Assembly (NCBI RefSeq): GCF_014836985.1
Contig: NZ_JACSPU010000004.1
Location: forward strand, 1-64,000
Source of the DNA: Planococcus wigleyi
Lineage (GTDB): Bacteria; Bacillota; Bacilli; Bacillales_A; Planococcaceae
Direction: 5' to 3'
Length of the DNA: 64,000 nt
Numbering within the stretch: the stretch's first letter is position 1; each line of letters begins with the position of its first letter. The position numbers were made by a program, and so were the translations under genes. Shown here in pieces: positions 1-64,000 of the stretch. The notes under the pieces were generated by a model that was not told where the DNA came from, did not search any database, and saw nothing but the letters and a program-made list of their open reading frames with translations.

Positions 1-87
1 GCCGACATATGTAAGTGTGTCATCAATGATCGAGCTGATCGCGGATTGGGTTGCTACTACACCTTCTAAACCTTTTGTTGCTGTCAT
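1..87 (-). CDS. citZ: Citrate synthase, N-terminal fragment (cut by window edge)
   Basis: The first 29 codons of a minus-strand gene whose remainder lies left of the window. The peptide starts MTATKGLEGVVAT and continues SSIIDDTLTYVG, the conserved start of Bacillus citrate synthases (CitZ/CitA type), which condense oxaloacetate and acetyl-CoA in the TCA cycle. The ATG at 87 is preceded by an AAAGGAG ribosome site. CitZ, CitA and methylcitrate synthase share this N-terminus, so the exact paralogue cannot be fixed from 29 residues. A cre-like palindrome lies about 70-80 bases upstream, in keeping with known carbon repression of citZ. Confidence 0.75.
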   Translation of the reverse strand, partial: MTATKGLEGVVATQSAISSIIDDTLTYVG

Positions 88-155
88 TAAAATCGCTCCT
101 TTAATCTGATTCAAGTTCCCAGTCCTGCCGCAAAACCGATTTATTGTAATAGTCA

Positions 156-168
156 GTAAAGCGTTTAC
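156..168 (-). promoter_or_regulatory. Candidate cre (CcpA) site upstream of citrate synthase
   Basis: GTAAAGCGTTTAC is a near-perfect palindrome around a central CG. Read on the minus strand, TGTAAACGCTTTAC keeps the left half of the Bacillus cre consensus but differs at the last two conserved positions. It lies about 70 bases upstream of the citrate synthase start. CcpA repression of citZ is known in B. subtilis; applying it here is inference. Confidence 0.4.
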
Positions 169-314
169 ATTTTCAGAATTTTTGTAAGTCTTTAGCAGGT
201 CAAGACCGTAACTCGGGGTATCTGTGACTATTCTGTGTTATTTATTTACTTTAACTTATTTGAATAAAAAAACTGTTTAAAATGTCTGTGATTGCAGAAA
301 TCATGCTTAAAGCA

Positions 315-345
315 GAATATTCAATAGTTAAAGAAGAGAATATTC
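315..345. repeat. Two GAATATTC palindromes in the 88-601 intergenic region
   Basis: The 514-base gap between the citrate synthase start and the transporter gene is AT-rich and has no gene I can support. It holds two copies of the 8-base palindrome GAATATTC (315-322 and 338-345), 23 bases apart, which also form an inverted pair. They could be an operator for the divergent promoters, but no regulator is identified. Confidence 0.3.
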
Positions 346-601
346 TAAAAAAGTAATATTGACCAACATATCACGTGTATAAAAACAACAAAAATAGAGT
401 TTTCTAGATTATTTCAAATTTTTTAAAAAATATTAATAGACATTTCTTCTTACAGCCGCAAGGATTCACGACATTTCAGCTGCAAATGGAAATAAATATT
501 TTCAAAAATACCCTTGTATTATTTTGCAATAGCATATATTCTCTTTAGAATCGCTTCTAAAACGTTGAAGCAGATAAAAATGGTTTAAAGGAGGATTTTT
601 A

Positions 602-1900
602 ATGGGCAAAACAAAAAACAGATGGCTGATTGCTTTAGCAGCCATAGCGATTCAATTATCCATTGGAGCGGCTTATGCCTATAGCGTCTACACAACACCG
701 ATCAGCGCTGAAATGGGCTGGGCACCTAAAGAAATTACGTATGCTTTCACCATTATGATGGCACTTGGAGGAATCTCCGCTGCATTCTTCGGAGGATTTG
801 TTGAGAAGAACGGTCCACGGAGATCAGCAATTTTAGCAGCTTTCCTATTCGGTATCGGACAAGCTGGAGCAGGCTTTGCTGTTCAAATTGATTCACTGGT
901 TTTATTCCTTCTTACATACGGTTTGTTAAGTGGACTTGGATTAGGGGTAGGCTATATTGCACCTATTTCCACTCTTGTTAAATGGTTTCCGGACCGCAGA
1001 GGATTGGCTACAGGAATGGCTGTTATGGGCTTCGGCGCAGGAGCTTTGATTACAGCACCTGTTGCAGCCAACCTGATGGAGTCATTTGGCGTCAGCACTA
1101 CCTTCTACATGTTAGGCATCAGCTATTTTATCTTGATCATCTTGGGTGCTTCATACATCGCACCGCCGCCTGTAAACTGGATGCCAGCTGGTATGCAGCA
1201 AGCAATTGATTCGGGCAAAAAAGTAATGAAAAAGGATTTGGCGCAATTGACTGCTAAAGAAGCAGTCAAGACTCGCCGCTTCTGGATGGTCTGGTCGATG
1301 ATGCTGATCAATGTCAGTGCGGGCATCATGATCATCTCGGTGGCATCACCGATGTCACAGGAATTAATCGGACTTTCTGCAGCAGGCGCTGCTACGTTAG
1401 TCGGTATCATGGGAATCTTTAATGGCGGCGGCCGACTCGGGTGGGCGGCAATTTCCGATTACATCGGACGGCCAACAGTCTTCACCATTTTCTTCGCTCT
1501 TCAAATAGTGGCATTCACGATGCTTCCAAACATCACACATGTATTGGTATTCCAAGCGTTGATTTTGGTAGTTGTCAGCTGTTACGGCGGAGGATTCTCC
1601 AACTTGCCAGCATTTGTCGGAGATCTTTTTGGAACCAAACAATTGGGTGCAATCCACGGTTATTTATTGACAACTTGGTCGATGGGCGGCATTATCGGAC
1701 CTGCTATCGTTTCGCAAGTCAGAGAACGTACAGGCAGCTATGAACCGGTTTTCTACATTTTCATCGTTTTGGTTTCCATTGCTTTCTTGATTTCGTTATT
1801 GATCCGTTGGGATATCAAACGAATTGAAGGACATCCGAAAGCGGAGAAAACACAAAAATCTGCTTCAAAAGGACTTAATCTTCAAGAGGGAAATAACTAA
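602..1900 (+). CDS. OFA-type major facilitator transporter (oxalate/formate antiporter family)
   Basis: A 432-residue integral membrane protein with twelve predicted hydrophobic segments, the usual length for the OFA group of the major facilitator superfamily. It opens with a positively charged MGKTKNRW stretch and a first helix typical of the family. The loop after helix 2 reads EKNGPRRS and that after helix 4 FPDRRGLATG, matching the MFS charged loop motif. A hydrophilic linker of about 50 residues splits the two six-helix halves. The family includes oxalate:formate exchangers and monocarboxylate carriers such as E. coli YhjX; the substrate cannot be read from sequence. Start set by AAAGGAGG eight bases upstream. 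Single gene, ended by a terminator at 2004. Confidence 0.85.
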   Translation: MGKTKNRWLIALAAIAIQLSIGAAYAYSVYTTPISAEMGWAPKEITYAFTIMMALGGISAAFFGGFVEKNGPRRSAILAAFLFGIGQAGAGFAVQIDSLVLFLLTYGLLSGLGLGVGYIAPISTLVKWFPDRRGLATGMAVMGFGAGALITAPVAANLMESFGVSTTFYMLGISYFILIILGASYIAPPPVNWMPAGMQQAIDSGKKVMKKDLAQLTAKEAVKTRRFWMVWSMMLINVSAGIMIISVASPMSQELIGLSAAGAATLVGIMGIFNGGGRLGWAAISDYIGRPTVFTIFFALQIVAFTMLPNITHVLVFQALILVVVSCYGGGFSNLPAFVGDLFGTKQLGAIHGYLLTTWSMGGIIGPAIVSQVRERTGSYEPVFYIFIVLVSIAFLISLLIRWDIKRIEGHPKAEKTQKSASKGLNLQEGNN

Positions 1901-2003
1901 AAGAATTAGTTCTATTGTTGTTATTTCGATAGAAGAAAAATGATATAAAAGTCATGATTTAAAAATGCTGTAGTTTCGCTTATAAAGCACCAATAAGCAA
2001 AAG

Positions 2004-2049
2004 ATCCGTTTTCGAAAACCTTTAAGGTCTTCTGAAAACGGATTTTTTG
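2004..2049 (+). terminator. Intrinsic terminator after the OFA transporter
   Basis: Ten-base arms ATCCGTTTTC and GAAAACGGAT, an inner partly paired loop, then a run of six T. The A-rich left flank may let it work in both directions. Confidence 0.75.
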
Positions 2050-2182
2050 TCTATATCATAGTTTGTAAATCACCGATATGAAGAGGATTTGCACCCTGGC
2101 AACATAAAATGACATATATATATAAAGGGTTCAGGTTCTTATTTGATTGTTTGTCCAGAAATTTCTTGTGCGTAGCCTAATG

Positions 2183-2941
2183 TCATTTTTTCATTGCAAA
2201 TATCAAATGTCTGCCGCTATTCCTATTTTCACGGTATGAGAAGCCATCAGGGCTTGAAAAGGTACATGTTCTATCGATATCAATCTGTTCGGAAGGTATA
2301 CCGGCAAGCTCGCATTGTCTTTTTACAACGGCTTGATTGTCGATATGGTATTTGCTTGATGCATTATTATAAAACATGAATTCAGAAGCATAGCCGAGGG
2401 CATCGAATTTGAAATAGACGTCTTGATCCACTTCAAATTTTTGTTGGCTGATGGCGGACCCAATTTGAATTTCAAGGTCATCCGGGTCGGATTTCTCGAC
2501 CTCGATCAGTTGCTGAAGCAACTTCAATGTGATCTCTTTGATGGTACCTTGCCAGCCGGAATGGATGACGCCGACCAAGCCGGTTTTCCGGTCGCGGATA
2601 ATGACAGGTACACAATCAGCTGCAAAACTGCATAATACAAGGCCGGAATCATAGGTATATAGCGCATCGGTGTCCGCAAAGGCGTCTTTTGCATCAATTG
2701 CTCCGCGACCGCTGTCTGCTTTAGAGACGCGCCGAAAATTGGCGCTATGCGTTTGATTGGCGCATATGAAATGGGCGAGCGGAGTGTTCAGGTGGTGTGC
2801 CAGTTTTTCACGATTGGCCAAAACCATTTGTGGATTTTCACAGGCATGCAGCGCCATGTTATTGTTTTCAGGCTCGGCAGCGTCTTTTTGTGTCATGCCG
2901 GCTATAAAGCTTTCTTCATTTGCATAGAATTTCAGTTTCAT
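2183..2941 (-). CDS. pgeF: Peptidoglycan editing factor PgeF / multicopper-polyphenol oxidase family (YfiH/YlmD)
   Basis: A 252-residue cytosolic protein of the DUF152 (YfiH/YlmD/LACC1) family. Diagnostic motifs are QTHS about residue 63, the ADCVP motif about residue 112 and GVIHSGWQGT about residue 126, which supply the Cys/His metal-site residues. Members have been reported to clear mis-incorporated serine from peptidoglycan precursors in E. coli and to act as purine nucleoside enzymes; which holds here is unknown. The reading frame extends further upstream, but an AAAGGTG site six bases before the ATG at 2941 fixes this start. In Bacillus the ylmD copy sits near ftsZ; here it stands alone beside ald, so it may be an extra paralogue. 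Confidence 0.8.
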   Translation of the reverse strand: MKLKFYANEESFIAGMTQKDAAEPENNNMALHACENPQMVLANREKLAHHLNTPLAHFICANQTHSANFRRVSKADSGRGAIDAKDAFADTDALYTYDSGLVLCSFAADCVPVIIRDRKTGLVGVIHSGWQGTIKEITLKLLQQLIEVEKSDPDDLEIQIGSAISQQKFEVDQDVYFKFDALGYASEFMFYNNASSKYHIDNQAVVKRQCELAGIPSEQIDIDRTCTFSSPDGFSYRENRNSGRHLIFAMKK

Positions 2942-3020
2942 TTTCATCACCTTTCTTACATATAGAGTAACAGAAAGTAAATGCAGAGGAAGACAGATGC
3001 AGCTCTTTAGTTTATTGCAC

Positions 3021-3057
3021 AAAAAAGCCCTCCCTGAAAAATTACAGGGGAGGGCTG
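3021..3057 (-). terminator. Intrinsic terminator of ald
   Basis: AGCCCTCCC and GGGAGGGCT arms around a 13-base loop. Read on the minus strand it ends in six T, so it closes the ald transcript just before pgeF. Confidence 0.8.
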
Positions 3058-3072
3058 TTTGTGGTGTATGTC

Positions 3073-4203
3073 TTATACCAATGAAGCAGGTTTCGCTAAG
3101 GCTTCATCAACTGAAACAAAATCAAAGCCAAGGTCTTTAGCTACTGCTTCATAAGTGACGCTGCCGTTTGCTGTGTTGACGCCAAGCTTCAATGCCGGGT
3201 TTTCTGCGATCGCTTTCTGTACGCCTTTATTGGCCATTTGCAGTGCATAACCAACTGTGACATTCGTCAAAGCGATTGTCGACGTGCGTGGAACTGCGCC
3301 AGGCATATTAGCTACCGCGTAATGGACTACATCGTGTTTTACATACGTCGGATCATCATGTGTGCTGATGCGGTCTGTTGTTTCGAAGATTCCGCCTTGA
3401 TCGATGGCGATATCTACGACAACAGAGCCAGGGTTCATGGATTGAACCATTTCTTCTGTCACCAATTTCGGTGCTTTCGATCCCGGAATGAGGACTGCTC
3501 CGATAACCAGATCAGATTCTTTCACCGCTTCTGCGATATTGAATGGATTGGAAATCAATGTCGTCACATCAGTTCCAAAAATATCATCCAATTGGCGAAG
3601 GCGTTCCGGGCTCAAGTCAATGACCGTTACTTGTGCGCCAAGGCCGATTGCCATTTTCGCAGCATTCGTCCCTGCAACTCCACCGCCGATGATTGTCACT
3701 TTGCCGCGTTGCACACCTGGTACACCAGACAATAAGATTCCTTTGCCGCCGTATACTTTTTCAAGGAATTGAGCGCCGACTTGGGCAGCCATCCGGCCAG
3801 CCACTTCACTCATAGGCGTCAATAATGGAAGAGTACGGTTAACCGAAACCGTTTCATAAGCGACCGCAGTTACTTTATTGTCTACCAATGCCTTTGTCAA
3901 TTCAGGTTCAGCAGCAAGGTGAAGGTAAGTGAACAATAACAGGTCTTCACGGAAGTATTTGTATTCAGAAGCAACGGGTTCTTTTACTTTCATGACCATT
4001 TCAGCAGACCAGGCTTCCTGGGCTGAGCCAACCATTTTCGCTCCTGTCGCGATGTAATCTTCATCTGTAAAGCTGCTTCCCAATCCAGCACCCGTTTCGA
4101 TGATGACTTGATGTCCAGCTCTTACAAAAGCGTCGACTCCAGCAGGAGTGATGGCCACTCGGTTCTCGTTGTTTTTGATTTCTTTCGGAATTCCAATAAT
4201 CAT
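3073..4203 (-). CDS. ald: Alanine dehydrogenase
   Basis: A 376-residue enzyme, full length against the 378 residues of B. subtilis Ald. It reversibly deaminates L-alanine to pyruvate with NAD+, used for growth on alanine. The N-terminus [16 protein letters not shown] is the family signature and carries the substrate-binding Arg. Lys is conserved in MKVKEP about residue 75 and the Rossmann glycine motif [10 protein letters not shown] lies about residue 170. The start at 4203 has a purine-rich GGGGGAAG site; the reading frame runs 38 codons further upstream without support. It follows the AdeR-type regulator on the same strand with a perfect inverted repeat between them. Confidence 0.95.
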
Positions 4204-4299
4204 TATTCTTCCCCCTATAAAACGAATGGTGTAGATATCCATAAGTATAGCGGTAACGCTGTTGTTGTTCATTGTATGAAATAAAGAAATAAGTCCGAC

Positions 4300-4323
4300 T
4301 CTTTTGTGAAATCTCACAAAAGA
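4300..4323. promoter_or_regulatory. Perfect inverted repeat between adeR and ald, candidate AdeR operator
   Basis: TCTTTTGTGA and TCACAAAAGA are perfect 10-base arms around AATC, directly after the adeR stop codon and about 100 bases upstream of the ald start. No T-run follows on the minus strand, so it is a poor terminator and better placed as an upstream activator site. B. subtilis AdeR activates ald; binding here is inference. Confidence 0.5.
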
Positions 4324-5565
4324 CTATTTTTCATCAAATTTCCGTGCTTTCAGATCAAGGTAAATGCCCAGTTTTTCATTGACATCGCTTAGACGGATAC
4401 TGCCTATTTCCGAGATGCGTTTGATGCGGTAGTGAAGCGTATTAGTATGGACAAACAGTTTTTTGGCTGCATCGTTCATATTGCTGTCTTGTTGGATAAA
4501 AACTTCCAATGTCTTCAACAGGTTGGAATTATGAAGTCTGTCATAAGTCTCAAGTTTAGCGATGGCAGGATGCTCATATCGCTTAGCGCGTTGGTCTTTA
4601 TGAAGCACATCCATATACCTGAAAACGCCAAGGCGCCGGAAATGGAAGACGTTTTCGAGCTCCTCAGGAAAGCGTTTCTTCATTTCCAAAACTTTCGATG
4701 CTTCCTGGTAACTCGTTTCTGCTTTATCAATATCGCCATAGCTTGTTCCGTAAGCGCCTTCAACATCCAAAATGGAAAAACGGTTGGCCATTTCAGAAAT
4801 GAAGAAGGATATAAAATCATCAAAGGCTTCGTCTGCTGGCTGTGATGGATGCGGGGAAGCGATCAAAATCAATTCCTCATCCATGACCACTAAAAAGTGA
4901 TTGATGATTTTCTGGCTGGTGGTGATCAAATAGGAAAGTTGTTCTTCCATTTTTCGGGTGATGTCCTGCTGGAATCGGAAAGTTAAAACTGTAAAACTGT
5001 CCGGCATCCGCAGATTCAGGTCATAGAATTTATCATGAATTTCTTTTAAGGATTTGTATTGGCCAGTAAGAAGCTGCCAAAAAAAGTCTTGGTAATTTTC
5101 TTCTTTTCGTTTTCGGTTCTGGTACAGCTTCGCCATCAAAGGAGTCGCAGCACTTGCTGCGTCTTTCAAGAGGTCCAATTGCTCATTCATGAGTTTTCGA
5201 GGTCCTTCGACGACCCAAATATAGCCTAAAATTTCATTGTTTTTCCGAATGGCAATCGCTACCCGGTCACGCAGCCCAATGTCTTCGATATGGGGGATGC
5301 GCAGCGCAGCGTCCGACTGCATCAATTTTGGAATAATTCCTTCTTTCCATAACCGATTAATCACCTTTTCAGGTACGCGCTGCGAAATGATGGTGCCGAT
5401 CCGAGCAGCATCGGTGTCGTCTTCATGGGAACTGTAAGCATGGAGGCGATGATTCGTATCTTCAATAGTGACTGGACACAGCAGGTTTTCGTGGATGCTG
5501 TCGACCAGCTCCTTCAAATCGAAAAAAGATTTCTTGAATGGGTTCTTTGGTGTCATTTCGTTCAT
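4324..5565 (-). CDS. adeR: PucR-family transcriptional regulator, AdeR-like activator of ald
   Basis: A 413-residue regulator with the PucR/CdaR layout. The N-terminal half (about 20-160) resembles a GAF/sensor region, the middle (about 190-330) a GGDEF-like fold without catalytic motif, and the C-terminus (about 345-400) a PucR helix-turn-helix with the typical DAAKKLFVHTNTLHYRIKRI stretch. In B. subtilis adeR (yukF) lies next to ald and activates it in response to alanine; the same order here supports the assignment. Start set at 5565 by AAAGGAG seven bases upstream, 15 codons inside the longest frame. Confidence 0.85.
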   Translation of the reverse strand: MNEMTPKNPFKKSFFDLKELVDSIHENLLCPVTIEDTNHRLHAYSSHEDDTDAARIGTIISQRVPEKVINRLWKEGIIPKLMQSDAALRIPHIEDIGLRDRVAIAIRKNNEILGYIWVVEGPRKLMNEQLDLLKDAASAATPLMAKLYQNRKRKEENYQDFFWQLLTGQYKSLKEIHDKFYDLNLRMPDSFTVLTFRFQQDITRKMEEQLSYLITTSQKIINHFLVVMDEELILIASPHPSQPADEAFDDFISFFISEMANRFSILDVEGAYGTSYGDIDKAETSYQEASKVLEMKKRFPEELENVFHFRRLGVFRYMDVLHKDQRAKRYEHPAIAKLETYDRLHNSNLLKTLEVFIQQDSNMNDAAKKLFVHTNTLHYRIKRISEIGSIRLSDVNEKLGIYLDLKARKFDEK

Positions 5566-5865
5566 GGAGGCGCTCCTTTGACGGTCTTTAATCTTCAAAG
5601 CCGTAGTCATTAATCTCTATTATCAGTATAACGAAAAGAGGCGCCTTCCTCTACAGCCGTCAGCTAGAATCAACAGGGATAATATCGGAAAGAGAGGCTT
5701 TACATCTTTTGGGGCAAGGTTTATGGTAAAGAAAAGTGATCGGTTCGTTAAAGGGGAATGAAAGGCATCAGGTGAAGAAGTACTTATAACGGGCGTTCTT
5801 AGTCGGATTACCAAGGCAGAAGTGTTTCAATCCAAAATAGACAGGACAGAAAGGGGATCATGAAC

Positions 5866-6330
5866 ATGCCATTAGAAATAGTCCAAAACGACATTACCAA
5901 AATGGAAACGGATGCTATTGTTAATGCGGCCAATTCAGCGCTTCAAATGGGAGGTGGTGTCTGTGGAGCGATTTTCCGGGCAGCAGGTGCGGAACAGTTA
6001 CAACAGGCCTGTGATGAAATTGGGTATTGTCCGACAGGGAAAGCAGTTTTCACAGAAGGCTTCCGCTTGCAAGCAAAATACATTATTCATACTGTGGGAC
6101 CAGTGTGGCAGGGCGGTGCGCATGAAGAAGAGAAATTATTGCGTTCTTGCTACCGGAATTCATTGGCGCTGGCAATATCTTTAGATTGCAAGTCGATCGC
6201 ATTTCCGCTTATTTCTTCAGGAATCTATGGTTACCCGAAAGAACAGGCGCTGGAAACAGCTGTTTCGGAGATTGAGCAATTTTTAGAAACACAAGAACTG
6301 CTGGTATATATGGTGCTGTTCAGCAGATAA
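5866..6330 (+). CDS. Macro domain protein, probable O-acetyl-ADP-ribose / ADP-ribose hydrolase
   Basis: A 154-residue single-domain macro protein. It shows the MacroD signature: NDIT at the start, VNAANSAL about residue 22, the glycine loop [14 protein letters not shown] and ISSGIYGYP about residue 120 binding the diphosphate. The family binds ADP-ribose and often removes it from proteins or from O-acetyl-ADP-ribose made by sirtuins; a sirtuin gene lies at 52338 in this window. Two ATGs are possible; 5866 is nine bases from AAGGGG and matches the usual MPLEIV start, while 5860 is too close. The end at LVYMVLFSR is slightly short for the family. Monocistronic. Confidence 0.85.
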
Positions 6331-6364
6331 AGTCACAGCTGATTTCTGGATGATGGCAGAAAGA

Positions 6365-6402
6365 AACAAGCTGTCTTTCCGGTGATGGGAAGGCAGCTTG
6401 TT
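6365..6402 (+). terminator. Hairpin after the macro-domain gene
   Basis: A 16-base stem (AACAAGCTG to CAGCTTGTT outer part, with two G-U pairs) and a six-base loop. It lacks a T-run, so it may be an RNA-end structure rather than a strong intrinsic terminator. Confidence 0.45.
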
Positions 6403-6574
6403 CCAAGGCTAAGCTTTTAACTATTGTTAAAGTGTTGTGATCGACCGGTTGGTCAATTGGCTGGTATGTTCCACTTCAGTGTCAGACTTTAACGGAGAAG
6501 AATTCACCAGGAATGGTCAATAGCACCTCATAGAACTTGGGCATAACGCCGAAGCCCCAAATCACCCCGGAAAA

Positions 6575-7261
6575 TCATTTCGATTTGAGCACACCGCTTT
6601 CCACAAGATTATTTAAAGCACCGATGTTTTTAAAACGGAAATAACCGCTTAAGCGGTTCAAGTCTTTTTGCGTCCAGTTTACATATTCTGCATTGAGCTC
6701 AAAGTCCGGCTCTAATTTGAGTACCAGGTTTTTTGCGTATTCCACTTGTTTTTGAGTCAACGGCTTTTCATCTGTTTTGGCTTTATTGGCGGAAAGTTGT
6801 TTGATCACTTCTGCAGGAGAATTAATGGTTTTGTGGATTTTTTCAGTGTAAATGCCTCGTTTGATCCATCCCAGGTCTTCTCTAGTTAAATTGAACCACT
6901 CACCTTCCAGGCGTTTAGCGGAAAAGTGTTGGTGAAAGGCACTTTCGGTCTGATGGTGATCAGCCGTCTTAATAAGGAAAATCAATTTGTTTTCAAAAGG
7001 CAATTTGACGTTGAAGACATTCATCCGTCTGTCGATGTGTTTGGTTTTGCCGATTTTGAAGGAGCCGGTCATATATTCCTGAACAAAATAGACATAGCCA
7101 GGCGCTTTACCAGGCAATGCCGGTAGCTGAATAATCCGGTCAAGTTCCTGCTGGTTAGAGTCAAAGAGGTAGATTTTCTCTGTATCTATTGTTGGCCTTG
7201 AAGCTTCAGTAACAGCGACGGGTCTGGTTTTTGAAAAATTGCTGAAAAATTTCTTGAACAT
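6575..7261 (-). CDS. T5orf172/MUG113-type GIY-YIG domain protein
   Basis: A 228-residue protein with a GIY-YIG-like T5orf172 domain at about 53-130. GYVYFVQ (the GIY element), FKIGKTKHIDRRM (the YIG/Arg element), HQTESAFHQHF and the closing GEWFNL motif are all present. The C-terminal third is a separate charged region with no clear family. Such proteins are found in phages and chromosomes, often in defence or mobile neighbourhoods; most are of unknown function with a predicted nuclease fold. The catalytic Arg and Glu positions appear kept. Single gene, divergent from nothing obvious. Start ATG at 7261 has an AGGAGG site. Confidence 0.75.
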   Translation of the reverse strand: MFKKFFSNFSKTRPVAVTEASRPTIDTEKIYLFDSNQQELDRIIQLPALPGKAPGYVYFVQEYMTGSFKIGKTKHIDRRMNVFNVKLPFENKLIFLIKTADHHQTESAFHQHFSAKRLEGEWFNLTREDLGWIKRGIYTEKIHKTINSPAEVIKQLSANKAKTDEKPLTQKQVEYAKNLVLKLEPDFELNAEYVNWTQKDLNRLSGYFRFKNIGALNNLVESGVLKSK

Positions 7262-7426
7262 AATGGCACCTCCTCAAGCTGATTGAAAAATCAATGCTTT
7301 CCTTATAGTATAATATATATTAGATGGAATTAGAGGGTGTAAGTTCAAAAAATGTAAATTAATTTACTTACAAGGGGATGTCTGGAAAATGGGGGATGCT
7401 GATAAAAAATCGGTGGGAATTCTTTA

Positions 7427-7657
7427 ATGATACTGACAGGCATTGAATCGACAAGGTTCCAATATCTCCTGAAATTATACATAGAACAAACTGGACAAAA
7501 GAGTTTTACTGGATTAGGCAAAAGTCTGAAAAGCTGAAGGACTTTTTCTGCAATCAGAGTGTTTAAAGAAAACCCGCGAGATTATTTTGCTGATCTGTTA
7601 AGTGAAGGAAGCGAAGAAGAAGGGTGCCAGACTTTAGTTTGTAAAACTACTTTTTAG
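7427..7657 (+). pseudogene. Possible remnant gene with one internal stop, in the 7262-7838 gap
   Basis: The 577-base gap before the DUF1648 gene has no intact gene. One frame runs from ATG 7427 to TAG 7655 with a single TGA at 7535. The second part contains protein-like PRDYFADLLSEGSEEEG. There is no good ribosome site and I recognise no family. It may be a decayed small gene or chance. Confidence 0.25.
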
Positions 7658-7838
7658 GCAGTCACTGCTAGTCTGGATGCAAAAAATACAGGTGACTAGC
7701 TGTACATCGCTCAGTTTTTTCAATTGGTTTTTTGGAAGGAGAAACAAACGGATTTTTGAGGTGCAGTGCTGAACAGCTTGCTATATCTGACTTTGGGAGT
7801 TTTTTTAAAAAAAAAGATGGAGAGGGGAGGGGACTTTT

Positions 7839-8330
7839 TTGAAGGAACAACCGAAAATCGATATTCCGGGTACAGGTTTCGGGAGCTTTTTAAATGCTGT
7901 TTCAGTGCTGGTATTTTTAACGATGTTGGTGTATTTATTTGTTCAGTATGGTGCATTGCCTGACCAAGTGCCCGGCCATTATGATGGGGCGGGACAAGTC
8001 GACCGTTGGGGAGGAAAAGAAGAATTATTTCTCCTTCCATTAATCGGAGCGGCATTATGGATCGGCATGTCAGTACTTGAAAAATATCCGCATACCTATA
8101 ATTATTTGAACCTGACAGAAGAGAATGCCGAAGCCCAATATAAAAATGGGCGATTGATGATCAATGTACTGAAGAATGAAATTGTCATCTTGTTCAGCTG
8201 GATCAACTTTCAAAATATTCGTGTGGCTCTGGGAGAAGCGGATGGTCTGGGTTCATTCTTCATGCCCGTTTTTCTGGCAGTCATTTTTGGGAGCATCCTG
8301 TTCTTTATGATTCGTATGCTGCGGAAGTAG
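7839..8330 (+). CDS. DUF1648-domain membrane protein
   Basis: A 163-residue membrane protein. Residues 15-60 carry the DUF1648 motif, including LPDQVPGHYDGAGQVDRWGGK after a first hydrophobic segment. Further hydrophobic segments lie near 62-80, about 110-118 and 138-158. The family is common in Firmicutes with regulators or SdpI-like immunity proteins, but its function is not established. Start is a TTG at 7839 placed seven bases after GGGGAGGGG; no ATG gives a complete domain. Monocistronic. Confidence 0.75.
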   Translation: MKEQPKIDIPGTGFGSFLNAVSVLVFLTMLVYLFVQYGALPDQVPGHYDGAGQVDRWGGKEELFLLPLIGAALWIGMSVLEKYPHTYNYLNLTEENAEAQYKNGRLMINVLKNEIVILFSWINFQNIRVALGEADGLGSFFMPVFLAVIFGSILFFMIRMLRK

Positions 8331-8337
8331 ATTATCT

Positions 8338-8390
8338 TCATCCACAGTCAGCTGTGCACAGTTGCGCACAGCCAAAAAGGGTTATCCACA
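8338..8390 (+). other. DnaA-box-like 9-mers
   Basis: TTATCCACA at 8382-8390 is a perfect DnaA box. TCATCCACA at 8338-8346 differs by one base. Between them is a GC-rich stretch with repeated CACAG. Two boxes may titrate DnaA or affect the downstream tetR promoter; this is weak and no origin is implied. Confidence 0.3.
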
Positions 8391-8418
8391 AATTCTGAAA
8401 GTTGTTACTATTTTGATG

Positions 8419-8470
8419 ATACAGTTGTACTGTTTATATAGCGGTCCAAAAAATAGTGTAATACAGTTGT
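8419..8470 (+). promoter_or_regulatory. Direct repeat ATACAGTTGT upstream of tetR, candidate autoregulatory operator
   Basis: Identical 10-mers ATACAGTTGT at 8419-8428 and 8461-8470, 42 bases (four helical turns) apart. The first forms a palindrome, ACAGT-TGT-ACTGT. The second lies just upstream of the -35 hexamer of the following TetR gene. Confidence 0.4.
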
Positions 8471-8480
8471 GTTAAAAAGA

Positions 8481-8508
8481 TTGAAAATTATTATTATTCT
8501 GATAGTAT
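8481..8508 (+). promoter_or_regulatory. SigA-type promoter of the TetR gene, positioned for a leaderless mRNA
   Basis: TTGAAA (8481-8486), 16-base spacer, TAGTAT (8503-8508). The expected start point falls about at the A of the ATG at 8515, and no Shine-Dalgarno sequence is present between. Confidence 0.5.
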
Positions 8509-8514
8509 TGAAAT

Positions 8515-9114
8515 ATGCCAAAACTAATTGATCCGATCGAGCGTAAGCAGTTGATTGCACAGGCCACGTGGAAAATCATGCTGGAGCAAGGAAGGGAAAG
8601 TGCATCTGTAAGAAAAATTGCAAAGGAGGCCGGTTTGTCGTTAGGTGCAATGCGGTACTACTTTTCTACGCAGGAGGAACTTATGCTTTATGCGGAAGCG
8701 CTGGTGTATGAACGCTTGACAGATGCTGCTGCCTCAATATTTCAGGAAGAACTGCCGCCTTTGGAAAAGATCATCAATGTGCTATTGACGTTCTTGCCAA
8801 CGGATAGTGAACTGGAAACAGAAGCGAAAGTAAGGTTGATTTTTAAAGTTCGTGCCCACCATAAACAAGCAGCTTATAATGAACAGCAGGACGGAGCATT
8901 GCAGGCCATTAAAAACATTATGTCCAACTTGATCTTATTGAACATGCTGAAGAAGGACCTGAATGTTCCGTACGAAACTGACAGATTGATCTATTTACTG
9001 GATGGCATGGTATTGGATGCGATGGTCAGGCCGGACCAAACCAGCCGGGAACGCCAGCAGGAAATGGTTATCTATCATTTGAATTCCATCTGCAAAGAAG
9101 ACATAAATTTATAA
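8515..9114 (+). CDS. TetR/AcrR family transcriptional regulator
   Basis: A 199-residue regulator with the TetR N-terminal helix-turn-helix at about 9-55, seen in SVRKIAKEAGLSLGAMRYYFSTQEEL. The C-terminal domain resembles the TetR_C_6/BetI-like ligand-binding fold, with several amphipathic helices. There is no ribosome site before the ATG and the predicted start point overlaps it, so translation may be leaderless. The neighbour on the right is the mannitol PTS group, which is not an obvious target; no adjacent transporter or enzyme is divergently transcribed. Closed by a strong terminator at 9121. Confidence 0.85.
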   Translation: MPKLIDPIERKQLIAQATWKIMLEQGRESASVRKIAKEAGLSLGAMRYYFSTQEELMLYAEALVYERLTDAAASIFQEELPPLEKIINVLLTFLPTDSELETEAKVRLIFKVRAHHKQAAYNEQQDGALQAIKNIMSNLILLNMLKKDLNVPYETDRLIYLLDGMVLDAMVRPDQTSRERQQEMVIYHLNSICKEDINL

Positions 9115-9120
9115 AACAGA

Positions 9121-9160
9121 ACGGCAGCCATGACAATCCGCTTGTCATGGCTGCCGTTCC
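9121..9160 (+). terminator. Terminator after the TetR gene
   Basis: Perfect 15-base arms (ACGGCAGCCATGACA and its complement), a 7-base loop and a short T-poor tail. Confidence 0.65.
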
Positions 9161-9420
9161 GTTATTAGTGATAGGAAAGTCTTTGATAATTAATTAAATT
9201 GATTATTCAGAAAAAACTAACATCTAATCATGGTAATATGCTACCATCTAAGTAAAGTTCTATTGTTTTCAGCATTCTTTTCTTCCTTTCCCAGAAAGAG
9301 GTGAGAACCGATGTAACGATAGTCGAGATCAGCAGTTTGGAAAAAACGAAATTTCTTTTAACTTCTCTATGTATGGCTTCGTTTTTTTGGAATGATTAAT
9401 TTCAGAAGAGAGGGATTTAT

Positions 9421-10893
9421 ATGGCTGAAGGTAAGAATCGTGCACGGATCCAACGCTTCGGGAGTCATTTAAGTGGAATGATCATGCCGAACATTGGCGC
9501 GTTCATCGCTTGGGGGCTCATAACGGCATTATTTATTCCTGATGGTTGGTTGCCTAACGAAGATTTAGCGACCTTGGTTGATCCCATGATTAAATACTTG
9601 CTGCCTTTGCTGATCGGTTTTACTGGTGGACGGTTGGTGTATGACTTCCGCGGGGGCGTAGTCGGAGCGACAGCCACCATGGGTGTCATCGTCGGATCTG
9701 ATATTCCGATGTTTCTAGGTGCCATGATCATGGGGCCGTTAGCCGGATATCTCATGAAATTGGTTGACCGGTTGTTCTTGGATAAAATACGTGCAGGATT
9801 TGAGATGCTGTACAATAATTTCTCGGCCGGTATTTTAGCCGCAATTCTAGCGGGGATATCATTGAAAGGAGTCGGGCCAATTGTTAATTCATTGACAAAC
9901 AGCCTAGCTGCCGGGGTGGAAGTCATTGTCAACAACGGCTTGTTGCCACTGGCGAGCATCATCATTGAACCAGCGAAAATACTATTCCTGAACAATGCCA
10001 TCAATCACGGTTTATTGAGTCCATTGGGTGTAGAGCAGGCAGCAACGAACGGCAAATCCATTCTGTTTCTTTTGGAGACGAATCCTGGACCAGGTCTAGG
10101 CGTCCTGCTTGCCTTCATGATTTTCGGAAAAGGAATTTCCAAGAGTTCAGCACCAGGAGCAGCCATCATCCAATTTCTCGGTGGGATTCATGAAATCTAC
10201 TTCCCTTATGTGTTGATGAAGCCTCTTTTGCTGCTGGCGGTCATCGGTGGGGGGATGAGCGGTGTGTTCACATTCGTTCTACTGGATGCAGGCTTGGTCG
10301 CTACTCCGTCACCCGGCAGCATCTTCGCGCTGCTAGCGCTGACGCCGCAAGGCAATTACGTGGCAGTGGTTCTCGGGGTAATAGTGGCAGCTGCTGTGTC
10401 GTTCACCATTGCTTCAGTCATATTGAAAACGACTAAAGACGTGGAAGAAGATCTATCGGCTGCTACAGGCAAAATGGAAGAGATGAAAGGCAAGAAAAGT
10501 GCAGCAGCCGGCTATTTGGCCCCTCAGGCTGCGCAAGGTCCGACAGCGGATGCCAACAGTGATGTCCTGCAGGAAGGTGCTGTGGTAACGTCGGATCCGG
10601 GCATGAAAAGAGCCGATCAGGTACGGCGAGTCGTTTTTGCCTGTGACGCTGGCATGGGGTCGAGCGCGATGGGTGCATCTTTATTGAAGAACAAATTCAA
10701 AAAAGAAAATATTGATATTCCAGTCACCAATACCGCCATCAGCCAATTGCCGGAAGATGCGGATATTGTCGTCACTCATAAAGATCTGACACCGCGCGCC
10801 AAAGAAAAATTGCCGCAGGCTGAGCATATTTCTGTCGAAAATTTCATGAATAGTCCAGAATACGACAAACTGGCACAGCGGTTGAAAAAATAA
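9421..10893 (+). CDS. mtlA: Mannitol PTS transporter, EIICB component
   Basis: A 490-residue membrane permease that imports mannitol and phosphorylates it to mannitol-1-phosphate. The EIIC domain occupies about 1-345 with eight or more hydrophobic segments and the GGIHEIYFPYV motif about residue 255 lining the substrate site. A flexible linker (about 345-400) leads to the EIIB domain, whose phosphorylated Cys lies in FACDAGMGSSAMG about residue 405. Length and order match the B. subtilis CB-type protein. The 250-base leader contains a weak hairpin (AAAAAACGAA / TTCGTTTTTTT) that could attenuate. mtlF follows after 39 bases. mtlR and mtlD are absent nearby. Confidence 0.93.
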   Translation: MAEGKNRARIQRFGSHLSGMIMPNIGAFIAWGLITALFIPDGWLPNEDLATLVDPMIKYLLPLLIGFTGGRLVYDFRGGVVGATATMGVIVGSDIPMFLGAMIMGPLAGYLMKLVDRLFLDKIRAGFEMLYNNFSAGILAAILAGISLKGVGPIVNSLTNSLAAGVEVIVNNGLLPLASIIIEPAKILFLNNAINHGLLSPLGVEQAATNGKSILFLLETNPGPGLGVLLAFMIFGKGISKSSAPGAAIIQFLGGIHEIYFPYVLMKPLLLLAVIGGGMSGVFTFVLLDAGLVATPSPGSIFALLALTPQGNYVAVVLGVIVAAAVSFTIASVILKTTKDVEEDLSAATGKMEEMKGKKSAAAGYLAPQAAQGPTADANSDVLQEGAVVTSDPGMKRADQVRRVVFACDAGMGSSAMGASLLKNKFKKENIDIPVTNTAISQLPEDADIVVTHKDLTPRAKEKLPQAEHISVENFMNSPEYDKLAQRLKK

Positions 10894-10932
10894 CCAGTCA
10901 TCTAAGTTAAAATTCTGACGGGAGTGATGGAA

Positions 10933-11370
10933 ATGGCAAAAGCCGTATTAAAACGGGAAAACATCAAACTAAATGTCCCACTGTCTACTATGGAAGAAGG
11001 CATTCGTTACACAGGAGGAATTCTGGTGGACAATGGCTATGTGGATGCTGGTTATGTAGACAAAATGCTGGAGCGTGAAGGAATGGCTTCTACTTTTATG
11101 GGCAATAGCCTGGCGATACCGCATGGTACGGAAGACGCGAAAGCGAATGTGCTGGAAACGGGCATATCCGTAGTCACGGTTCCGGAAGGGATCGATTTTG
11201 GAAGTGGCAACATCGCGAAAATCCTGATCGGCATCGCCGGAAAAAACAACGAGCATTTGGAAATTTTATCGAACATTGCAATTGTCTGTTCAGAAGAAGA
11301 AAACATCGACAAGATTTTGAACGCCACTTCAGAAGACGAGATTATGGATCTGTTCAGTGAAGTAAGCTGA
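10933..11370 (+). CDS. mtlF: Mannitol-specific PTS EIIA component
   Basis: A 145-residue cytosolic EIIA that passes phosphate from HPr to the EIIB domain of MtlA. The active histidine lies in LAIPHGTEDA about residue 58, the standard mannitol/fructose EIIA motif. The first GTG of the frame at 10924 is too near the ribosome site; ATG 10933 lies eight bases after GGGAG. It forms an operon with mtlA. In most Bacillales mtlD (mannitol-1-phosphate dehydrogenase) comes next, but here a terminator and unrelated small genes follow. Confidence 0.92.
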   Translation: MAKAVLKRENIKLNVPLSTMEEGIRYTGGILVDNGYVDAGYVDKMLEREGMASTFMGNSLAIPHGTEDAKANVLETGISVVTVPEGIDFGSGNIAKILIGIAGKNNEHLEILSNIAIVCSEEENIDKILNATSEDEIMDLFSEVS

Positions 11371-11442
11371 ATTAGGCAGTTTCAGGTTTGGAAACGGCGA
11401 TCCGCTCAGATGAAAAAAACGATTTTATGAAGTCGGAATAGG

Positions 11443-11475
11443 TAGGCACTAGCGGGAATCAGTGCCTATTTGTTG
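11443..11475 (+). terminator. Terminator of mtlA-mtlF
   Basis: TAGGCACT and AGTGCCTA arms around a 10-base loop, then a T-rich tail. Confidence 0.6.
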
Positions 11476-11619
11476 CTTAACTATAAGAAATTTATTGCTC
11501 AGGCAGCATTTTGGCGTTTATTTAAGAAGGAAATTTTGAACAAATTTCAATTTGGTAATAGTTTGTTCATATTTGTTCTGTATACTGAGACTATGAATAA
11601 GTCTTGGAGGTTGATGAAA

Positions 11620-11736
11620 ATGAGCGGAACCTTATTTTATGCTAATCCCAAACCGAAAACAGCGCGTGAAATCGTTGAATTTCTAAAAATGCAGGGCATC
11701 AATGCAGAAGTGTGTAAAAAAGCAGATTGTCTATGA
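11620..11736 (+). CDS. Small protein, 38 residues, unknown function
   Basis: A short frame with a good ribosome site: GGAGG nine bases before ATG 11620 (the in-frame ATG at 11614 is too close). The peptide begins MSGTLFYANPKPKTAREI and ends with two cysteines in CKKADCL. It is followed within eight bases by a 20-base-pair terminator, which supports a real transcript. I do not recognise a family. The two Cys and basic residues might bind metal or nucleic acid, which is speculation. Confidence 0.5.
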   Translation: MSGTLFYANPKPKTAREIVEFLKMQGINAEVCKKADCL

Positions 11737-11743
11737 AGCGACT

Positions 11744-11788
11744 CCCAAAAACCCTCGCAGACCTTTGTGGTCTGCGAGGGTTTTTGGG
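11744..11788. terminator. Strong bidirectional terminator
   Basis: Perfect 20-base arms (CCCAAAAACCCTCGCAGACC and complement) and a 5-base loop. Runs of A on the left and T on the right let it serve both the 38-residue gene and the convergent 65-residue gene. Confidence 0.85.
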
Positions 11789-11796
11789 ATTTCATA

Positions 11797-11994
11797 TCAA
11801 TAGCTGAGCGCTTTTTCATACATCCATCTTTTTAGGTTGCCTATTGAATTAAAAGAGATGGCTTCTCCTGTGTCTTTATGTTCTGCTTTTACGATGACAT
11901 CAAATTCATTGGGAGTAAATGACCAACCGTCCTCCACTAACGCACGCGCCATCTTAACGATCATGCTTGAGCCTTTTATCGAGTCCAAGTTCAT
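11797..11994 (-). CDS. Small conserved-looking protein, 65 residues
   Basis: A cytosolic 65-residue protein ending in KRWMYEKALSY. GGAG nine bases upstream fixes ATG 11994; an ATG three codons earlier directly touches the ribosome site. Mixed helix and strand character with an EFDVIVKAEHKDTGE stretch. No family recognised. It converges on the 38-residue gene across a shared terminator. Confidence 0.6.
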   Translation of the reverse strand: MNLDSIKGSSMIVKMARALVEDGWSFTPNEFDVIVKAEHKDTGEAISFNSIGNLKRWMYEKALSY

Positions 11995-12157
11995 TTTCAC
12001 CATCTCCTTTTTTAAGTAGTTGAACGTAATTATAATCTATTTGTCAGAATTTTAAAACATTTATTACTCGACAATGACAATAATGTGTTTACTGTTTCAA
12101 TTCTATTCCCAGCAGATTAAAAATCCAAACTTTATTGCTTGGCCGTTAATGAAAGAA

Positions 12158-12191
12158 AAAAGCTTTGTCACAAATCTGTGACAAAGCTTTT
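12158..12191 (-). terminator. Terminator of the minus-strand TetR gene
   Basis: Perfect 15-base arms (AAAAGCTTTGTCACA and complement), four-base loop, and a T-rich run on the minus strand. Confidence 0.8.
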
Positions 12192-12222
12192 AAGCGGCAT
12201 AATAAAGAGGGGCAAGTCCAAT

Positions 12223-12912
12223 TTAACTATTTTTTTGAAGTTCTGCAGAATGGTCTTTTGTGAGCTGTCCGACGATAGTGGCCACCACTTTATCGATGTA
12301 GGGATCTTTAGTGGCTTTTAAGGAGGCGGACGCAAAAGTACGATGTTTCATGATTTTGTAATAGCCGTACATACTGTCTTCCAATGGCATGTTTTCGTCT
12401 GACAAAAACGAAGAGTTCAGTATTTTACCTAGCGCGGCATCGTCCTGTGCCACGATCAATGCCGGATTGAGTAAATTGAAATCCCCATCAATCATCCCAT
12501 TTTCATAAAAAGCATGGAGGGCGGAAATCCGTTCATTTGATAATTCCAATTTTCTTTCATATAAAGAAGGGCAGGTTATCTTTAATTCATTCAAGTAAAT
12601 TTCTGAAGCATAAACAGTAGAAAAAGCCGCTTGTTCAAATACACTTGGCAACCGCTGGCTATAGGGATAGCGGGGATTGCTGATGAAATCGTTGCTTCTT
12701 TTCAAATACTCAATATAGATTTCGGTGACTTCCAGGATGATGTCTTCTTTTGATGCGAAAAAATTATACAGGGAAGCTCTGCTGATTCCCATTAAACGAG
12801 CCAGATCTTGAATCGTCAATGTAATGAATCCTTTTGTCCGAACAGTTTCCATTATTTTTTCAGCATAGGATCGGCGCATGACCCGCCTTTCCTCCGGTGA
12901 AATTTTACGCAT
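12223..12912 (-). CDS. TetR/AcrR family transcriptional regulator
   Basis: A 229-residue regulator. The helix-turn-helix is at about 16-62, with LTIQDLARLMGISRASLYNFFASKEDI matching the family. The C-terminal ligand domain is not of a type I can name. It is divergent from an SDR gene 174 bases away, with an imperfect inverted repeat between, which suggests it represses itself and the SDR/aldehyde dehydrogenase pair in the absence of a ligand. Start at 12912 follows a GATGGGGG purine-rich site. Confidence 0.85.
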   Translation of the reverse strand: MRKISPEERRVMRRSYAEKIMETVRTKGFITLTIQDLARLMGISRASLYNFFASKEDIILEVTEIYIEYLKRSNDFISNPRYPYSQRLPSVFEQAAFSTVYASEIYLNELKITCPSLYERKLELSNERISALHAFYENGMIDGDFNLLNPALIVAQDDAALGKILNSSFLSDENMPLEDSMYGYYKIMKHRTFASASLKATKDPYIDKVVATIVGQLTKDHSAELQKNS

Positions 12913-12959
12913 AAAAACACCCCCATCTTTAGGGAAATTATAGCATATTCAAGCTTAAG

Positions 12960-12983
12960 GCAGATGGTTAATTTTTCGTCTGC
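12960..12983. promoter_or_regulatory. Candidate TetR operator in the divergent intergenic region
   Basis: GCAGA and TCTGC half sites 14 bases apart between the tetR and SDR starts, with partial extension of the symmetry outward. A TATAAT on the minus strand lies just downstream for tetR. Weak by itself; the divergent arrangement gives it meaning. Confidence 0.35.
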
Positions 12984-13086
12984 TTGTTTAACAATATCCA
13001 TGGTGTGGGTAAAGAGGATAAGACCCATTTATTGTAGACTGTTTTTTGGAAAAAAGTCTAAAGTAAAAGAACGGAGATGAACGGAT

Positions 13087-13824
13087 ATGACAACAGAAAA
13101 AACAGCAATTATTACAGGAGCAAGCAGTGGGATTGGAGAAGCAACAGCTAAAGAATTAGCGGCTCGCGGCTATTCCATCTTACTCGCTGCAAGACGTGAA
13201 GAGCGGTTGAAAGAACTGAAAGAAGAAATCGAAGCCGCTGGCGGAAAAGCAGATTATCAGGTAACGGATGTAACTTCTGCAGATGAAATGAAAGCCTTGG
13301 CTGATCGGGCAATTGAGAAATATGGAAAAATTGATATATTGGTCAATAATGCCGGTTTGATGCCCTTGTCGTTCATGAATAAGTTGAAAGTCGATGAATG
13401 GGATCGGATGGTCGATGTCAACATCAAAGGCGTCCTTTACGGAATCGCTGCAGTCCTGCCAATTATGGAAAAACAGAAGTTCGGCCATATTTTAAATGTT
13501 TCTTCAGTAGCCGGCCATACAATTTCCAAAGGCAGTGCAGTTTATAGTGGAACCAAATTTGCAGTGCGCGCCATATCGGAAGGGTTGCGTATGGAAATTG
13601 ACCCGTCACATGAAATCCGTGTGACTATTGTATCTCCGGGTGCAGTAGCCACAGAATTGACGAATACGATCACCGACGATGATGTGTTGAATGCCTTTAA
13701 AGAAGGCGGCCAAATGGAATTGCTCAATGCGCAGGACATCGCCAACGCTATTGCTTACGCTGTAGAGCAGCCGGCGCATGTTGATGTGAACGAGATTCTG
13801 ATTCGCCCGAGACAACAGCCTTAA
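13087..13824 (+). CDS. Short-chain dehydrogenase/reductase (classical SDR)
   Basis: A 245-residue NADP-preferring oxidoreductase. It has the cofactor motif TGASSGIGEA at about 10, Arg residues after the second strand (AARREER) that favour NADPH, NNAGLMP at about 88, and the catalytic Ser-Tyr-Lys as SSVAG, YSGTK about residues 140-157. It is closest in character to serinol/clavaldehyde-type SDRs (YdfG-like). Substrate unknown. It is divergent from the TetR gene and about 100 bases upstream of an aldehyde dehydrogenase, so the set may convert a reactive carbonyl or alcohol. Ribosome site AACGGAGATGAACGG. Confidence 0.88.
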   Translation: MTTEKTAIITGASSGIGEATAKELAARGYSILLAARREERLKELKEEIEAAGGKADYQVTDVTSADEMKALADRAIEKYGKIDILVNNAGLMPLSFMNKLKVDEWDRMVDVNIKGVLYGIAAVLPIMEKQKFGHILNVSSVAGHTISKGSAVYSGTKFAVRAISEGLRMEIDPSHEIRVTIVSPGAVATELTNTITDDDVLNAFKEGGQMELLNAQDIANAIAYAVEQPAHVDVNEILIRPRQQP

Positions 13825-13928
13825 AGAGAACCTTCAATCAAAGGGGTTCTTTATCCCCGCTGGATGTTAGTTGTTCCATAATGACCGTTAAAGCGGGGTA
13901 AATCGAAACAAGGATGGAGACGATTCAA

Positions 13929-15401
13929 ATGAAAACCGATTTCTCGAAGATCTATATAAATGGTGAATGGATAAAAGGCTCAAGCGACAGCCAAATAAAA
14001 AACACGAACCCTTTTACAGGGGAAGAGCTGGTAACTACTCAGGCAGCAGACAAAAACGATTTGGATGCTGCATACAAGGCGGCTGCTGAAGCACAGGTAG
14101 CATGGGCTAAAGAATTGCCGCAAACCAAACGCGAAGTCATTGAAAAGGCATTGGAAGTCATGCTGGAAAACAAAGAACTGATCATCGATTGGCTGGTCAA
14201 GGAAGCCGGCAGCACAGTCATCAAAGCGACTGTCGAGTTCGGGGCATCCATTAACATTTTAAAGGAAGCTGCAACATTTCCTTTCCGTATGGAAGGCAAG
14301 ATTCTCCCTTCACAGCATGCTGGCAAGGAAAACAGGGTCTACCGAAATCCTCTGGGCGTCATCGGCATCATCAGCCCTTGGAATTTCCCATTGCACTTGG
14401 CGATTCGTTCAATCGCACCTGCCATCGCAATCGGCAACGCGGTGGTCATCAAACCGGCTACTGATACACCTGTAACCGGTGGGCTGTTGTTTGCCAGCAT
14501 TTTTGAAGCGGCTGGATTGCCTAAAGGTTTGTTGAACGTGGTAGTCGGCCGGGGATCTGAAATCGGTGATGATATCGTTAAGCATCCGACCCCTCGCTTG
14601 ATTTCCTTTACCGGATCGACGCCTGTCGGCAAACGTATCGGGGAACTTGCTGGCGGCGCGTTGAAAAAAACAGCACTTGAGCTTGGTGGAAATAATAACT
14701 TTATTGTATTGGAAGATGCCGATGTAGACCAAGCGGTCGATTCTGCTTTATTCGGCAAATTCTATCATCAGGGACAGATTTGCATGGCCATTAACCGTAT
14801 TTTCGTTCATCAGGACATTTACGAACAATTTGCTGAAGAGTTTATTGCCCGTGCCGGTAAATTAAAATTCGGCAACCCAGCAGAGCAGGATACACAAGTT
14901 GGTCCATTGATCAACCGTGACCAAGTCGACCGCATTCTCAAAGACATTGACGCAAGTGTCGAACAAGGAGCAGAAGTGCGTCTCGGCGGCAACGCTAAAG
15001 ACAATGTACTCGAACCGACTGTGTTGACTGGCGTAACTAACGACATGCCACTGGCTGAAAACGAAATCTTCGGTCCTGTTGCAATTTTAATTCCGTTCAG
15101 CAGTGATGAAGAAGTGATTGACATGGCAAATGCTTATCCATTTGGATTGAGTGGTGCTGTGCATTCAGCGAATATCGAGCACGGAACAAATATTGCACAT
15201 CAGATTCACACGGGCATGATTCATGTCAATGATCAGCCGGTCAATGATGAAGCGCATATGCCGTTCGGAGGAGAAAAAGATTCAGGGCTCGGCCGCTTTA
15301 ACGGCGAGTGGGTCTTGGAAGAATTCTCGACGCTCAAATGGCTATCAGTTCAACACCAGCGCCGCCAATATGGTCCTTTTGTCGACAATACAAAAAAATA
15401 A
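13929..15401 (+). CDS. NAD(P)-dependent aldehyde dehydrogenase, vanillin/benzaldehyde dehydrogenase-like
   Basis: A 490-residue ALDH oxidising an aldehyde to its acid. The family motifs are in order: SPWNFPLHLAIRSIAPA, the FTGSTPVGKRIG cofactor loop, the general-base Glu in ALELGGNNN and the nucleophile Cys in HQGQICMAINR. The GQICM form and the VNDQPVNDE motif near the C-terminus resemble B. subtilis YfmT, a vanillin dehydrogenase. GGAG nine bases upstream supports ATG 13929; an earlier in-frame ATG at 13914 overlaps the ribosome site. Likely co-expressed with the SDR under the TetR regulator. Ended by a terminator at 15413. Confidence 0.88.
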   Translation: MKTDFSKIYINGEWIKGSSDSQIKNTNPFTGEELVTTQAADKNDLDAAYKAAAEAQVAWAKELPQTKREVIEKALEVMLENKELIIDWLVKEAGSTVIKATVEFGASINILKEAATFPFRMEGKILPSQHAGKENRVYRNPLGVIGIISPWNFPLHLAIRSIAPAIAIGNAVVIKPATDTPVTGGLLFASIFEAAGLPKGLLNVVVGRGSEIGDDIVKHPTPRLISFTGSTPVGKRIGELAGGALKKTALELGGNNNFIVLEDADVDQAVDSALFGKFYHQGQICMAINRIFVHQDIYEQFAEEFIARAGKLKFGNPAEQDTQVGPLINRDQVDRILKDIDASVEQGAEVRLGGNAKDNVLEPTVLTGVTNDMPLAENEIFGPVAILIPFSSDEEVIDMANAYPFGLSGAVHSANIEHGTNIAHQIHTGMIHVNDQPVNDEAHMPFGGEKDSGLGRFNGEWVLEEFSTLKWLSVQHQRRQYGPFVDNTKK

Positions 15402-15412
15402 TAGATGTTTAT

Positions 15413-15448
15413 ACATGCAGCCACCTGATTGTGGCTGTATTTTTTTAT
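15413..15448 (+). terminator. Terminator of the SDR-aldehyde dehydrogenase group
   Basis: CAGCCAC and GTGGCTG core arms extended by ATGCAGCC/GGCTGTAT, followed by seven T. Confidence 0.75.
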
Positions 15449-15561
15449 TAAGTCAAACAGCAGTTATGGATAAACAATCAATTAGCCAATACAAGGGAAT
15501 AACAAAGAAAGAGTCGAATCCTATATACAATAGTGAATTTGGAAAGAGGAGTTGATGAACG

Positions 15562-16155
15562 GTGGCCGGATTGTTTCCACATTTGTACGATACAGCGATG
15601 CAGCCGCTGGAGAAGATGCGCTTTGAAAAGATCCGTAGCGGTTTAGTACGGAAAGCGGAAGGCCGGGTATTGGAAATCGGATTTGGGACAGGAGTGAACT
15701 TCCGTTATTATCGGAACGTTGAACGGGTTGACGCCATCGAGCCGAATCCCGCAATGAGCAGACAGGCCATCAAGCGAATCAAAAAAGCCCAAATCCCGAT
15801 TGCTACATACCAGACAACCGCTGAAAATCTTCCCTTCGCGGATAATAGTTTCGATACGGTAGTGGCCACCTTGGTGTTTTGCACCATTCCCAATCCTGAA
15901 CAGGCGCTGCGAGAAATTCAGAGGGTCAGCAAGCCAGGGGCGAAAATTCTAATGTTTGAGCACGTTATAATGGATCAGAAAATCTTTGGGAAAACTCAGG
16001 TAGCCTTGACTCCATTATGGAAAAAGCTCTGTGACGGCTGCCATTTGGACCGCGATACGCTTTGGTTGGTGGCCAATTCCGGTTTGAAAGTCGACAAAGT
16101 GACTTCTTACTATAAGGGGCTGTTTTTAACGATTGAAAGCCGCTGTATTCAATAA
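15562..16155 (+). CDS. Class I SAM-dependent methyltransferase
   Basis: A 197-residue methyltransferase. Motif I VLEIGFGTGVN about residue 37 and the acidic loop DAIEPNPAM bind S-adenosylmethionine; LPFADNSFDTVVATLVFCTI is motif II-III of the UbiE/METTL7-like group. The C-terminal part lacks the quinone-specific features of MenG, so the substrate is unknown. GTG start at 15562, ten bases after GAGGAG; an ATG at 15555 is out of frame. A UvrA-like ATPase gene begins 51 bases downstream, so the two are probably co-transcribed. Confidence 0.83.
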   Translation: MAGLFPHLYDTAMQPLEKMRFEKIRSGLVRKAEGRVLEIGFGTGVNFRYYRNVERVDAIEPNPAMSRQAIKRIKKAQIPIATYQTTAENLPFADNSFDTVVATLVFCTIPNPEQALREIQRVSKPGAKILMFEHVIMDQKIFGKTQVALTPLWKKLCDGCHLDRDTLWLVANSGLKVDKVTSYYKGLFLTIESRCIQ

Positions 16156-16206
16156 TGATGCTTGCTGCAGCAAGTTATCGCTACTAACAGAAAGAAGGCG
16201 TTGGAC

Positions 16207-18654
16207 GTGACGGATTATATTCATATTAAAGGGGCTTCTGAGAATAATTTGAAGAATGTATCCTTAGCGATTCCCAAACAGCAATTTGTAGTGATTACAG
16301 GGCCTTCGGGTTCCGGGAAATCGACATTGGTATTGGACATCATACAACGGGAAAGCCAACGGCAATACATGGAACTGAATGGCATGACCACCAATTTCAT
16401 CAATAAACCCAAAATGGAATCAATCAGCGGCCTGTCTCCATCCATCGGCATCGGACAGCAGCAATCCACCAACCGAAATCCGCGGTCAACGGTCGGCACG
16501 GTGACAGATATGTATACGTACCTGCGGATCATCTATGAAAAATTGGGCGTTCGTGAATGCCCGAATTGCCATGAAAAAATTAGAAAACCCAAAGACTTGG
16601 ACGAGGAAAGCGAGACGATGTTCTGCTCAGCGTGCGGCTACGAAATGGCAAACCTGAAAAAAGCCCATTTTTCTTTTAATACAATTGAAGGGGCTTGTGA
16701 AGCCTGTTCGGGACTTGGGAAAAAGTTAGGGATTCGAACGGAACAGGTGATTGATGACGAGAAAAGCCTGAACGAAGGTGCCGTAGTCATTTGGAATTCT
16801 GCAATCACTGATTATTACGGGAATTCAGCAATGGCAGCAGCTAAGCATTATGGATTCACGCTCGACAAAGACTTGCCGATAAAGGAATGGACGACCGTTC
16901 AGAAGGATCTGCTGTATTACGGAGTAGAGGATGAAAGGTTCACCAAGAATTATCCGAAAGTGCAGCCTCCTAAAACGGTCGCCAAAGGAAAGTTTGAAGG
17001 CGTCTTGACTGGGATGTGGCGAAGGTATCGGGAGAAAGGCGGTAACTCGGGAGAGGCGGACTTTTTCTTTCAGCAGCTTTGTCCGGAATGCCAAGGCACC
17101 AAACTGAAAAAGCAGAGCCGTGAAGTCACGGTAGGTGGAAAAACGATTTCTGACGTTTCTCACACTTCATTGGAATTGATACTCGAATGGGTCGAGGAAA
17201 TTTCTGGAGATTTTAAGCGGAATGACGAATCTGTTGCAGTTTCACTTGTCTTTGAATTGTCAGAAAAAATTAAGCGCATTATTCACGTAGGGATTGGTTA
17301 TCTGTCGATGGAAAGGCAGTCAGCCACCTTATCCGGCGGAGAAGCACAACGGCTGAGACTGGCTACTATTTTGGGTTCCAGTTTAACAGGCGTTTTGTAT
17401 ATATTGGACGAGCCGACTGCGGGGTTGCATCCTAAGGATACACAAGGGCTGGTCGACGTCTTAAAAAAATTGCGAGAATTGGGGAACTCGGTACTGGTCA
17501 TAGAACACGACATCGATGTCATGAAACAGGCGGATTGGATCATCGATTTGGGTCCTGGCGCGGGAATAAACGGCGGTGAGATTGTTGGAGAAGGTACGCT
17601 GCCAGTTTTGATGAAACAAGAAAAATCGGTGACGGGTGCTTATCTGAAGGAAGAAAAGGCGCAGATAACTATGCGCAGAAAAGGAAATGGCCAGAGTATT
17701 ACCATTCACAACGCTCACAAGAATAATTTGAAGAATATAACGGTGTCTATTCCGATGGGCTGTTTTAATGCGGTGACAGGAGTGTCGGGTTCCGGGAAAT
17801 CATCTTTGCTTTTTGACATATTGGCAGCCAGTGGAGAAGAAGGCCATGTGAAAGATGGATATGACAAGATCACGGGCAAAGAAGGGATTAAACGGATGGT
17901 GACAGTTGATCAATCCAGTTTGACGCGTATGCAACGTTCCAATGTGGCGACCTATACAGAGGTCTATACACTGTTCCGAAACCTGTTCGCAAAACTGCCT
18001 CAAGCTAAGGAAGGCGGCTTGACCGCCAAACATTTTTCCTTCAACACAGAAGGAGGACGCTGCGAACATTGTCAGGGAATGGGTTTTGTATTCACGCCGA
18101 TGTATTTCCTGCCGGATTTGGAAGTAGTCTGTCCGGTTTGTTCGGGCAAGCGTTTCAAGGAGAAAGTATTGGCTGTGACATACAAAGGGCAATCCATTTC
18201 AGACATTCTCAATGCCAGCATTGAGGAAAGCGTCGATTTTTTTATAGGCCAAAACAAAATTGTTTCTACTATAGAACTCCTTAGCGAAGTGGGTCTGGGT
18301 TATTTGAAGTGGGGGCAGACTTTGACGACTTTATCTGGTGGAGAAGGCCAGCGCCTGAAGCTCGCGAAAGAACTGAACAGACATGCAAAAGGGGAAACGC
18401 TTTATATTTTAGATGAACCTTCAACAGGACTTCACCCGAACGATGTCAAAAAACTGCTGGTTCTGCTCAATAAGCTGGTGGATGAAGGGCATACCGTAAT
18501 CATCGTAGAGCACAATACGCAAATCATCCGACAAGCCGATTGGGTCATCGATCTCGGACCGGAAGGCGGAGCTGCGGGCGGCAGCGTTATTGCCCAAGGT
18601 ACTCCTGAAGACATCAAAGCGTGCGAGGATTCCTATACGGGAATATATCTATGA
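16207..18654 (+). CDS. Short UvrA-like ABC ATPase (excinuclease ABC subunit A family)
   Basis: An 815-residue UvrA paralogue with two ABC cassettes. First Walker A GPSGSGKST about residue 35 and signature LSGGEAQRL about 375; second Walker A GVSGSGKSS about 533 and signature LSGGEGQRL about 715, with DEPTAGLHP and DEPSTGLHP Walker B regions. Zinc modules are visible as CPNC/CSAC, CEAC/CPEC and CEHC/CPVC. Canonical UvrA is about 940-960 residues, so about 130 residues are missing, mainly from the insertion/UvrB-binding region. Such short UvrA2-type proteins have been tied to DNA repair and drug tolerance. The GTG at 16207 has an AGAAGG site; a TTG at 16162 is less likely. Confidence 0.82.
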   Translation: MTDYIHIKGASENNLKNVSLAIPKQQFVVITGPSGSGKSTLVLDIIQRESQRQYMELNGMTTNFINKPKMESISGLSPSIGIGQQQSTNRNPRSTVGTVTDMYTYLRIIYEKLGVRECPNCHEKIRKPKDLDEESETMFCSACGYEMANLKKAHFSFNTIEGACEACSGLGKKLGIRTEQVIDDEKSLNEGAVVIWNSAITDYYGNSAMAAAKHYGFTLDKDLPIKEWTTVQKDLLYYGVEDERFTKNYPKVQPPKTVAKGKFEGVLTGMWRRYREKGGNSGEADFFFQQLCPECQGTKLKKQSREVTVGGKTISDVSHTSLELILEWVEEISGDFKRNDESVAVSLVFELSEKIKRIIHVGIGYLSMERQSATLSGGEAQRLRLATILGSSLTGVLYILDEPTAGLHPKDTQGLVDVLKKLRELGNSVLVIEHDIDVMKQADWIIDLGPGAGINGGEIVGEGTLPVLMKQEKSVTGAYLKEEKAQITMRRKGNGQSITIHNAHKNNLKNITVSIPMGCFNAVTGVSGSGKSSLLFDILAASGEEGHVKDGYDKITGKEGIKRMVTVDQSSLTRMQRSNVATYTEVYTLFRNLFAKLPQAKEGGLTAKHFSFNTEGGRCEHCQGMGFVFTPMYFLPDLEVVCPVCSGKRFKEKVLAVTYKGQSISDILNASIEESVDFFIGQNKIVSTIELLSEVGLGYLKWGQTLTTLSGGEGQRLKLAKELNRHAKGETLYILDEPSTGLHPNDVKKLLVLLNKLVDEGHTVIIVEHNTQIIRQADWVIDLGPEGGAAGGSVIAQGTPEDIKACEDSYTGIYL

Positions 18655-18707
18655 TAGACACACGCAGTAAAAAGTCTGAATCTACCCGTAATCTTGAAAG
18701 CTTTTAA

Positions 18708-18735
18708 TTGACAATAAAACACCATTTTCTATAAT
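18708..18735 (+). promoter_or_regulatory. Near-consensus SigA promoter upstream of the Hsp20 gene
   Basis: TTGACA (18708-18713), 16-base spacer, TATAAT (18730-18735). The transcript would start near 18742, giving about 160 bases of leader before the Hsp20 ATG. Confidence 0.7.
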
Positions 18736-18784
18736 TATTATTAGAAAGAGTAATAATTCACTCATCCATCGGTAAACTGAAACT

Positions 18785-18806
18785 AAAGGAGGGATAGGTG
18801 GTGTAA
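18785..18806 (+). promoter_or_regulatory. Strong ribosome site followed by a two-codon frame in the Hsp20 leader
   Basis: AAAGGAGGG (18785-18793) is followed by GTG GTG TAA (18798-18806). The remaining 94 bases to the Hsp20 start show no other gene. This could be a ribosome stand-by or minimal ORF that affects translation; it may also be the relic of a lost gene. Confidence 0.3.
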
Positions 18807-18900
18807 CAGAAAGGCTCTGCTTGTATAGGAAAGGATATAACGGGTTTTAGAGAGTGTCGAAGTAAATTCGTTTAAATTTTTCCGAAGGGAGAGTTTAAAG

Positions 18901-19332
18901 ATGAGACTTTTGCCAAGAAAACGGGAAGATTTTTTCCCGAGCCTTTTTGACAGTAATTTTGAAGTGGATGTATTCGACCGTTTCTTCAAAGAAGCCAATT
19001 ATCCGCAAGTAGATATAAAAGACGCAGAAGACCATTATGAAGTGGAAGTGGACCTTCCAGGCTTCAAAAAAGAAGACATCTCGGTTGAATACAAAGACGG
19101 GTACCTTCAGCTTCAAGGCAAGAAAGAAGAAAACAAAGAAGTAACCGAAAATGAAGGCCATTATATCCGGAAAGAACGTTCCTATGGTTCTTTTAAACGC
19201 AGTTTCTACGTTGGTGAAGTGGAACAAGATGATATTTCCGGATCCTTCAAAGACGGCGTTTTGATGTTGCAGGTGCCAAAATCCAAAGAAGACAAAAAAA
19301 CAGAAGAAGGGCATCAGATTCTGATCGAGTAA
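18901..19332 (+). CDS. Small heat shock protein, Hsp20/alpha-crystallin family
   Basis: A 143-residue ATP-independent chaperone that holds unfolding proteins. The alpha-crystallin domain covers about 36-130, with VDLPGFKKEDISVE, GHYIRKERSYGSFKRSF and FKDGVLMLQVPK as the core strand motifs. The C-terminal ILIE matches the I-x-I tail that links oligomers. The N-terminal arm MRLLPRKREDFFPSLFD is typical. GGGAG eight bases before the ATG. Its long leader, starting from a near-consensus promoter, contains a strong ribosome site unrelated to this start. I see no CIRCE element. Confidence 0.9.
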   Translation: MRLLPRKREDFFPSLFDSNFEVDVFDRFFKEANYPQVDIKDAEDHYEVEVDLPGFKKEDISVEYKDGYLQLQGKKEENKEVTENEGHYIRKERSYGSFKRSFYVGEVEQDDISGSFKDGVLMLQVPKSKEDKKTEEGHQILIE

Positions 19333-19350
19333 TAACATAGAATGATAAAA

Positions 19351-19384
19351 GGCCAAACAGCTATATCCGGCTGTTTGGTCTTTT
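19351..19384. terminator. Bidirectional terminator shared by hsp20 and the NmrA-like gene
   Basis: GGCCAAACAGC and GCTGTTTGGTC arms with an 8-base loop, flanked by A and T runs. The right arm lies inside the minus-strand gene and encodes its last residues. Confidence 0.8.
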
Positions 19385-20257
19385 AAAATGGGAGCCCATC
19401 AATTTTCGATATTCCCGTCCTACATAAGAATCAAGGTTTTCCGCAGGTTTCCCTGTGATGCGTTCAAAATCATCCGTCACTTCACTCATCAGTCCTTTAG
19501 CAGCGGCCTGATACAAAGAAGCAAGTACAGAGCCAAAGCCTTTTGGTTCATCGTAAGTTGAGGCAAATTCATCGTTGGACAATGGAGCGTAAACAATCGG
19601 CGAACCACTGATTTTCGTGAACAATTGCGCCAGCTCCTCCATAGACCAGGCTTTGGTTCCAGTTAAGGTATGTTCTTGGTTATGCAAGTCTTCTCTCAAG
19701 GCAATCTGGACAATGGCAGTTGAAAGGTCTTTTCTTGAAATGAACGATATCCGCTCATCCGCCACTGGATAAAGGATCTTTCCCCGTCTTGCCAATTCAG
19801 GCAGGTAAGGCGGCAAGGGATCGGAATACATGCCATTGCGTATATATGTGTAAGGCACAGTTCCGGAAGCGAGACGGCGTTGGACATAGCCAAAAAATGG
19901 ACTCATCTTGAATGGGTTATTGCCTTGATCCGCCATAAATCCGATAAACAGAAATTGCTTCACGTTCATCTTTTCAGCTGCTATCATGGCATTTTCAAAT
20001 TCCATAATTCGGGAAACACTTGGAAAAGTCAGACTCGGAATATAGATAAGGACATCTGTATCTTTGAAAGCTGAAGCAAGTTCTTGCTCGGAACGGTAAT
20101 TGGCTTGTCTGATCTGGATACCTTGCTGTTGGAACTGTGCCGCTTTGTGGGGATTCCGAACCGTCAGTGTCAGCTTTTCAGGAGCAATATGCTTCAGTAC
20201 TTCTTCGACTATTTTGGAGCCCAGGTTTCCAGTTGCAGCAGTGATGTTATACCTCAT
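19361..20257 (-). CDS. NmrA-family NAD(P)-binding protein, quinone-reductase-like
   Basis: A 298-residue protein with an N-terminal Rossmann motif TAATGNLGSKIVE and TVRNPHKA after the second strand, as in NmrA/HSCARG and YtfG-type NAD(P)H:quinone reductases. It lacks the SDR Ser-Tyr-Lys triad, so it may be a redox sensor or an atypical reductase. GGAGG seven bases before ATG 20257 sets the start. The last codons (KRPNSRI) are encoded by one arm of the terminator of the convergent hsp20 gene. Confidence 0.8.
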   Translation of the reverse strand: MRYNITAATGNLGSKIVEEVLKHIAPEKLTLTVRNPHKAAQFQQQGIQIRQANYRSEQELASAFKDTDVLIYIPSLTFPSVSRIMEFENAMIAAEKMNVKQFLFIGFMADQGNNPFKMSPFFGYVQRRLASGTVPYTYIRNGMYSDPLPPYLPELARRGKILYPVADERISFISRKDLSTAIVQIALREDLHNQEHTLTGTKAWSMEELAQLFTKISGSPIVYAPLSNDEFASTYDEPKGFGSVLASLYQAAAKGLMSEVTDDFERITGKPAENLDSYVGREYRKLMGSHFKRPNSRI

Positions 20258-20429
20258 GCAAATTCCTCCAGTCACTAATCTTTTGTTACCTAATGTATTC
20301 CCGGATTTTCAAAAAAGTGAACTAAATTTGCCTTTAATGCGTTTTATAAGTAATAGCAGCTTAAGGACAAAAAAAGCGATATGGCGATATACAATTCAGT
20401 ATCAACTGGCCGTATTGGAGCGTATTTAA

Positions 20430-20490
20430 ATTTCGTAAGAAGAAATGATATTCCTGGAGCGCCAACTATAGTAAAGTAGACTTACGAAAT
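20430..20490 (+). promoter_or_regulatory. Inverted repeat bracketing the sigma-factor promoter region
   Basis: ATTTCGTAAG (20430-20439) and CTTACGAAAT (20481-20490) are perfect 10-base complements 41 bases apart. The second ends 21 bases before the sigma-factor start codon. A TATAGT hexamer lies between them. The pair may bind a regulator that loops the promoter. Confidence 0.45.
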
Positions 20491-20511
20491 ATGTAAAAAG
20501 GGAGACCGGGG

Positions 20512-21078
20512 ATGGAAAAAAGTACCGATACATATTTATATATGCGAATCAGCGAACAGGACAAAGCGGCATTGGAGCAATTATACGACCGCTATGAAAA
20601 AATCTTGTTTTCTTTTCTCTACAAGATGCTGGAAGATCGCGAACTGGCAGAAGAAGCCTTGCAGGAAGTGTTTATCAAGATTTGGCGGGGCAAAGGGATT
20701 TACGATGAAAGCAAAGGCAAGTTTACATCATGGCTCTTCAGAATGGCGCAGAATACGGCCATCGATTTAATCAGGAAACGCAAAAAGCCTTCTGTTCCGA
20801 TTGAAGAGGCGATGCAAATGGCCAGCCACGATCTGCCTGTTGACGAGCAGGTGGAATGGAAGGAAAAGAAAGGCCAAATTGAAACAGCCGTCCAGCGTCT
20901 ATCGAGTGAACAGCAAAAAATGATTGATTTGTTTTATTTCAAAGGCCATACACACGAAACAATCGCGGACATGTGTGACATTCCGCTAGGGACCGTTAAG
21001 AGCCGAATACGACTGGCATTAAAGAAATTAAAAACATCACTGCACGGAATGCAGGGAAGGGGGGCATATGATGACTAA
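20512..21078 (+). CDS. ECF-type RNA polymerase sigma factor
   Basis: A 188-residue sigma-70 family protein. Region 2 lies at about 20-90, with YDRYEKILFSFLYKML, EEALQEVFIKIW and FTSWLFRMAQNTAIDLIR. Region 4 lies at about 125-178, with LSSEQQKMIDLFYFKGHTHETIA and the recognition helix GTVKSRIRLALKKL. There is no region 1.1 or 3, so it is ECF type, resembling SigK/RpoE groups paired with RskA-like anti-sigma factors. Ribosome site GGGAGACCGGGG. Its stop overlaps the anti-sigma start, the usual one-to-one arrangement. Targets probably include the wall protein at 21907. Confidence 0.9.
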   Translation: MEKSTDTYLYMRISEQDKAALEQLYDRYEKILFSFLYKMLEDRELAEEALQEVFIKIWRGKGIYDESKGKFTSWLFRMAQNTAIDLIRKRKKPSVPIEEAMQMASHDLPVDEQVEWKEKKGQIETAVQRLSSEQQKMIDLFYFKGHTHETIADMCDIPLGTVKSRIRLALKKLKTSLHGMQGRGAYDD

Positions 21079-21790
21079 TATGGATTGTGATCAACTAATT
21101 GACTATCTGAATGGAACCTTATCAAAAAATGATACGGACCAATTTGAACAACATTTAACATCCTGTACAGAATGCCAGGAAATCGTTGAAGCGACAGGCC
21201 AGCTCCCTTATCTTGCAGATCCAATGGAACCGCCGGCAGGCATGAAATCACGTATCCTGTCCAATGTATTCGAAGGGACACCAGAAAAAAACGATTCCCC
21301 TGTAGCATTAAAACCAGAAATGGCTGCCATACCGATTCAAAAGCCTAAACAAAAGTTTCACATCGGGAAGCCACTGATTGCAGCGGTCCTGCTTGCTTCA
21401 TTATTGGGTAATGCTTATGCATTCATGCAATTATCAGATCAGAATCAAGAACCGGAAACGGCGATACAGTCAATTGAATTAGAGCCGAGTGCTGCATTTT
21501 CCGGAACCGCAACGGCGGCAATGATAGAAGAACAAGGAGCATTGAACCTTGTGGTGAAAGCCGACCAATTGGCCGAATTGGATGCCAGCCAGGTTTACCA
21601 GGTATGGCTGATCAAAGATGACAAACCGATACCAGCCGGCGCATTCTCTCCTAATCCGAACGGTGAAGGGGCCAGCTATTATCAACTAGAAGAATCCTCA
21701 GCAGAATGGGATACCATCGCCATTACGCTCGAGCCCGAGGCAGGGAATGAATTGCCGAAAGGTGAAGTTGTACTGAGTTCAGAGATTTAA
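21071..21790 (+). CDS. Anti-sigma factor, zinc-finger plus RskA-type membrane protein
   Basis: A 239-residue single-pass membrane protein. The N-terminal cytosolic part has the ZAS motif HLTSCTEC (HxxxCxxC) about residue 28-35, which binds zinc and holds the sigma factor. One hydrophobic helix lies at about 100-120. The outer domain (about 130-239) has the anti-sigma-K RskA pattern VYQVWLIKDDKPIPAGAF. These factors usually release sigma after proteolysis or redox change. It overlaps the sigma gene by a few bases; ATG 21068 is also possible. Ends at a terminator overlapping the next base. Confidence 0.88.
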   Translation: MTNMDCDQLIDYLNGTLSKNDTDQFEQHLTSCTECQEIVEATGQLPYLADPMEPPAGMKSRILSNVFEGTPEKNDSPVALKPEMAAIPIQKPKQKFHIGKPLIAAVLLASLLGNAYAFMQLSDQNQEPETAIQSIELEPSAAFSGTATAAMIEEQGALNLVVKADQLAELDASQVYQVWLIKDDKPIPAGAFSPNPNGEGASYYQLEESSAEWDTIAITLEPEAGNELPKGEVVLSSEI

Positions 21791-21819
21791 ACTGGCCGCA
21801 TTAGCGGCCAGTTTTTTTA
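21791..21819 (+). terminator. Terminator of the sigma/anti-sigma operon
   Basis: ACTGGCCGC and GCGGCCAGT arms, ATTA loop, seven T. Confidence 0.85.
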
Positions 21820-21906
21820 TTTAAATTCTTTTTTAAAAAAATGTGATCTAAATGAAAACACTCTCCGTTATGTCTATGAAACTATAAAAAAAGAGGAGAG
21901 ATGAAC

Positions 21907-23268
21907 ATGAAATTAAATAAATGTCTTTTAGCACTTCCACTATCATTGGCTTTATTGGTACCAACAGCAGCATTGGCGGATAGCCACGGTGGCCATTCGG
22001 CATCAAGTGAATCGGCGATGGAATCAAGCACTGCAACACCTGCAGCAGAATTGCGCATCACTCTTGATACAGCATTGACGGAACATGCTTTTTTAGCAAT
22101 TGAAACGATGCGCAAAGGAGCGGATGGAGCAGAAGATTTCGACCAGGCTTCAGCAGCGCTTTTAGCCAACTCGGATGATATCGCAGCAGCAGTCTCTTCT
22201 GTTTATGGAGAAGAAGGCGGAGCAGCTTTCCTTGAAATCTGGAACTCCCACATCGGCTATTTCGTGGACTATGTAGTAGCAACAGGTGAGGACAACCAAG
22301 AAGCGAAAGACCAGGCATTGGCTTCACTGGAAGAATACAAACAGGAGCAAGCAGCTTTCTTCGATACGGCAACGGAAGGAAGATTGCCAGCTGATGCTGT
22401 ACTGGAAGGTTTGAACATGCACGTGGATCAGTTGGTTATGGCTTTTGATGATTATGTAGCGGGTGACTTTGAAGCGGCTTACACGGGCGAACGCGAATCT
22501 ATCCACCACATGAGCATGTTTGCTGAAAGTTTGTCCGTTGCGATTGCAGATCAATTCCCGGATGTATTTGAAGGAACAAATCCTGATACACCTGCAGTTG
22601 ATCTTCGTGCACAGCTGAATATGACATTTACAGAACATGCAGGGCTTGCAGCGATGGCGATGCAGGACGGCGCGGATGGCGCTGAAAGTTTCGACCAGGC
22701 TTCAGCAGCACTTCTTGCCAATGCAGATGATCTTTCTGCAGCAGTAGGATCTGTTTACGGCGAAGAAGCTGGAGCCCAATTCTCTGAAATCTGGAATTCA
22801 CACATCGGCTACTTTGTGGATTATGTGGTAGCGACCGGTGAAGGTGATGCAGAAGCGCAGGAACAAGCGAAAGCGGATCTTGACGCCTATATCGTAGAAC
22901 AGGCTGCCTTATTGGATGCAGCGACCGAAGGCCGCATTCCGGCAGCGGATTTTGAAGCCGGTTTGACAGCACACGTCGATCAATTGCTTGTGGCTTTTGA
23001 TTCGTATGTAGCGGGGGATTACGAGACAGCTTACAGCTCGATTCGTGAAGCATACGCGCATATGACTATGCCGGCAGCGGGACTGTCAGCGGCGATTGTT
23101 GACCAGTTCCCGGAAGAGTTCAGTTCCACAGAAATGCCTTCAGAAATGCCTGCAACGGGTATGGGCGGCACAGCTGATTCCGGCACGATTCCATACTTGT
23201 GGATTTTGGCTGGCCTGATGCTTGCTGGATTGACTACAACCCTGGCATTGCGTTTCCGCAAACAATAA
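21907..23268 (+). CDS. Secreted wall-anchored protein with two four-histidine helical repeats
   Basis: A 453-residue exported protein. Signal peptide 1-24 ends in AALA, followed by a His/Ser-rich DSHGGHSASS. Two tandem repeats follow, about 48-221 and 232-405, offset by exactly 184 residues with no gaps. Each has His at the same four places: in TEHA, EIWNSHIGYFVDY, HVDQL and the E-x(4 or so)-HM helix, i.e. 60/115/172/201 and 244/299/356/385. Predicted mostly helical, so each repeat may be a four-helix metal- or haem-binding bundle. The end has a sortase-like MPATG, a 20-residue hydrophobic helix and RFRKQ. Family not recognised with certainty. It lies 116 bases after the ECF/anti-sigma pair and may be their target. 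Start from GAGGAG eight bases upstream. Confidence 0.7.
   Translation: MKLNKCLLALPLSLALLVPTAALADSHGGHSASSESAMESSTATPAAELRITLDTALTEHAFLAIETMRKGADGAEDFDQASAALLANSDDIAAAVSSVYGEEGGAAFLEIWNSHIGYFVDYVVATGEDNQEAKDQALASLEEYKQEQAAFFDTATEGRLPADAVLEGLNMHVDQLVMAFDDYVAGDFEAAYTGERESIHHMSMFAESLSVAIADQFPDVFEGTNPDTPAVDLRAQLNMTFTEHAGLAAMAMQDGADGAESFDQASAALLANADDLSAAVGSVYGEEAGAQFSEIWNSHIGYFVDYVVATGEGDAEAQEQAKADLDAYIVEQAALLDAATEGRIPAADFEAGLTAHVDQLLVAFDSYVAGDYETAYSSIREAYAHMTMPAAGLSAAIVDQFPEEFSSTEMPSEMPATGMGGTADSGTIPYLWILAGLMLAGLTTTLALRFRKQ
22042..23115 (+). repeat. Tandem 552-bp coding duplication
   Basis: The two halves of the wall protein gene are in-frame copies with a constant 552-base offset and no insertion or deletion. 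Stretches such as EIWNSHIGYFVDYVVATGE are identical. The codons have drifted apart, so the duplication is old enough to have accumulated silent changes. Confidence 0.8.
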
Positions 23269-23287
23269 AAACGACTTGAAAACTATG

Positions 23288-23338
23288 AAAGGCTGTTCCA
23301 AAGCTGCACAAGCGGGCTATTGGAACAGCCTTTTTTTA
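23288..23338 (+). terminator. Terminator of the wall protein gene
   Basis: AAGGCTGTTCCAA and TTGGAACAGCCTT arms around a 19-base loop, then seven T. The remaining bases to 23570 contain no gene I can support. Confidence 0.8.
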
Positions 23339-23570
23339 GTTTATGTCAGCTATTGAAATATTTTTTATGGCACATCAAAAAGGCTGTTTATAAAAAACCG
23401 GAAGTGAGGATTGCTGAACAAAAGCAGATGGATGGCTGGTTTAATCTGGCTTATGTACAATTTGATCGAAAAGATTGTGATGGCTTCCCAAAAAATAGCT
23501 GCATCCGAGGGGGGGTTGCTTCGAAATGTAGTTCATGAATATGTAATTCTAAAAAAGATTAAAAATTAGA

Positions 23571-23622
23571 TTGCAATAAAAGAAACAAAACGATATTATA
23601 TAAAACGTAACGTTTACGATTT
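23571..23622 (+). promoter_or_regulatory. SigA promoter with a Zur-box-like operator at the start point
   Basis: TTGCAA (23571-23576), 17-base spacer, TATTAT (23594-23599). The operator at 23602-23622 has core CGTAACGTTTACG and matches 17 of the 20 specified positions of the B. subtilis Zur consensus (7-1-7 core TCGTAATnATTACGA). It covers the expected start point, a classic repressor position. Confidence 0.65.
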
Positions 23623-23749
23623 AAACAGTATATAGTAAACAGAAGGTATGAGCAGAGCCTGGGGTTCAATAGCTCGAGGAATCAACAAATGCGAATATGC
23701 AGTTGATGATAGGCGCAATAAGCACAAAACTATTATTTTTTTATTCTGT

Positions 23750-23770
23750 AAATCGTAATGATTACTTTTA
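23750..23770 (+). promoter_or_regulatory. Second Zur-box-like operator
   Basis: The core TCGTAATGATTAC matches the left half and centre of the Zur consensus exactly; the last part is TT instead of GA. It matches 17 of 20 specified positions. It lies 20 bases before the GTG start of the binding protein, so it could also affect a second promoter or transcription elongation. Confidence 0.6.
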
Positions 23771-23789
23771 TTTGAGGAGAGTAGAGAAC

Positions 23790-25313
23790 GTGAAAAAAGA
23801 AGTGGGTTTACTGTTGCTTATGATTTTATTCGTATTGGCCGGCTGTACATCGGCTACAGAAGGGCAGCAGAGTGACAATCCGAAAGAGCTCGAACTATTG
23901 TTCAATTTTGCGGCGCGGTCACTTGATCCCAATGTGGACAGCAGTTATGTACCGCTTCGAGCAGGAATCACGGAAACTTTGGTGCATCTGAATGACGATA
24001 CGCTGAAGCTGGAGCCGTGGCTTGCTGAAAGTTGGGAAAGTGAAGATGGACAAGAATGGATCATCCAATTGAAAAAAGGCGTTACATTCCAAAATGGCAA
24101 CCCGATGGATGGGAAAGCGGTGAAAGCATCATTAGAGCGTTCCATAAAGGACAACGTGGCCATCAAAAATGCGCTCCGCATAGCAACGATTGAAGCGGAT
24201 GGCTTACAGCTGACAATAAAGACAATTTCACCGTTTCCAGAATTTCCATCTGAATTGGTCCATCCGAATACTTCAATTATCGACGTCACCGAACCTGATT
24301 TTATCAACAAACCGGAAGGCACAGGACCGTTTGCTGTTTCGTCGTTTATACCCGGTACAGCCGTGGATTTGGTCCGGTACGACGGCTATTGGGATGGGGT
24401 TGCCAAGTTAGAGGCTGCCAGGTTTTCGTTTAACGAAGACGCCAATGCCAGGTCGCTGGCACTTGAATCGGGGAATGCGGATATTGTTTTTCGTCCGGAA
24501 GTCCAAAACCTGGAGATTCTGGAAGCTTTGCCAGGCATCAAAGTGGAATCCACTTCCACTTTCCGTGTCCACCAAATGACGATGAACCTGGAACGGGAAA
24601 CGATGAAAGATATCCATGTCCGAAAAGCAGTTGATGTGCTGGTTAATCGCCAATCGATTGCTGAAACGATCTTGAAGGGACATGCTGAAGTGGCAGAAGG
24701 CCCGTTTCCCTCAACATTTTCATTTGCTCCGGATTATCCTGAAAAATTAACGGGACTGGAATATGCGAAAGATCTTTTAGCACAAGGCGGATACGAGATA
24801 AAAGAAGGTGTGATGGAAAAGCAAGGAAAACCATTGGTTCTTACCTTATTGACCTATAGTGCACGTGCGGATTTGCCGCTGATTGCACAAGTCTTTCAAT
24901 CGGACGCCAAGCAATTAGGTATTGCAGTGGATATCCAGCAAATTGAGGTTCCCGAAGAATACATGGCCGCCAACCGCGATTGGGATTTGGCGACTTACAG
25001 CAACTTAACAGCGCCTCGTGGAGATGCAGGCTATTATTTGAATGCCACTTATCATCCGCATGGCGCATTGAATTTCAGCGGTGCGGATGATGCTGCATTG
25101 ACAGCGCTGATTGACGAGTTGAATAAGACAGTAGGACAAGAAGCGCGTTCGGCCATCGCTGAAGAAATTGCACTTTATGTAGATGAACAAGTTTACAATT
25201 CATTTATTCTTCATCCCAATACATTGGTCGCTTACAACGCAGATAAAGTAGAGAATTGGGTAACGTCACGAAGCGAGTATTATATGTTGACCCATACGTT
25301 GGATGTGAAGTAA
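23790..25313 (+). CDS. Lipoprotein substrate-binding protein, nickel/peptide (SBP_bac_5) family, probable zinc or zincophore importer
   Basis: A 507-residue lipoprotein. The signal peptide ends in the lipobox VLAGC about residue 21. The SBP_bac_5 domain follows, with ITETLVHLNDDTLKLEPWLAESWE and FQNGNPMDGKAVKASLERS as signature blocks near the N-terminus, as in NikA/CntA and OppA. Binding residues cannot be assigned by eye. GTG start at 23790 after GAGGAGAG; a longer frame begins inside the operator region. First gene of a five-gene ABC operon under two Zur-like sites, so the likely cargo is zinc, or zinc bound to a metallophore. No opine metallophore genes are present here. Confidence 0.82.
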   Translation: MKKEVGLLLLMILFVLAGCTSATEGQQSDNPKELELLFNFAARSLDPNVDSSYVPLRAGITETLVHLNDDTLKLEPWLAESWESEDGQEWIIQLKKGVTFQNGNPMDGKAVKASLERSIKDNVAIKNALRIATIEADGLQLTIKTISPFPEFPSELVHPNTSIIDVTEPDFINKPEGTGPFAVSSFIPGTAVDLVRYDGYWDGVAKLEAARFSFNEDANARSLALESGNADIVFRPEVQNLEILEALPGIKVESTSTFRVHQMTMNLERETMKDIHVRKAVDVLVNRQSIAETILKGHAEVAEGPFPSTFSFAPDYPEKLTGLEYAKDLLAQGGYEIKEGVMEKQGKPLVLTLLTYSARADLPLIAQVFQSDAKQLGIAVDIQQIEVPEEYMAANRDWDLATYSNLTAPRGDAGYYLNATYHPHGALNFSGADDAALTALIDELNKTVGQEARSAIAEEIALYVDEQVYNSFILHPNTLVAYNADKVENWVTSRSEYYMLTHTLDVK

Positions 25314-26258
25314 ATGGCGCGTATTTTAATGGGAAGAGCCGCCGAAGTGATGGTTTTTCTGATAGCGGTCACCTTTGTCAGCTTCCTTTTTGCCAGGTTG
25401 GCTCCTGGAGATCCGGTATTGTCGATTCTTCGTGTTGATGATGTGTCCGTGACAACGGCGCAAGTAGAGACGTTGCGAGAGGAAATGGGATTTAATGAAC
25501 CGCTTCTCGTGCAATATGGTAATTGGTTCATGGATTTTGTAAAACTGGACTTTGGGAAGTCCTATCTGACCAACCAACCCGTTTTGGAAATGCTCCTGAG
25601 CGGGCTTCCGGCAACATTGGAACTGACTGTGGGTGCGCTAATGGTCATGCTACTCATTGCAGTTCCTTTAGGTTCTTTGGCGGCTATATACCGGAACAGT
25701 TGGATCGATCAAGTAAGCCGCTGGATTTCGTTGTTTGGAGCAGCGGTTCCAAGTTTTTGGCTCGGTCTGTTATTGATCGATCTCTTTGGAGTGCGCCTCA
25801 ATATGCTTCCGACTATGGGGCGTGATGGATTTGTTTCCATATTGTTGCCGTCGGTTACACTGGGCCTTGCCATTACGAGTGTATATGTCAGATTGCTGCG
25901 TTCCAGTTTGATTGATGCTTTAAGCAATGATTACATAAAAGCGGCTCGTTCGAGAGGGATTTCCGAAGTGCAGATTTTTTTCTTCCATGCCTTGCGGGCT
26001 GCCTTGCCGCCGGTGATCACCGTTTTTGGCGTCAGTCTAGGCAGTTTAATCGGCGGTGTAGTCGTCATCGAAGTGATTTTTGCCTACCCAGGAATCGGCA
26101 AAATGGTGGTGGAAGCCATCAGAGCACGGGACTACCCGGTCATTCAAGGGTACCTGTTCCTGATGGCCGTCATTGTATTTATTGTCAACAGCCTGGTTGA
26201 CATCTCATACCGCTACTTAAATCCTAGAATCAGAATGCAGGAAAGGAAGGAAAGCTAA
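25314..26258 (+). CDS. ABC importer permease, NikB/CntB type
   Basis: A 314-residue inner membrane permease of the DppB/NikB class. It has a first helix, an outer loop with RLAPGDPVLSILRVDD, then five more helices and the EAA-type loop SNDYIKAARSRGISEVQIFFFHALRAALPPV that contacts the ATPase. The start ATG directly follows the stop of the binding protein gene, so the genes are translationally linked. Pairs with the next permease. Confidence 0.9.
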   Translation: MARILMGRAAEVMVFLIAVTFVSFLFARLAPGDPVLSILRVDDVSVTTAQVETLREEMGFNEPLLVQYGNWFMDFVKLDFGKSYLTNQPVLEMLLSGLPATLELTVGALMVMLLIAVPLGSLAAIYRNSWIDQVSRWISLFGAAVPSFWLGLLLIDLFGVRLNMLPTMGRDGFVSILLPSVTLGLAITSVYVRLLRSSLIDALSNDYIKAARSRGISEVQIFFFHALRAALPPVITVFGVSLGSLIGGVVVIEVIFAYPGIGKMVVEAIRARDYPVIQGYLFLMAVIVFIVNSLVDISYRYLNPRIRMQERKES

Positions 26259-27097
26259 TGGCCGTTTTGAAAATGAAAATCAGAAAGCGGAATTGGAAAG
26301 CCGGAATGTTGGTTACGCTTTTTATCCTGGTGGGCTTCCTTGCAGCCTATACTTTTCTTTTCCTGAAACATGATGCGGATATGGTAGATCTGAATTCGCG
26401 GCTATCGCCGATGAGCCTGCTGCATCCGTTTGGGACTGACCATCTTGGCCGTGACGTAATGACACGGATTTTTCTGGGCGCACAGCAGACTGTAGGATAT
26501 GCCTTCATGGCATTAGCGGCAGCAGTGGTGATCGGTTTGCCGATCGGATTGGTGGCCGGTTATAAAGGCGGGATAATAGAACGGATCCTGATGCGCATTG
26601 CAGATGCATTTCTCGCTTTTCCGGATACGATTGTGGCGATTGTCTTAAGCGGACTAATGGGACCGGGTATTGAAAACCTTTTACTGGCCATCGTCTTTGT
26701 CAAATGGGTCAATTATGCCCGCCTTATCAGAAGCACGGTAGTCAATGAGCGGGGAAAAGAATATATAGCCATGGCGAAAGTCAATGGATTGAGCGACGGA
26801 CAGATTATGCGCAAACATATTTTCCCGCATATCATCGGCAATGTCTTAGTGCTTGCCAGCCTGGACCTGGGCAAAATCATCCTGCTGATTTCTTCATTGT
26901 CCTATATCGGCCTTGGTGCCCAGCCTCCAGCTCCGGAATGGGGAGCTATGCTGAATGATGCCCGCCCTTATTTTCAATCCATGCCTTCGTTAATGATTTA
27001 TCCTGGACTGGCGATTGTGACTGTGGTGCTCATTTCCAATGTTTCAGGCGATTATTTACGGGACAAATTCGATGTGAAAAAGGAAGTGCAGTTGTGA
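26258..27097 (+). CDS. ABC importer permease, NikC/CntC type
   Basis: A 279-residue permease of the DppC/NikC class with an N-terminal helix at about 15-35. HPFGTDHLGRDVMTRIFLGAQQT is the family's signature before the core helices; EYIAMAKVNGLSDGQIMRKHIFPHI is the EAA loop. Start and stop overlap as TAATG with the upstream permease. Confidence 0.9.
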   Translation: MAVLKMKIRKRNWKAGMLVTLFILVGFLAAYTFLFLKHDADMVDLNSRLSPMSLLHPFGTDHLGRDVMTRIFLGAQQTVGYAFMALAAAVVIGLPIGLVAGYKGGIIERILMRIADAFLAFPDTIVAIVLSGLMGPGIENLLLAIVFVKWVNYARLIRSTVVNERGKEYIAMAKVNGLSDGQIMRKHIFPHIIGNVLVLASLDLGKIILLISSLSYIGLGAQPPAPEWGAMLNDARPYFQSMPSLMIYPGLAIVTVVLISNVSGDYLRDKFDVKKEVQL

Positions 27098-27870
27098 ATT
27101 TACTGGAAGTTAACGAACTGACGATACAGGCGGCAACCCAACAAATTATGAAACGAATTTCGTTTACTGTAGAACCGGGAAACTGGTTGGCCATCGTCGG
27201 CCAAAGCGGCAGTGGGAAAAGCATGGCAACCTCAGCTATCGGCCAATTGCTGGCGCCGAATCTGAAAGCAGATGGAGAAATCCTAATTAATGGCAGTAAT
27301 CTCCTTAAAATGACTGCAAAGAAAATGAACGCCATACGCGGCAAGCAAATCGCTTATATATTCCAGGAATACCAAAACTCGTTTACGCCATTTATGACCA
27401 TCGGCAAGCATTTTGAGGAGTATCAGCGAACCCATCTCCAAGTGTCAAAGACTCAACGACTTCAAAATAGGCGGCAGGCACTCGCTTCTGTCGGACTTGG
27501 AGAGGAATTCGCCGACCGCTATCCCTTTCAGCTGAGCGGTGGCCAACTGCAGCGTACAGCCATTGCTCTTGCACTGTTGCTGAAACCCGCTTTGGTGATC
27601 GCTGACGAACCGACAACCGCTCTGGATAGCATCTCCTCATTCAGAATCCTGCAATTGCTGGAACGTTTACAGAAAGAGACGGGCTGTGCCATTCTCCATA
27701 TCACACATGATCTGCGGCATGCAGCTAACTATGCAGATCAAGTTTTAGTGATGAAAGAAGGCAGCATACTTGAGCAGGGAGACCGGTTACAGATTATGGA
27801 GTTTCCTCAGCATGCCTACACAAAATCTTTGCTCGAAGCAATACCAAGCTTTGGTCAGGCTGGAGAATAA
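27094..27870 (+). CDS. ABC importer ATPase, NikD/CntD type
   Basis: A 258-residue ATPase. Walker A GQSGSGKSM about residue 35, Q-loop FQEYQNSFTP, signature LSGGQLQRTAIALAL, Walker B LVIADEPTTALD and the switch His in ITHDLRHAA. GTG start overlapping the preceding stop by four bases. Forms a heterodimer with the next ATPase. Confidence 0.9.
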   Translation: MNLLEVNELTIQAATQQIMKRISFTVEPGNWLAIVGQSGSGKSMATSAIGQLLAPNLKADGEILINGSNLLKMTAKKMNAIRGKQIAYIFQEYQNSFTPFMTIGKHFEEYQRTHLQVSKTQRLQNRRQALASVGLGEEFADRYPFQLSGGQLQRTAIALALLLKPALVIADEPTTALDSISSFRILQLLERLQKETGCAILHITHDLRHAANYADQVLVMKEGSILEQGDRLQIMEFPQHAYTKSLLEAIPSFGQAGE

Positions 27871-27888
27871 ACGGACGGAGGGGAAAAG

Positions 27889-28650
27889 ATGGAGGTAATG
27901 AACATCAGCCGTGTCACGAAAACATTTTCAACTGGCAGGCAGGTATTGGATGACGTTTCATTTTCTTTGGAAAAAGGCCAATGCGTCGGAATTATCGGGG
28001 AGAGCGGATGCGGCAAAAGTACGCTTGCCCGCTGTTTGCTGCAATTGGAGAAAATTGATTCAGGTGAAATTTCATTGAACGGCCAACTGCTGCAAGATTT
28101 ATCCGCAAAGGAACTGAAACCATTCAGGCAGCAGATCCAAGCCGTTTTCCAAAATCCTTCCGCTTCACTCAATCCAAAATTAAAGATACGGGATTCTTTG
28201 ATGGATCCTTATCTGCAATTTGGCAGCCAGAAGGAAATGCAGCATTTCAGCTATACGAGCAATGAGCAGTACGTCCATCAGCTCTTGCAGGCTGTTGAAC
28301 TTCCAGCATGCCTGGCTGACCGGTATCCGCATGAATTGAGCGGTGGCCAACAGCAGCGTGCGGCAATCTGCCGCGCTATCAGCATTGAACCCGATGTCGT
28401 CATTATGGATGAACCGACTTCAAGCCTGGATGTCCTGTCACAGGCCTCCTTGCTAAAGCTGCTGGAGACACTTCGCCAGCAATTTTCATTGTCCTATGTA
28501 TTCATTTCACACGATCTGGCAGCTGTTGCTTCGCTAAGCCAACACTTGCTGGTCATGAAGGAAGGGCGCATGATTGATGCTTTTCCAACTGAAGAACTTT
28601 TTTCGCCTAGACGCCATTCCTATACGAAAGAATTGGTTTCCATGTATTGA
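27889..28650 (+). CDS. ABC importer ATPase, NikE/CntF type
   Basis: A 253-residue ATPase. Walker A GESGCGKSTLARCLL, Q-loop FQNPSASLNPKL, signature LSGGQQQRAAICRAI, Walker B VIMDEPTSSLD, H-loop ISHDLAAVA. GGAGGGG before the ATG. Completes the five-gene importer. A MATE gene follows after 77 bases with no clear terminator between, so read-through is possible. Confidence 0.9.
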   Translation: MEVMNISRVTKTFSTGRQVLDDVSFSLEKGQCVGIIGESGCGKSTLARCLLQLEKIDSGEISLNGQLLQDLSAKELKPFRQQIQAVFQNPSASLNPKLKIRDSLMDPYLQFGSQKEMQHFSYTSNEQYVHQLLQAVELPACLADRYPHELSGGQQQRAAICRAISIEPDVVIMDEPTSSLDVLSQASLLKLLETLRQQFSLSYVFISHDLAAVASLSQHLLVMKEGRMIDAFPTEELFSPRRHSYTKELVSMY

Positions 28651-28727
28651 TAGACGGAGTCCGTTTTTATAAAGACCCTCAATAGGTATTCCCATCTATC
28701 TTAATTTAAAGTGTTAGGAGCTTCGTC

Positions 28728-30032
28728 ATGAATCATCGCAATTATTTAGCCTTAGCGATTCCGCTGACCTTGTCAACGGTCACTACCCCTTTACTCGGAG
28801 CCGTTGATACAGCAGTCGTCGGACAATTGCCAAATCCCGCTTATATTGGCGGTGTTGCCATTGGTACAGTAATTTTCAATACACTTTATTGGCTGTTCGG
28901 TTTCCTGCGGATTGGAACATCGGGCTTTGCTGCACAGGCAAACGGAGCTGACGATAAGCTTCAGGGTACGCTTGCTTTCATCAGGCCATTGATTATTGCG
29001 CTTGTGGTGGGAATGGGCTTTATAGTGTTTCAAAAACCGATAGAATACATAGCCCTAAGTTTGCTTCATCCTGCAGAAGATGTGGCCGAGTTGGCATCCG
29101 GATATTTCGGCATTCGCATATGGGGCGTTCCGTTTACGTTGGTCAACTATGTCATTATGGGCTGGCTGATTGGCATGTCCCGTATTAAAATTTCAGTCTT
29201 TATCCAGGTTTTTATGAATCTCCTGAATATCCTCTTGGATGTGGTTTTTGTCTTCGGTTTTGGGTGGGGCGTTTCCGGTGTTGCCGCTGCCACATTGTTA
29301 GCTGAAGTGATAGCCTGCGTTGTCGGCTTATGGATCATTTGGAGCGGCACCTCTTATCAGTTCCAGCGGCCATCAATTAAGTTGATGGCAGACGGATCAT
29401 CTATCAAAAAGATGATGGCGGTCAATCAGGATCTTTTTATCCGGACGATCTGCCTGCTTGCGGTTTTTAATTTATTTACATACAAAAGTGCAGATTTTGG
29501 AACGGAAATTTTGGCTGCAAATGCTGTTCTGCTGCAGATTCATTATTTGATGGCTTATTTTTTTGATGGCCTTTCCAACGCTTCCAGCATTCTTTCCGGT
29601 AAAGCAGTCGGTTCGAAAGACAGAAAGCTTTTTCAAAGGAATTTGGAACTGTCGTTTCAATGGGCTTTCTATTCTTCGGTAATGCTGTTAATGCTTTATT
29701 GGATCTTCAAAGAATCGGTTTTCTCGTTTTTCACCTCGATTCCGGAAGTGATCCGGTTAGGATATATCTATGGCGATTGGCTGTTGTTCTTTCCTTTGGT
29801 TTCGAGTTTTGGTATTGTCCTATATGGTGTATTTACGGGGGCAACCGAAACCGTTCCAATCCGAAATTCCATGCTGCTTTCTTTAATTGTCTTTTTGATT
29901 GCAATGGCGGCAGGCGTACCGTATTTAGAAAACCATGGAGTATGGTTGGCCTTCATCTTGTTTAGTCTTGGCAGATCTGTTTTCCTGATTCTTTATGTGC
30001 CAAAATTGAACCTATTGATACGCAAGGAATAA
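28728..30032 (+). CDS. MATE family efflux transporter, DinF type
   Basis: A 434-residue membrane protein with twelve hydrophobic segments in two six-helix halves. PLTLSTVTTPLLGAVDTAVVGQL at the start and the FLRIGTSGFAAQANGA stretch are typical of DinF-type MATE exporters, which use Na+ or H+ to expel cationic or hydrophobic compounds. Ribosome site TAGGAG. Its place directly downstream of a Zur-type importer raises the option that it exports a metallophore or a by-product, but the link is only positional. Confidence 0.85.
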   Translation: MNHRNYLALAIPLTLSTVTTPLLGAVDTAVVGQLPNPAYIGGVAIGTVIFNTLYWLFGFLRIGTSGFAAQANGADDKLQGTLAFIRPLIIALVVGMGFIVFQKPIEYIALSLLHPAEDVAELASGYFGIRIWGVPFTLVNYVIMGWLIGMSRIKISVFIQVFMNLLNILLDVVFVFGFGWGVSGVAAATLLAEVIACVVGLWIIWSGTSYQFQRPSIKLMADGSSIKKMMAVNQDLFIRTICLLAVFNLFTYKSADFGTEILAANAVLLQIHYLMAYFFDGLSNASSILSGKAVGSKDRKLFQRNLELSFQWAFYSSVMLLMLYWIFKESVFSFFTSIPEVIRLGYIYGDWLLFFPLVSSFGIVLYGVFTGATETVPIRNSMLLSLIVFLIAMAAGVPYLENHGVWLAFILFSLGRSVFLILYVPKLNLLIRKE

Positions 30033-30073
30033 AAAGTCGTCAACCACTTTCGGCATTAAATTTATTTTGCTCT

Positions 30074-30154
30074 TTGACATCTTGCCGGAAATAAAGTACA
30101 TTATCTTATGGACGAACAATTATTTAGATATATAGATATATCATTCGTGTATAG
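30074..30154 (+). promoter_or_regulatory. guaC promoter with an inverted pair of PurBox-like sequences
   Basis: TTGACA (30074-30079), 17-base spacer, TACATT (30097-30102). Downstream lie GGACGAACAATT (30110-30121) and, inverted, CATTCGTGTATAG (30142-30154). The CGAA cores are oriented as in PurR operators, but the distance between cores (about 26) is a few bases more than usual. guaC belongs to the PurR regulon of B. subtilis. Confidence 0.5.
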
Positions 30155-30165
30155 GGGTGTTATTA

Positions 30166-31149
30166 ATGGAAAATGTATTTGATTACGAAGATATTCAACT
30201 AGTTCCTGCAAAAGCGGTGGTTAACAGCCGTTCAGAATGTGATACGTCGATTGAATTTGGCGGGCGTACTTTTAAGCTGCCTGTTGTCCCTGCAAACATG
30301 CAGACAATCGTAGATGAAAAAATCGCGGGATTTTTAGCGGAAAATAATTATTTCTATATTATGCATAGATTTGAACCGGAAAAACGCTTGGCGTTCACAA
30401 AAGACATGCAGCAACGCGGTCTTTTTGCATCCATCAGTGTAGGTGTAAAACCGGAAGAATATGATTTCGTCCAGCAGCTGGCGGACGAAAAAGTCACACC
30501 GGAATACATTACGATCGATGTCGCTCATGGCCATTCCAACGCAGTCATTGATATGATTCAGCACATCAAGAAATTGGTGCCGGACAGCTTTTTGATTGCT
30601 GGAAACGTAGGGACGCCGGAAGCGGTCCGCGAATTGGAACATGCTGGAGCGGATGCGACGAAAGTGGGCATCGGACCCGGAAAAGTTTGTATCACTAAGA
30701 TTAAAACGGGGTTCGGCACAGGCGGCTGGCAGCTGGCAGCACTTCGCTGGTGCGCAAAAGCGGCAAGCAAGCCAATTATTGCGGACGGCGGCATCCGGAC
30801 ACACGGCGATATTGCAAAATCGGTCCGTTTCGGGGCATCAATGGTTATGATCGGTTCTCTTTTTGCTGGCCATGAGGAATCACCTGGTGAAACCATCAAC
30901 CAGGACGGCAAGCTGCTGAAAGAGTATTTTGGATCAGCTTCTGAATTCCAAAAAGGTGAAAAGAAAAACGTCGAGGGCAAGAAGATGTTTGTCGAATACA
31001 AAGGTTCATTGAAAGATACGTTGGTGGAAATGGAACAAGATCTTCAATCTTCGATTTCTTACGCTGGAGGAGACAAGCTCCTGGCCATCCGCAACGTGGA
31101 TTATGTGATCGTTAAAAACTCCATTTTTAATGGAGACAAAGTATACTAA
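30166..31149 (+). CDS. guaC: GMP reductase, Firmicutes type
   Basis: A 327-residue enzyme converting GMP to IMP and ammonia with NADPH, part of purine salvage. It belongs to the IMPDH/GMPR TIM-barrel family: [12 protein letters not shown] at the start, GNVGTPEAV, the catalytic Cys loop [11 protein letters not shown] about residue 175, and [20 protein letters not shown] phosphate-binding loop. No CBS domain, which separates it from IMP dehydrogenase. ATG 30166 follows AGGGGTG. Ends in a bidirectional terminator shared with the VTT gene. Confidence 0.93.
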
Positions 31150-31156
31150 ACAACAT

Positions 31157-31192
31157 AAAAAGCCTTCAATCACTCGATTGAAGGCTTTTTTT
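31157..31192. terminator. Bidirectional terminator between guaC and the VTT gene
   Basis: AAAAAGCCTTCAATC and GATTGAAGGCTTTTT arms, 4-base loop, seven T. Its right part encodes the C-terminus of the minus-strand protein. Confidence 0.85.
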
Positions 31193-31810
31193 CTGTTTGG
31201 CTGATTTCAGCCAGGCGATTGCTGAGACAGCAAGTATGGCTCCAGAGAGCATGGCTTGGATGTTCTTAGGTACGGTTTGGATAACTCCATAAACAACAGC
31301 GAGTTCCAGTATCACAGCCGGAATTTTGCCGATTGTACTGGCGATCCCAAAATGCTTTCCGTTGATGGCGGTAAGTGCTGCACCGGCTGTAACGAAGCCC
31401 GACGGCATAAATGGCAGCAAGCGCAGCAGGATCACCAGACTGAAAATCCGTTTTGTTGACTGGCATGTGAATCGCTTCCAAAAAGGGTGTCGCAGCCATT
31501 CGGGATCTGCTTTTGCAAATCCATAACGGTACAGGTAAAAACCGATCCATGCACCGAATATTTCACCTGAAAACGTTAAAGCTGCACCGATATAAAGGCC
31601 GAACGAATCTATATTGACAGCGGTGATCAAGATACTGGGAATAAAACCGACCGCACCGACCGCTAGATTGGCAAGTAACAGGATTAGAAATTCTAATGCC
31701 AAGAGAAAAGAAGCGATTATGGCACCTCCTATTCTATAGAAGAAGTTTTTCAGGATTCCCCAGTTGAAATCTTCAACAAAGTATCCATAGTCTTTCTTTT
31801 CCACCATCAT
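31166..31810 (-). CDS. TVP38/TMEM64 (VTT domain, DedA-like) membrane protein
   Basis: A 214-residue membrane protein with five or six hydrophobic segments. The VTT core includes GEIFGAWIGFYLYRYGFAK and the conserved LLRLLPFMPSGFVTAGAAL, where R and P line the re-entrant loop. The family is linked to lipid scrambling or small-molecule transport. There is no strong ribosome site before ATG 31810, so the start is the least certain part. The last residues KQKKSLQSSD fall within the guaC terminator hairpin. Confidence 0.78.
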   Translation of the reverse strand: MMVEKKDYGYFVEDFNWGILKNFFYRIGGAIIASFLLALEFLILLLANLAVGAVGFIPSILITAVNIDSFGLYIGAALTFSGEIFGAWIGFYLYRYGFAKADPEWLRHPFWKRFTCQSTKRIFSLVILLRLLPFMPSGFVTAGAALTAINGKHFGIASTIGKIPAVILELAVVYGVIQTVPKNIQAMLSGAILAVSAIAWLKSAKQKKSLQSSD

Positions 31811-32070
31811 AGCAACAAATTGACCAGAACGGAAACAGGTTTTTGTCTGTTTTCGCTCATGTTGCCATTATTATTTGAGGTGGTAAAAAGTAGTGTAAAT
31901 CCTGTTTTTTTATCAGAAATTACGTTTTACTTTTATAAAAATGGATATGGATTAGTAGAAGAACGGAAAGGGGAGGATTGGCGAAGTGTCGATGGACGGG
32001 TCAGACTAGTTGCCAAATGGAAACAGATAGCTGGGCATAAGCAGTACAATCTATAGAGGAGGATCTATTC

Positions 32071-32499
32071 ATGAAAATTACCGATATCATGACGACAGAC
32101 GTTGAGACATGCGCTCCGGAAATGTCGATTCAGGAAATTGCTTCTAAAATGCTGGAGCTGGATGTTGGATCCATTCCCATCAGTGACGGCAAGCGATTAT
32201 TTGGAATTGTAACGGATCGGGACATTGTCATTCGCGGAATCGCTTCCCAGATTTCATTGGATAGCCCGGTTTCACAGATTTTGACTTCAGAAATGGTCAC
32301 TGGAACTAAAGATATGTCCATTGAAGACGCAGCTGATTTAATGGCAGAACACCAGATCCGCCGGCTTCCGATTGTAGAAAATGACCAATTAGTAGGTATT
32401 GTTTCCTTGGGAGATCTTGCAGTAAGAGACCAGACAGACGACAACGCGAGCTTGGTCTTGGAAGAAGTTTCCGAGTCGGAAGATACAGAGCTTCACTAG
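32071..32499 (+). CDS. Two-CBS-domain protein
   Basis: A 142-residue protein consisting of a CBS pair (about 1-58 and 68-125). IMTTDVETCAPEMSI, VGSIPISDGKRLFGIVTDRDIVIRG and RRLPIVENDQLVGIVSLGDLAVRD are the two halves, which bind adenine nucleotides at the cleft. Similar to YhcV/YlbB-type stand-alone CBS proteins of Bacillus, whose role is unclear. GAGGAGG ribosome site. The 260 bases before it show no gene. Confidence 0.87.
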   Translation: MKITDIMTTDVETCAPEMSIQEIASKMLELDVGSIPISDGKRLFGIVTDRDIVIRGIASQISLDSPVSQILTSEMVTGTKDMSIEDAADLMAEHQIRRLPIVENDQLVGIVSLGDLAVRDQTDDNASLVLEEVSESEDTELH

Positions 32500-32510
32500 C
32501 AAAACGCATG

Positions 32511-32555
32511 ACAACAAGAGGCAAGACCGAAACTGCCGGTCTTGCCTCTTGTTGT
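32511..32555. terminator. Strong terminator between the CBS gene and the ABC exporter
   Basis: Perfect 19-base arms (ACAACAAGAGGCAAGACCG and complement) with a 7-base loop. It lies directly against the stop of the minus-strand permease gene and probably serves both. Confidence 0.8.
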
Positions 32556-33512
32556 TTAATGGCCTGCGATATCCCGTTTAGTGAAAGCAACCCAAGAAGC
32601 CATTAAGAACAAAGCCAGGTATATGCACAAGATGGTGACGGAAAAGCTTAAGCTCATTCCTTCCATCATAGGTTCTGCGCCATTGAAGTACTGGCCAAGA
32701 TTGGTATTGGTGAACAAGATGTATTTGGCCCAGGAATAGTGAGATGCAAATAGAACGATGGAATTGCCGGCGAGCATCAATGTGACCGCTAAGCCGATTG
32801 CCATACTGCTGCTTCTGAAAATTGTTGAAATCATAAAGGCAAATGACGCCATCATCAATAAGGTGACTAAGCTTAGACCATAATCTTTCAAAATTACGTT
32901 TAAGAGGCTGCCATGTGCATAGCCCATCCCATGCTCAAGAACAACGGTTTGAGTGGGATTATTCAAGCCGAAGAACAAAGCACCAGTCAGCAGGCTGATG
33001 GCTATGAGGAAGAAGATGAGTGTGAATGCGAACAAGAGAACCGTTAGGTATTTGGACAATAAAATTTTGGAACGCGATATCGGACGGATCAGCAGAAGTT
33101 TGATGGTTCCCCATTTGAACTCATTCGAAACAATTCCTGCAGCAATAATGATGGTGAACAGGCTGATGAGAGTGGTGAAAAATGAGTTGTCATATAAAAA
33201 CTGCCAGCCGTCATAAGGCAATGGCTTGATCTCATTTTCAATATGGTACATATTTTTTTCCAATTGAAAGGGATTGGAAAGTTTGCTGAGTTCATCGTTG
33301 TCCATCTCTGAAGTCAAGCGGATATTTTCTTCCTGAAGTTCAACCTGCCAGTTCGTACCATATTCCGTAGTCTGGAACTCGCTGTCCCATAACCTGCTGA
33401 TGATTCCTGAAGCCAGTACCAGGATGGCCAGTGCGAAAAACATCACCCATGTGGATTTTCTGGCATACAATTTGATTTGTTCATTCCAGATCAAATGGAT
33501 TAAATTAGTCAA
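32556..33512 (-). CDS. ABC-2 type exporter permease
   Basis: A 318-residue membrane protein with six hydrophobic segments: one near 20-40, an outer loop to about 110, then five towards the C-terminus. This is the ABC2_membrane_2/BcrB-like layout. The conserved SNEFKWGTIKLLLIRPISR coupling region lies about residue 130. TTG start, with GGAGAG seven bases upstream, overlaps the ATPase gene by eight bases. The pair may export a peptide or antibiotic such as bacitracin, which is a guess from family. Confidence 0.83.
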   Translation of the reverse strand: MTNLIHLIWNEQIKLYARKSTWVMFFALAILVLASGIISRLWDSEFQTTEYGTNWQVELQEENIRLTSEMDNDELSKLSNPFQLEKNMYHIENEIKPLPYDGWQFLYDNSFFTTLISLFTIIIAAGIVSNEFKWGTIKLLLIRPISRSKILLSKYLTVLLFAFTLIFFLIAISLLTGALFFGLNNPTQTVVLEHGMGYAHGSLLNVILKDYGLSLVTLLMMASFAFMISTIFRSSSMAIGLAVTLMLAGNSIVLFASHYSWAKYILFTNTNLGQYFNGAEPMMEGMSLSFSVTILCIYLALFLMASWVAFTKRDIAGH

Positions 33513-34431
33513 TGCTGTTCTCTCCTATCAAATTAAAGAATTTGTCTTCTAAGGTCGACTGGAGAACATTGACCCCATATACATCAAACCCCTGGCCAAT
33601 CATTTTCTTCAAGATGGAAGGGATCTCTTCTTTTTGAAGCGATAGGATCAGTTCTTTTCCTTTGAGGCGGATACCTGTCGAAAGCTGCATTTCCAGATAT
33701 TCTTTTGCTTGTGCCAGGGGTTCTGCTTCGATAAACACATCCTGCAGCGCTGTAGAGTTTTCGGTGGTTTTCACTTCTTCTAATGCAACCAACTGTCCAT
33801 TTTTGATGACGCCAATCCGGTCGCACAGCAGCTCCATTTCAGAAAGCAGATGGCTGGATACGATGACGCTCACGTTTTCCTGCTCTGCAAGTGCACGGAT
33901 GTACTTGCGGATTTCGCGGATTCCGGAAGGATCCAAACCGTTTGTCGGCTCATCCAAGATCAGAATGGAGGGCTTGTGGAGAAGTGCTTGGGCAATGCCC
34001 AGTCGTTGCCGCATACCAAGTGAATAGCGGCCGGCTTTTTCATGAATCGCCTTTTCCAAGCCGACAAGGGAAATGATTTCATGAATGCGGTGGTCCGTTA
34101 TGCCGGGAACCATGCGCGCATATTGCTTGAGGTTTTTCCACCCGCTCAGAAAAGGATACATTTCGGGATTTTCAACAATCGCCCCAACGTGCTGGATGGC
34201 ATTGTTAAAGTCGGTTTTAATGCTTTTTCCTTCAATCAGCACATCTCCTTCCGTAATATCAATCAAGCCCACCATCATTCGGATAGTCGTCGTTTTTCCA
34301 GCTCCGTTCGGTCCAAGAAATCCGAACACTTCACCGGAATGGATTTCAAAATCGAGTCCTTTGATGATTTCCTTATTGCCGATTTTCTTTTTCAAGTTGA
34401 TCAGCTGCAGCGTTACTGCTGGTTTGTCCAT
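33505..34431 (-). CDS. ABC exporter ATPase, BcrA-like
   Basis: A 308-residue ATPase. Walker A GPNGAGKTTTIRMM, signature YSLGMRQRLGIAQALL, Walker B LILDEPTNGLDPSG and H-loop VSSHLLSEM. The C-terminal extension (about 215-308) is typical of the bacitracin/lantibiotic exporter group. GGAGG seven bases before the ATG. Divergent from the DUF2089 gene, whose product is a candidate regulator. Confidence 0.88.
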   Translation of the reverse strand: MDKPAVTLQLINLKKKIGNKEIIKGLDFEIHSGEVFGFLGPNGAGKTTTIRMMVGLIDITEGDVLIEGKSIKTDFNNAIQHVGAIVENPEMYPFLSGWKNLKQYARMVPGITDHRIHEIISLVGLEKAIHEKAGRYSLGMRQRLGIAQALLHKPSILILDEPTNGLDPSGIREIRKYIRALAEQENVSVIVSSHLLSEMELLCDRIGVIKNGQLVALEEVKTTENSTALQDVFIEAEPLAQAKEYLEMQLSTGIRLKGKELILSLQKEEIPSILKKMIGQGFDVYGVNVLQSTLEDKFFNLIGENSID

Positions 34432-34517
34432 CCAATTACCTCCGTTTTGATTAAGATATGTAAATGACTTACAAGTCTCGTGATAACAATAGTGAAAATA
34501 AAATCAATATAAATTTA

Positions 34518-34564
34518 AATAATGTTTAAATGATGTTGAATAATGTTTAGTTTTCCTTTATAGT
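34518..34564 (+). promoter_or_regulatory. Promoter of the DUF2089 gene with direct repeats over the -35 region
   Basis: TTGAAT (34536-34541), 17-base spacer, TATAGT (34559-34564). AATAATGTTTA occurs at 34518-34528 and 34539-34549, 21 bases apart (two helical turns), the second overlapping the -35 box. Confidence 0.5.
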
Positions 34565-34591
34565 AGGCAATAACAGCTGAAAGGAGTGAAG

Positions 34592-34888
34592 ATGTTGAAT
34601 AACAAGGTGCCTGAATGGTTTTCCACATTGTCATCTGAAGATATGGAATTTATCAAGAAGTTCATTCTGGGATCCGGTTCGTTAAAAGAAATCGCAAAAT
34701 TATACGGAGTTTCTTATCCGACGGTGCGCTTGAGGCTGGATAAGATCATCCAGAACATCGAATTGCAGGAAAAAGAAGGTTCGCAGCTATTTTCGACTTT
34801 TGTCATGAAGCTGGTTATCGATGACAAAATCGATTTGGAAGTGGCAAAAAGCATCGTCGACAAATACAAAGAGAGTATGGAGGAATAA
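34592..34888 (+). CDS. DUF2089-family protein, probable DNA-binding regulator
   Basis: A 98-residue protein of the DUF2089 family. Residues 15-50 read as a helix-turn-helix of sigma-region-4 type: EDMEFIKKFILGSGSLKEIA then YGVSYPTVRLRLDKIIQ. The family often precedes small membrane proteins. It has a clear promoter, an AAGGAG ribosome site five bases before ATG 34592, and repeats at the promoter. It is divergent from an ABC-2 exporter and is followed two bases later by a membrane protein, so it may regulate both. Confidence 0.8.
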   Translation: MLNNKVPEWFSTLSSEDMEFIKKFILGSGSLKEIAKLYGVSYPTVRLRLDKIIQNIELQEKEGSQLFSTFVMKLVIDDKIDLEVAKSIVDKYKESMEE

Positions 34889-34890
34889 AC

Positions 34891-35175
34891 ATGGGGACCG
34901 TAATCGATCTGGCATTGCCAATTATCATTTTAGTCGTTCAATATTTCTTATCTAAACAAGCGCGGGTGTGGCCTGGAGGTATTTTGCCGGCAGCATTTGC
35001 AGTATTCTTCATTTGGCTGATGATCGATAAAGATTTGGCTTTCTTTTCAAGAGACGTTATTCCACTGATTTTGGGAGTTTTTTTCTTATGCGGAGTTTGG
35101 ATTAATGGACAAGAAGCCTACAAGAAAAAGCAGGAAAAAGAATTCATGAAAATGCGGGGACAGGATTTAATTTAA
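34891..35175 (+). CDS. Small membrane protein linked to DUF2089
   Basis: A 94-residue protein with three hydrophobic segments (about 5-22, 30-47 and 54-72) and a basic C-terminal tail YKKKQEKEFMKMRGQ. Its ribosome site GGAGG lies inside the end of the DUF2089 gene and the gap is only two bases, so they are co-translated. Function unknown; possibly a signal or immunity partner. Confidence 0.75.
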   Translation: MGTVIDLALPIIILVVQYFLSKQARVWPGGILPAAFAVFFIWLMIDKDLAFFSRDVIPLILGVFFLCGVWINGQEAYKKKQEKEFMKMRGQDLI

Positions 35176-35215
35176 AAACATGAAAAGCACGGGAAAAAGC
35201 AAAAGGGGTGGGGAA

Positions 35216-36286
35216 TTGCATAACCAAAAACGAATTCGGGATTACGGCGTGGAAATCGGCACGATGAAGACTGGGAGGTTAAACGCCATAACAGACGTAG
35301 AGGGCGTCACAGTTGGCCAAGTGACTTTAAAAGACGGAAATATGCAGACAGGAGTGACGGCCATTCTGCCGCATCAAGGAGATCTCTTTCACGACAAGCT
35401 GATTGCTTCAAGCCATGTCATCAACGGCTTTGGCAAAACGATGGGAACCATCCAACTAGCGGAACTCGGTACCTTGGAAACACCAATTGTCCTGACGAAC
35501 ACATTGAATGTCGGAACTGCAGCCAATGCCGTCATCGATTATATGTTGGAGAAAAATCCGGATATCGGCAACACGACGGGGACAGTGAATCCGGTCATCG
35601 GCGAATGCAACGATATGTTTCTGAACGATGTGCGCGGGCGTTTTGTCAAAGAACAAGATGTGAGACAAGCGCTGGACAATACCGCAATTGAGTTTGATGA
35701 AGGAGCAGTGGGAGCGGGAAGAGGGATGCTTTGTTATTCATTGAAAGGCGGCATCGGTTCGGCTTCGCGCATTGTGGAGCTGGAACAGGGCACGTTTACG
35801 CTTGGCGCATTGGTGCTGTCAAATTTCGGAATGCTGAGTGATTTGACGATAAACGGCAAGGCAATCGGCAAAGAATTGAAGAAAAACATTCTTCAAACCC
35901 ATAAAGAAGAAGACAAGGGCTCGGTGATGGTGGTTATCGCTACTGACCTTCCATTGTCCGAACGGCAACTGAACCGCATCCTGAAACGGGCAGTGACGGG
36001 ACTGTCACGGACGGGCTCGATTATCACCAATGGCAGTGGCGAAATCGTCCTCGGCTTCTCAACCGCCAATAAAATTCCGCATCAGAAGCCTAAGCAATTC
36101 CTGGCTATTGAAACGATTCATGAAGAAGATATAGATGAAGCGTTCAGAGCCGTAGGTGAAGCCGTTGAAGAAGCAGTATTGAATTCATTGATCACCGCGG
36201 AGGCTGTGGTTGGCCGAAATGGCAATGAACGGCCGGCTTTAAAAGACTTGCTGGAGAAATATGCTTTAACCTTAAAGAACCTTTGA
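35216..36286 (+). CDS. P1/S58 family peptidase (DmpA-type aminopeptidase)
   Basis: About 356 residues. It belongs to the Ntn-hydrolase-like S58 family, which cleaves itself before a catalytic Ser and removes N-terminal residues. IRDYGVEIGTMKTGRLNAITDVEGVTVGQ is the family start (split here as two motifs: IRDYGVEIG and NAITDVEGVTVG). The cleavage/nucleophile region is ALVLSNFGML about residue 215, with the Asn in VLTNTLNVGTAAN near 100. A TTG at 35216 lies right after AAAGGGGTGGGG and begins near the usual start; ATG 35180 would add 12 residues without a good ribosome site. Terminator overlaps its stop. Confidence 0.85.
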   Translation: MHNQKRIRDYGVEIGTMKTGRLNAITDVEGVTVGQVTLKDGNMQTGVTAILPHQGDLFHDKLIASSHVINGFGKTMGTIQLAELGTLETPIVLTNTLNVGTAANAVIDYMLEKNPDIGNTTGTVNPVIGECNDMFLNDVRGRFVKEQDVRQALDNTAIEFDEGAVGAGRGMLCYSLKGGIGSASRIVELEQGTFTLGALVLSNFGMLSDLTINGKAIGKELKKNILQTHKEEDKGSVMVVIATDLPLSERQLNRILKRAVTGLSRTGSIITNGSGEIVLGFSTANKIPHQKPKQFLAIETIHEEDIDEAFRAVGEAVEEAVLNSLITAEAVVGRNGNERPALKDLLEKYALTLKNL

Positions 36287-36301
36287 CAGGTTCTTTTTTT
36301 A
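36275..36301 (+). terminator. Terminator overlapping the S58 peptidase stop
   Basis: AAGAACCT and AGGTTCTT arms around TTGAC, then T-rich. The left arm codes for the last residues KNL. Confidence 0.75.
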
Positions 36302-36523
36302 CTTTAGGTAAGAGAAGACTAGAAAAAAAGATGAAATTCACTTCCTTTTTTAATAGTTTAGCCGTATAACACTGGAAATTAAATAAGCTGTCGATATACC
36401 TAAGAGATATAGGTTAGAGAGCATTAGGCATTGAAACAAAGATATATAAATATAGAAGAATAGATGTCATAAGCATTAAAATATGGATTTTTGGATAAAA
36501 ATGGCTGATATAAATTTACTAAA

Positions 36524-36648
36524 TTAACGTTAAATTGTTTACAATTTGTACAATCCATTGTAGTCTATGGGTATTACGAAAAGCGTTAAATTTCAATTTA
36601 AAAGTAAATTAATTAGGTTAAAAGGCTGTTTTTACGATAAATTTAACG
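36524..36648. promoter_or_regulatory. CGTTAAATT half-sites in the 36302-36717 gap
   Basis: This AT-rich gap of over 400 bases has no gene. It holds a palindrome TTAACGTTAA (36524-36533) and half-site CGTTAAATT at 36528 and 36584 plus its complement AATTTAACG at 36640, each step 56 bases. They may be operators for the gene at 36718; no regulator is known. Confidence 0.3.
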
Positions 36649-36717
36649 AAATTAATGAATTAATTTTTAATAGTATTTTGTTCGCCGATACGGGCGGACG
36701 ACGAAAGGACGGAGTAA

Positions 36718-37119
36718 ATGATTAGTGCACAACCGATAGAAACGGTGGCTGAAATTCTTAAAAAAACCTTGGAAGCCCCAGTGGAAGACTTAGGAGATCT
36801 TTACATCGTGACTAAACAACGGGATCTGGCCATCACATCAGGGGAATACAAAATGTTATTTAAAATTAACAACGAAATAACATTTCAAGACCTCCACCAG
36901 CAAGGAAAGATGCTGAATAAAGCTGAAATTCTGCTGTTGCCTGAAGAACTGCCTGTGTTTTCTTCAGCTTTGATTAACCAAGGGTCTTCATTGCCCAGTA
37001 ATTATACACAACGCCTGGTCATGGAACTGGATGTCTACAGTCTTTATATGGAATCCCGGGAACTTCCCAAACAATTTGCTGAACGTCTGGCAGCCGCATT
37101 AAAAGCCATCGAATTGTAA
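36718..37119 (+). CDS. Hypothetical protein, faint DUF1259/LpqO-like pattern
   Basis: A 133-residue cytosolic protein. The order of its elements resembles a shortened DUF1259 repeat: an ILLLPEELPVFSSALINQG block followed by a strand and an RLAAALKAIEL ending. The histidine motif of DUF1259 (ALHNH) is replaced by LPSNYTQR, so any catalytic site is lost and the match may be chance. GGACGGAG precedes the ATG closely. Preceded by a long AT-rich leader with repeated CGTTAAATT sites. Confidence 0.55.
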   Translation: MISAQPIETVAEILKKTLEAPVEDLGDLYIVTKQRDLAITSGEYKMLFKINNEITFQDLHQQGKMLNKAEILLLPEELPVFSSALINQGSSLPSNYTQRLVMELDVYSLYMESRELPKQFAERLAAALKAIEL

Positions 37120-37177
37120 ATTCTCTTTAACTTGATTTCATTTGCCAATGCCGACAACCAGTAAAGGTGGTGTTCTT

Positions 37178-37444
37178 ATGAATGGGAATTGTTTATCGTG
37201 CATCTCAGCAGCCCTTTTTCTTCTGACCATGATTCCGCTGACATTGGCTGCGATTCACTGGTTCCATGGGCCGCTTGAATTTTTATTGAGCCTTCATCTG
37301 CATCTGCCTTGTGCTTTGAGTGCTTTGGGAGTCGTCGCCGCATTGATTGGTGCAAAAGGAGATTTGCGTTTCAATCTTGTGCTGTTCAATGTGCTGTCAC
37401 TTAGCTTGTATCTTATTTTTTCAACCAGTCTGCATTCACTATAA
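37178..37444 (+). CDS. Small membrane protein, unknown function
   Basis: An 88-residue protein with three hydrophobic stretches and a His-rich middle (HLHLPC). AAGGTGGTG seven bases before ATG 37178. An N-terminal CLSC pair and a further Cys in LPCAL are notable. No family recognised. It may form an operon with the preceding gene, 58 bases upstream. Confidence 0.55.
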   Translation: MNGNCLSCISAALFLLTMIPLTLAAIHWFHGPLEFLLSLHLHLPCALSALGVVAALIGAKGDLRFNLVLFNVLSLSLYLIFSTSLHSL

Positions 37445-37504
37445 ATAGCTGCCCCTTGTCTTTATTGCCTGACATACATCCCTTCAACGGATACCCCCCA
37501 TTAA

Positions 37505-37550
37505 AAAGATGGTGTGCTGTACACAATTCTGTGTACAGCACACCATCTTT
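37505..37550. terminator. Very strong terminator hairpin
   Basis: A perfect 21-base stem with a 4-base loop (arms begin AAAGATGGTGTGCTG). It sits against the stop of the minus-strand SgrR-like gene and probably ends both converging transcripts. Confidence 0.8.
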
Positions 37551-37551
37551 G

Positions 37552-39213
37552 TTATTCTTCACAAACTGGCCGCACCCATAACTTGGAAAAATCCACATAA
37601 CCGAAATGGCTGATGGATATGTTCATCAAATCAATGGAAAACGGAATTTGCCGTTTTTCGTAATACAGCGGAACCATGATGGAGGCTTCCAATAAGTTCC
37701 GTTCGACTTCAAGATTTAATGCTGTCCATTCCTCGAACGGTGTCTCCGCATACAAGGGCAGATAACGGTCAAACTGAGGCTGCGATTTCATAATGGCAGT
37801 CATCGGGGAATAACCATTTGAAAGAAAATAAAAAAATGAGAATTCCTGGTTCATTTCGAAGACTTCCCCGTGAATAAACAAGTCTGCCGTTTGATCTTTC
37901 GTAATGTCCAACAGCTTATCCTGAAAAGACAGCCACTGGATTTCAACAGCAATGCCTTCGCTTTCCAGCGCTTCTTTTAGCCAACGAGTAGCGCCATTCG
38001 TGTAGTTGGCAGCTTTGATGACCAGCGGCTGATCAAGAACTGGACGATCCATTTGCGGCACCGTATAGGATTGTTTTTGACCGGCCAGGCAGCCGTGATG
38101 ATTCGGCAAAGCCCGCGGATGAAACTGGCCGATTGTGTGCCGGTGCTTAGCAATGGCGTAATGGACATAATCGCGCACTTCTTGTCGGCTGATCGGGGAG
38201 TCTCTGAATGCATTCATGATGACGACACCAAAACCTGAATCGCTTTCTACTTGAAAAGTCTCTTCGGATGCTTCATTTGCTGAAGAACGGTAGGTAAAGT
38301 CGAAATCCTCCGGCACTTGAATGAATTCTACGATATCCAGTAAAGGGCGTTCTTTGAAATATTCACTGAATGCTTTTAATGTGGTTTTCAATTCGTCGTT
38401 GTGCGCAACATAAAAGCCGCCGGTACCGATGATTTGGTCAGTTGTTTCTTTATAAATGCTGGCATTGATCATGCCCAGCATCTGCAGGCAATAGCTGCAG
38501 CCAGCTGGAAAAGAGAGTTCAAGCACATAAGGCGATAGCGCGTTGATTTTAGTAATGGGCTTCCATAAATCGGCGTATGAACCATCCAGGCGCAGGCGAT
38601 TCAGGCAATCGATCACATTTTCTGATGTTAAAAACGTTCCATCATGAAATTGGACTTCTTTTCTCAAGTAAAGCTGAAGCCGGTGGTCTGTAAGGTCCCA
38701 ACTATGTGCCAGTTCTGGAGAAACATTTCCGGCATCGTCTACTGATACTAAACGATTGTAGACATTTGCGGCCATATTGGCGCTTTGGATATCTGCCGCC
38801 TTCATTGGATGGAGCGTCAATAAAGCATATTTTCTCGGGATGATCAGCTTGTCCACTTCGCTTGCATTATTTTGGCTGTAACCGAAATGAGAGCGGAATA
38901 GATGCATTAACCGGTGCCTCACTGCCGGCGACCAATCCAATAGAAGGTAGTGGCTGGCTGATTCGGCCGGTTGTTCTGCAATCAGCTGAATGATTTGCTG
39001 TTCGTACACCTCTTCTACATTCCGGTGCCATTGCAGGTGCGAGGTATTGCCCCGTCCACGGCCTGATGTATAGGTAAACCAGCCTTCGTCCGACCATTTC
39101 CGCAATAAACGCGTCGTTTGTTTGCTGCTCAAATTGAGTGCATCGGCAATCTGCGTTTGCTTAATATAACCGGTGGGGACAACTTTCCATAAAGATAAAA
39201 GAGTCTTTTCCAT
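37552..39213 (-). CDS. SgrR-family transcriptional regulator (HTH plus solute-binding domain)
   Basis: A 553-residue regulator. Residues 1-110 are the SgrR_N winged helix, with QTQIADALNLSSKQTTRLLRKW. Residues about 150-550 are an SBP_bac_5 domain, seen in SPELAHSWDLTDHRLQLYLRKEVQFHDG, so a small molecule is sensed in the cytosol by a binding-protein fold. GGAGG before ATG 39213. It is divergent from an MFS exporter gene 97 bases away, a recurring pair in Bacillales, and probably controls it. Confidence 0.88.
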   Translation of the reverse strand: MEKTLLSLWKVVPTGYIKQTQIADALNLSSKQTTRLLRKWSDEGWFTYTSGRGRGNTSHLQWHRNVEEVYEQQIIQLIAEQPAESASHYLLLDWSPAVRHRLMHLFRSHFGYSQNNASEVDKLIIPRKYALLTLHPMKAADIQSANMAANVYNRLVSVDDAGNVSPELAHSWDLTDHRLQLYLRKEVQFHDGTFLTSENVIDCLNRLRLDGSYADLWKPITKINALSPYVLELSFPAGCSYCLQMLGMINASIYKETTDQIIGTGGFYVAHNDELKTTLKAFSEYFKERPLLDIVEFIQVPEDFDFTYRSSANEASEETFQVESDSGFGVVIMNAFRDSPISRQEVRDYVHYAIAKHRHTIGQFHPRALPNHHGCLAGQKQSYTVPQMDRPVLDQPLVIKAANYTNGATRWLKEALESEGIAVEIQWLSFQDKLLDITKDQTADLFIHGEVFEMNQEFSFFYFLSNGYSPMTAIMKSQPQFDRYLPLYAETPFEEWTALNLEVERNLLEASIMVPLYYEKRQIPFSIDLMNISISHFGYVDFSKLWVRPVCEE

Positions 39214-39310
39214 GATTCCTCCCGTTAAAAGTGGATATTAGTTTTAAAATTGTCTATTTTTAGTATCTTTCGTCTAGTTTAATATACATAAGACAAAGGA
39301 GGCTGACAAG

Positions 39311-40560
39311 ATGAAATGGAAAGACTATCCACAAAATATTAAAGTACGTTTAATCACTTCATTTTTTAACCGGGCTGTTTCATCTGCAGTTATGCCTTTC
39401 ATGGCCTTGTTCTTTGCCCAGGAGATGAACAAGGTGTGGGCGGGGACTTTTCTGATCATCACCGTCTTTATCGGATTTTTCGTCAACATGGTCGGCGGTT
39501 ATATCTCCGACCGATTTCAACGCAAACGGGTACTGGTGATTACGTCTTCGCTGAGCGCTGCCATGTTTTTGCTGATGTCCATCAGCTTATTGCCAAGCGG
39601 CAAATGGATTGCCTTATTTGCAATTGCATACGTTGTTTTTATTGTTACCAGCAGCCTGGGCAGACCAGCCATGCACGCTATCATCATCGATTCGACTACA
39701 CCGGAAAACCGGAAAGCGATCTATGCCATCGATTATTGGATGATCAACCTGTCGATGGCGATTGGGGCAGCGCTTGGCGGCTTGTTGTATCTCAATCATC
39801 AAATTGAACTGTTTATTTTATTGACAGCCACGGCAGCGAGTCTGCCAATCGCTTATCAACTCTGGTTGAAAGATGAACGCGTCCAGACCTTGAAAAAACA
39901 GCATTCGAATGTAGTGATTGATCTGCTGCAGAATTACAAAGTCGCATTTCGGGACAGGCCATTTGTCAAAGTGGTGATTGGTTCCATGTTCATTTTTTCA
40001 GCAGAATTTTCATTGAACAGCTACATCGGTGTCCGGCTGGCAGAAAGCTTTGATGCTTTCACTATTGGGGACTTTGAAGTGGCAGGGGTTCGGATGTTGA
40101 GTTTGTTGAATATCCAAAATATGCTGCTGGTCGTCTGCCTGACATTCATCGTCAATAAATTCACTGACCGTTTTTCCAAACAGCATGTCTTATTGACGGG
40201 CCTATTGCTATACAGCGTCGGGTATGTGACGATTACATCAGCGAATAGCTGGTACTTGTTGCTGCTGTTCAATTTCATCGGCACTATAGGCGAACTGGTT
40301 TATTCGCCGGTCCGCAATGCAGAAATGGCCAATATGATACCGGAAGACAAACGGGGTTCGTATTCCGCTTTTTCCAACATTTCGTTCAGCGGAGCAGATT
40401 TGTTGGCGCGCTCGACCATCCTCATCGGTGCTTTTCTTATTCCGACCATGATGTCCGTCTATATCGGCGTCTTGCTGATGATCGGCACACTCTTGTTTAC
40501 ACCGGATTGTTTATCAGAAAGCCTAAAAACGAACAAGTGCCCGAACCAAAAATTGTTTAG
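39311..40560 (+). pseudogene. MFS multidrug-type transporter, frameshifted at its C-terminus
   Basis: A major facilitator protein of about 415 residues with eleven or twelve helices; GGYISDRFQRKRVLV is the loop 2-3 motif. At 40496-40498 (TTT) the reading frame loses register. In the frame shifted by one base, the next codons read TGLFIRKPKNEQVPEPKIV and stop at TAG 40558, a normal MFS tail just before the next gene's ribosome site. As written, the frame instead runs on into the GNAT gene, giving a 588-residue fusion. One T missing from a four-T run explains it. It could be a true mutation, a sequencing error or phase variation. The bulk of the transporter is intact and may work. AAAGGAGG ribosome site. 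Confidence 0.75.
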
Positions 40561-40588
40561 AACACAAAATAGTAGGAGGAGAATAGCT

Positions 40589-41077
40589 ATGATCGTCAGA
40601 AAAGCAGTTCCTGAGGATGCCTTTCAATTGGCGGAACTCATGAAGCATGTAGAGGATTCTGATCTTATGCTGTTTGAGCCAGGAGAACGCAAGACTACAG
40701 CTGAGCAGTTGGAGAAACGCCTTGACGCTATGGGAGAAGATTCAGTGGTGTTGATTACAGAAGAACAAGCTGAATTAACCGGCTATTTGTTTGCAATCGG
40801 CGACAGCGTTAAACGCAAGCGGCATTCAGTCTACATCGCAGTTGGTATTCGGCAAAGCGAACGTGGGAAAGGGAGAGGCACAGAGTTGTTTCAAGCTTTG
40901 GATCAATGGGCTGACGCGAAAGGAATTCGTCGCATTGAATTGACCGTGCTTGAGCATAACAAACCAGCTATTGGGTTATATAAAAAACTAGGCTTTGAAA
41001 TTGAGGGGCTGAAGCGTGATTCCGTATGGCTGGAGGAACGCTATGCCAATGAATACTATATGGCAAAACTGCTGTAG
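40589..41077 (+). CDS. GNAT family N-acetyltransferase
   Basis: A 162-residue acetyltransferase, using acetyl-CoA. The pyrophosphate loop motif RQSERGKGRGTELFQAL (Q/RxxGxG/A) lies about residue 88, followed by RRIELTVLEHNKPAIGLYKKLGFEIEG, the usual GNAT motif B. Similar to RimI/ribosomal-type or small-molecule acetylases; target unknown. It has its own AGGAGGAG site before ATG 40589, which shows it is a separate gene even though the upstream MFS frame now reads into it. Probably co-transcribed with the transporter. Confidence 0.85.
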   Translation: MIVRKAVPEDAFQLAELMKHVEDSDLMLFEPGERKTTAEQLEKRLDAMGEDSVVLITEEQAELTGYLFAIGDSVKRKRHSVYIAVGIRQSERGKGRGTELFQALDQWADAKGIRRIELTVLEHNKPAIGLYKKLGFEIEGLKRDSVWLEERYANEYYMAKLL

Positions 41078-41272
41078 CAGACAAAGGAAACTCTCTAATC
41101 GGCCGTTTTTTTAGACCAGGCAGAAAGTTTTATTTTGTTTTAGGCGCAATCTTTCCAATAACGAAAAGCAAACACTTTTAAATAGGTTTTTGTATATTTT
41201 TTCGTGGTTTTCCTATATTTTCAGATGTAATAATTGTAAACTGAGGATATGGTTTTGTAAGGAGTTGGATAA

Positions 41273-42394
41273 ATGCAGTCATTACTTTTTTTCTTTCTTG
41301 AAAACATGGCGTTGATCATCGCATTGATGTATCTCGCTTTAAAAGCGAAGGAATTATTATTCCCCAACTTGACCGAATCAACGCTTTTATTGGCACTCAG
41401 TATTTTATTCATGGGATTTTTGACTTTTTCAGTGATGTATAATCCTTACATTCATGAAGGCATGCGGCTTGATTTAAGGGAAGTGCCCCTTTATTTCATT
41501 TCCTATATTGGCGGTTGGAAAGTAGGGATACTATCTGCAATCTTTCCATCTATATACCGCTATTCACTGGGCGGACCTACAGCGATAGCTGGAATTTTAC
41601 AGACGGTGATTTTGCCGGTCATCATCGGCAGCCTGTTCCGCAATAAAAAAACAGTCAATAAATTTTTTGCCATTTTGGATATCAAAAAAATGCTTCTCGG
41701 TTTGTTGGTTTTCGAAGTCCTCAAATCAGTTTCGATGCTATTGACTACACCTTCAACTGTGCCGATCACCCTTTCAATGCTGTTTTTTGCCATGGTCGCT
41801 GTTTTGGCAATGGGCTTAATTGCGAACGGTGAAAATCACCATATACTTGTCCGCAAAGAACTGGAATTTTATTCTAATCAGGATCCCATGACACAACTGC
41901 CGAATATGCGCTTTTTTAAGAATAAAACGCAAACCTTGGTGTCCCAGTATGTACCCATCGCTATAGTTATGCTCGATGTCGATTATTTCAAAACTTATAA
42001 TGATACGCATGGCCATCAAAAAGGCGATGCTGTGCTTCGGTCGATTGGCCAGCTGTTGAGGGACCATACACGAAAAAAAGATTATGTGGCACGGTATGGT
42101 GGGGAAGAATTCATTTTCTGCATCACGGATCCTTACGATGACAATGAAGTGATGAGGATCGCTGAAAAAGTCCGTGACCAAATTGAACAATATCACTTTG
42201 AAGGTGAAGAGCTCCAGCCTGAAGGCAAATTGACGGTATCCATGGGCGTATCTTTGAATTCCTATCATAAAACTTTGGACCAGCTGATTGATGAAGCTGA
42301 TCAAGCTTTATATCAGTCCAAACGTGATGGCAGAAACCGAGTTACTGCTTTCGCAGAAAAAAAAGAAAAAGAAGTTGAAGAGGTATTTAATTAA
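41273..42394 (+). CDS. Diguanylate cyclase with 5TMR-LYT sensor domain
   Basis: A 373-residue membrane enzyme making c-di-GMP from two GTP. Residues 1-185 hold five or six helices of the 5TM-5TMR_LYT type, with NPYIHEGMRLDLREVPL and GGWKVGILSAIFPSIYRYSLGG. The GGDEF domain is at about 198-365, with the active GGEEF at 276-280 and the product-inhibition I-site RKKD at 267-270, exactly five residues before it. LYT sensors are thought to detect lytic or wall-related ligands. AAGGAG ribosome site. Single gene. Confidence 0.9.
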   Translation: MQSLLFFFLENMALIIALMYLALKAKELLFPNLTESTLLLALSILFMGFLTFSVMYNPYIHEGMRLDLREVPLYFISYIGGWKVGILSAIFPSIYRYSLGGPTAIAGILQTVILPVIIGSLFRNKKTVNKFFAILDIKKMLLGLLVFEVLKSVSMLLTTPSTVPITLSMLFFAMVAVLAMGLIANGENHHILVRKELEFYSNQDPMTQLPNMRFFKNKTQTLVSQYVPIAIVMLDVDYFKTYNDTHGHQKGDAVLRSIGQLLRDHTRKKDYVARYGGEEFIFCITDPYDDNEVMRIAEKVRDQIEQYHFEGEELQPEGKLTVSMGVSLNSYHKTLDQLIDEADQALYQSKRDGRNRVTAFAEKKEKEVEEVFN

Positions 42395-42412
42395 AGACAG
42401 CTTCAGCAAGAT

Positions 42413-42446
42413 GGCCGCATTGCATTTCAGCAACGGCTTTTTTTTA
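42413..42446 (+). terminator. Weak terminator after the diguanylate cyclase
   Basis: GCCG/CGGC short arms with a 16-base loop, then eight T. Short stem, so partial read-through into ctaG is possible. Confidence 0.35.
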
Positions 42447-42545
42447 TGAAATGAACTGTTGAAACGAAACATAGCAGGTTGCCAAACCGGGTAGAGGAGA
42501 GAAAGGCAAATCAATCAGTATGGAATGCGGGATGGGGGTGTATTG

Positions 42546-43331
42546 GTGGAACACGATATGCAACAAGGAATGGACAGTCTGGAAGCCATGGTCATTGTAG
42601 TGCTGTTTTTGGCATTTTTATTTTACCCATTAGCCGCTGCTTTAACGAGCCTGAAATTCAGGCCATGGCCGCTGTACCGCTGTTTTTTATGGGGCTTCGG
42701 TATTTTTTCTATTGCTCTGGTCATTACAGGTCCGCTGGCGGAATTTGCACAGGGAAATTTCGTTGGCCATATGTGGACCCATCTATTGCTTGGCATGCTG
42801 GCACCGCTCTTGTTGGTTCTTGCGATGCCGATGAAGCTGCTCTTGAGGTCGTTGCCCGTTCCATTAGCGAGAAAAGTATCCTGGCTACTGAAAAGCAAGC
42901 CATTTCAGCTGTTGAGCAATCCCATTACTGCGCTGATTCTAAATATTGGTGGGTTGTATGTATTATACCTGACCAGTTTGTTTGAATGGATGCACCAATC
43001 CTCAATTGTTTACCTGATCGTCCATCTACACGTATTTTTGGCGGGCTACCTGTTTACGGCATCCATCATTTACATCGATATTACAGCTCACCGACTCAGT
43101 TTTCTTTTCCGTTCAATTATCCTCATCGTCTCATTGGCCGCACACAAAATTTTGGCTAAAAGAATCTATGCAGATCCGCCGGCTGGTGTACCGGGAGATC
43201 AAGGGGAGGCAGGAGGGCAGGTGATGTACTATGGGGGCGATTTCGTCGAGTTGGTCCTCATCATCATTCTTTGCTACCAATGGTATAAAGCGACGGCACC
43301 TCGGAAAAGTGAGTCGGTGGAAGAAGGATAG
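42546..43331 (+). CDS. ctaG: Cytochrome c oxidase assembly protein, CtaG (caa3) family
   Basis: A 261-residue membrane protein with seven hydrophobic segments. The family marks are GHMWTHLLLGMLAPLLLVLAMPM, where the His may bind copper, and HLHVFLAGYLFTASIIYID. These proteins help assemble the copper centre of caa3-type oxidase in Bacillus. No oxidase genes lie nearby. A GTG at 42546 preceded by GGGGGTG is the best start; ATG 42525 would add seven residues. Followed by a long intergenic repeat. Confidence 0.82.
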   Translation: MEHDMQQGMDSLEAMVIVVLFLAFLFYPLAAALTSLKFRPWPLYRCFLWGFGIFSIALVITGPLAEFAQGNFVGHMWTHLLLGMLAPLLLVLAMPMKLLLRSLPVPLARKVSWLLKSKPFQLLSNPITALILNIGGLYVLYLTSLFEWMHQSSIVYLIVHLHVFLAGYLFTASIIYIDITAHRLSFLFRSIILIVSLAAHKILAKRIYADPPAGVPGDQGEAGGQVMYYGGDFVELVLIIILCYQWYKATAPRKSESVEEG

Positions 43332-43386
43332 CGGTAACGTTTCCAGTGCTAATTAGGGCTTCACGGGTGCTTCGGCTTTTCCTTTG

Positions 43387-43502
43387 TCCAGCTCCGGCAG
43401 CCAGCTCCTCGGGTCATAAGCCACTCTGGCTGTGCGGCAAAGAGCGCCGCTTCGCCAGTGCGTCTTATGCCTGTCAGAGCTAAACGGCTGCCTTCGCTTT
43501 TC
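43387..43502. repeat. Bacillales-type intergenic hairpin repeat
   Basis: A GC-rich element in the 43332-43625 gap. Nested complementary arms: GGCAGCC (43397)/GGCTGCC (43487), CAGCTC/GAGCT, and CATAAG (43416)/CTTATG (43465), with a GCGCCGC centre. It begins TTTGTCCAGCTCC and ends TTCGCTTTTC, like a dispersed repeat I know from many Bacillus-related genomes. Only this copy is in the window. No transposase and no clear target duplication. Confidence 0.65.
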
Positions 43503-43625
43503 TTTTTTCCCCGGCAAAAGCTCTTGTTTTGGGTTAAACTAGAGGTAAGCGTTTGGATTCGAATAATCTGCACCATTACATAAGATCGAATGAATTTGAG
43601 CATCACCATTAATAGGAGGCAATTC

Positions 43626-44576
43626 ATGAATAGTTATATTGTTATGCAAGGAGATACGTATCAGGAAGAATGTGCGGCGGGTGTCCTTTGGACGCCGCAA
43701 GTCGACAAATCAGGCATGGTGCCACATTCCTGGAACCGCATGCAGGAATTGAAAAAAGGCGACCTCGTTTTTCATTACGTCAAAGGATTTTTAGTGGCAA
43801 TCAGCCGGATACGGGAAGATTTCCATAAAGGCACAAAACCGAAGCATGCAGATGAGCAGGGAGGCAGCGAACCTGCATTTATCGCACGAACAGCTTATCG
43901 CGAATTGGATGTCCCTTTATCGATCAAGGGGTCTTTTCAGGAAATCGAGCCTTTGCTGCCAACGAAATACTCGGCTTTTCAGGAAGATGCAAACGGCAAT
44001 TCTGGCTATCTCTATCCCTGCAACGAAGAGCTGGCGATGAAATTTCTGGAATTGATCAGTTCTTTGAATGTCTTTACCTTGGAAATGGAGCAGTTGGAAT
44101 TATCGATGGAAGTGATCAAAAAGACCGCGCATAATCCATTGCTTAGCCTGATTGCAGAAGCTGAACTGGAAATAAAAACGAAAATGCGCAGAGGCAAAGA
44201 GCAGTTCCGGGAAAGCCTGTTGCCGCTTTGGAACGGGGAATGTCCAATTTGCGGCATCGCCATTGAAGAGGTGCTTACAGCGACCCATGCCAAACCGTGG
44301 AAAGACAGTTCAGATTCAGAGCGTTTGGATCCGTTCAACGGCATTTTACTTTGCGCCAACCATGCATCACTTTATTCTGCAGGCTATATCGCATTTACCG
44401 GAGGCGGCAGACTCCATATTTCAAGCCGTATTCCGGAGGAAGACTATCCAGTCTACAGATTGCGGAAAAACTTGAAGGTTCCCGTGTCAGCCGAGCATGC
44501 GCCTTATTTAAGATGGCATAAACGAATTGTTTTTGCCGAGCCGAGAAAAGTGAAGCTGATGATAAACCAGGAATAA
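43626..44576 (+). CDS. EVE-like domain plus HNH nuclease, putative modification-dependent restriction enzyme
   Basis: A 316-residue protein. The N-terminal 130 residues resemble an EVE/PUA-like reader: SYIVMQGDTYQEEC, GVLWTPQVDK and KGDLVFHYVKGFLVAISRI. Such folds bind modified bases. The C-terminal 100 residues form an HNH nuclease: CPIC, the catalytic His in TATHAKPW, then DPFNGILLCANH with Asn and final His. A helical linker separates them. EVE-HNH and SRA-HNH fusions are known modified-cytosine-dependent (type IV-like) nucleases; the target here is not shown. AGGAGG ribosome site. No methyltransferase partner adjacent, as expected for type IV. Confidence 0.75.
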   Translation: MNSYIVMQGDTYQEECAAGVLWTPQVDKSGMVPHSWNRMQELKKGDLVFHYVKGFLVAISRIREDFHKGTKPKHADEQGGSEPAFIARTAYRELDVPLSIKGSFQEIEPLLPTKYSAFQEDANGNSGYLYPCNEELAMKFLELISSLNVFTLEMEQLELSMEVIKKTAHNPLLSLIAEAELEIKTKMRRGKEQFRESLLPLWNGECPICGIAIEEVLTATHAKPWKDSSDSERLDPFNGILLCANHASLYSAGYIAFTGGGRLHISSRIPEEDYPVYRLRKNLKVPVSAEHAPYLRWHKRIVFAEPRKVKLMINQE

Positions 44577-44642
44577 TTGAATTTTGTTATGTCTTTGATT
44601 GTCTGAACTGTGCTACACTGAAAACAAGTGAATAATCATGCA

Positions 44643-44820
44643 GAAAAAAGGTGCTGATTCGTCAGTATAACAGGGAACCCGGTTAGATTCCGGGGCTGTT
44701 TCCGCAACTGTAAGTGCGTATGAAATAAGAAAATGCCACTGTTCAAACGACCTATGTCAATTGAACGGGAAGGTTCTTAGAGTAAAACGATGCACAAGCC
44801 AGGAGACCTACCTTTTTTTG
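44643..44820 (+). ncRNA. Cobalamin (AdoCbl) riboswitch aptamer
   Basis: All main conserved blocks occur in order: GGTGC near the start, GGGAACCCGGTTAGATTCCGG-type core (44674-44694), GGGGCTG, CCGCAACTGTAA, GCCACTG and the B12 box AGCCAGGAGACC (44797-44808). The P1 helix pairs AAAAAAGG with CCTTTTTTT. A terminator lies 90 bases downstream, so B12 should switch off the two following genes by premature termination. Confidence 0.93.
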
Positions 44821-44909
44821 AACGTATTTTTACTCTTCGGAAGATAAGGGAATCATACGGCAACCTTTCTATTTTTGACTGCTGGAGTATGTCTCTGAAT
44901 AGCTATGGC

Positions 44910-44944
44910 GCCGCCCTCTTTTTGAGGGCGGCTTTTTGTTGTTT
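44910..44944 (+). terminator. Riboswitch-controlled terminator
   Basis: GCCGCCCTC and GAGGGCGGC arms, five-T loop, then TTTTTGTTGTTTT. It lies between the cobalamin aptamer and the first gene. Confidence 0.85.
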
Positions 44945-44996
44945 TCGGGAGCGTTCAATGCTGTGATTTTCACCCATATGAAAAAGAGGTGAAAAG

Positions 44997-45542
44997 ATGA
45001 AGAAAGACATGCGTTACTTGTGCTATCCGTTTATGCGTGAATCAGCTGCGACCGTCGACTTTGAAATCAGAACCGATTCGCTGACGACACGTATTGGCGA
45101 AGCGTTGTCGCTGATGAAAGAAGTGGAAGCTGTTCAACGGGATCTGCAGATTCTCCAGCCAAAGGTATATCATCTGAATGGTTCAGTTCGAGGGAAGCTA
45201 GCAGTTAATGAAGAAGATTTGAATGAGTTAAGTGGCATGTATGATTATTATGTAAACTTTATTGGTGAGAAAATAGGTAATTTTGTCTTGCCGCAAGGGA
45301 CTCAAGCAGCTTGTGTGTTGCATGTATGCCGCAGCGAAGCGAAAAAATCTGTCCGTGCTTTGCATAAGGTCAGCCTGGAACGGGATGTACCGGAAATCCT
45401 CTTTGATTATGCAAACTTATTGGCGAACGTGCTGTTTACGATGGCTGTCTATGTCAATCAGCAACAGGGAGTAGAAGAAATTCCATTTATCAGCAAATCC
45501 TATCCAACTAGACCCAAAAAGAAAGAAGTGGCCAACAATTAA
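44997..45542 (+). CDS. Divergent cobalamin adenosyltransferase-like protein (PduO fold)
   Basis: A 181-residue protein. The C-terminal half fits PduO-type ATP:cob(I)alamin adenosyltransferases: FVLPQGTQAACVLHVCRSEAKKSVRAL and a final helix with FDYANLLANVLFTMAVYVN. However, the ATP-binding N-terminal motif (TKTGDxG) is absent, replaced by MRYLCYPFMRESAATV, and the RRAER-type helix reads KKSVR. It may be inactive or specialised as a cobalamin carrier or sensor. Placed directly under a cobalamin riboswitch and translationally linked (TAATG) to a BtuF gene. GAGGTG ribosome site. Confidence 0.68.
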   Translation: MKKDMRYLCYPFMRESAATVDFEIRTDSLTTRIGEALSLMKEVEAVQRDLQILQPKVYHLNGSVRGKLAVNEEDLNELSGMYDYYVNFIGEKIGNFVLPQGTQAACVLHVCRSEAKKSVRALHKVSLERDVPEILFDYANLLANVLFTMAVYVNQQQGVEEIPFISKSYPTRPKKKEVANN

Positions 45543-46477
45543 TGAAAATTACTTATTTTAAATACCTATCCATTGGAGTATTAGCATTCACACTCACCGC
45601 ATGCCAATCGGAAACATCCGACACAGAAACAACAAGCGAATCTGAAAAGCAAACAAGTTATACGGTAACAGATGATTTGGATAACGAATTGAAATTTGAT
45701 GAAGTGCCTGCCACTGTCGTGTCATTAATACCGAGCAACACCGAAATCCTTTATGAAATCGGAGCTGGAGAAAAAATTATTGGGGCTACGGATTATGATA
45801 ATTATCCAGCTGAAGCAGCTGAAGTTGAACGTGTGTCCGACTCTGTGGTTTTTAATGCGGAACGCATCATTGAATTGGATCCAGATGTTGTCATCGGCTA
45901 TTCAACAGGTGGGCCTACGGGCTACGAAGAATTAGAAGCTGCAGGCATCCAAGTTTTTGTTATCGAATCGGCTGAATCCTTTGAAGATGTCTACGGGGAC
46001 ATCGAACAGATTTCTACGGTCATGGGCCTTGAAGATAAAGGAGAAGAAGTAATAGACTCTATCCAGCAGCAAATTGAGGAAGTCCAAGAAAAAGTATCCG
46101 ACGTAGAAGAGAAAAGGCAACTGTATGTTGAAATCAGCCCATCTCCTGAAATCTACACCACCGGCCAAAAAACGTTCCAGCAGGAAATATTAGATCATGC
46201 CAATGTTGAAAACCTGTTCGGCGATCTAGAAGGATGGCCACAGATTTCTGAAGAGGAAGTCATTCAACGGAATCCGAAAATCATTGCAACAACAGTTTCT
46301 TATACGGAAGATCCCATAGAAGAGATTAAAGCACGTGAAGGTTGGAACAGCATTGACGCCGTTGAGAACGATCAGGTCTTTTTCGTGGATTCTGATATTA
46401 CTTCACGTCCGGGGCCAAGAATCGGTGAAGCGGTTGAACTGGTAGCCAAAACCGTTTATCCGGAAGCATTTAAATAG
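45542..46477 (+). CDS. btuF: Cobalamin-binding lipoprotein, BtuF-like
   Basis: A 311-residue lipoprotein of the periplasmic-binding-protein class III (helical backbone). Lipobox TLTAC about residue 21. The first lobe has VVSLIPSNTEILYEIGAGEKIIGATDYDNYP, typical of BtuF-type proteins, followed by the long central helix and IIATTVSY in the second lobe. Under the cobalamin riboswitch, so B12 or a corrinoid is the likely ligand. The usual btuC and btuD genes do not follow; a terminator comes two bases later. It must share a permease encoded elsewhere. Confidence 0.85.
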   Translation: MKITYFKYLSIGVLAFTLTACQSETSDTETTSESEKQTSYTVTDDLDNELKFDEVPATVVSLIPSNTEILYEIGAGEKIIGATDYDNYPAEAAEVERVSDSVVFNAERIIELDPDVVIGYSTGGPTGYEELEAAGIQVFVIESAESFEDVYGDIEQISTVMGLEDKGEEVIDSIQQQIEEVQEKVSDVEEKRQLYVEISPSPEIYTTGQKTFQQEILDHANVENLFGDLEGWPQISEEEVIQRNPKIIATTVSYTEDPIEEIKAREGWNSIDAVENDQVFFVDSDITSRPGPRIGEAVELVAKTVYPEAFK

Positions 46478-46478
46478 A

Positions 46479-46525
46479 ACAAAACGATCCCCGCTCCTAT
46501 TTTGCTGAGCGGGGATCGTTTTGTT
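46479..46525. terminator. Bidirectional terminator between btuF and the NAT gene
   Basis: Perfect 19-base arms (AACAAAACGATCCCCGCTC and complement), 9-base loop, A- and T-rich flanks. Confidence 0.85.
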
Positions 46526-46538
46526 TTTATCGCTTAAA

Positions 46539-47306
46539 CTAATGCAACTGCTTTTCGAGTGCCTCTTGATTGATGCCGAATTCTTCTTTCAAAACTTTCT
46601 TTTTTTCATCGGCCGACAGTTCCGTTTTATCTTTCTTGCCGTTTTCAGAGCGTGTCAGTTGGCTGCCGGATAATGTGATCCGGCCATCCGGCGTCGCACG
46701 TGTGACAAGATCGTCATGGGTGAAAGGGGAATCTTCTGAAACCTGGTTAAAGACACAGCCTTCATGAAAATCGGCCAATCGTTTTTCTTCTGTAGAAAAC
46801 CGGTACAGCACTTTTTCCTTTTCATCATTTTCCCGGATCAAGTCATAATATACATCATCCACTTGTTCTACCCGGTAAGTGCCGCTGTGGTCGGTATGCC
46901 GTTCACCGCCAAGAGGGATCGGGCTGATGGTCGAATCTCCAAAACCTGCATCGACCAAGTAAAGCGTATCAAGCTCCACTAAGATGGCCGCGTGGGTGTC
47001 AGCTTTCGACCAGCTGCCATCAGGCTTTTGCACAGTGGCCGAAATCAATTTCGCATCAAAACCCAATTCATTCAACAGCCAGTGAAACAAGCCGTTTAAT
47101 TCATAGCAGTAACCGCCACGATGCTGATTGACCACTTTGTCGTAAATACTTTCAAGATTCAAGTATATGGGCGTTCTACGAATAACATCCAAGTTTTCGA
47201 ATGGGACATTCTGCATATGCAAAGACTGCAGCTCTGCCAAATTCTGCAGGTATTGCTCCTGTTCGGTTGATGCTTTAAAACGTTTGAGGTATTCATTTTT
47301 ATTCAT
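46539..47306 (-). CDS. nat: Arylamine N-acetyltransferase
   Basis: A 255-residue acetyl-CoA-dependent enzyme acting on arylamines and hydrazines. The Cys-His-Asp triad is visible: Cys in RGGYCYELNGLF about residue 68, His in DTHAAILVE about 106 and Asp in YLVDAGFGD about 121. The N-terminal helical region VPFENLDVI is also standard. Full length. Ribosome site is weak: GAAAGG lies about 12 bases before the ATG. Single gene, convergent with btuF. Confidence 0.9.
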   Translation of the reverse strand: MNKNEYLKRFKASTEQEQYLQNLAELQSLHMQNVPFENLDVIRRTPIYLNLESIYDKVVNQHRGGYCYELNGLFHWLLNELGFDAKLISATVQKPDGSWSKADTHAAILVELDTLYLVDAGFGDSTISPIPLGGERHTDHSGTYRVEQVDDVYYDLIRENDEKEKVLYRFSTEEKRLADFHEGCVFNQVSEDSPFTHDDLVTRATPDGRITLSGSQLTRSENGKKDKTELSADEKKKVLKEEFGINQEALEKQLH

Positions 47307-47500
47307 TATAGCTATTCATTCCTTTCGAGTGGGTTATTCCTATTGATTACAACTGCGCGAAGAATATTCAACCAAATCAATTCATTTGGTGTAAGAATTG
47401 ATATGCCGTGGTATAGTGAATAAGAAGTTAAAATTTAAATGAATGCAAGTGAATTTATGGTATGGGAGTTACCCATCCACAAAAAATAGAAAGCAGGGTG

Positions 47501-48505
47501 ATGGATTTGGTATCAACTACTGATGTCGCAAAACATGCAGGTGTCTCCCAGACGACTGTCTCACGTGTTTTGAATAAACCGGATCAAGTAAAAAAAGAAA
47601 CGTACGATAAAGTGATGGCTGCCGTCAGTGAATTAAACTATTCAGCTGACGGCATCTTAGAAGCAGTTCCATCTGCGGCTAAAACCAATACGATCAGTGT
47701 GATAGCAGGAGCTGTGGATGATCCGATATTTATCGGCAGCGCTCCAATGATCATCAGCTATGCAAAAAGGCAAGGATACCAAGTGGATATTCATTTCATG
47801 GCCGACGAAAACGAAGAGGATGTCTATAAAACGGTTCTCTCCAGTAACGTGGCAGGGATGATTCTGGTTTCTGTCTTGCTTGATGATGCGATTCATGAAA
47901 AAATGACCAATGCGAATGTGCCGTTTGTATTATTGAATTCCAGCTATTCAAATGCCAAACACTCGATTGGAGTGAATAATGTGGATGCCGGTTATCTGGC
48001 TGCGAGCCATCTTCTGAATGCCAACCATCAGGAAATTGCCTGGGTAGGCGGACCTTTGAAGAATCCTGCTTATAAAGAACGTTTTTTGGGGTTCATCCAG
48101 GCTCTTCAGGAAGCGAAAAGCAAAATCCGCAAAAAACGGTTGGTGATTTCCGCAACGGACAAAGCTTCCTTGCAAAAAGTGTATGAAGATCTTCAAGCTT
48201 TAAAGAAAAAACCGACCGCGATCGTTGCAGCAACAGATGAAATTGCCATACAGCTTTTGGATTTTTACCAGGAAGCGGGCTATCAAATTCCCACAGATAT
48301 CAGCATTGTCGGCATCGGCAATTCGGAAATCGGCCGCCATTCAGCTATTGGGTTAACAAGTGTAGGAACTCCCGATAGTATTGAGAACCTCGGACAGGAA
48401 ACCGTTAAACGGCTGTTTGATATTCTAACGCTCAACCAGGACGACGCTTTTGATGTCAACAGGGAAGTCCAGTTATATGAACGGAGAACGACTGCACAGC
48501 TTTAA
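47501..48505 (+). CDS. LacI/GalR family transcriptional regulator
   Basis: A 334-residue regulator. The helix-turn-helix is at the N-terminus (STTDVAKHAGVSQTTVSRVLN), with the hinge helix about 50-60. The periplasmic-binding-like sugar domain follows, with VPFVLLNSSYS, HLLNANHQEIAWVGG and PTAIVAATDEIAIQLLDFY. Several starts are in frame (GTG 47498, ATG 47501, TTG 47507) after AGGGTG; ATG 47501 is taken. No sugar genes adjoin, so the regulon lies elsewhere. Similar to the MsmR/RafR type by layout only. Confidence 0.87.
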   Translation: MDLVSTTDVAKHAGVSQTTVSRVLNKPDQVKKETYDKVMAAVSELNYSADGILEAVPSAAKTNTISVIAGAVDDPIFIGSAPMIISYAKRQGYQVDIHFMADENEEDVYKTVLSSNVAGMILVSVLLDDAIHEKMTNANVPFVLLNSSYSNAKHSIGVNNVDAGYLAASHLLNANHQEIAWVGGPLKNPAYKERFLGFIQALQEAKSKIRKKRLVISATDKASLQKVYEDLQALKKKPTAIVAATDEIAIQLLDFYQEAGYQIPTDISIVGIGNSEIGRHSAIGLTSVGTPDSIENLGQETVKRLFDILTLNQDDAFDVNREVQLYERRTTAQL

Positions 48506-48596
48506 TGATCTGTGTTCTTCAAAAATGCGGGAAGGTGTCTCCGCAAGCTTACAATATAGTCTTACCCTAACAGGGAGACTGTTTAAACCGCAATGA

Positions 48597-48636
48597 AAAG
48601 AGCTGCACCGGTAAAATATGCCGGTGCAGCTCTTCT
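48597..48636. terminator. Terminator between the LacI gene and the YqcI gene
   Basis: AAGAGCTGCACCGG and CCGGTGCAGCTCTT arms, 8-base loop. Works at least for the plus strand and perhaps both. Confidence 0.8.
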
Positions 48637-48651
48637 TCAGTTATTCACCAT

Positions 48652-49386
48652 TTATTTCATTTCTTTATGTGTAAATGGACATTTTCCTTGAATCGGTTCG
48701 CTGTCGTCTCCGATGAAAAACTGTTTCCATTCATTGTGCTCAGGATCTCCGAAATGGCTGATGTCGGGATGTGTCGGCAAGTGGTCCCAGGCTTCAACAC
48801 GCTGGCGGACTTTTTCGCGTGACATGACGCCGCCTTTCTCGGTTCCTTTCAGCCCTTCAAAGATGCGGCGTGGCTGGAACCCAAGAACCATGGCATTTCC
48901 CAGGTCGCGTGTTTTTCGCTGTTTGTAAGCCGGGGTATTCCCGAAAATGAAGATCGGCTCTCCTTGGAATGTGAAATCCCATAAATAATGGTCAGGATCC
49001 CGTGGAGCTTCTTTTGGCCACTCCATGTCATCTTCGTCATGCAAATACTGGAGGATATCCCAGAATTGCTGGCGGTAAGTTTCCAGTGAACCTTCTTCTT
49101 TGAAAGGTTCAACAAATACGAATAGACCATGGCGCTTGTGTTTCGGGTCGTTGAATAAGGTCAGGAACGCTTCAACTGCATCAGGCAAATTGCTCCAATC
49201 GTCTTGTGTGATGTATGCGTAACGCAATTCCCCTTTCAATTCTCCGCTCATTCCGAAATAACAAGGAAAGGTTTTGTCGGTTACGGTTTCATGAAACGTC
49301 TTGTATTCGGCCAATAGCCATTCAGGCAAGTCCGTTCGTGCTGTGAAATCTTCTTTCGTCAATAAAGCTGAGCTTGTGCTTATCAT
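48652..49386 (-). CDS. YqcI/YcgG family protein
   Basis: A 244-residue cytosolic protein of the YqcI/YcgG family. Marks are PCYFGMSGELKGELRYAYI, FVFVEPF, and the HYLWDFTFQGEPIFIFGNTPAY core, with a C-terminal CPF. Related to the guanitoxin-type haem-oxygenase-like GntA group by some databases; activity here unknown. GGAGG eight bases upstream sets ATG 49386, 30 codons inside the longest frame. Single gene. Confidence 0.82.
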   Translation of the reverse strand: MISTSSALLTKEDFTARTDLPEWLLAEYKTFHETVTDKTFPCYFGMSGELKGELRYAYITQDDWSNLPDAVEAFLTLFNDPKHKRHGLFVFVEPFKEEGSLETYRQQFWDILQYLHDEDDMEWPKEAPRDPDHYLWDFTFQGEPIFIFGNTPAYKQRKTRDLGNAMVLGFQPRRIFEGLKGTEKGGVMSREKVRQRVEAWDHLPTHPDISHFGDPEHNEWKQFFIGDDSEPIQGKCPFTHKEMK

Positions 49387-49455
49387 CCATTGTTCCTCCA
49401 TATGCATAAAATAACGTCTCTTTTCTACTTCCCTAAGAAGTGGGGGGCAAAACAA

Positions 49456-49484
49456 AAACGGCTGAGAAACTCTCAACCGTTCGA
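49456..49484 (-). terminator. Terminator of the DUF2207 gene
   Basis: AACGGCTGAGA and TCTCAACCGTT arms with one mismatch and a short loop; on the minus strand it ends in TTTTTG. Confidence 0.7.
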
Positions 49485-49493
49485 ATTGTTTAT

Positions 49494-51164
49494 TCAGAAA
49501 GCGCCCGATCCGCCTCCGCCTCCACCAACACCTCCGCCGCCAGTTGCAGAGACTGTGCTGCTGGCTGATGTGCTGGTACTGGAAGTGGCAGCAAAGAAAA
49601 CACCTGTCAACAGCACGGGATTATAGAACAACCCGAAATCTGCAAATGCCGTTTCGCTATAGGCATTGGTGAAGCTTTGCGTTTTCTGGTTTGCCGATTT
49701 TTCATCCGCACCTAGAATATATGCATAAGCACGCATTTTTTCATCCTGTGTCAACTGCTTCCATTGCGATTGGTCCAGTTGCTCCATTGCTGTCCGAAGT
49801 TGTTTCCATTCAGCGCGGATGACATGGCCATCATACGTGATCGGTGAATAGAAACAGAAAGCGACAAAACCGATGCCGATGAGGAGGGAAAAGAACATCA
49901 GCGGCAACAGGTCCAGTATTCCGAAAACGACTGCGGCCGCAAAGAGGGCCAGGCCAATTATACCGACTGTCCAGCGCAGCCCTTTGTGTTTGCTGTACAA
50001 ATCATGTTGTTTGACTTCCTCGGCAACTTCCTGCTGCCAGGCTGTGATGGATTCGTTATAGGAAGAGTGGTTCAATTCATTTTTTGTGTATTCTTCCAAG
50101 TTCTTGATGCTGAAGTATTCGCTATCACCCACTTTGTCGAACAGCAAGTCAATCAATGTGGCTTCATGGGCGAATTCTGTATTCCGGTCAATCAGTCGGA
50201 ATTGTTCTTCTGAAAGTTGTTCCACATTCTGTTTGCGCACCAATTCCATCAAGGCGGCTGCTGTCACAGCGGGCGTCAGAATAGAGGACTTGGTGAAATA
50301 CAATGTGGCCGGAATGCTCATTTTTTGTTTAGGCACAAAGAAAGTCTCGGCATCCGGTTTTGCCTGCTGTTTGGCTTTCCGTGCACGATTCCATCCCCAG
50401 GCAGTCAGCGCCAGCAATAATGCGCCTGCCGCCGGAATTAATCCATTGCCGATGGAAGCGCCGGTATCCTGCCTTGCCGCAAAAACGGCAGCTTCTTCTT
50501 CCAGAAGCTCTTTTTCCTCAGCCAGCTTTTCTCGTATGGATCCATCTTGTTGAGGCAAGGCGGGGAACAGTGCTGCATCAAAGACGACACGGATATCCCC
50601 ATTAGAGCCTTCCGGAACTTGGCCCATTTCAAAGCGGACCGCACCATCCGTTTGCAGGCTGCCTGCCCCGTAAGCTTCGTCGTATCCTGTAAAATCCGTA
50701 TTTTCCGAAGGGGCAGGAGGGAAGAGCGTAATCGTCATCTGTTCATAATCGCTTTCATTGCGTTCATCGAAAAACGGCCAGTAGAACTCAGCGCCGTCTT
50801 CGAACTTTTCCACAGCGTCCTGGATTTCGTAGCGCAATTCGATGGTAACGGTTTCGTCGTCGCCTTCACGGAAGACCTTATACAGATGTCCGTCGCGCTC
50901 GACGTTCAATTCCTTGCCGTTTTCAAAGCCGCTGAATTTCTGGATCGATGTCCCATCTTTTGGCACAATTTCCCGCGTAATGCCGTTAAAATCGCCCTCG
51001 AATTCATAAGTATGGCTTTCCGTCACATCTACCGTTCCGTCTGCGTTTACTTGCGCATTGATGTCCACATCAGAAATCGAGTAGTCGACAGCCAACGCCT
51101 GGACTGGAAACAAAGCGAAAACCAGTAACATGATGACTATCATCATCGGTTTTGTTCTGAACAT
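49494..51164 (-). CDS. DUF2207 membrane protein
   Basis: A 556-residue exported membrane protein. Signal peptide 1-25 (ends ALA), then the DUF2207 beta-rich outer domain (about 26-205) starting YSISDVDINAQVNADGTVDVTESHTY and containing GITREIVP. One helix at about 240-258, a cytosolic region, two adjacent helices near 395-440 and a cytosolic tail. The C-terminus is a low-complexity Ser/Thr then Gly-rich tail ending SGAF, usual for the family. Function unknown. GAGG eight bases before ATG 51164. Confidence 0.87.
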   Translation of the reverse strand: MFRTKPMMIVIMLLVFALFPVQALAVDYSISDVDINAQVNADGTVDVTESHTYEFEGDFNGITREIVPKDGTSIQKFSGFENGKELNVERDGHLYKVFREGDDETVTIELRYEIQDAVEKFEDGAEFYWPFFDERNESDYEQMTITLFPPAPSENTDFTGYDEAYGAGSLQTDGAVRFEMGQVPEGSNGDIRVVFDAALFPALPQQDGSIREKLAEEKELLEEEAAVFAARQDTGASIGNGLIPAAGALLLALTAWGWNRARKAKQQAKPDAETFFVPKQKMSIPATLYFTKSSILTPAVTAAALMELVRKQNVEQLSEEQFRLIDRNTEFAHEATLIDLLFDKVGDSEYFSIKNLEEYTKNELNHSSYNESITAWQQEVAEEVKQHDLYSKHKGLRWTVGIIGLALFAAAVVFGILDLLPLMFFSLLIGIGFVAFCFYSPITYDGHVIRAEWKQLRTAMEQLDQSQWKQLTQDEKMRAYAYILGADEKSANQKTQSFTNAYSETAFADFGLFYNPVLLTGVFFAATSSTSTSASSTVSATGGGGVGGGGGGSGAF

Positions 51165-51222
51165 TTCCATCACCTCTTTCTATATTTACGGGGCGCCCAA
51201 CCAAAAGTTTCAGAAAGATCAT

Positions 51223-52167
51223 TCAGCGGAGCACGCCATGAGGCAAAATAGCGTGAACGCCTTTGACGCCTTTGACGTCGTTGACGACTTGTGTGACATG
51301 CAAATCAACGGCGACACTTGATAATGCTGTGGCTTCGGTGCGTGAAATGCCATAAAACTGTTCCATATACGACACCATTTCAGCCAAGGCAACGGCCGCT
51401 GCTTCGTTGAGGTCTTCATGGAATCCGAATGTGATCCATCCGGCAGGCGTATGGGCACGTGGCATAGACAACTGCATATCTTCATGCAGGGTTAAGGTAA
51501 TATCAACCATGTCCATCGGGCATTCGATTGCCGTTCCGGAACTTTCGCCGTCACCTTGAAGCGCATGGCCGTCCCCGAGTGAAAGGAGAGCACCTTCCAC
51601 GGAGACCGGAAGAAACAGGCTGCTGCCGCGCACCAACTCTTTGCAATCGATATTGCCGCCGAAATAGGCAGGGGGTTTTGTCGGGAAAGTTCCTGCTTCT
51701 TTCGGGGCTAAGCCCATAAGCCCAAGGAAAGGAGACAAGCCTACATTGAATTCCTGGCCGCCAAGTCTGCAGCTTCCAGTCATCCTTGCTGCATCCAGTT
51801 TCCAATCCACCTGCAGCCGTTCATTGTCGGTGATGTCCAGTTTATCGTTCTGCCAAGCCGGTATGCCGCCTGCCCAATTACGCCCATACCAGCCAGGCAC
51901 CAACTGATTGATGCGGACTTCAAGCACCATTCCCGGTTTGGCACCGGCAACTGCGATGGGGCCGATGATCGGATGGGCACGTTTTTCTTCGTTTTCGCGT
52001 GAAGTGAAAATCGTCCGTTCTTCAGTTTCAGCTGACGAATAACCCCATTCGATATCAAGGGTCTTCAACTGGATAGAATCTCCTGACTGGACTGTGAGGA
52101 TAGGTTTATAGCTTTTATTAAATGAAGAATGAAAGTGATTGGAATCGAGCGGTATTTGATGGATCAT
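51223..52167 (-). CDS. Acetamidase/formamidase family protein
   Basis: A 314-residue FmdA_AmdA family amidohydrolase, releasing ammonia from formamide or acetamide. HPIIGPIAVAGAKPGMVLEV, the NIDCKEL metal-site region, and LSLGDGHALQGDGE are the core motifs; the last two hold His and Asp/Glu residues for zinc. A late PRAHTPAGWITFGF block is also typical. GAAAGGGG before the ATG. Monocistronic or cotranscribed with the DUF2207 gene 58 bases downstream. Confidence 0.88.
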   Translation of the reverse strand: MIHQIPLDSNHFHSSFNKSYKPILTVQSGDSIQLKTLDIEWGYSSAETEERTIFTSRENEEKRAHPIIGPIAVAGAKPGMVLEVRINQLVPGWYGRNWAGGIPAWQNDKLDITDNERLQVDWKLDAARMTGSCRLGGQEFNVGLSPFLGLMGLAPKEAGTFPTKPPAYFGGNIDCKELVRGSSLFLPVSVEGALLSLGDGHALQGDGESSGTAIECPMDMVDITLTLHEDMQLSMPRAHTPAGWITFGFHEDLNEAAAVALAEMVSYMEQFYGISRTEATALSSVAVDLHVTQVVNDVKGVKGVHAILPHGVLR

Positions 52168-52295
52168 CGGTTAGCCCCTTTCGATAGAACGAATTTTCTG
52201 TCTACTCAGTCATTATACCAATGTTTGCTTCCGTGCATCTAAACCGGCTATCGAATTTGCTGATATAGAGTCGACAAGGCTTCCAAACAAAAAAA

Positions 52296-52321
52296 CGGCT
52301 AAAGCTTTTAAGCTTTAGCCG
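52296..52321 (-). terminator. Terminator of the sirtuin gene
   Basis: CGGCTAAAGCTT and AAGCTTTAGCCG arms with a two-base centre; the minus strand continues with seven T. Confidence 0.8.
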
Positions 52322-52337
52322 CAGATGATGTAATACC

Positions 52338-53045
52338 TTAAAATCGATTCCATTCATCCAGGACGTCCCCGATTTGCCGGTTGTTGATGACCAGGTCTGC
52401 ATAGCCATCAAGCGGTGTGGCTTCCTGATTGACAATGACCAATTTTGCACCATGCTCTTTGGCGATGAGCGGGAACTGGTTGGCCGGGGTGACGGACAGC
52501 GAAGAACCGAGAACGATGAATAACTCTGCCCGGCTTGCTTCAGCAAATGCCATTTCAAATGGCGCTTCCGGCAGCATTTCCCCGAACAGCACAACGGACG
52601 GGCGCAAAATGCCGCCACAACTGCAATGATATGACCCGTCCAGAAAATCTTCGCTGCTGTATGACATACCGCATGCTTGGCAATGGACTTTCTGGAGTGT
52701 GCCATGAAGTTCTGCAACCTTGTGGCTGCCTGCTTGTTGGTGAAACCCATCGACATTTTGAGTGATGATTGAATGGATGCGGCTCCGTTTTTCCCATTCG
52801 GCTAAAATCTGGTGGCCCGCATGCGGCTCATATTCTTTTACGCCAAGCACGCGTTTTCGGTAAAAATCGATGAATTCCTCGACATTATCATTCAATGCCT
52901 GGACGCTGGCCACTCGGCTTGGGTCTTTTTGTTGCCATAAACCCTGATTCGCTGAACGGAAGTCAGGCAGTCCGCTTTCTGTCGACATGCCGGCTCCGGT
53001 AAAGACCACGGTATGGGTTGATGTTTGTATCCAGTCTGAAATCAT
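52338..53045 (-). CDS. NAD-dependent protein deacylase, Sir2 family
   Basis: A 235-residue sirtuin removing acyl groups from lysines with NAD+, giving O-acetyl-ADP-ribose. GAGMSTESGLPDFRS about residue 16 is the NAD site, TQNVDGFHQQAG about 95 carries Asn/Asp, ELHG the catalytic His, and CQAC/CSCGG the zinc Cys set. GSSLSVTPANQFP follows. Similar to B. subtilis SrtN. AAAGGAG eight bases before ATG 53045; the longer frame runs back into the upstream channel gene. Possibly an operon with that gene, 28 bases apart. Confidence 0.93.
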   Translation of the reverse strand: MISDWIQTSTHTVVFTGAGMSTESGLPDFRSANQGLWQQKDPSRVASVQALNDNVEEFIDFYRKRVLGVKEYEPHAGHQILAEWEKRSRIHSIITQNVDGFHQQAGSHKVAELHGTLQKVHCQACGMSYSSEDFLDGSYHCSCGGILRPSVVLFGEMLPEAPFEMAFAEASRAELFIVLGSSLSVTPANQFPLIAKEHGAKLVIVNQEATPLDGYADLVINNRQIGDVLDEWNRF

Positions 53046-53073
53046 TTGACTCACTCCTTTGATAAAACCTCTT

Positions 53074-54066
53074 TCACTGTTTTGGCCAGGGTCGTGCATC
53101 TGCCTCGATGACCCCCAGTAATTTTCTTCGGCGCTCTTCAAGTTTTTCATATGCTTTTTTATAGTCCTTTTCCGGCAAGATAGGGATTCCTGCTTCTTGA
53201 AGAAACGGCAAGTCCGGCAAAGGCGGTACCTGTTTTGAAGGCCTGTAAAAAGACTTATTGAGCGTTTCCAGGTAATGCTGGATACTGGAACGCGATTCTT
53301 TCATCAAGAGACTGTTAGGATGATGTTGATCAGGTACAGCGAATTTCATGACGCTGAGTGCTTCATCGAAAACGGCGACCGCTGTAGGCATTGAGGATTC
53401 GTTGCTGGCAGCATGATAATAATGCAGCACGGGATAAGCAATATGCTGTGAAGTCAACGAACTCAATTGTTCTGAATAGGTGTCCAACAACGAATCGATA
53501 TTGTGGAAATCACTGCCATTCCATGCGTTTGCAACAAGCTCTTCGGGCGTCTCGCCGATGCCGTGGATGCTGGCAGCAAAAGACCGTTTCACAGTGACTG
53601 CACTCAAAATGGAAATCAAATATGTGACGCCGAATGTAATAAACAGCATACCCGTACCGGTGGCCAGTACAGAGACGATTTGCCACATGCCTTCATTCGG
53701 ACTGAAATCACCATTGCCCAATGTGAAAATCAAATAACCGGCATAATAAATGCGATCAAACCAGGAAATCGGGTCATTGCCGTGTGAAGGGGAAATAGAT
53801 CCGTCCAATCCGGCGAAAACCAATGTCCAGCCGACCCACAGCATGCCGATCCACATTGCCAAAGTGGCACTTAAAATGAAAGGGCCTGCCAAACTCAAGG
53901 ATTTTGAATGCCCAGCGGCTAATTTCCTGAAGGATTTCCAAATGAGTGAAGAAAACCAATCGGTAACCGGTCCTGCACCGCCATCAATCCATAAAGTGGT
54001 CCAAATAAAATCAACAATACATACGATAATCAGCAGAATTCCGATAACTAAATATAGGATATCCAA
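53074..54066 (-). CDS. Ion channel (Ion_trans_2) protein with TLGNGD filter
   Basis: A 330-residue membrane protein. Helices at about 3-24, 60-85 and 130-157, with a pore loop before the last. The selectivity-filter region is TLGNGD at 115-120, followed by FSP, where potassium channels usually show TVGYGD. The cytosolic half (about 160-330) is helical and not a known RCK domain. It may pass cations with altered selectivity. The gene precedes the sirtuin gene on the same strand. AGGAGG before the ATG. Confidence 0.78.
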   Translation of the reverse strand: MDILYLVIGILLIIVCIVDFIWTTLWIDGGAGPVTDWFSSLIWKSFRKLAAGHSKSLSLAGPFILSATLAMWIGMLWVGWTLVFAGLDGSISPSHGNDPISWFDRIYYAGYLIFTLGNGDFSPNEGMWQIVSVLATGTGMLFITFGVTYLISILSAVTVKRSFAASIHGIGETPEELVANAWNGSDFHNIDSLLDTYSEQLSSLTSQHIAYPVLHYYHAASNESSMPTAVAVFDEALSVMKFAVPDQHHPNSLLMKESRSSIQHYLETLNKSFYRPSKQVPPLPDLPFLQEAGIPILPEKDYKKAYEKLEERRRKLLGVIEADARPWPKQ

Positions 54067-54244
54067 AAAAGCCCTCCTTCGAAAAATCAGTCATGAATAG
54101 GGAGAATACAAGTTTGTTTTTATGATAAAGCTTTCGGTTAAAAATGTAAAAAAATCCACTTTCACTGAAGACTTGTATACGGCCTCACAAGCAAAAATAT
54201 GTTAAAATAAGAGAGATAAACAGCAAGAAAGGACGTGCAGCAGA

Positions 54245-54928
54245 TTGAGTAAATTTCGATCAGGTGCCTTGTCTAGAGCACCTTTTTTCGCTTCAAAAAA
54301 ACAAAATACAGCTCTTGATATAGAAAATATCGTCATCTTAGGTGATTCTGTGGCCTATGGCTACGGCACAAAAGGCGGCATCACAAATCATTTGAAGGAA
54401 ACCTTTCCCGCAAGCCGCATCACTAATTTGGGCATCAACGGGCTGACAAGCAGCGGGTTGGTCCAGAAAATGCAAACGGGTTCCTGGCAAAAACCGCTCC
54501 AACAAGCAGATCTCGTGTTGCTGAATATTGGAGGCAACGATTTGCTTCGCGGATTCCGGGACGGTGGGGCTAAAGGGTTGGTTCGCCAATTCGCCATATT
54601 GAAACGCACGTACCGCCAAAATTTGCTTGAAATCTATGCGATGCTTCGCAAAGCCAATGATGGAGTCATCATTGTCCAAAACAATCTGTACAACTCGATG
54701 AAAAAGGAAGTGCAGTATTTCGGCTTCACCAATTTGCTGTTCCGGATCTGGAACACGGCCATCGGTGAAAAAGGCGTCATCGTCTCCAAAACAAATGCAA
54801 TGGGCAAAAATCCTGCCATTTGGCTGGATTCGATTCACCCGAACGAAGATGGCTATAAACTTATGCATGAATTGCTGCTGCAAACTTTGTCCACGACCGG
54901 ATTTTCAATTCATCCTTCAAAAAAATAA
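54245..54928 (+). CDS. SGNH/GDSL family hydrolase
   Basis: A 227-residue esterase/lipase-like enzyme. Block I ILGDSVAYGYG with the nucleophile Ser about residue 35, block II NLGINGLTS, block III IGGNDLL, and block V DSIHPNEDGY with Asp and His. TTG start at 54245 with GAAAGGA about 11 bases before; no nearer ATG. No signal peptide seen, so cytosolic. Single gene with a terminator at 54927. Confidence 0.87.
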   Translation: MSKFRSGALSRAPFFASKKQNTALDIENIVILGDSVAYGYGTKGGITNHLKETFPASRITNLGINGLTSSGLVQKMQTGSWQKPLQQADLVLLNIGGNDLLRGFRDGGAKGLVRQFAILKRTYRQNLLEIYAMLRKANDGVIIVQNNLYNSMKKEVQYFGFTNLLFRIWNTAIGEKGVIVSKTNAMGKNPAIWLDSIHPNEDGYKLMHELLLQTLSTTGFSIHPSKK

Positions 54929-54955
54929 AACACAGGGTTTTCCTGTGTTTTTTAT
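54927..54955 (+). terminator. Terminator of the SGNH hydrolase gene
   Basis: AAAACACAGG and CCTGTGTTTT arms, 5-base loop, T-rich tail. Confidence 0.8.
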
Positions 54956-55035
54956 TTTGCCTGAAAGCATTGATGGATTCTGTTGTCTTGAAGATAATAA
55001 AGGCAGCCATCAATTTAGAGAAAGGGAGGGGAAGA

Positions 55036-56313
55036 ATGAATAACAACAGATTTTATGCATTACTGGCAGTCTTCATGCTTCTGCTATTCGGATGCAGTGA
55101 AGAAAATAAGAAAGTTGAGGAGGAAGGGCAGTTGAAAAAAATTGAAGGATACTGGGAAGGGACGATTCAAGTCCCCAATCAGCCATTGCCGATTTCGGTG
55201 ACATTTGATTCACAAAACGGTGCCATTTCAATTCCTGTACAAGGAGTAAGTGATTTCCCGTTGACGGCGATTGATTTTACGGATCCAGATCTCCACTTCG
55301 AGATGAATATACAAAACCAGCAGTTAGTCTTTGAAGGAGCATTCAATGGGGACACCATTTCCGGCTTATTTACTCAGCAAGGGCAAACTTTCCCTTTTGA
55401 ACTGTCAAAAGCTGCTGATGTTGCTGAACAAGAGCTTGGCACACCGGTTGAGATAGCAGTCGAAGGCGGCAGCATGACTGCGAGGGTTCTGACACCTGAG
55501 GGCGAAGGGCCGTTTCCGGTCATGCTGATGCTGTCGGGCTCCGGGCCAACAGATAAAAATGGCAATTCCATGGTTGTTCCAGGGAAAAACAATGGCTTGA
55601 AGATGGTGGCGGAAGAAATGGCACAGCAGGGAATTGCCACAATCCGTTATGACAAACGCGGAGTCGGCGACAATATCGGACTTCTCGTCAAAGAAGAAGA
55701 TCTGCGGTTTGATGATTATATCGAAGATGCTTCTGTATGGATTGGCTATGCGAAATCTCAAGACATGTTTTCTTCTGTTGGAGTCATCGGCCACAGCGAA
55801 GGTTCGTTGATCGGGATGATCGCCGCCGAACGGCAACAGGCTGCATCGTTCATTTCTCTAGCGGGTGTTGGCCGTCCTGCCGATGAAATCCTGATGGAAC
55901 AGTTAACAGCACAGTTGCCGGAAACCCTCCTGGATGAGGCGAAAACAATCATCAGTAAATTGAAAGACGGACAGACCGTGGCACAAGTCAGTCCGGAACT
56001 GGCGAGTATTTTTCGTCCATCTGTCCAGCCGTACCTGATCTCCTGGATGGCATATGACCCGCAGGCAGAAATGGCAAAGCTTGAAATGCCTGTGTTGGTT
56101 GCCGGCGGGACTACCGACCTGCAGGTGCCGGTCAGAGACGCAGAGCTGCTTTATGCGGCCAGTAAAGAAGGAGACCTGCTCATTGTCGACGGCATGAACC
56201 ACGTCCTGAAAAATGCCTCTTCCGACCCCGCGGAAAACATGGCAAGCTATGGCAGTCCTAATCTGCCACTGGCGGATGGCTTGATGGCAGGAATCGTTGA
56301 ATTTATGAAGTGA
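55036..56313 (+). CDS. Alpha/beta hydrolase lipoprotein
   Basis: A 425-residue lipoprotein; lipobox LLFGC about residue 20. An N-terminal beta-rich domain (about 35-135) starts with GYWEGTIQVPNQPLPISV and is common in this group. The alpha/beta-hydrolase domain follows: oxyanion region LMLSGSGPTDKNGN, nucleophile Ser in GHSEGS about residue 257, Asp in GGTTDLQVP and His in GMNHVLK. Probably a cell-surface esterase or peptidase-like enzyme; substrate unknown. AGGGAGGGG before ATG 55036. Confidence 0.87.
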   Translation: MNNNRFYALLAVFMLLLFGCSEENKKVEEEGQLKKIEGYWEGTIQVPNQPLPISVTFDSQNGAISIPVQGVSDFPLTAIDFTDPDLHFEMNIQNQQLVFEGAFNGDTISGLFTQQGQTFPFELSKAADVAEQELGTPVEIAVEGGSMTARVLTPEGEGPFPVMLMLSGSGPTDKNGNSMVVPGKNNGLKMVAEEMAQQGIATIRYDKRGVGDNIGLLVKEEDLRFDDYIEDASVWIGYAKSQDMFSSVGVIGHSEGSLIGMIAAERQQAASFISLAGVGRPADEILMEQLTAQLPETLLDEAKTIISKLKDGQTVAQVSPELASIFRPSVQPYLISWMAYDPQAEMAKLEMPVLVAGGTTDLQVPVRDAELLYAASKEGDLLIVDGMNHVLKNASSDPAENMASYGSPNLPLADGLMAGIVEFMK

Positions 56314-56321
56314 ACTTGAAG

Positions 56322-56350
56322 CGCCTTCCGTGATTCGGAAGGCGTTTTCT
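56322..56350 (+). terminator. Terminator of the hydrolase lipoprotein gene
   Basis: CGCCTTCCG and CGGAAGGCG arms, 5-base loop, four T. Confidence 0.8.
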
Positions 56351-56553
56351 TTGTATTATATAGAAGTGAAAAGATTTTCTAGTAATTTTCAATAAAGATT
56401 GACTAGTTGGAATTAAAATACTAATATATACTATGTTCTTATTATAGAAACGATTCTAATTTATTTTTAGTAAAATCCAATCGATAGAACTGAAGGGAAG
56501 AGGTGTTGGTGAAGGAAGAGTAAAGTTTTCTGAAGGAATGGTCTTTTTTTATT

Positions 56554-56573
56554 ATACTGAGAAAGCGTTTGCA
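56554..56573 (+). promoter_or_regulatory. -10 box with adjoining cre site upstream of cstA
   Basis: TATACT (56554-56559) is followed at once by AGAAAGCGTTTGCA (56560-56573), which fits the cre consensus TGWNANCGNTNNCA with one mismatch. CcpA bound there would block the start point. The -35 is weak. Confidence 0.55.
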
Positions 56574-56594
56574 AAAATAGAATAGGGGTGCCCA

Positions 56595-58025
56595 ATGTTT
56601 ACATTTTTGATTTCCATCGTCATTCTGGTTGTGGCGTATTTTACATACGGTAAATTTATCGAAAAACTGTTCGATCCGATTGAAGCAAGAAAGACGCCTG
56701 CCCACGCTAATGCGGACGGTGTGGATTTTGTGCCGATGAACAAACATAAAAACGCACTTATCCAGCTGTTGAATATCGCCGGAACCGGCCCGATTTTCGG
56801 TCCGATCATGGGGGCGCTTTATGGTCCGGTAGCGTTCTTGTGGATTGTCATCGGTTCAATTTTTGCAGGAGCTGTCCACGATTACTTGACGGGCATGATT
56901 TCCATCCGCAACAAAGGCGCGCATATTCCGGAGCTTGCCGGCAAGTTTCTCGGTGCTGCTTCCCGCCATATCGTCAACGTCTTTGCCTTATTGCTGTTGC
57001 TGTTGGTCGGAACGGTGTTTGTCACCACACCGGCATCGCTCTTGTCGATTCTATTGGACGGCAAAGTAGCGGTCGGCATCATTATCGTTATTATTTTCAT
57101 TTATTATTTCTTATCGACAATCCTGCCGATCGACAAGATTATCGGCCGATTTTATCCTTATTTCGGTGCGGTGCTGCTGGTCGGAACGCTAGGTGTCGGA
57201 ATTGCGTTGTTGTTTTCTGAATACAAGATACCGGAACTCAACTTCACCAATATGCATCCAGGCGATCTGCCGATTTTCCCGATTCTGTTCTTCACGATTA
57301 CATGCGGAGCACTTTCAGGATTCCATGCCACGCAGTCGCCGATCATTTCCCGGACCGTGGAAAAAGAATCCCAGGGCCGTTATATCTTTTACGGCATGAT
57401 GATTGCAGAAGCGATCATCGCTATGATCTGGGCAGCTGCAGCCATGAGCATTTTCGATGGCCAGACATTGAGCGGGCTGATCAATTCAGGTACGCCGTCA
57501 GCGGTCGTCAATGAAGTGTCCATGACTCTTCTTGGAGCGGTAGGCGGTACAATCGCAGTTCTAGGCGCCATCGTTTTGCCGATTACATCAGGCGATACGG
57601 CATTCCGCGCAGCACGGTCTATTATAGCGGATTACATCAAAGTGGATCAAACAAAAATGGTGAAACGACTGGCCATTGCTATTCCGTTATTCATCATTTC
57701 CGCTGTACTGACGCAAATCGACTTTAACCTGCTGTGGCGGTATTTCTCCTGGGCTAACCAGGCGACAGCAGCGATCGCCTTGTGGATCGCTACCATGTAC
57801 CTTTATATCCAAGCTAAAAATTACCTGGTATCCATGGCGCCGGCCATCTTCATCACTTATATGGTCTTCGTCTATATTCTCAACCAGAAAATCGGGTTTA
57901 ACTTGGACTTGAACCTGTCATTTGCAGTCGGACTGGTCCTCACGGCGATCATTATCGTGATGTTCTACAGCAAGGCCAGAAAGAATCGAAAAGAAGATGT
58001 ACAGACCGTTGTCACCGTCGAATAA
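56595..58025 (+). CDS. cstA: Carbon starvation protein CstA family transporter
   Basis: A 476-residue membrane protein with about thirteen helices, the short Firmicutes type. CstA motifs: NKHKNALIQLLNIAGTGPIFGPIMGA, GAVHDYLTGMISIRNKGAHIPEL, and GALSGFHATQSPIISR. Family members take up pyruvate or peptides when carbon is short. AGGGG ribosome site. A cre site over the promoter fits control by glucose through CcpA. Single gene, terminator at 58028. Confidence 0.92.
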   Translation: MFTFLISIVILVVAYFTYGKFIEKLFDPIEARKTPAHANADGVDFVPMNKHKNALIQLLNIAGTGPIFGPIMGALYGPVAFLWIVIGSIFAGAVHDYLTGMISIRNKGAHIPELAGKFLGAASRHIVNVFALLLLLLVGTVFVTTPASLLSILLDGKVAVGIIIVIIFIYYFLSTILPIDKIIGRFYPYFGAVLLVGTLGVGIALLFSEYKIPELNFTNMHPGDLPIFPILFFTITCGALSGFHATQSPIISRTVEKESQGRYIFYGMMIAEAIIAMIWAAAAMSIFDGQTLSGLINSGTPSAVVNEVSMTLLGAVGGTIAVLGAIVLPITSGDTAFRAARSIIADYIKVDQTKMVKRLAIAIPLFIISAVLTQIDFNLLWRYFSWANQATAAIALWIATMYLYIQAKNYLVSMAPAIFITYMVFVYILNQKIGFNLDLNLSFAVGLVLTAIIIVMFYSKARKNRKEDVQTVVTVE

Positions 58026-58027
58026 GC

Positions 58028-58057
58028 AAAAGCAGGCTATCGCAGCCTGCTTTTTTC
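58028..58057 (+). terminator. Terminator of cstA
   Basis: AAAAGCAGGCT and AGCCTGCTTTT arms with a short ATCGC loop and T-run. Confidence 0.85.
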
Positions 58058-58170
58058 TTTAGAAATATGACCATTAATACAAGCCTCTGAAATATTTGTA
58101 ATAAAAAACTCTTTCTTTCTCCTGTTTTTTTGCTAAAATAAGAACTTGAGGCGATTAGAAGCTTTCAAAG

Positions 58171-58416
58171 ATGGAGCCGGTCGGCCTTAAAAGGGAGGAA
58201 GAGTCAATTTCGAATAATTGGTTATGGTTGCCGGTATTGATTTTTTTGATGAACTGCATCCGTTACGTAGAAATAATGGCGTATCGGAGTTTGGCTCTTT
58301 ATCAGGTCATTTTGTTCTCATTGAATATTATGGGCATACTTTATTTGTCGTGGGTCATTTACAAAGGAAAAATTGAACGAAACAAACCAACCGGCAGACG
58401 TCATTATAAAATCTGA
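58171..58416 (+). CDS. Small two-helix membrane protein, start uncertain
   Basis: Up to 81 residues with two helices (about 18-36 and 44-62) and a basic tail GKIERNKPTGRRHYKI. The first ATG lacks a good ribosome site. Inside the frame lies AAGGGAGG, eight bases before an ATT codon at 58207 that would give a 69-residue protein beginning SNNWLWLPV. An ATT start is rare, so both options are open. Function unknown. Confidence 0.5.
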   Translation: MEPVGLKREEESISNNWLWLPVLIFLMNCIRYVEIMAYRSLALYQVILFSLNIMGILYLSWVIYKGKIERNKPTGRRHYKI

Positions 58417-58439
58417 CAGCCGGTATAAAGAGATGCCTC

Positions 58440-58471
58440 AATCAGTGGGGATTTTCTTCAGCCCACTGATT
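58440..58471. other. Hairpin without T-run
   Basis: AATCAGTGGG and CCCACTGATT, 12-base loop, between the small membrane gene and the next terminator. Confidence 0.4.
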
Positions 58472-58519
58472 GTCACTGCATCCAATCGAAGTCTTATTGC
58501 CCGTTAAAACGGGTTAACA

Positions 58520-58561
58520 AACAGCCAGTCCCTATGCAGAGTAGGGGCTGGCTGTTTTTCT
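58520..58561. terminator. Terminator before the YgaP-like gene
   Basis: A 15-base stem with one G-U pair (AACAGCCAGTCCCTA), 7-base loop, five T on the plus strand; it abuts the end of the minus-strand gene. Confidence 0.75.
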
Positions 58562-58571
58562 GCTCCGTTAT

Positions 58572-58994
58572 TTAGATAGGATAGTGCTCATCTTCCAACA
58601 AGTCTTTCAATGCTTCTTTTTCCAAATTGATTTCACTTATCGTCCGGACGCCTTGCCGGCGGATCATGGACAGTGGCGGACACCAGCCCTGAAGCGCATG
58701 CTGCAGCATGAAGACGCTGACGGCTCCAGTGAAATAAGCCCATTTCTTATTGACAGTGAGAGCGAGTAGGGAAGAAGAAAGTGCAAAAGACGCCATCGTG
58801 GCTTCCAGTACGCGTTCTGTGTCCCATTCCTGTTCCAGTTCAGAAATCCGCTGTTTGATTGCTTCAGGATCCTTGCGCTTGAATGTGTTGATGCGGGCTT
58901 CAGTTTCCCGCTCAATCTTTTCATTGATGTGGTCAGGTGTCGCTTTAGCGACTTTTGATTGAGTGGAAGGCAATGCTTCGATTTTTGCAGCCAT
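58572..58994 (-). CDS. DUF2892 (YgaP-like) membrane protein
   Basis: A 140-residue protein. The N-terminal 60 residues are charged and helical, with DHINEKIERETEARI. The C-terminal part is the DUF2892/YgaP membrane module: two helices (about 68-100) then LQGWCPPLSMIRRQGVRTISEI, where the GWCPP segment is diagnostic. The rhodanese domain of YgaP is lacking. GAGG eight bases before ATG 58994; upstream frame is unsupported. Role unknown, often linked to sulfur metabolism. Confidence 0.8.
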   Translation of the reverse strand: MAAKIEALPSTQSKVAKATPDHINEKIERETEARINTFKRKDPEAIKQRISELEQEWDTERVLEATMASFALSSSLLALTVNKKWAYFTGAVSVFMLQHALQGWCPPLSMIRRQGVRTISEINLEKEALKDLLEDEHYPI

Positions 58995-59186
58995 TATGGA
59001 TTCCTCGCTTTCGGTGTTTATACTAGTATTCCGCATTGGGGCAACCATAAACCCTTTTTGGTGATTAACAAAGTTTTCTTCCTTTCTGGTCAGCCGTCGA
59101 ATGCTGCTGGAGGAGTGGGATGGATGATACAATAGCAGAACATGAATGGCTTTCACGAGAGCTATACGCAATTAGGAGGGGATTAG

Positions 59187-59654
59187 ATGATTCGTGTATT
59201 GTTTGTGTGCTTGGGCAATATTTGCCGTTCGCCTATGGCTGAAGCCGTTTTTAAAAATCGGCTGGAGCGGTCGGGGCTGAGTGGGAAAGTGCAAGTGGAT
59301 TCAGCGGGAACGGGCGATTGGCATATCGGCAGAAGACCACATCCGGGAACACTGAAAATCCTGGAAGCTAACGGCATTTCCGCTACAGGTTTGAAAGGGC
59401 GCCAATTGCAAACGGACGATTTTGACGGTTTTGACTATATCGTCGGGATGGACCAAACGAATATTGAAGACATCCGCTCAATGCTGGGCCAGCCCGACCA
59501 TCCGAAAATTCTGCGCTTCCTGGATTTGACCGATCACTTAAAAGATGTACCAGACCCTTATTTTACGGGAGATTTTGAAGAGACATTTGGGCTCGTCAGT
59601 GACGGCTGTGATGCGCTATTGGAGAAAATCAAACAAGATCATTCGATTTCATAA
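59187..59654 (+). CDS. Low molecular weight protein-tyrosine phosphatase
   Basis: A 155-residue enzyme. The P-loop CLGNICRSP about residue 8 carries the nucleophile Cys and Arg; the acid Asp is in VPDPYFTG about 125. Closest by character to B. subtilis YfkJ. Ribosome site GGAGGGG. The downstream YfkAB gene is from the same Bacillus neighbourhood, supporting this match. Confidence 0.92.
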   Translation: MIRVLFVCLGNICRSPMAEAVFKNRLERSGLSGKVQVDSAGTGDWHIGRRPHPGTLKILEANGISATGLKGRQLQTDDFDGFDYIVGMDQTNIEDIRSMLGQPDHPKILRFLDLTDHLKDVPDPYFTGDFEETFGLVSDGCDALLEKIKQDHSIS

Positions 59655-59661
59655 AACAGTA

Positions 59662-59696
59662 AAAAGCGGCAGGAGATTGATTCCTCGCCGCTTTTG
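59662..59696. terminator. Terminator between the phosphatase and NAD(P)HX dehydratase genes
   Basis: AAAAGCGGCAGGA and TTCCTCGCCGCTTTT arms with one bulge; A/T flanks suit both converging genes. Confidence 0.75.
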
Positions 59697-59704
59697 TATG
59701 GAAT

Positions 59705-60556
59705 TTAAGATTCGAATGCGGCCCAGACTTCCGGCAGCAACTCTGCCAATTCGTGAGCGAGCAGCGTGTGCGGAGAGCGGGTTTTGGTCCATTCATCCGC
59801 ACAGGCTCCGTGCATGTGGACGGCGTTCAATACGGCATGTTTCCAGTCATTGTGGCAGCATAACATGCCAAGCATTATGCCTGCCAATGTGTCGCCGGTA
59901 CCCCCTTTGGCTAATGAACTGTTGCCGGTGGGATTTATCCAAACCTCGCCATCCTGAAAAGCGGTCACCGTGTTTTGGCCTTTCAAAACGATGGCAACGC
60001 CTAATTTCTCCGCCCATTCAGCAGCGTAATCCGCCCGGTGTTTTTGAAGTTCATCGACTGCCACTCCTGTAATGCGGGAAAATTCAGCTGGATGCGGCGT
60101 TAGGATGACCGGTGCCTGGCGCTCAGCGTAAGTGCGTCTGCTCAACGCGCCGGCATCGACAATCAGTGGCATCGAGCTCTCGAGCAACACACTCAATGCG
60201 TCTTCAGTCATGCGATCCGGTTCCGTGCCGGGACCGATTGCCGCTGCCCGGTAAGCATCAACTGAAGCCAGCTGTTCGGCAATTCGCTGCATGCCATTCT
60301 GCACATAGGTCGCTTCAGGCAGCCGAGGGACGATCATTGCCATTGCTTCCGCTTCTGTCGCAATGACCAGCTTGCCCACGCCGCTCCGCATTGCACCAAG
60401 TCCTGCAAGAAGTGCAGCGCCCGGCATTTCTTTTGTGCCGGCAATCAATAACGCGGTGCCGAAGCTGCCTTTGTGGCTGTTGGGGTCTCTTTCGGGAAGT
60501 GTTGCTTTTACTTGTTCTTTTGTCCATTGCGATGGAGTTTCTTTCTGTGGGGACAT
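59705..60556 (-). CDS. nnrD: ADP-dependent NAD(P)H-hydrate dehydratase
   Basis: A 283-residue YjeF_C/carbohydrate kinase-like enzyme (YxkO type) that repairs hydrated NAD(P)H. HKGSFGTALLIAGTKEMPGAALLAG is the first substrate loop, with LTPHPAEFSRITG in the middle and the catalytic Asp in NSSLAKGGTGDTLAGIM. The NnrE epimerase domain is absent, so this is the stand-alone form. GGAGG nine bases before the ATG. Single gene. Confidence 0.92.
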   Translation of the reverse strand: MSPQKETPSQWTKEQVKATLPERDPNSHKGSFGTALLIAGTKEMPGAALLAGLGAMRSGVGKLVIATEAEAMAMIVPRLPEATYVQNGMQRIAEQLASVDAYRAAAIGPGTEPDRMTEDALSVLLESSMPLIVDAGALSRRTYAERQAPVILTPHPAEFSRITGVAVDELQKHRADYAAEWAEKLGVAIVLKGQNTVTAFQDGEVWINPTGNSSLAKGGTGDTLAGIMLGMLCCHNDWKHAVLNAVHMHGACADEWTKTRSPHTLLAHELAELLPEVWAAFES

Positions 60557-60762
60557 AGTTGTGCACCTCCAGTTTTAATAGATGAGGCTCTTGTTGATTA
60601 CTTTACGCAACATATTTTTGAAATGCAAAATTGAGCTGTGAAACTTGACAGGAATTCCATTTAAATTGTTGTGCTAAATTATTGTTGCGGAGCGGCGTAT
60701 TGCGAAATTCTCTAGCTAGGCGCATACTTAATAGCGCAATAAGCGAATAGGAGATTGAGGAT

Positions 60763-61887
60763 ATGACACAAAACTTACAGGCTCGACAGCCGATGAATCC
60801 ATTGAATGACCCATGGGAGGCTTACCTCGATATTGCACAGCACGGTAAGCCCACACTATCAAGCATTGAATTCACCACTACATATCTATGCAATATGCGC
60901 TGTGAACATTGCGCGGTTGGCTATATGTTGGAACATAAAGATCCCGAGGCTTTGCCAATTGAATTGCTGTTGACGCGGCTGGATGAAATTCCGCATTTGC
61001 GGACCATCAGTTTGACTGGCGGGGAACCGATGTTTTCAAAAAAATCCGTGGAACGCTACGTGCTGCCTTTACTTAAGTACGCCAACGAACGCGGCGTTCG
61101 GACGCAGATGAACTCAAATCTGACGATGCCGCTTGACCGTTATATGCTGATCGCCCCTTATTTGGATGTGCTGCATATCTCACATAATTGGGGGACAGTA
61201 GATGATTTTGTCGATGGCGGATTTGCTCATATGGAACGCAAGCCGACTCGTGAGCGCCGCGCCGAGCAGTTTCAACGGATGATCGACAACAGCCGGGCAT
61301 TGGCTGAAGCTGGAGTGATGGTATCGGCAGAAACCATGCTCAACAAACGGACTTTGCCTCATTTGGCATCTATCCACAAACAAATCGTTGAAGAAATGAA
61401 ATGCGCAAGACATGAGATTCATCCAATGTACCCCAGTGATTTCGCTTCAAATTTGGAGGTGCTGTCACTAGAGGAAACCAGGACGGCCATTCATGAATTG
61501 CTGGATACCCGGGATGATAACACCTGGATGCTGTTCGGTACATTGCCCTTTTATCCGTGCAGCGACAATACGGAGCAATTGGCTTTATTAGAACGCATCC
61601 GAAGCAGCAAAAACGTCTCAGTGCGCAACGATCCGGACGGCCGCTCCCGCCTGAATGTCAACATCTTTACAGGGGAGGTAATCGTCACAGATTTCGGGGA
61701 CACTCCGCCGATGGGCAACATTCAGACCGATTCACTCCCGGCGATGCTCGATAGCTGGCTTGATCGTCCTTTAGCCCGTTCGATCGCCTGCCATTGTCCA
61801 GCAGTCAAATGTCTCGGACCAAACCTGTTAGTGAAAAACGCTTACTACCCAGAGGTGGATTTTACCAAAAAAGCTTCCAAGCTTTAA
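60763..61887 (+). CDS. yfkAB: Radical SAM protein, YfkAB family
   Basis: A 374-residue radical SAM enzyme. The [4Fe-4S] cluster motif is CNMRCEHC, the family's CxxxCxxC variant, about residue 44. Other marks are SLTGGEPMFS and a C-terminal segment with ACHCPAVKCLGPN that may hold an auxiliary cluster. The B. subtilis homologue yfkAB is of unknown reaction and also lies near the yfkJ phosphatase gene. Ribosome site AGGAG. Followed 67 bases later by an MBL-fold hydrolase. Confidence 0.9.
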   Translation: MTQNLQARQPMNPLNDPWEAYLDIAQHGKPTLSSIEFTTTYLCNMRCEHCAVGYMLEHKDPEALPIELLLTRLDEIPHLRTISLTGGEPMFSKKSVERYVLPLLKYANERGVRTQMNSNLTMPLDRYMLIAPYLDVLHISHNWGTVDDFVDGGFAHMERKPTRERRAEQFQRMIDNSRALAEAGVMVSAETMLNKRTLPHLASIHKQIVEEMKCARHEIHPMYPSDFASNLEVLSLEETRTAIHELLDTRDDNTWMLFGTLPFYPCSDNTEQLALLERIRSSKNVSVRNDPDGRSRLNVNIFTGEVIVTDFGDTPPMGNIQTDSLPAMLDSWLDRPLARSIACHCPAVKCLGPNLLVKNAYYPEVDFTKKASKL

Positions 61888-61954
61888 AATGAATGGTAGA
61901 ATATTCTTGTAATTCATAAAAGCAGAGACAATGAATTCAAAGGGGATGGATAAA

Positions 61955-62902
61955 GTGGCAGACAAACAACCGATTCGTTTAAATGAACGCATGTACTTGA
62001 TCGATGGATTTGATTTGGGGTTGCCGGAACGCACCGGTACCTACGTGATTGATGAAGAGCACTTGACTCTAGTGGATACCGGGCCAAGCCCTTCAGTCAA
62101 ACATGTCAAAAAAGGGCTGGCTGATTTAGGCTTCACATTGGAAGACGTCGAATACATAATCGTCACCCACGTTCATCTGGATCATTCCGGAGGGGCCGGG
62201 CTATTGCTTCAGGATTGCCCGAACGCACAAGTGGTGGTGCATCCAAAAGGTGCACGGCACCTGTCAGACCCGAGCCGCCTGATTGCTGGTGCACAGATGG
62301 TGTACGGAGAACAGTTCGACCAATTGTTTGCTCCGATTGTCGCTATTCCAGAAGACCGTCTGCTCATCAAGACAGAAGGAGAGGGCCTTGAGATTGGTGC
62401 AGCGTGTACGCTTGAATTCTGGGATACCCCAGGACACGCCAATCACCATTTCAGTATATACGATCCAATCAGCAACGGAATTTTCGCAGGCGATACAGTG
62501 GGCATCCGCTACGATCAATTGGTAAGGGAAGGCATCGATCTTTATCTGCCGTCCACTTCGCCCAATCAATTTAATCCCGAAGCTATGCAAGATGCCATTG
62601 AACGCATGTCAAATGCCAAACTGGACGCCATCTACTATGGCCATTTTAGCCAAACCGATCAACCCGAAGCTGCACTTCGCCAATCCGAAAGATGGCTGAA
62701 GGTATTTGTTGAAGAAGGTCAAGCCGCCTACACTGCAGGACTGGCGCCTGAAGAACTCGCTGAACGGTTGTTTAACCGGGTTCAAGATTATTTAAGGACT
62801 CAAAACGTAGCGGACGACCACGAAGTTTATCCGTATATCCGCTTGGATATGCAAGTCAGTTCCATGGGGATTTTGGATACATTAGCAAAACAGCAACGAT
62901 GA
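61955..62902 (+). CDS. MBL-fold metallo-hydrolase
   Basis: A 315-residue metallo-beta-lactamase fold enzyme. The metal motif THVHLDHSGG (HxHxDH) lies about residue 71, later His in TPGHANHH and Asp in FAGDTVG, and a final His in YYGHFSQ. The C-terminal 70 residues are a helical extension. Possible glyoxalase II or lactonase type; substrate unknown. GTG start at 61955, nine bases from AAAGGGG, preferred over an ATG touching that site. Confidence 0.85.
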   Translation: MADKQPIRLNERMYLIDGFDLGLPERTGTYVIDEEHLTLVDTGPSPSVKHVKKGLADLGFTLEDVEYIIVTHVHLDHSGGAGLLLQDCPNAQVVVHPKGARHLSDPSRLIAGAQMVYGEQFDQLFAPIVAIPEDRLLIKTEGEGLEIGAACTLEFWDTPGHANHHFSIYDPISNGIFAGDTVGIRYDQLVREGIDLYLPSTSPNQFNPEAMQDAIERMSNAKLDAIYYGHFSQTDQPEAALRQSERWLKVFVEEGQAAYTAGLAPEELAERLFNRVQDYLRTQNVADDHEVYPYIRLDMQVSSMGILDTLAKQQR

Positions 62903-62930
62903 ACCTGTGCTTATGCACAGGTTTTTTTAT
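62902..62930 (+). terminator. Terminator of the MBL hydrolase gene
   Basis: AACCTGTGC and GCACAGGTT arms, TTAT loop, seven T; begins at the last base of the stop codon. Confidence 0.85.
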
Positions 62931-63041
62931 GTTTGGAATGCTTCGGTTTAACAAAACAGCCGGTTAGAAACCGGTCCTGGGATTAAAGAAACCGAGAGCG
63001 GGTATCTTAAGAATAACAATGGCTAAAAGGAGTGGAGACAA

Positions 63042-63218
63042 ATGGCACAAGACGATAGAAAAAATAAAGATGAAAAAGAACAAGAAAAAGAACAATTCAC
63101 CGGAACCCCTGAACAGCAGTTTCCAGATCTTGAAGCTGAAGACAAACAGGACCGCCAGAAAGAACAGTACGAAGACACAGCCGAAACAGGCAAAAAAAAT
63201 TCGGCTTCCAATGAATAA
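63042..63218 (+). CDS. Small highly charged, probably disordered protein (58 residues)
   Basis: An intact small gene with AAAAGGAG seven to eight bases before the ATG. The peptide MAQDDRKNKDEKEQEKEQ continues with alternating acidic and basic residues, ends ETGKKNSASNE, and has one short FTGTPEQQFPDL segment. It has no hydrophobic core. Such small hydrophilic proteins in Bacillales are often stress- or spore-linked, but I recognise no named family. A strong terminator follows. Confidence 0.65.
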   Translation: MAQDDRKNKDEKEQEKEQFTGTPEQQFPDLEAEDKQDRQKEQYEDTAETGKKNSASNE

Positions 63219-63236
63219 GTCTGTCATGCTACACAG

Positions 63237-63391
63237 ATGAATAATTATTCATATCATAGAAAGACGCAGGGGAAAGATCTCTGCGTCTTTCTATGTATTC
63301 AAAATCTATTTATGAATAATTTATTCAATAGGGTCGAAAGATGAATATTTATTATTCGTAAAAGGCGGGATTGAATTGAATGAATTATTCA
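63237..63391. promoter_or_regulatory. Cluster of TGAAT..ATTCA palindromes
   Basis: Perfect palindromes ATGAATAATTATTCAT (63237-63252), TGAATAATTTATTCA (63313-63327) and TGAATTATTCA (63381-63391), with an imperfect one at 63342-63358. They lie in the AT-rich 63219-63561 gap before the SDR gene, which has no gene of its own. Likely an operator array for one regulator. Confidence 0.5.
63255..63297 (+). terminator. Terminator of the 58-residue gene
   Basis: Perfect 15-base arms (CATAGAAAGACGCAG and complement) with an 11-base loop. Confidence 0.75.
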
Positions 63392-63561
63392 AAATGAAAA
63401 ACCCCTTGAAGTGGAATATTTTTTCTTTTGGTCCTGTTTATTCATTTGCCTATTAAGGGTAAAGGGGAAATACGAACTGATTACGGATTAGCTGTTTTGT
63501 TCGCCGTAAAGAATTTTATAAAAATCAACTGGAACATATTTTGAGAGGTGGAGTTTGGGCT

Positions 63562-64000
63562 ATGCAATTACTGACGGAGAAAACGGCTTTTATAACAGGA
63601 GCGGGAAAAGGAATTGGACGTGCAACGGCGCTGGCTTTGGCCAATGAAGGCGTCAACGTCGGTTTGATCGCCCGCACAGAAGCGGATTTAACGAAGTTGG
63701 CGGCGGAGATCAAGTCATTGCGAGGCCGTGTGGCTTATGCAGTGGCAGATGTTTCTGACCTTCAGCAAGTGGAAGCCGCCATTGAAAAGTTGACAGATGA
63801 ACTTGGAACAGCCGATATATTGATCAATAATGCCGGCATCGGCAAATACGGCTCATTTTTGGAGTTGGCGCCGGAAGAATGGAAACGAGTCATCGATGTG
63901 AACTTGATGGGCATGTATTATGTCACTCGGACGGTACTGCCCCAATTGATAGAGAAGAACGGGGGAGACATCATCAACATTTCTTCCAGTTCAGGTTTGC
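63562..64000 (+). CDS. 3-ketoacyl-ACP reductase-like SDR, N-terminal part (cut by window edge)
   Basis: The first 146 codons of a short-chain dehydrogenase. Cofactor motif [12 protein letters not shown] about residue 12, ARTEADL pointing to [14 protein letters not shown] about 90 and the start of the catalytic strand [10 protein letters not shown]. Resembles FabG/YoxD-type reductases. GAGAGGTGGAG ribosome site. The catalytic Tyr-Lys lies beyond the window. It follows the palindrome cluster, which may regulate it. Confidence 0.85.

Follow-up and report, generated by a model that had tools for sequence, protein, structure and literature searches.

Sequence comparisons strongly support a narrow regulon for the ECF sigma factor encoded in the window (the whole stretch of 64,000 nucleotides analysed here), which would consist of one family of wall proteins, designated W, and the sortase belonging to that family. 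Sigma factor, RskA-like anti-sigma factor, W and sortase probably form a self-contained surface-display switch in which W may bind metal or haem.

The initial annotation had named the first two genes of the locus (Table 1) an ECF sigma factor and an RskA-like anti-sigma factor, and these identities were borne out by Pfam domain matches to PF04542 and PF08281 in the former and to zf-HC2 (2.2e-6) and RskA_C (1.8e-17) in the latter. Its gene coordinates, the overlap of the two genes, the terminator and the 116-base gap up to W were likewise reproduced. Within NCBIfam the sigma factor scored 106.9 bits with TIGR02937 sigma70-ECF (cut-off 42.9); the group models, e.g., PRK12519 and SigK, scored below their cut-offs, and SigK was second-best. 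The anti-sigma factor gave 101 bits with NF052375 (cut-off 100), carries an HxxxCxxC zinc-type motif at residues 28–35, and has one hydrophobic stretch (about residues 101–119). The stem-loop of the terminator behind it had a folding energy of –19.9 kcal/mol (z –6.6), equalled by 0 of 200 shuffled sequences.

Table 1. Features of the sigma / anti-sigma / W locus, in coordinates of the window.
Feature	Position	Strand	Remarks
Variant ECF-type promoter of sigma gene	20317..20344	+	GTGAACT-AA-N14-CGTTT; 167 bases before sigma start
ECF sigma gene	20512..21078	+	188 aa; PF04542 4.4e-18, PF08281 1.2e-13
RskA-like anti-sigma gene	21068..21790	+	start at 21068 or 21071; overlaps sigma gene
Intrinsic terminator, anti-sigma/W interval	21789..21821	+	11 bp stem, 21789-21814
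ECF-type promoter of W	21843..21870	+	GTGATCT-AA-N14-CGTTA, exact match; conserved 5' of W genes
W gene, secreted and predicted wall-sorted	21907..23268	+	453 aa; two predicted four-histidine helical repeats
W repeat 1	22036..22572	+	residues 44-222; modelled as a helical domain at pLDDT 96.3
W repeat 2	22588..23130	+	residues 228-408
MPATG sorting motif of W	23146..23160	+	hydrophobic stretch, then basic tail, on its C-terminal side
Likely terminator 3' of W	23291..23337	+	11 bp inverted repeat and T run

The two repeats of W are about 180 residues long each, with histidines at 60/115/172/201 in repeat 1 and 244/299/356/385 in repeat 2. The protein begins with a hydrophobic signal peptide and, together with the xPxTG motif, hydrophobic stretch and basic tail, would carry the full set of sorting signals. 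The motif takes the form MPxTGxGG, identical across all 26 W proteins aligned, which is a non-standard form of the sortase motif; sorting-signal model NF058571 matched W weakly (16.3 against a cut-off of 29). The initial annotation had recognized no family for W, and the searches of Pfam, NCBIfam and PDB agreed, giving none above cut-off. A second in-frame ATG for W is present at 21901. The terminator 3' of W was read from the sequence, and the terminator scan recovered part of it.

Contig C14 of the same genome holds a second W gene, 42% identical to that in the window and with the same promoter, and 59 bases 3' of it a class-F-type sortase gene. The product of the latter matched PF04203 at 1.7e-23, with the catalytic His and Cys read from the sequence in AGHVDS and LITCTGDF; it scored 134.4 bits with the class F model NF033748, below the cut-off of 166 and the best among the sortase classes listed. 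This dedicated sortase differs from class F sortase by an extra C-terminal region and by its linkage to one substrate family. Full-length copies were counted by eye in 41 of 46 same-genus genomes, one further copy (G462) was partial, and the gene was missing from the four genomes that lack the sigma pair, each of which retained a shorter sortase (36–48% identical). Plasmids of Planococcus lenghuensis also carry shorter sortases behind relatives of W, and these are annotated as class F sortase. The initial annotation had not included the sortase in the unit, nor the variant of the W promoter before the sigma gene.

We compared the occurrence of these genes between genomes. In a first sample W was present in 33 of 36 same-genus genomes (its own included) and in 4 of 24 others. 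The larger genus sample (n = 46) had W in 43, the anti-sigma gene in 42 and the sigma gene in 42 (one broken), and W was present in all 42 genomes with the anti-sigma gene. W, sigma, anti-sigma, dedicated sortase and promoter motif were all missing together from three genomes (G004, G023 and G034). Among the 43 genomes with W, one (G458) lacked sigma, anti-sigma and dedicated sortase, and one (G002) had broken sigma and anti-sigma genes; both kept W and the motif. One W copy in G458 had lost residues from repeat 2. W is thus not usually found without the pair at the genome level, which supports the earlier reading of the three genes as a unit.

Gene order was more variable. The anti-sigma gene was directly followed by W in 6 of 42 same-genus genomes (in a seventh, G017, the sequence ends there at a contig end), and in 36 of the 42 a W gene or the dedicated sortase was no more than 5 kb away from it. 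From 302 confirmed loci 80 were kept, 26 of the Planococcus group and 54 from other genera; in the latter, anti-sigma to W was direct in 23 and W to sortase in 36, and a sigma match was found in 25 (one of them, L147, a fragment of 108 residues). By eye, anti-sigma, W and sortase stood in a row in 20 of these 54 loci, preceded by the sigma gene in 17, with examples in Rossellomorea, Metabacillus, Paenisporosarcina, Chryseomicrobium, Jeotgalibacillus and Bacillus; loci L066 and L067 of the collection are near-identical. The three-gene order proposed at the outset, extended by the sortase, recurs in 17 of 54 other-genus loci, but the direct step from anti-sigma to W is seen in only 6 of 42 genomes of the genus itself. 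Farther afield, single-repeat W relatives of Bradyrhizobium and Priestia had no sigma gene nearby (among relatives with annotated surroundings), and on two plasmids of Methylocystis rosea an ECF sigma gene comes immediately after the gene of a single-repeat relative. Both plasmids carry the same two proteins and so count as one case, through which the link of the W family to a sigma gene may reach the Alphaproteobacteria.

The promoter motif was first found as a common block 5' of sigma genes in other genera. Upstream of W its consensus comprises an A-tract, GTGATCYAAa and CGTTA, with a gap of 16 bases between TGATCY and CGTTA. A loose form, TGATCY-(14–17 bases)-CG, accompanied 98 of 132 W genes, 26 of 63 sigma genes and 9 of 69 sortase genes; many of the sortases share an operon with a W gene ahead of them. 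In the P. wigleyi genome itself, exact TGATCY-N16-CGTTA had 8 matches, vs. 1 for the reversed control, and only two of the matches fit GTGATCYAA, namely the promoters of the two W genes. The initial annotation had called for comparing the promoters upstream of 20512 and 21907: they have the same spacing and differ at 2 of 14 scored positions. An earlier view that the sigma gene has no motif was dropped when mismatch scans showed this variant with two differences. The motif with up to 3 differences was found at 33 of 35 Planococcus-group sigma genes in our upstream catalogue (scanned over the 350 bases ahead of the gene and its first 90 bases); by chance about 8 such matches are expected over both strands of the entire 64 kb window. 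The two exceptions had 4 and, in locus L122, 6 differences. On visual inspection, GTGAACTA is present at 28 of the 35 and a TGATCTA form at 6, with the same spacing. From this catalogue 19 of the 30 loci L122–L151 were omitted as likely repeats of genomes already included. With such a promoter before its gene the sigma factor may control itself, and the conservation of the variant would fit positive feedback.

Across the 46 same-genus genomes the strict form GTGATCY-AA-N14-CGTT had 96 matches vs. 3 for the reversed control. Seventy-seven lie before W (75 of them 33–50 bases from the start), 11 before the dedicated sortase (at 129–144 bases) and 1 before a sigma gene; 7 had no assignment by coordinates. 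Two of these (L244 and L247) lead up to a W start codon at the end of a contig, and for a third (G017:C30:105) we infer a W gene, since the match lies directly behind the anti-sigma gene at the end of its contig. W, the dedicated sortase or the sigma gene is then the target of 92 of the 96 matches, and the 4 unexplained are close in number to the 3 of the control. Every one of the 43 genomes with W had a strict match, and in 42 it stood at W, sortase or sigma; the sole match in the other (G018) is among the unexplained four, and its W has a relaxed form only. None was found in the three genomes without W, sigma and anti-sigma. The strict motif was absent from 32 of the 107 full-length W genes of the genus, some of which have relaxed forms. 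With the spacer shortened by one base, there was 1 match among 22 same-genus genomes and 1 among 14 others. At the 54 loci of other genera all 33 exact matches were before W (22) or sigma genes (11), with 0 for the control, and the motif preceded the sigma gene in 20 of the 25 loci with a sigma match. Copper genes were considered as members of the regulon and not adopted, given the targets of the 92 matches. These counts and the co-occurrence make it very probable, as had been suggested, that the promoter of W is read by the sigma factor.

We propose that the membrane anti-sigma factor, as its family suggests, would hold the sigma factor until a signal from outside frees it. The free sigma factor would then read the conserved GTGATCY-AA-N14-CGTTA promoters before W genes, the promoter before the class-F-type sortase (unless the sortase shares the operon of W), and the variant promoter before its own gene. 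W would be exported, and the sortase would cut it at MPxTGxGG and fix it to the wall, as its signal, the co-occurrence and the gene order suggest. On the wall, W would present two four-histidine helical bundles, whose most likely ligand would be haem or a metal ion, for instance copper. The bound metal or haem might then be buffered or kept from the membrane; this ligand binding and its purpose are the weakest step of the scheme.

Conservation of the histidines was assessed in an alignment of 42 repeats (36 of the 52 W-type repeats, 4 single-repeat relatives and 2 added), which includes proteins from Nocardioides and Methylocystis; the Methylocystis protein matched the repeat profile at E 8e-29. 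His17, Asn45, Tyr57, Gly58 and His129 were identical in all 42 repeats, His72 was present in 36 and His158 in 22. Fold searches with the whole model and with a single repeat returned only common helical-bundle resemblances and no match naming a ligand; haem maquettes and bd oxidases among the folds listed were not counted as evidence. Of 60 loci examined, 7 had a CopC-cluster gene by W and 9 a gene of the cupredoxin cluster (8 adjacent), each cluster having one member checked by Pfam; in Planococcus such genes stand beside extra W copies. Genes for PepSY, YtkA-like, CopC and CopD proteins surround W at Exiguobacterium loci; those W copies had neither the motif nor a sigma pair within the flanks examined, so that copper linkage and sigma control there fall on different copies. 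In the window a nickel-type ABC operon lies directly behind W, and in G458 a nickel/peptide-type ABC operon (scores below curated cut-offs) and ureG are near W. The neighbouring copper and nickel genes hint that W may handle metal, with copper as a first guess for its ligand and haem as a second. For the metal, haem or redox sensing suggested initially, support is indirect only.

The same regulation and anchoring could instead serve a W that binds no metal and acts as a structural shield, spacer or adhesin, its histidines being structural or a pH-tuned charge. W is predicted to be helical, is repeated and wall-sorted, and occurs in some genomes as several near-identical copies, as would suit an abundant coat; moreover, only 5 of the 54 non-Planococcus loci held a CopC or cupredoxin match. 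Against this stand the copper-gene neighbourhoods in two lineages and the two histidines that are invariant, with a third nearly so, across phyla and in single-domain relatives, a conservation that one would not normally expect of a passive coat; we consider a purely structural W unlikely. The furthest extension of the proposed scheme is put forward tentatively: a so far undescribed family of secreted four-histidine helical bundles, found across phyla, might, together with its own ECF sigma factor, RskA-like sensor and sortase, constitute a metal- or haem-responsive wall shield. That the cell upon a signal covers its wall with metal-binding bundles in covalent attachment is, as a whole reading, possible but somewhat doubtful.

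The initial annotation had left open whether W is the main product or the sensor. As a sensor, W would bind a ligand at the surface and signal to the RskA_C domain to release the sigma factor, for which one may cite that it comes straight after the pair in the window, as in 5 further genomes of the genus, and that a relative adjoins an ECF sigma gene on the Methylocystis plasmids. That direct order is missing from 36 of 42 genomes, some same-genus genomes have 3–7 W genes, and the motif targets W more consistently than any other gene, even for copies far from the pair, as expected of an output; a sensor role is highly improbable. Since W genes are the main motif targets wherever they are located, W as main product is favoured. 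A chance neighbourhood of the three genes, with another sigma factor reading the W promoter, would account for G458 and G002, where W and motif persist although no sigma gene is intact, but is scarcely credible against the near-perfect co-occurrence, a gene order conserved across many genera, the recurrence of the motif ahead of sigma genes outside the genus, and its absence from the three genomes devoid of W and pair.

Control of W and sortase by the pair would give a sigma factor of so far unexplained purpose a narrow and testable set of targets, and a class-F-type sortase would gain a likely dedicated substrate. With the promoter motif at hand, it should be possible to read the regulon from further Bacillales genomes, and the widespread W family is freed from a misleading name. 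Public records call some W relatives "copper amine oxidase" (Cu_amine_oxidN1), and in one relative, from another family of the class (locus L096), the repeats are fused to PF07833. The Pfam scan found neither PF07833 nor an amine oxidase domain in the W protein of the window, and identity with a copper amine oxidase was rejected on these grounds; the name looks like annotation spill-over.

In the portions of the literature covered by our search, no paper described a sigma / anti-sigma / W / sortase unit; mention elsewhere, e.g., in the ECF re-classification paper, is possible. In staphylococcal Isd haem uptake with SrtB, one regulator likewise governs both a wall protein that binds a ligand and the sortase dedicated to it. 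Isd is controlled by iron through Fur and uses NEAT beta domains, whereas here an ECF sigma factor and predicted helical bundles take their place. Among sigma-controlled systems, targets of the MPT70/MPT83 type are fasciclin proteins; the Pfam scan found no fasciclin match in W. SigK-RskA of Mycobacterium tuberculosis likewise has an ECF sigma factor adjoining an RskA_C membrane anti-sigma factor, with exported targets (PMC7509140), and the pair in the window shares its sigma regions 2 and 4 and its adjoining RskA_C anti-sigma factor. SigK has a redox cysteine pair (133 and 183), which 94% of ECF18 and 56% of ECF19 retain, so that it is not strictly defining (PMC7509140); the sigma factor in the window has one cysteine only (Cys155), and its homologues in loci L186 and L137 have cysteines at 85/129/179. 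The HxxxCxxC motif of the anti-sigma factor was counted as a further difference from M. tuberculosis RskA. In place of MPT70/MPT83, the target here is an unrelated, predicted helical four-histidine protein with a dedicated sortase. Because of the target type and the cysteine pair, the locus was not filed as a SigK-RskA system. By analogy the switch in the window would nevertheless work as SigK-RskA does with MPT70/MPT83, and, judged by its genes and motifs, the unit is a putative variant of the SigK/RskA-type surface-protein switch with a sortase of its own.

The far-apart copies of W (the secreted, wall-sorted protein with two four-histidine helical repeats) within the same genome were 97–99.8% identical in coding DNA in four genomes, and 84–97% identical in two further genomes. 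The flanks of three pairs (genomes G020, G014 and G028) were compared, and similarity was at background within 0–90 bases; despite these diverged flanks, the copies retained the promoter motif (GTGATCY-AA-N14-CGTT) in strict or one-base-variant form. Together, the identity between copies, the quick divergence of their flanks and the retained motif make the origin of the near-identical copies look like gene conversion. Extra W copies were followed by short, free-standing anti-sigma-like ORFs of 72–126 aa; some retained HxxxCxxC, the zinc-type motif of the window anti-sigma factor, and the Pfam matches of the two ORFs tested were under cut-off. These ORFs may encode soluble proteins that hold the sigma factor in check, or they may be relics.

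Coordinates of W genes, W relatives and associated features at the fetched loci (L), in genome G002 and in the window
Feature	Position	Remark
Near-identical W copies, set 1	L037:6254-7615; L038:8141-9502	
Near-identical W copies, set 2	L044; L046; L047	
Near-identical W copies, set 3	L040; L042; L043	
Near-identical W copies, set 4	L048; L050; L051	
Short anti-sigma-like ORF after extra W	L035:9903-10157	
Same	L040:8530-8748	
Same	L044:8830-9051	
Same	L038:7603-7956	
Same	L056:8748-9128	
Same	L131:9529-9855	
Broken sigma/anti-sigma pair	G002:C1:1536167-1537400	L055
Plasmid-borne W gene	L251:5314-7437	Planococcus lenghuensis 12 kb plasmid
Nickel-type ABC transporter operon	window 23697-28650	Immediately downstream of W
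Single-repeat secreted W relative	L253:5764-7390; L260:3264-4890	Methylocystis rosea plasmids; the two loci share the same proteins
Single-repeat secreted W relative	L252:4388-6474	Nocardioides

W genes and the promoter motif were retained in G002 despite its broken pair, and in G458 (L242) without any pair; both genomes are helpful natural tests of W action without its sigma/anti-sigma switch. W genes were also plasmid-borne at L254 and L255 and, as at L251, recombinase genes lay within the same plasmid stretch; a class F sortase accompanied W at L251 and L255, and a plastocyanin gene at L254.

The substrate-binding protein of the window ABC operon matched NF045468 with 689 bits against a cut-off of 600; both permeases were over, and the ATPases under, their model cut-offs. 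Such an operon also lay downstream of W at L033 and L034.

Among the single-repeat relatives, an ECF sigma gene adjoined that of Methylocystis, and a sigma-70-annotated gene, with a Pfam match under cut-off, lay near that of Nocardioides; no sigma genes were seen in the surroundings of the Bradyrhizobium and Priestia relatives. Single-repeat relatives from other Bacillota (L101, L103, L104 and L107) retained three of the four histidines of a W repeat, with all four present in two of these four relatives.
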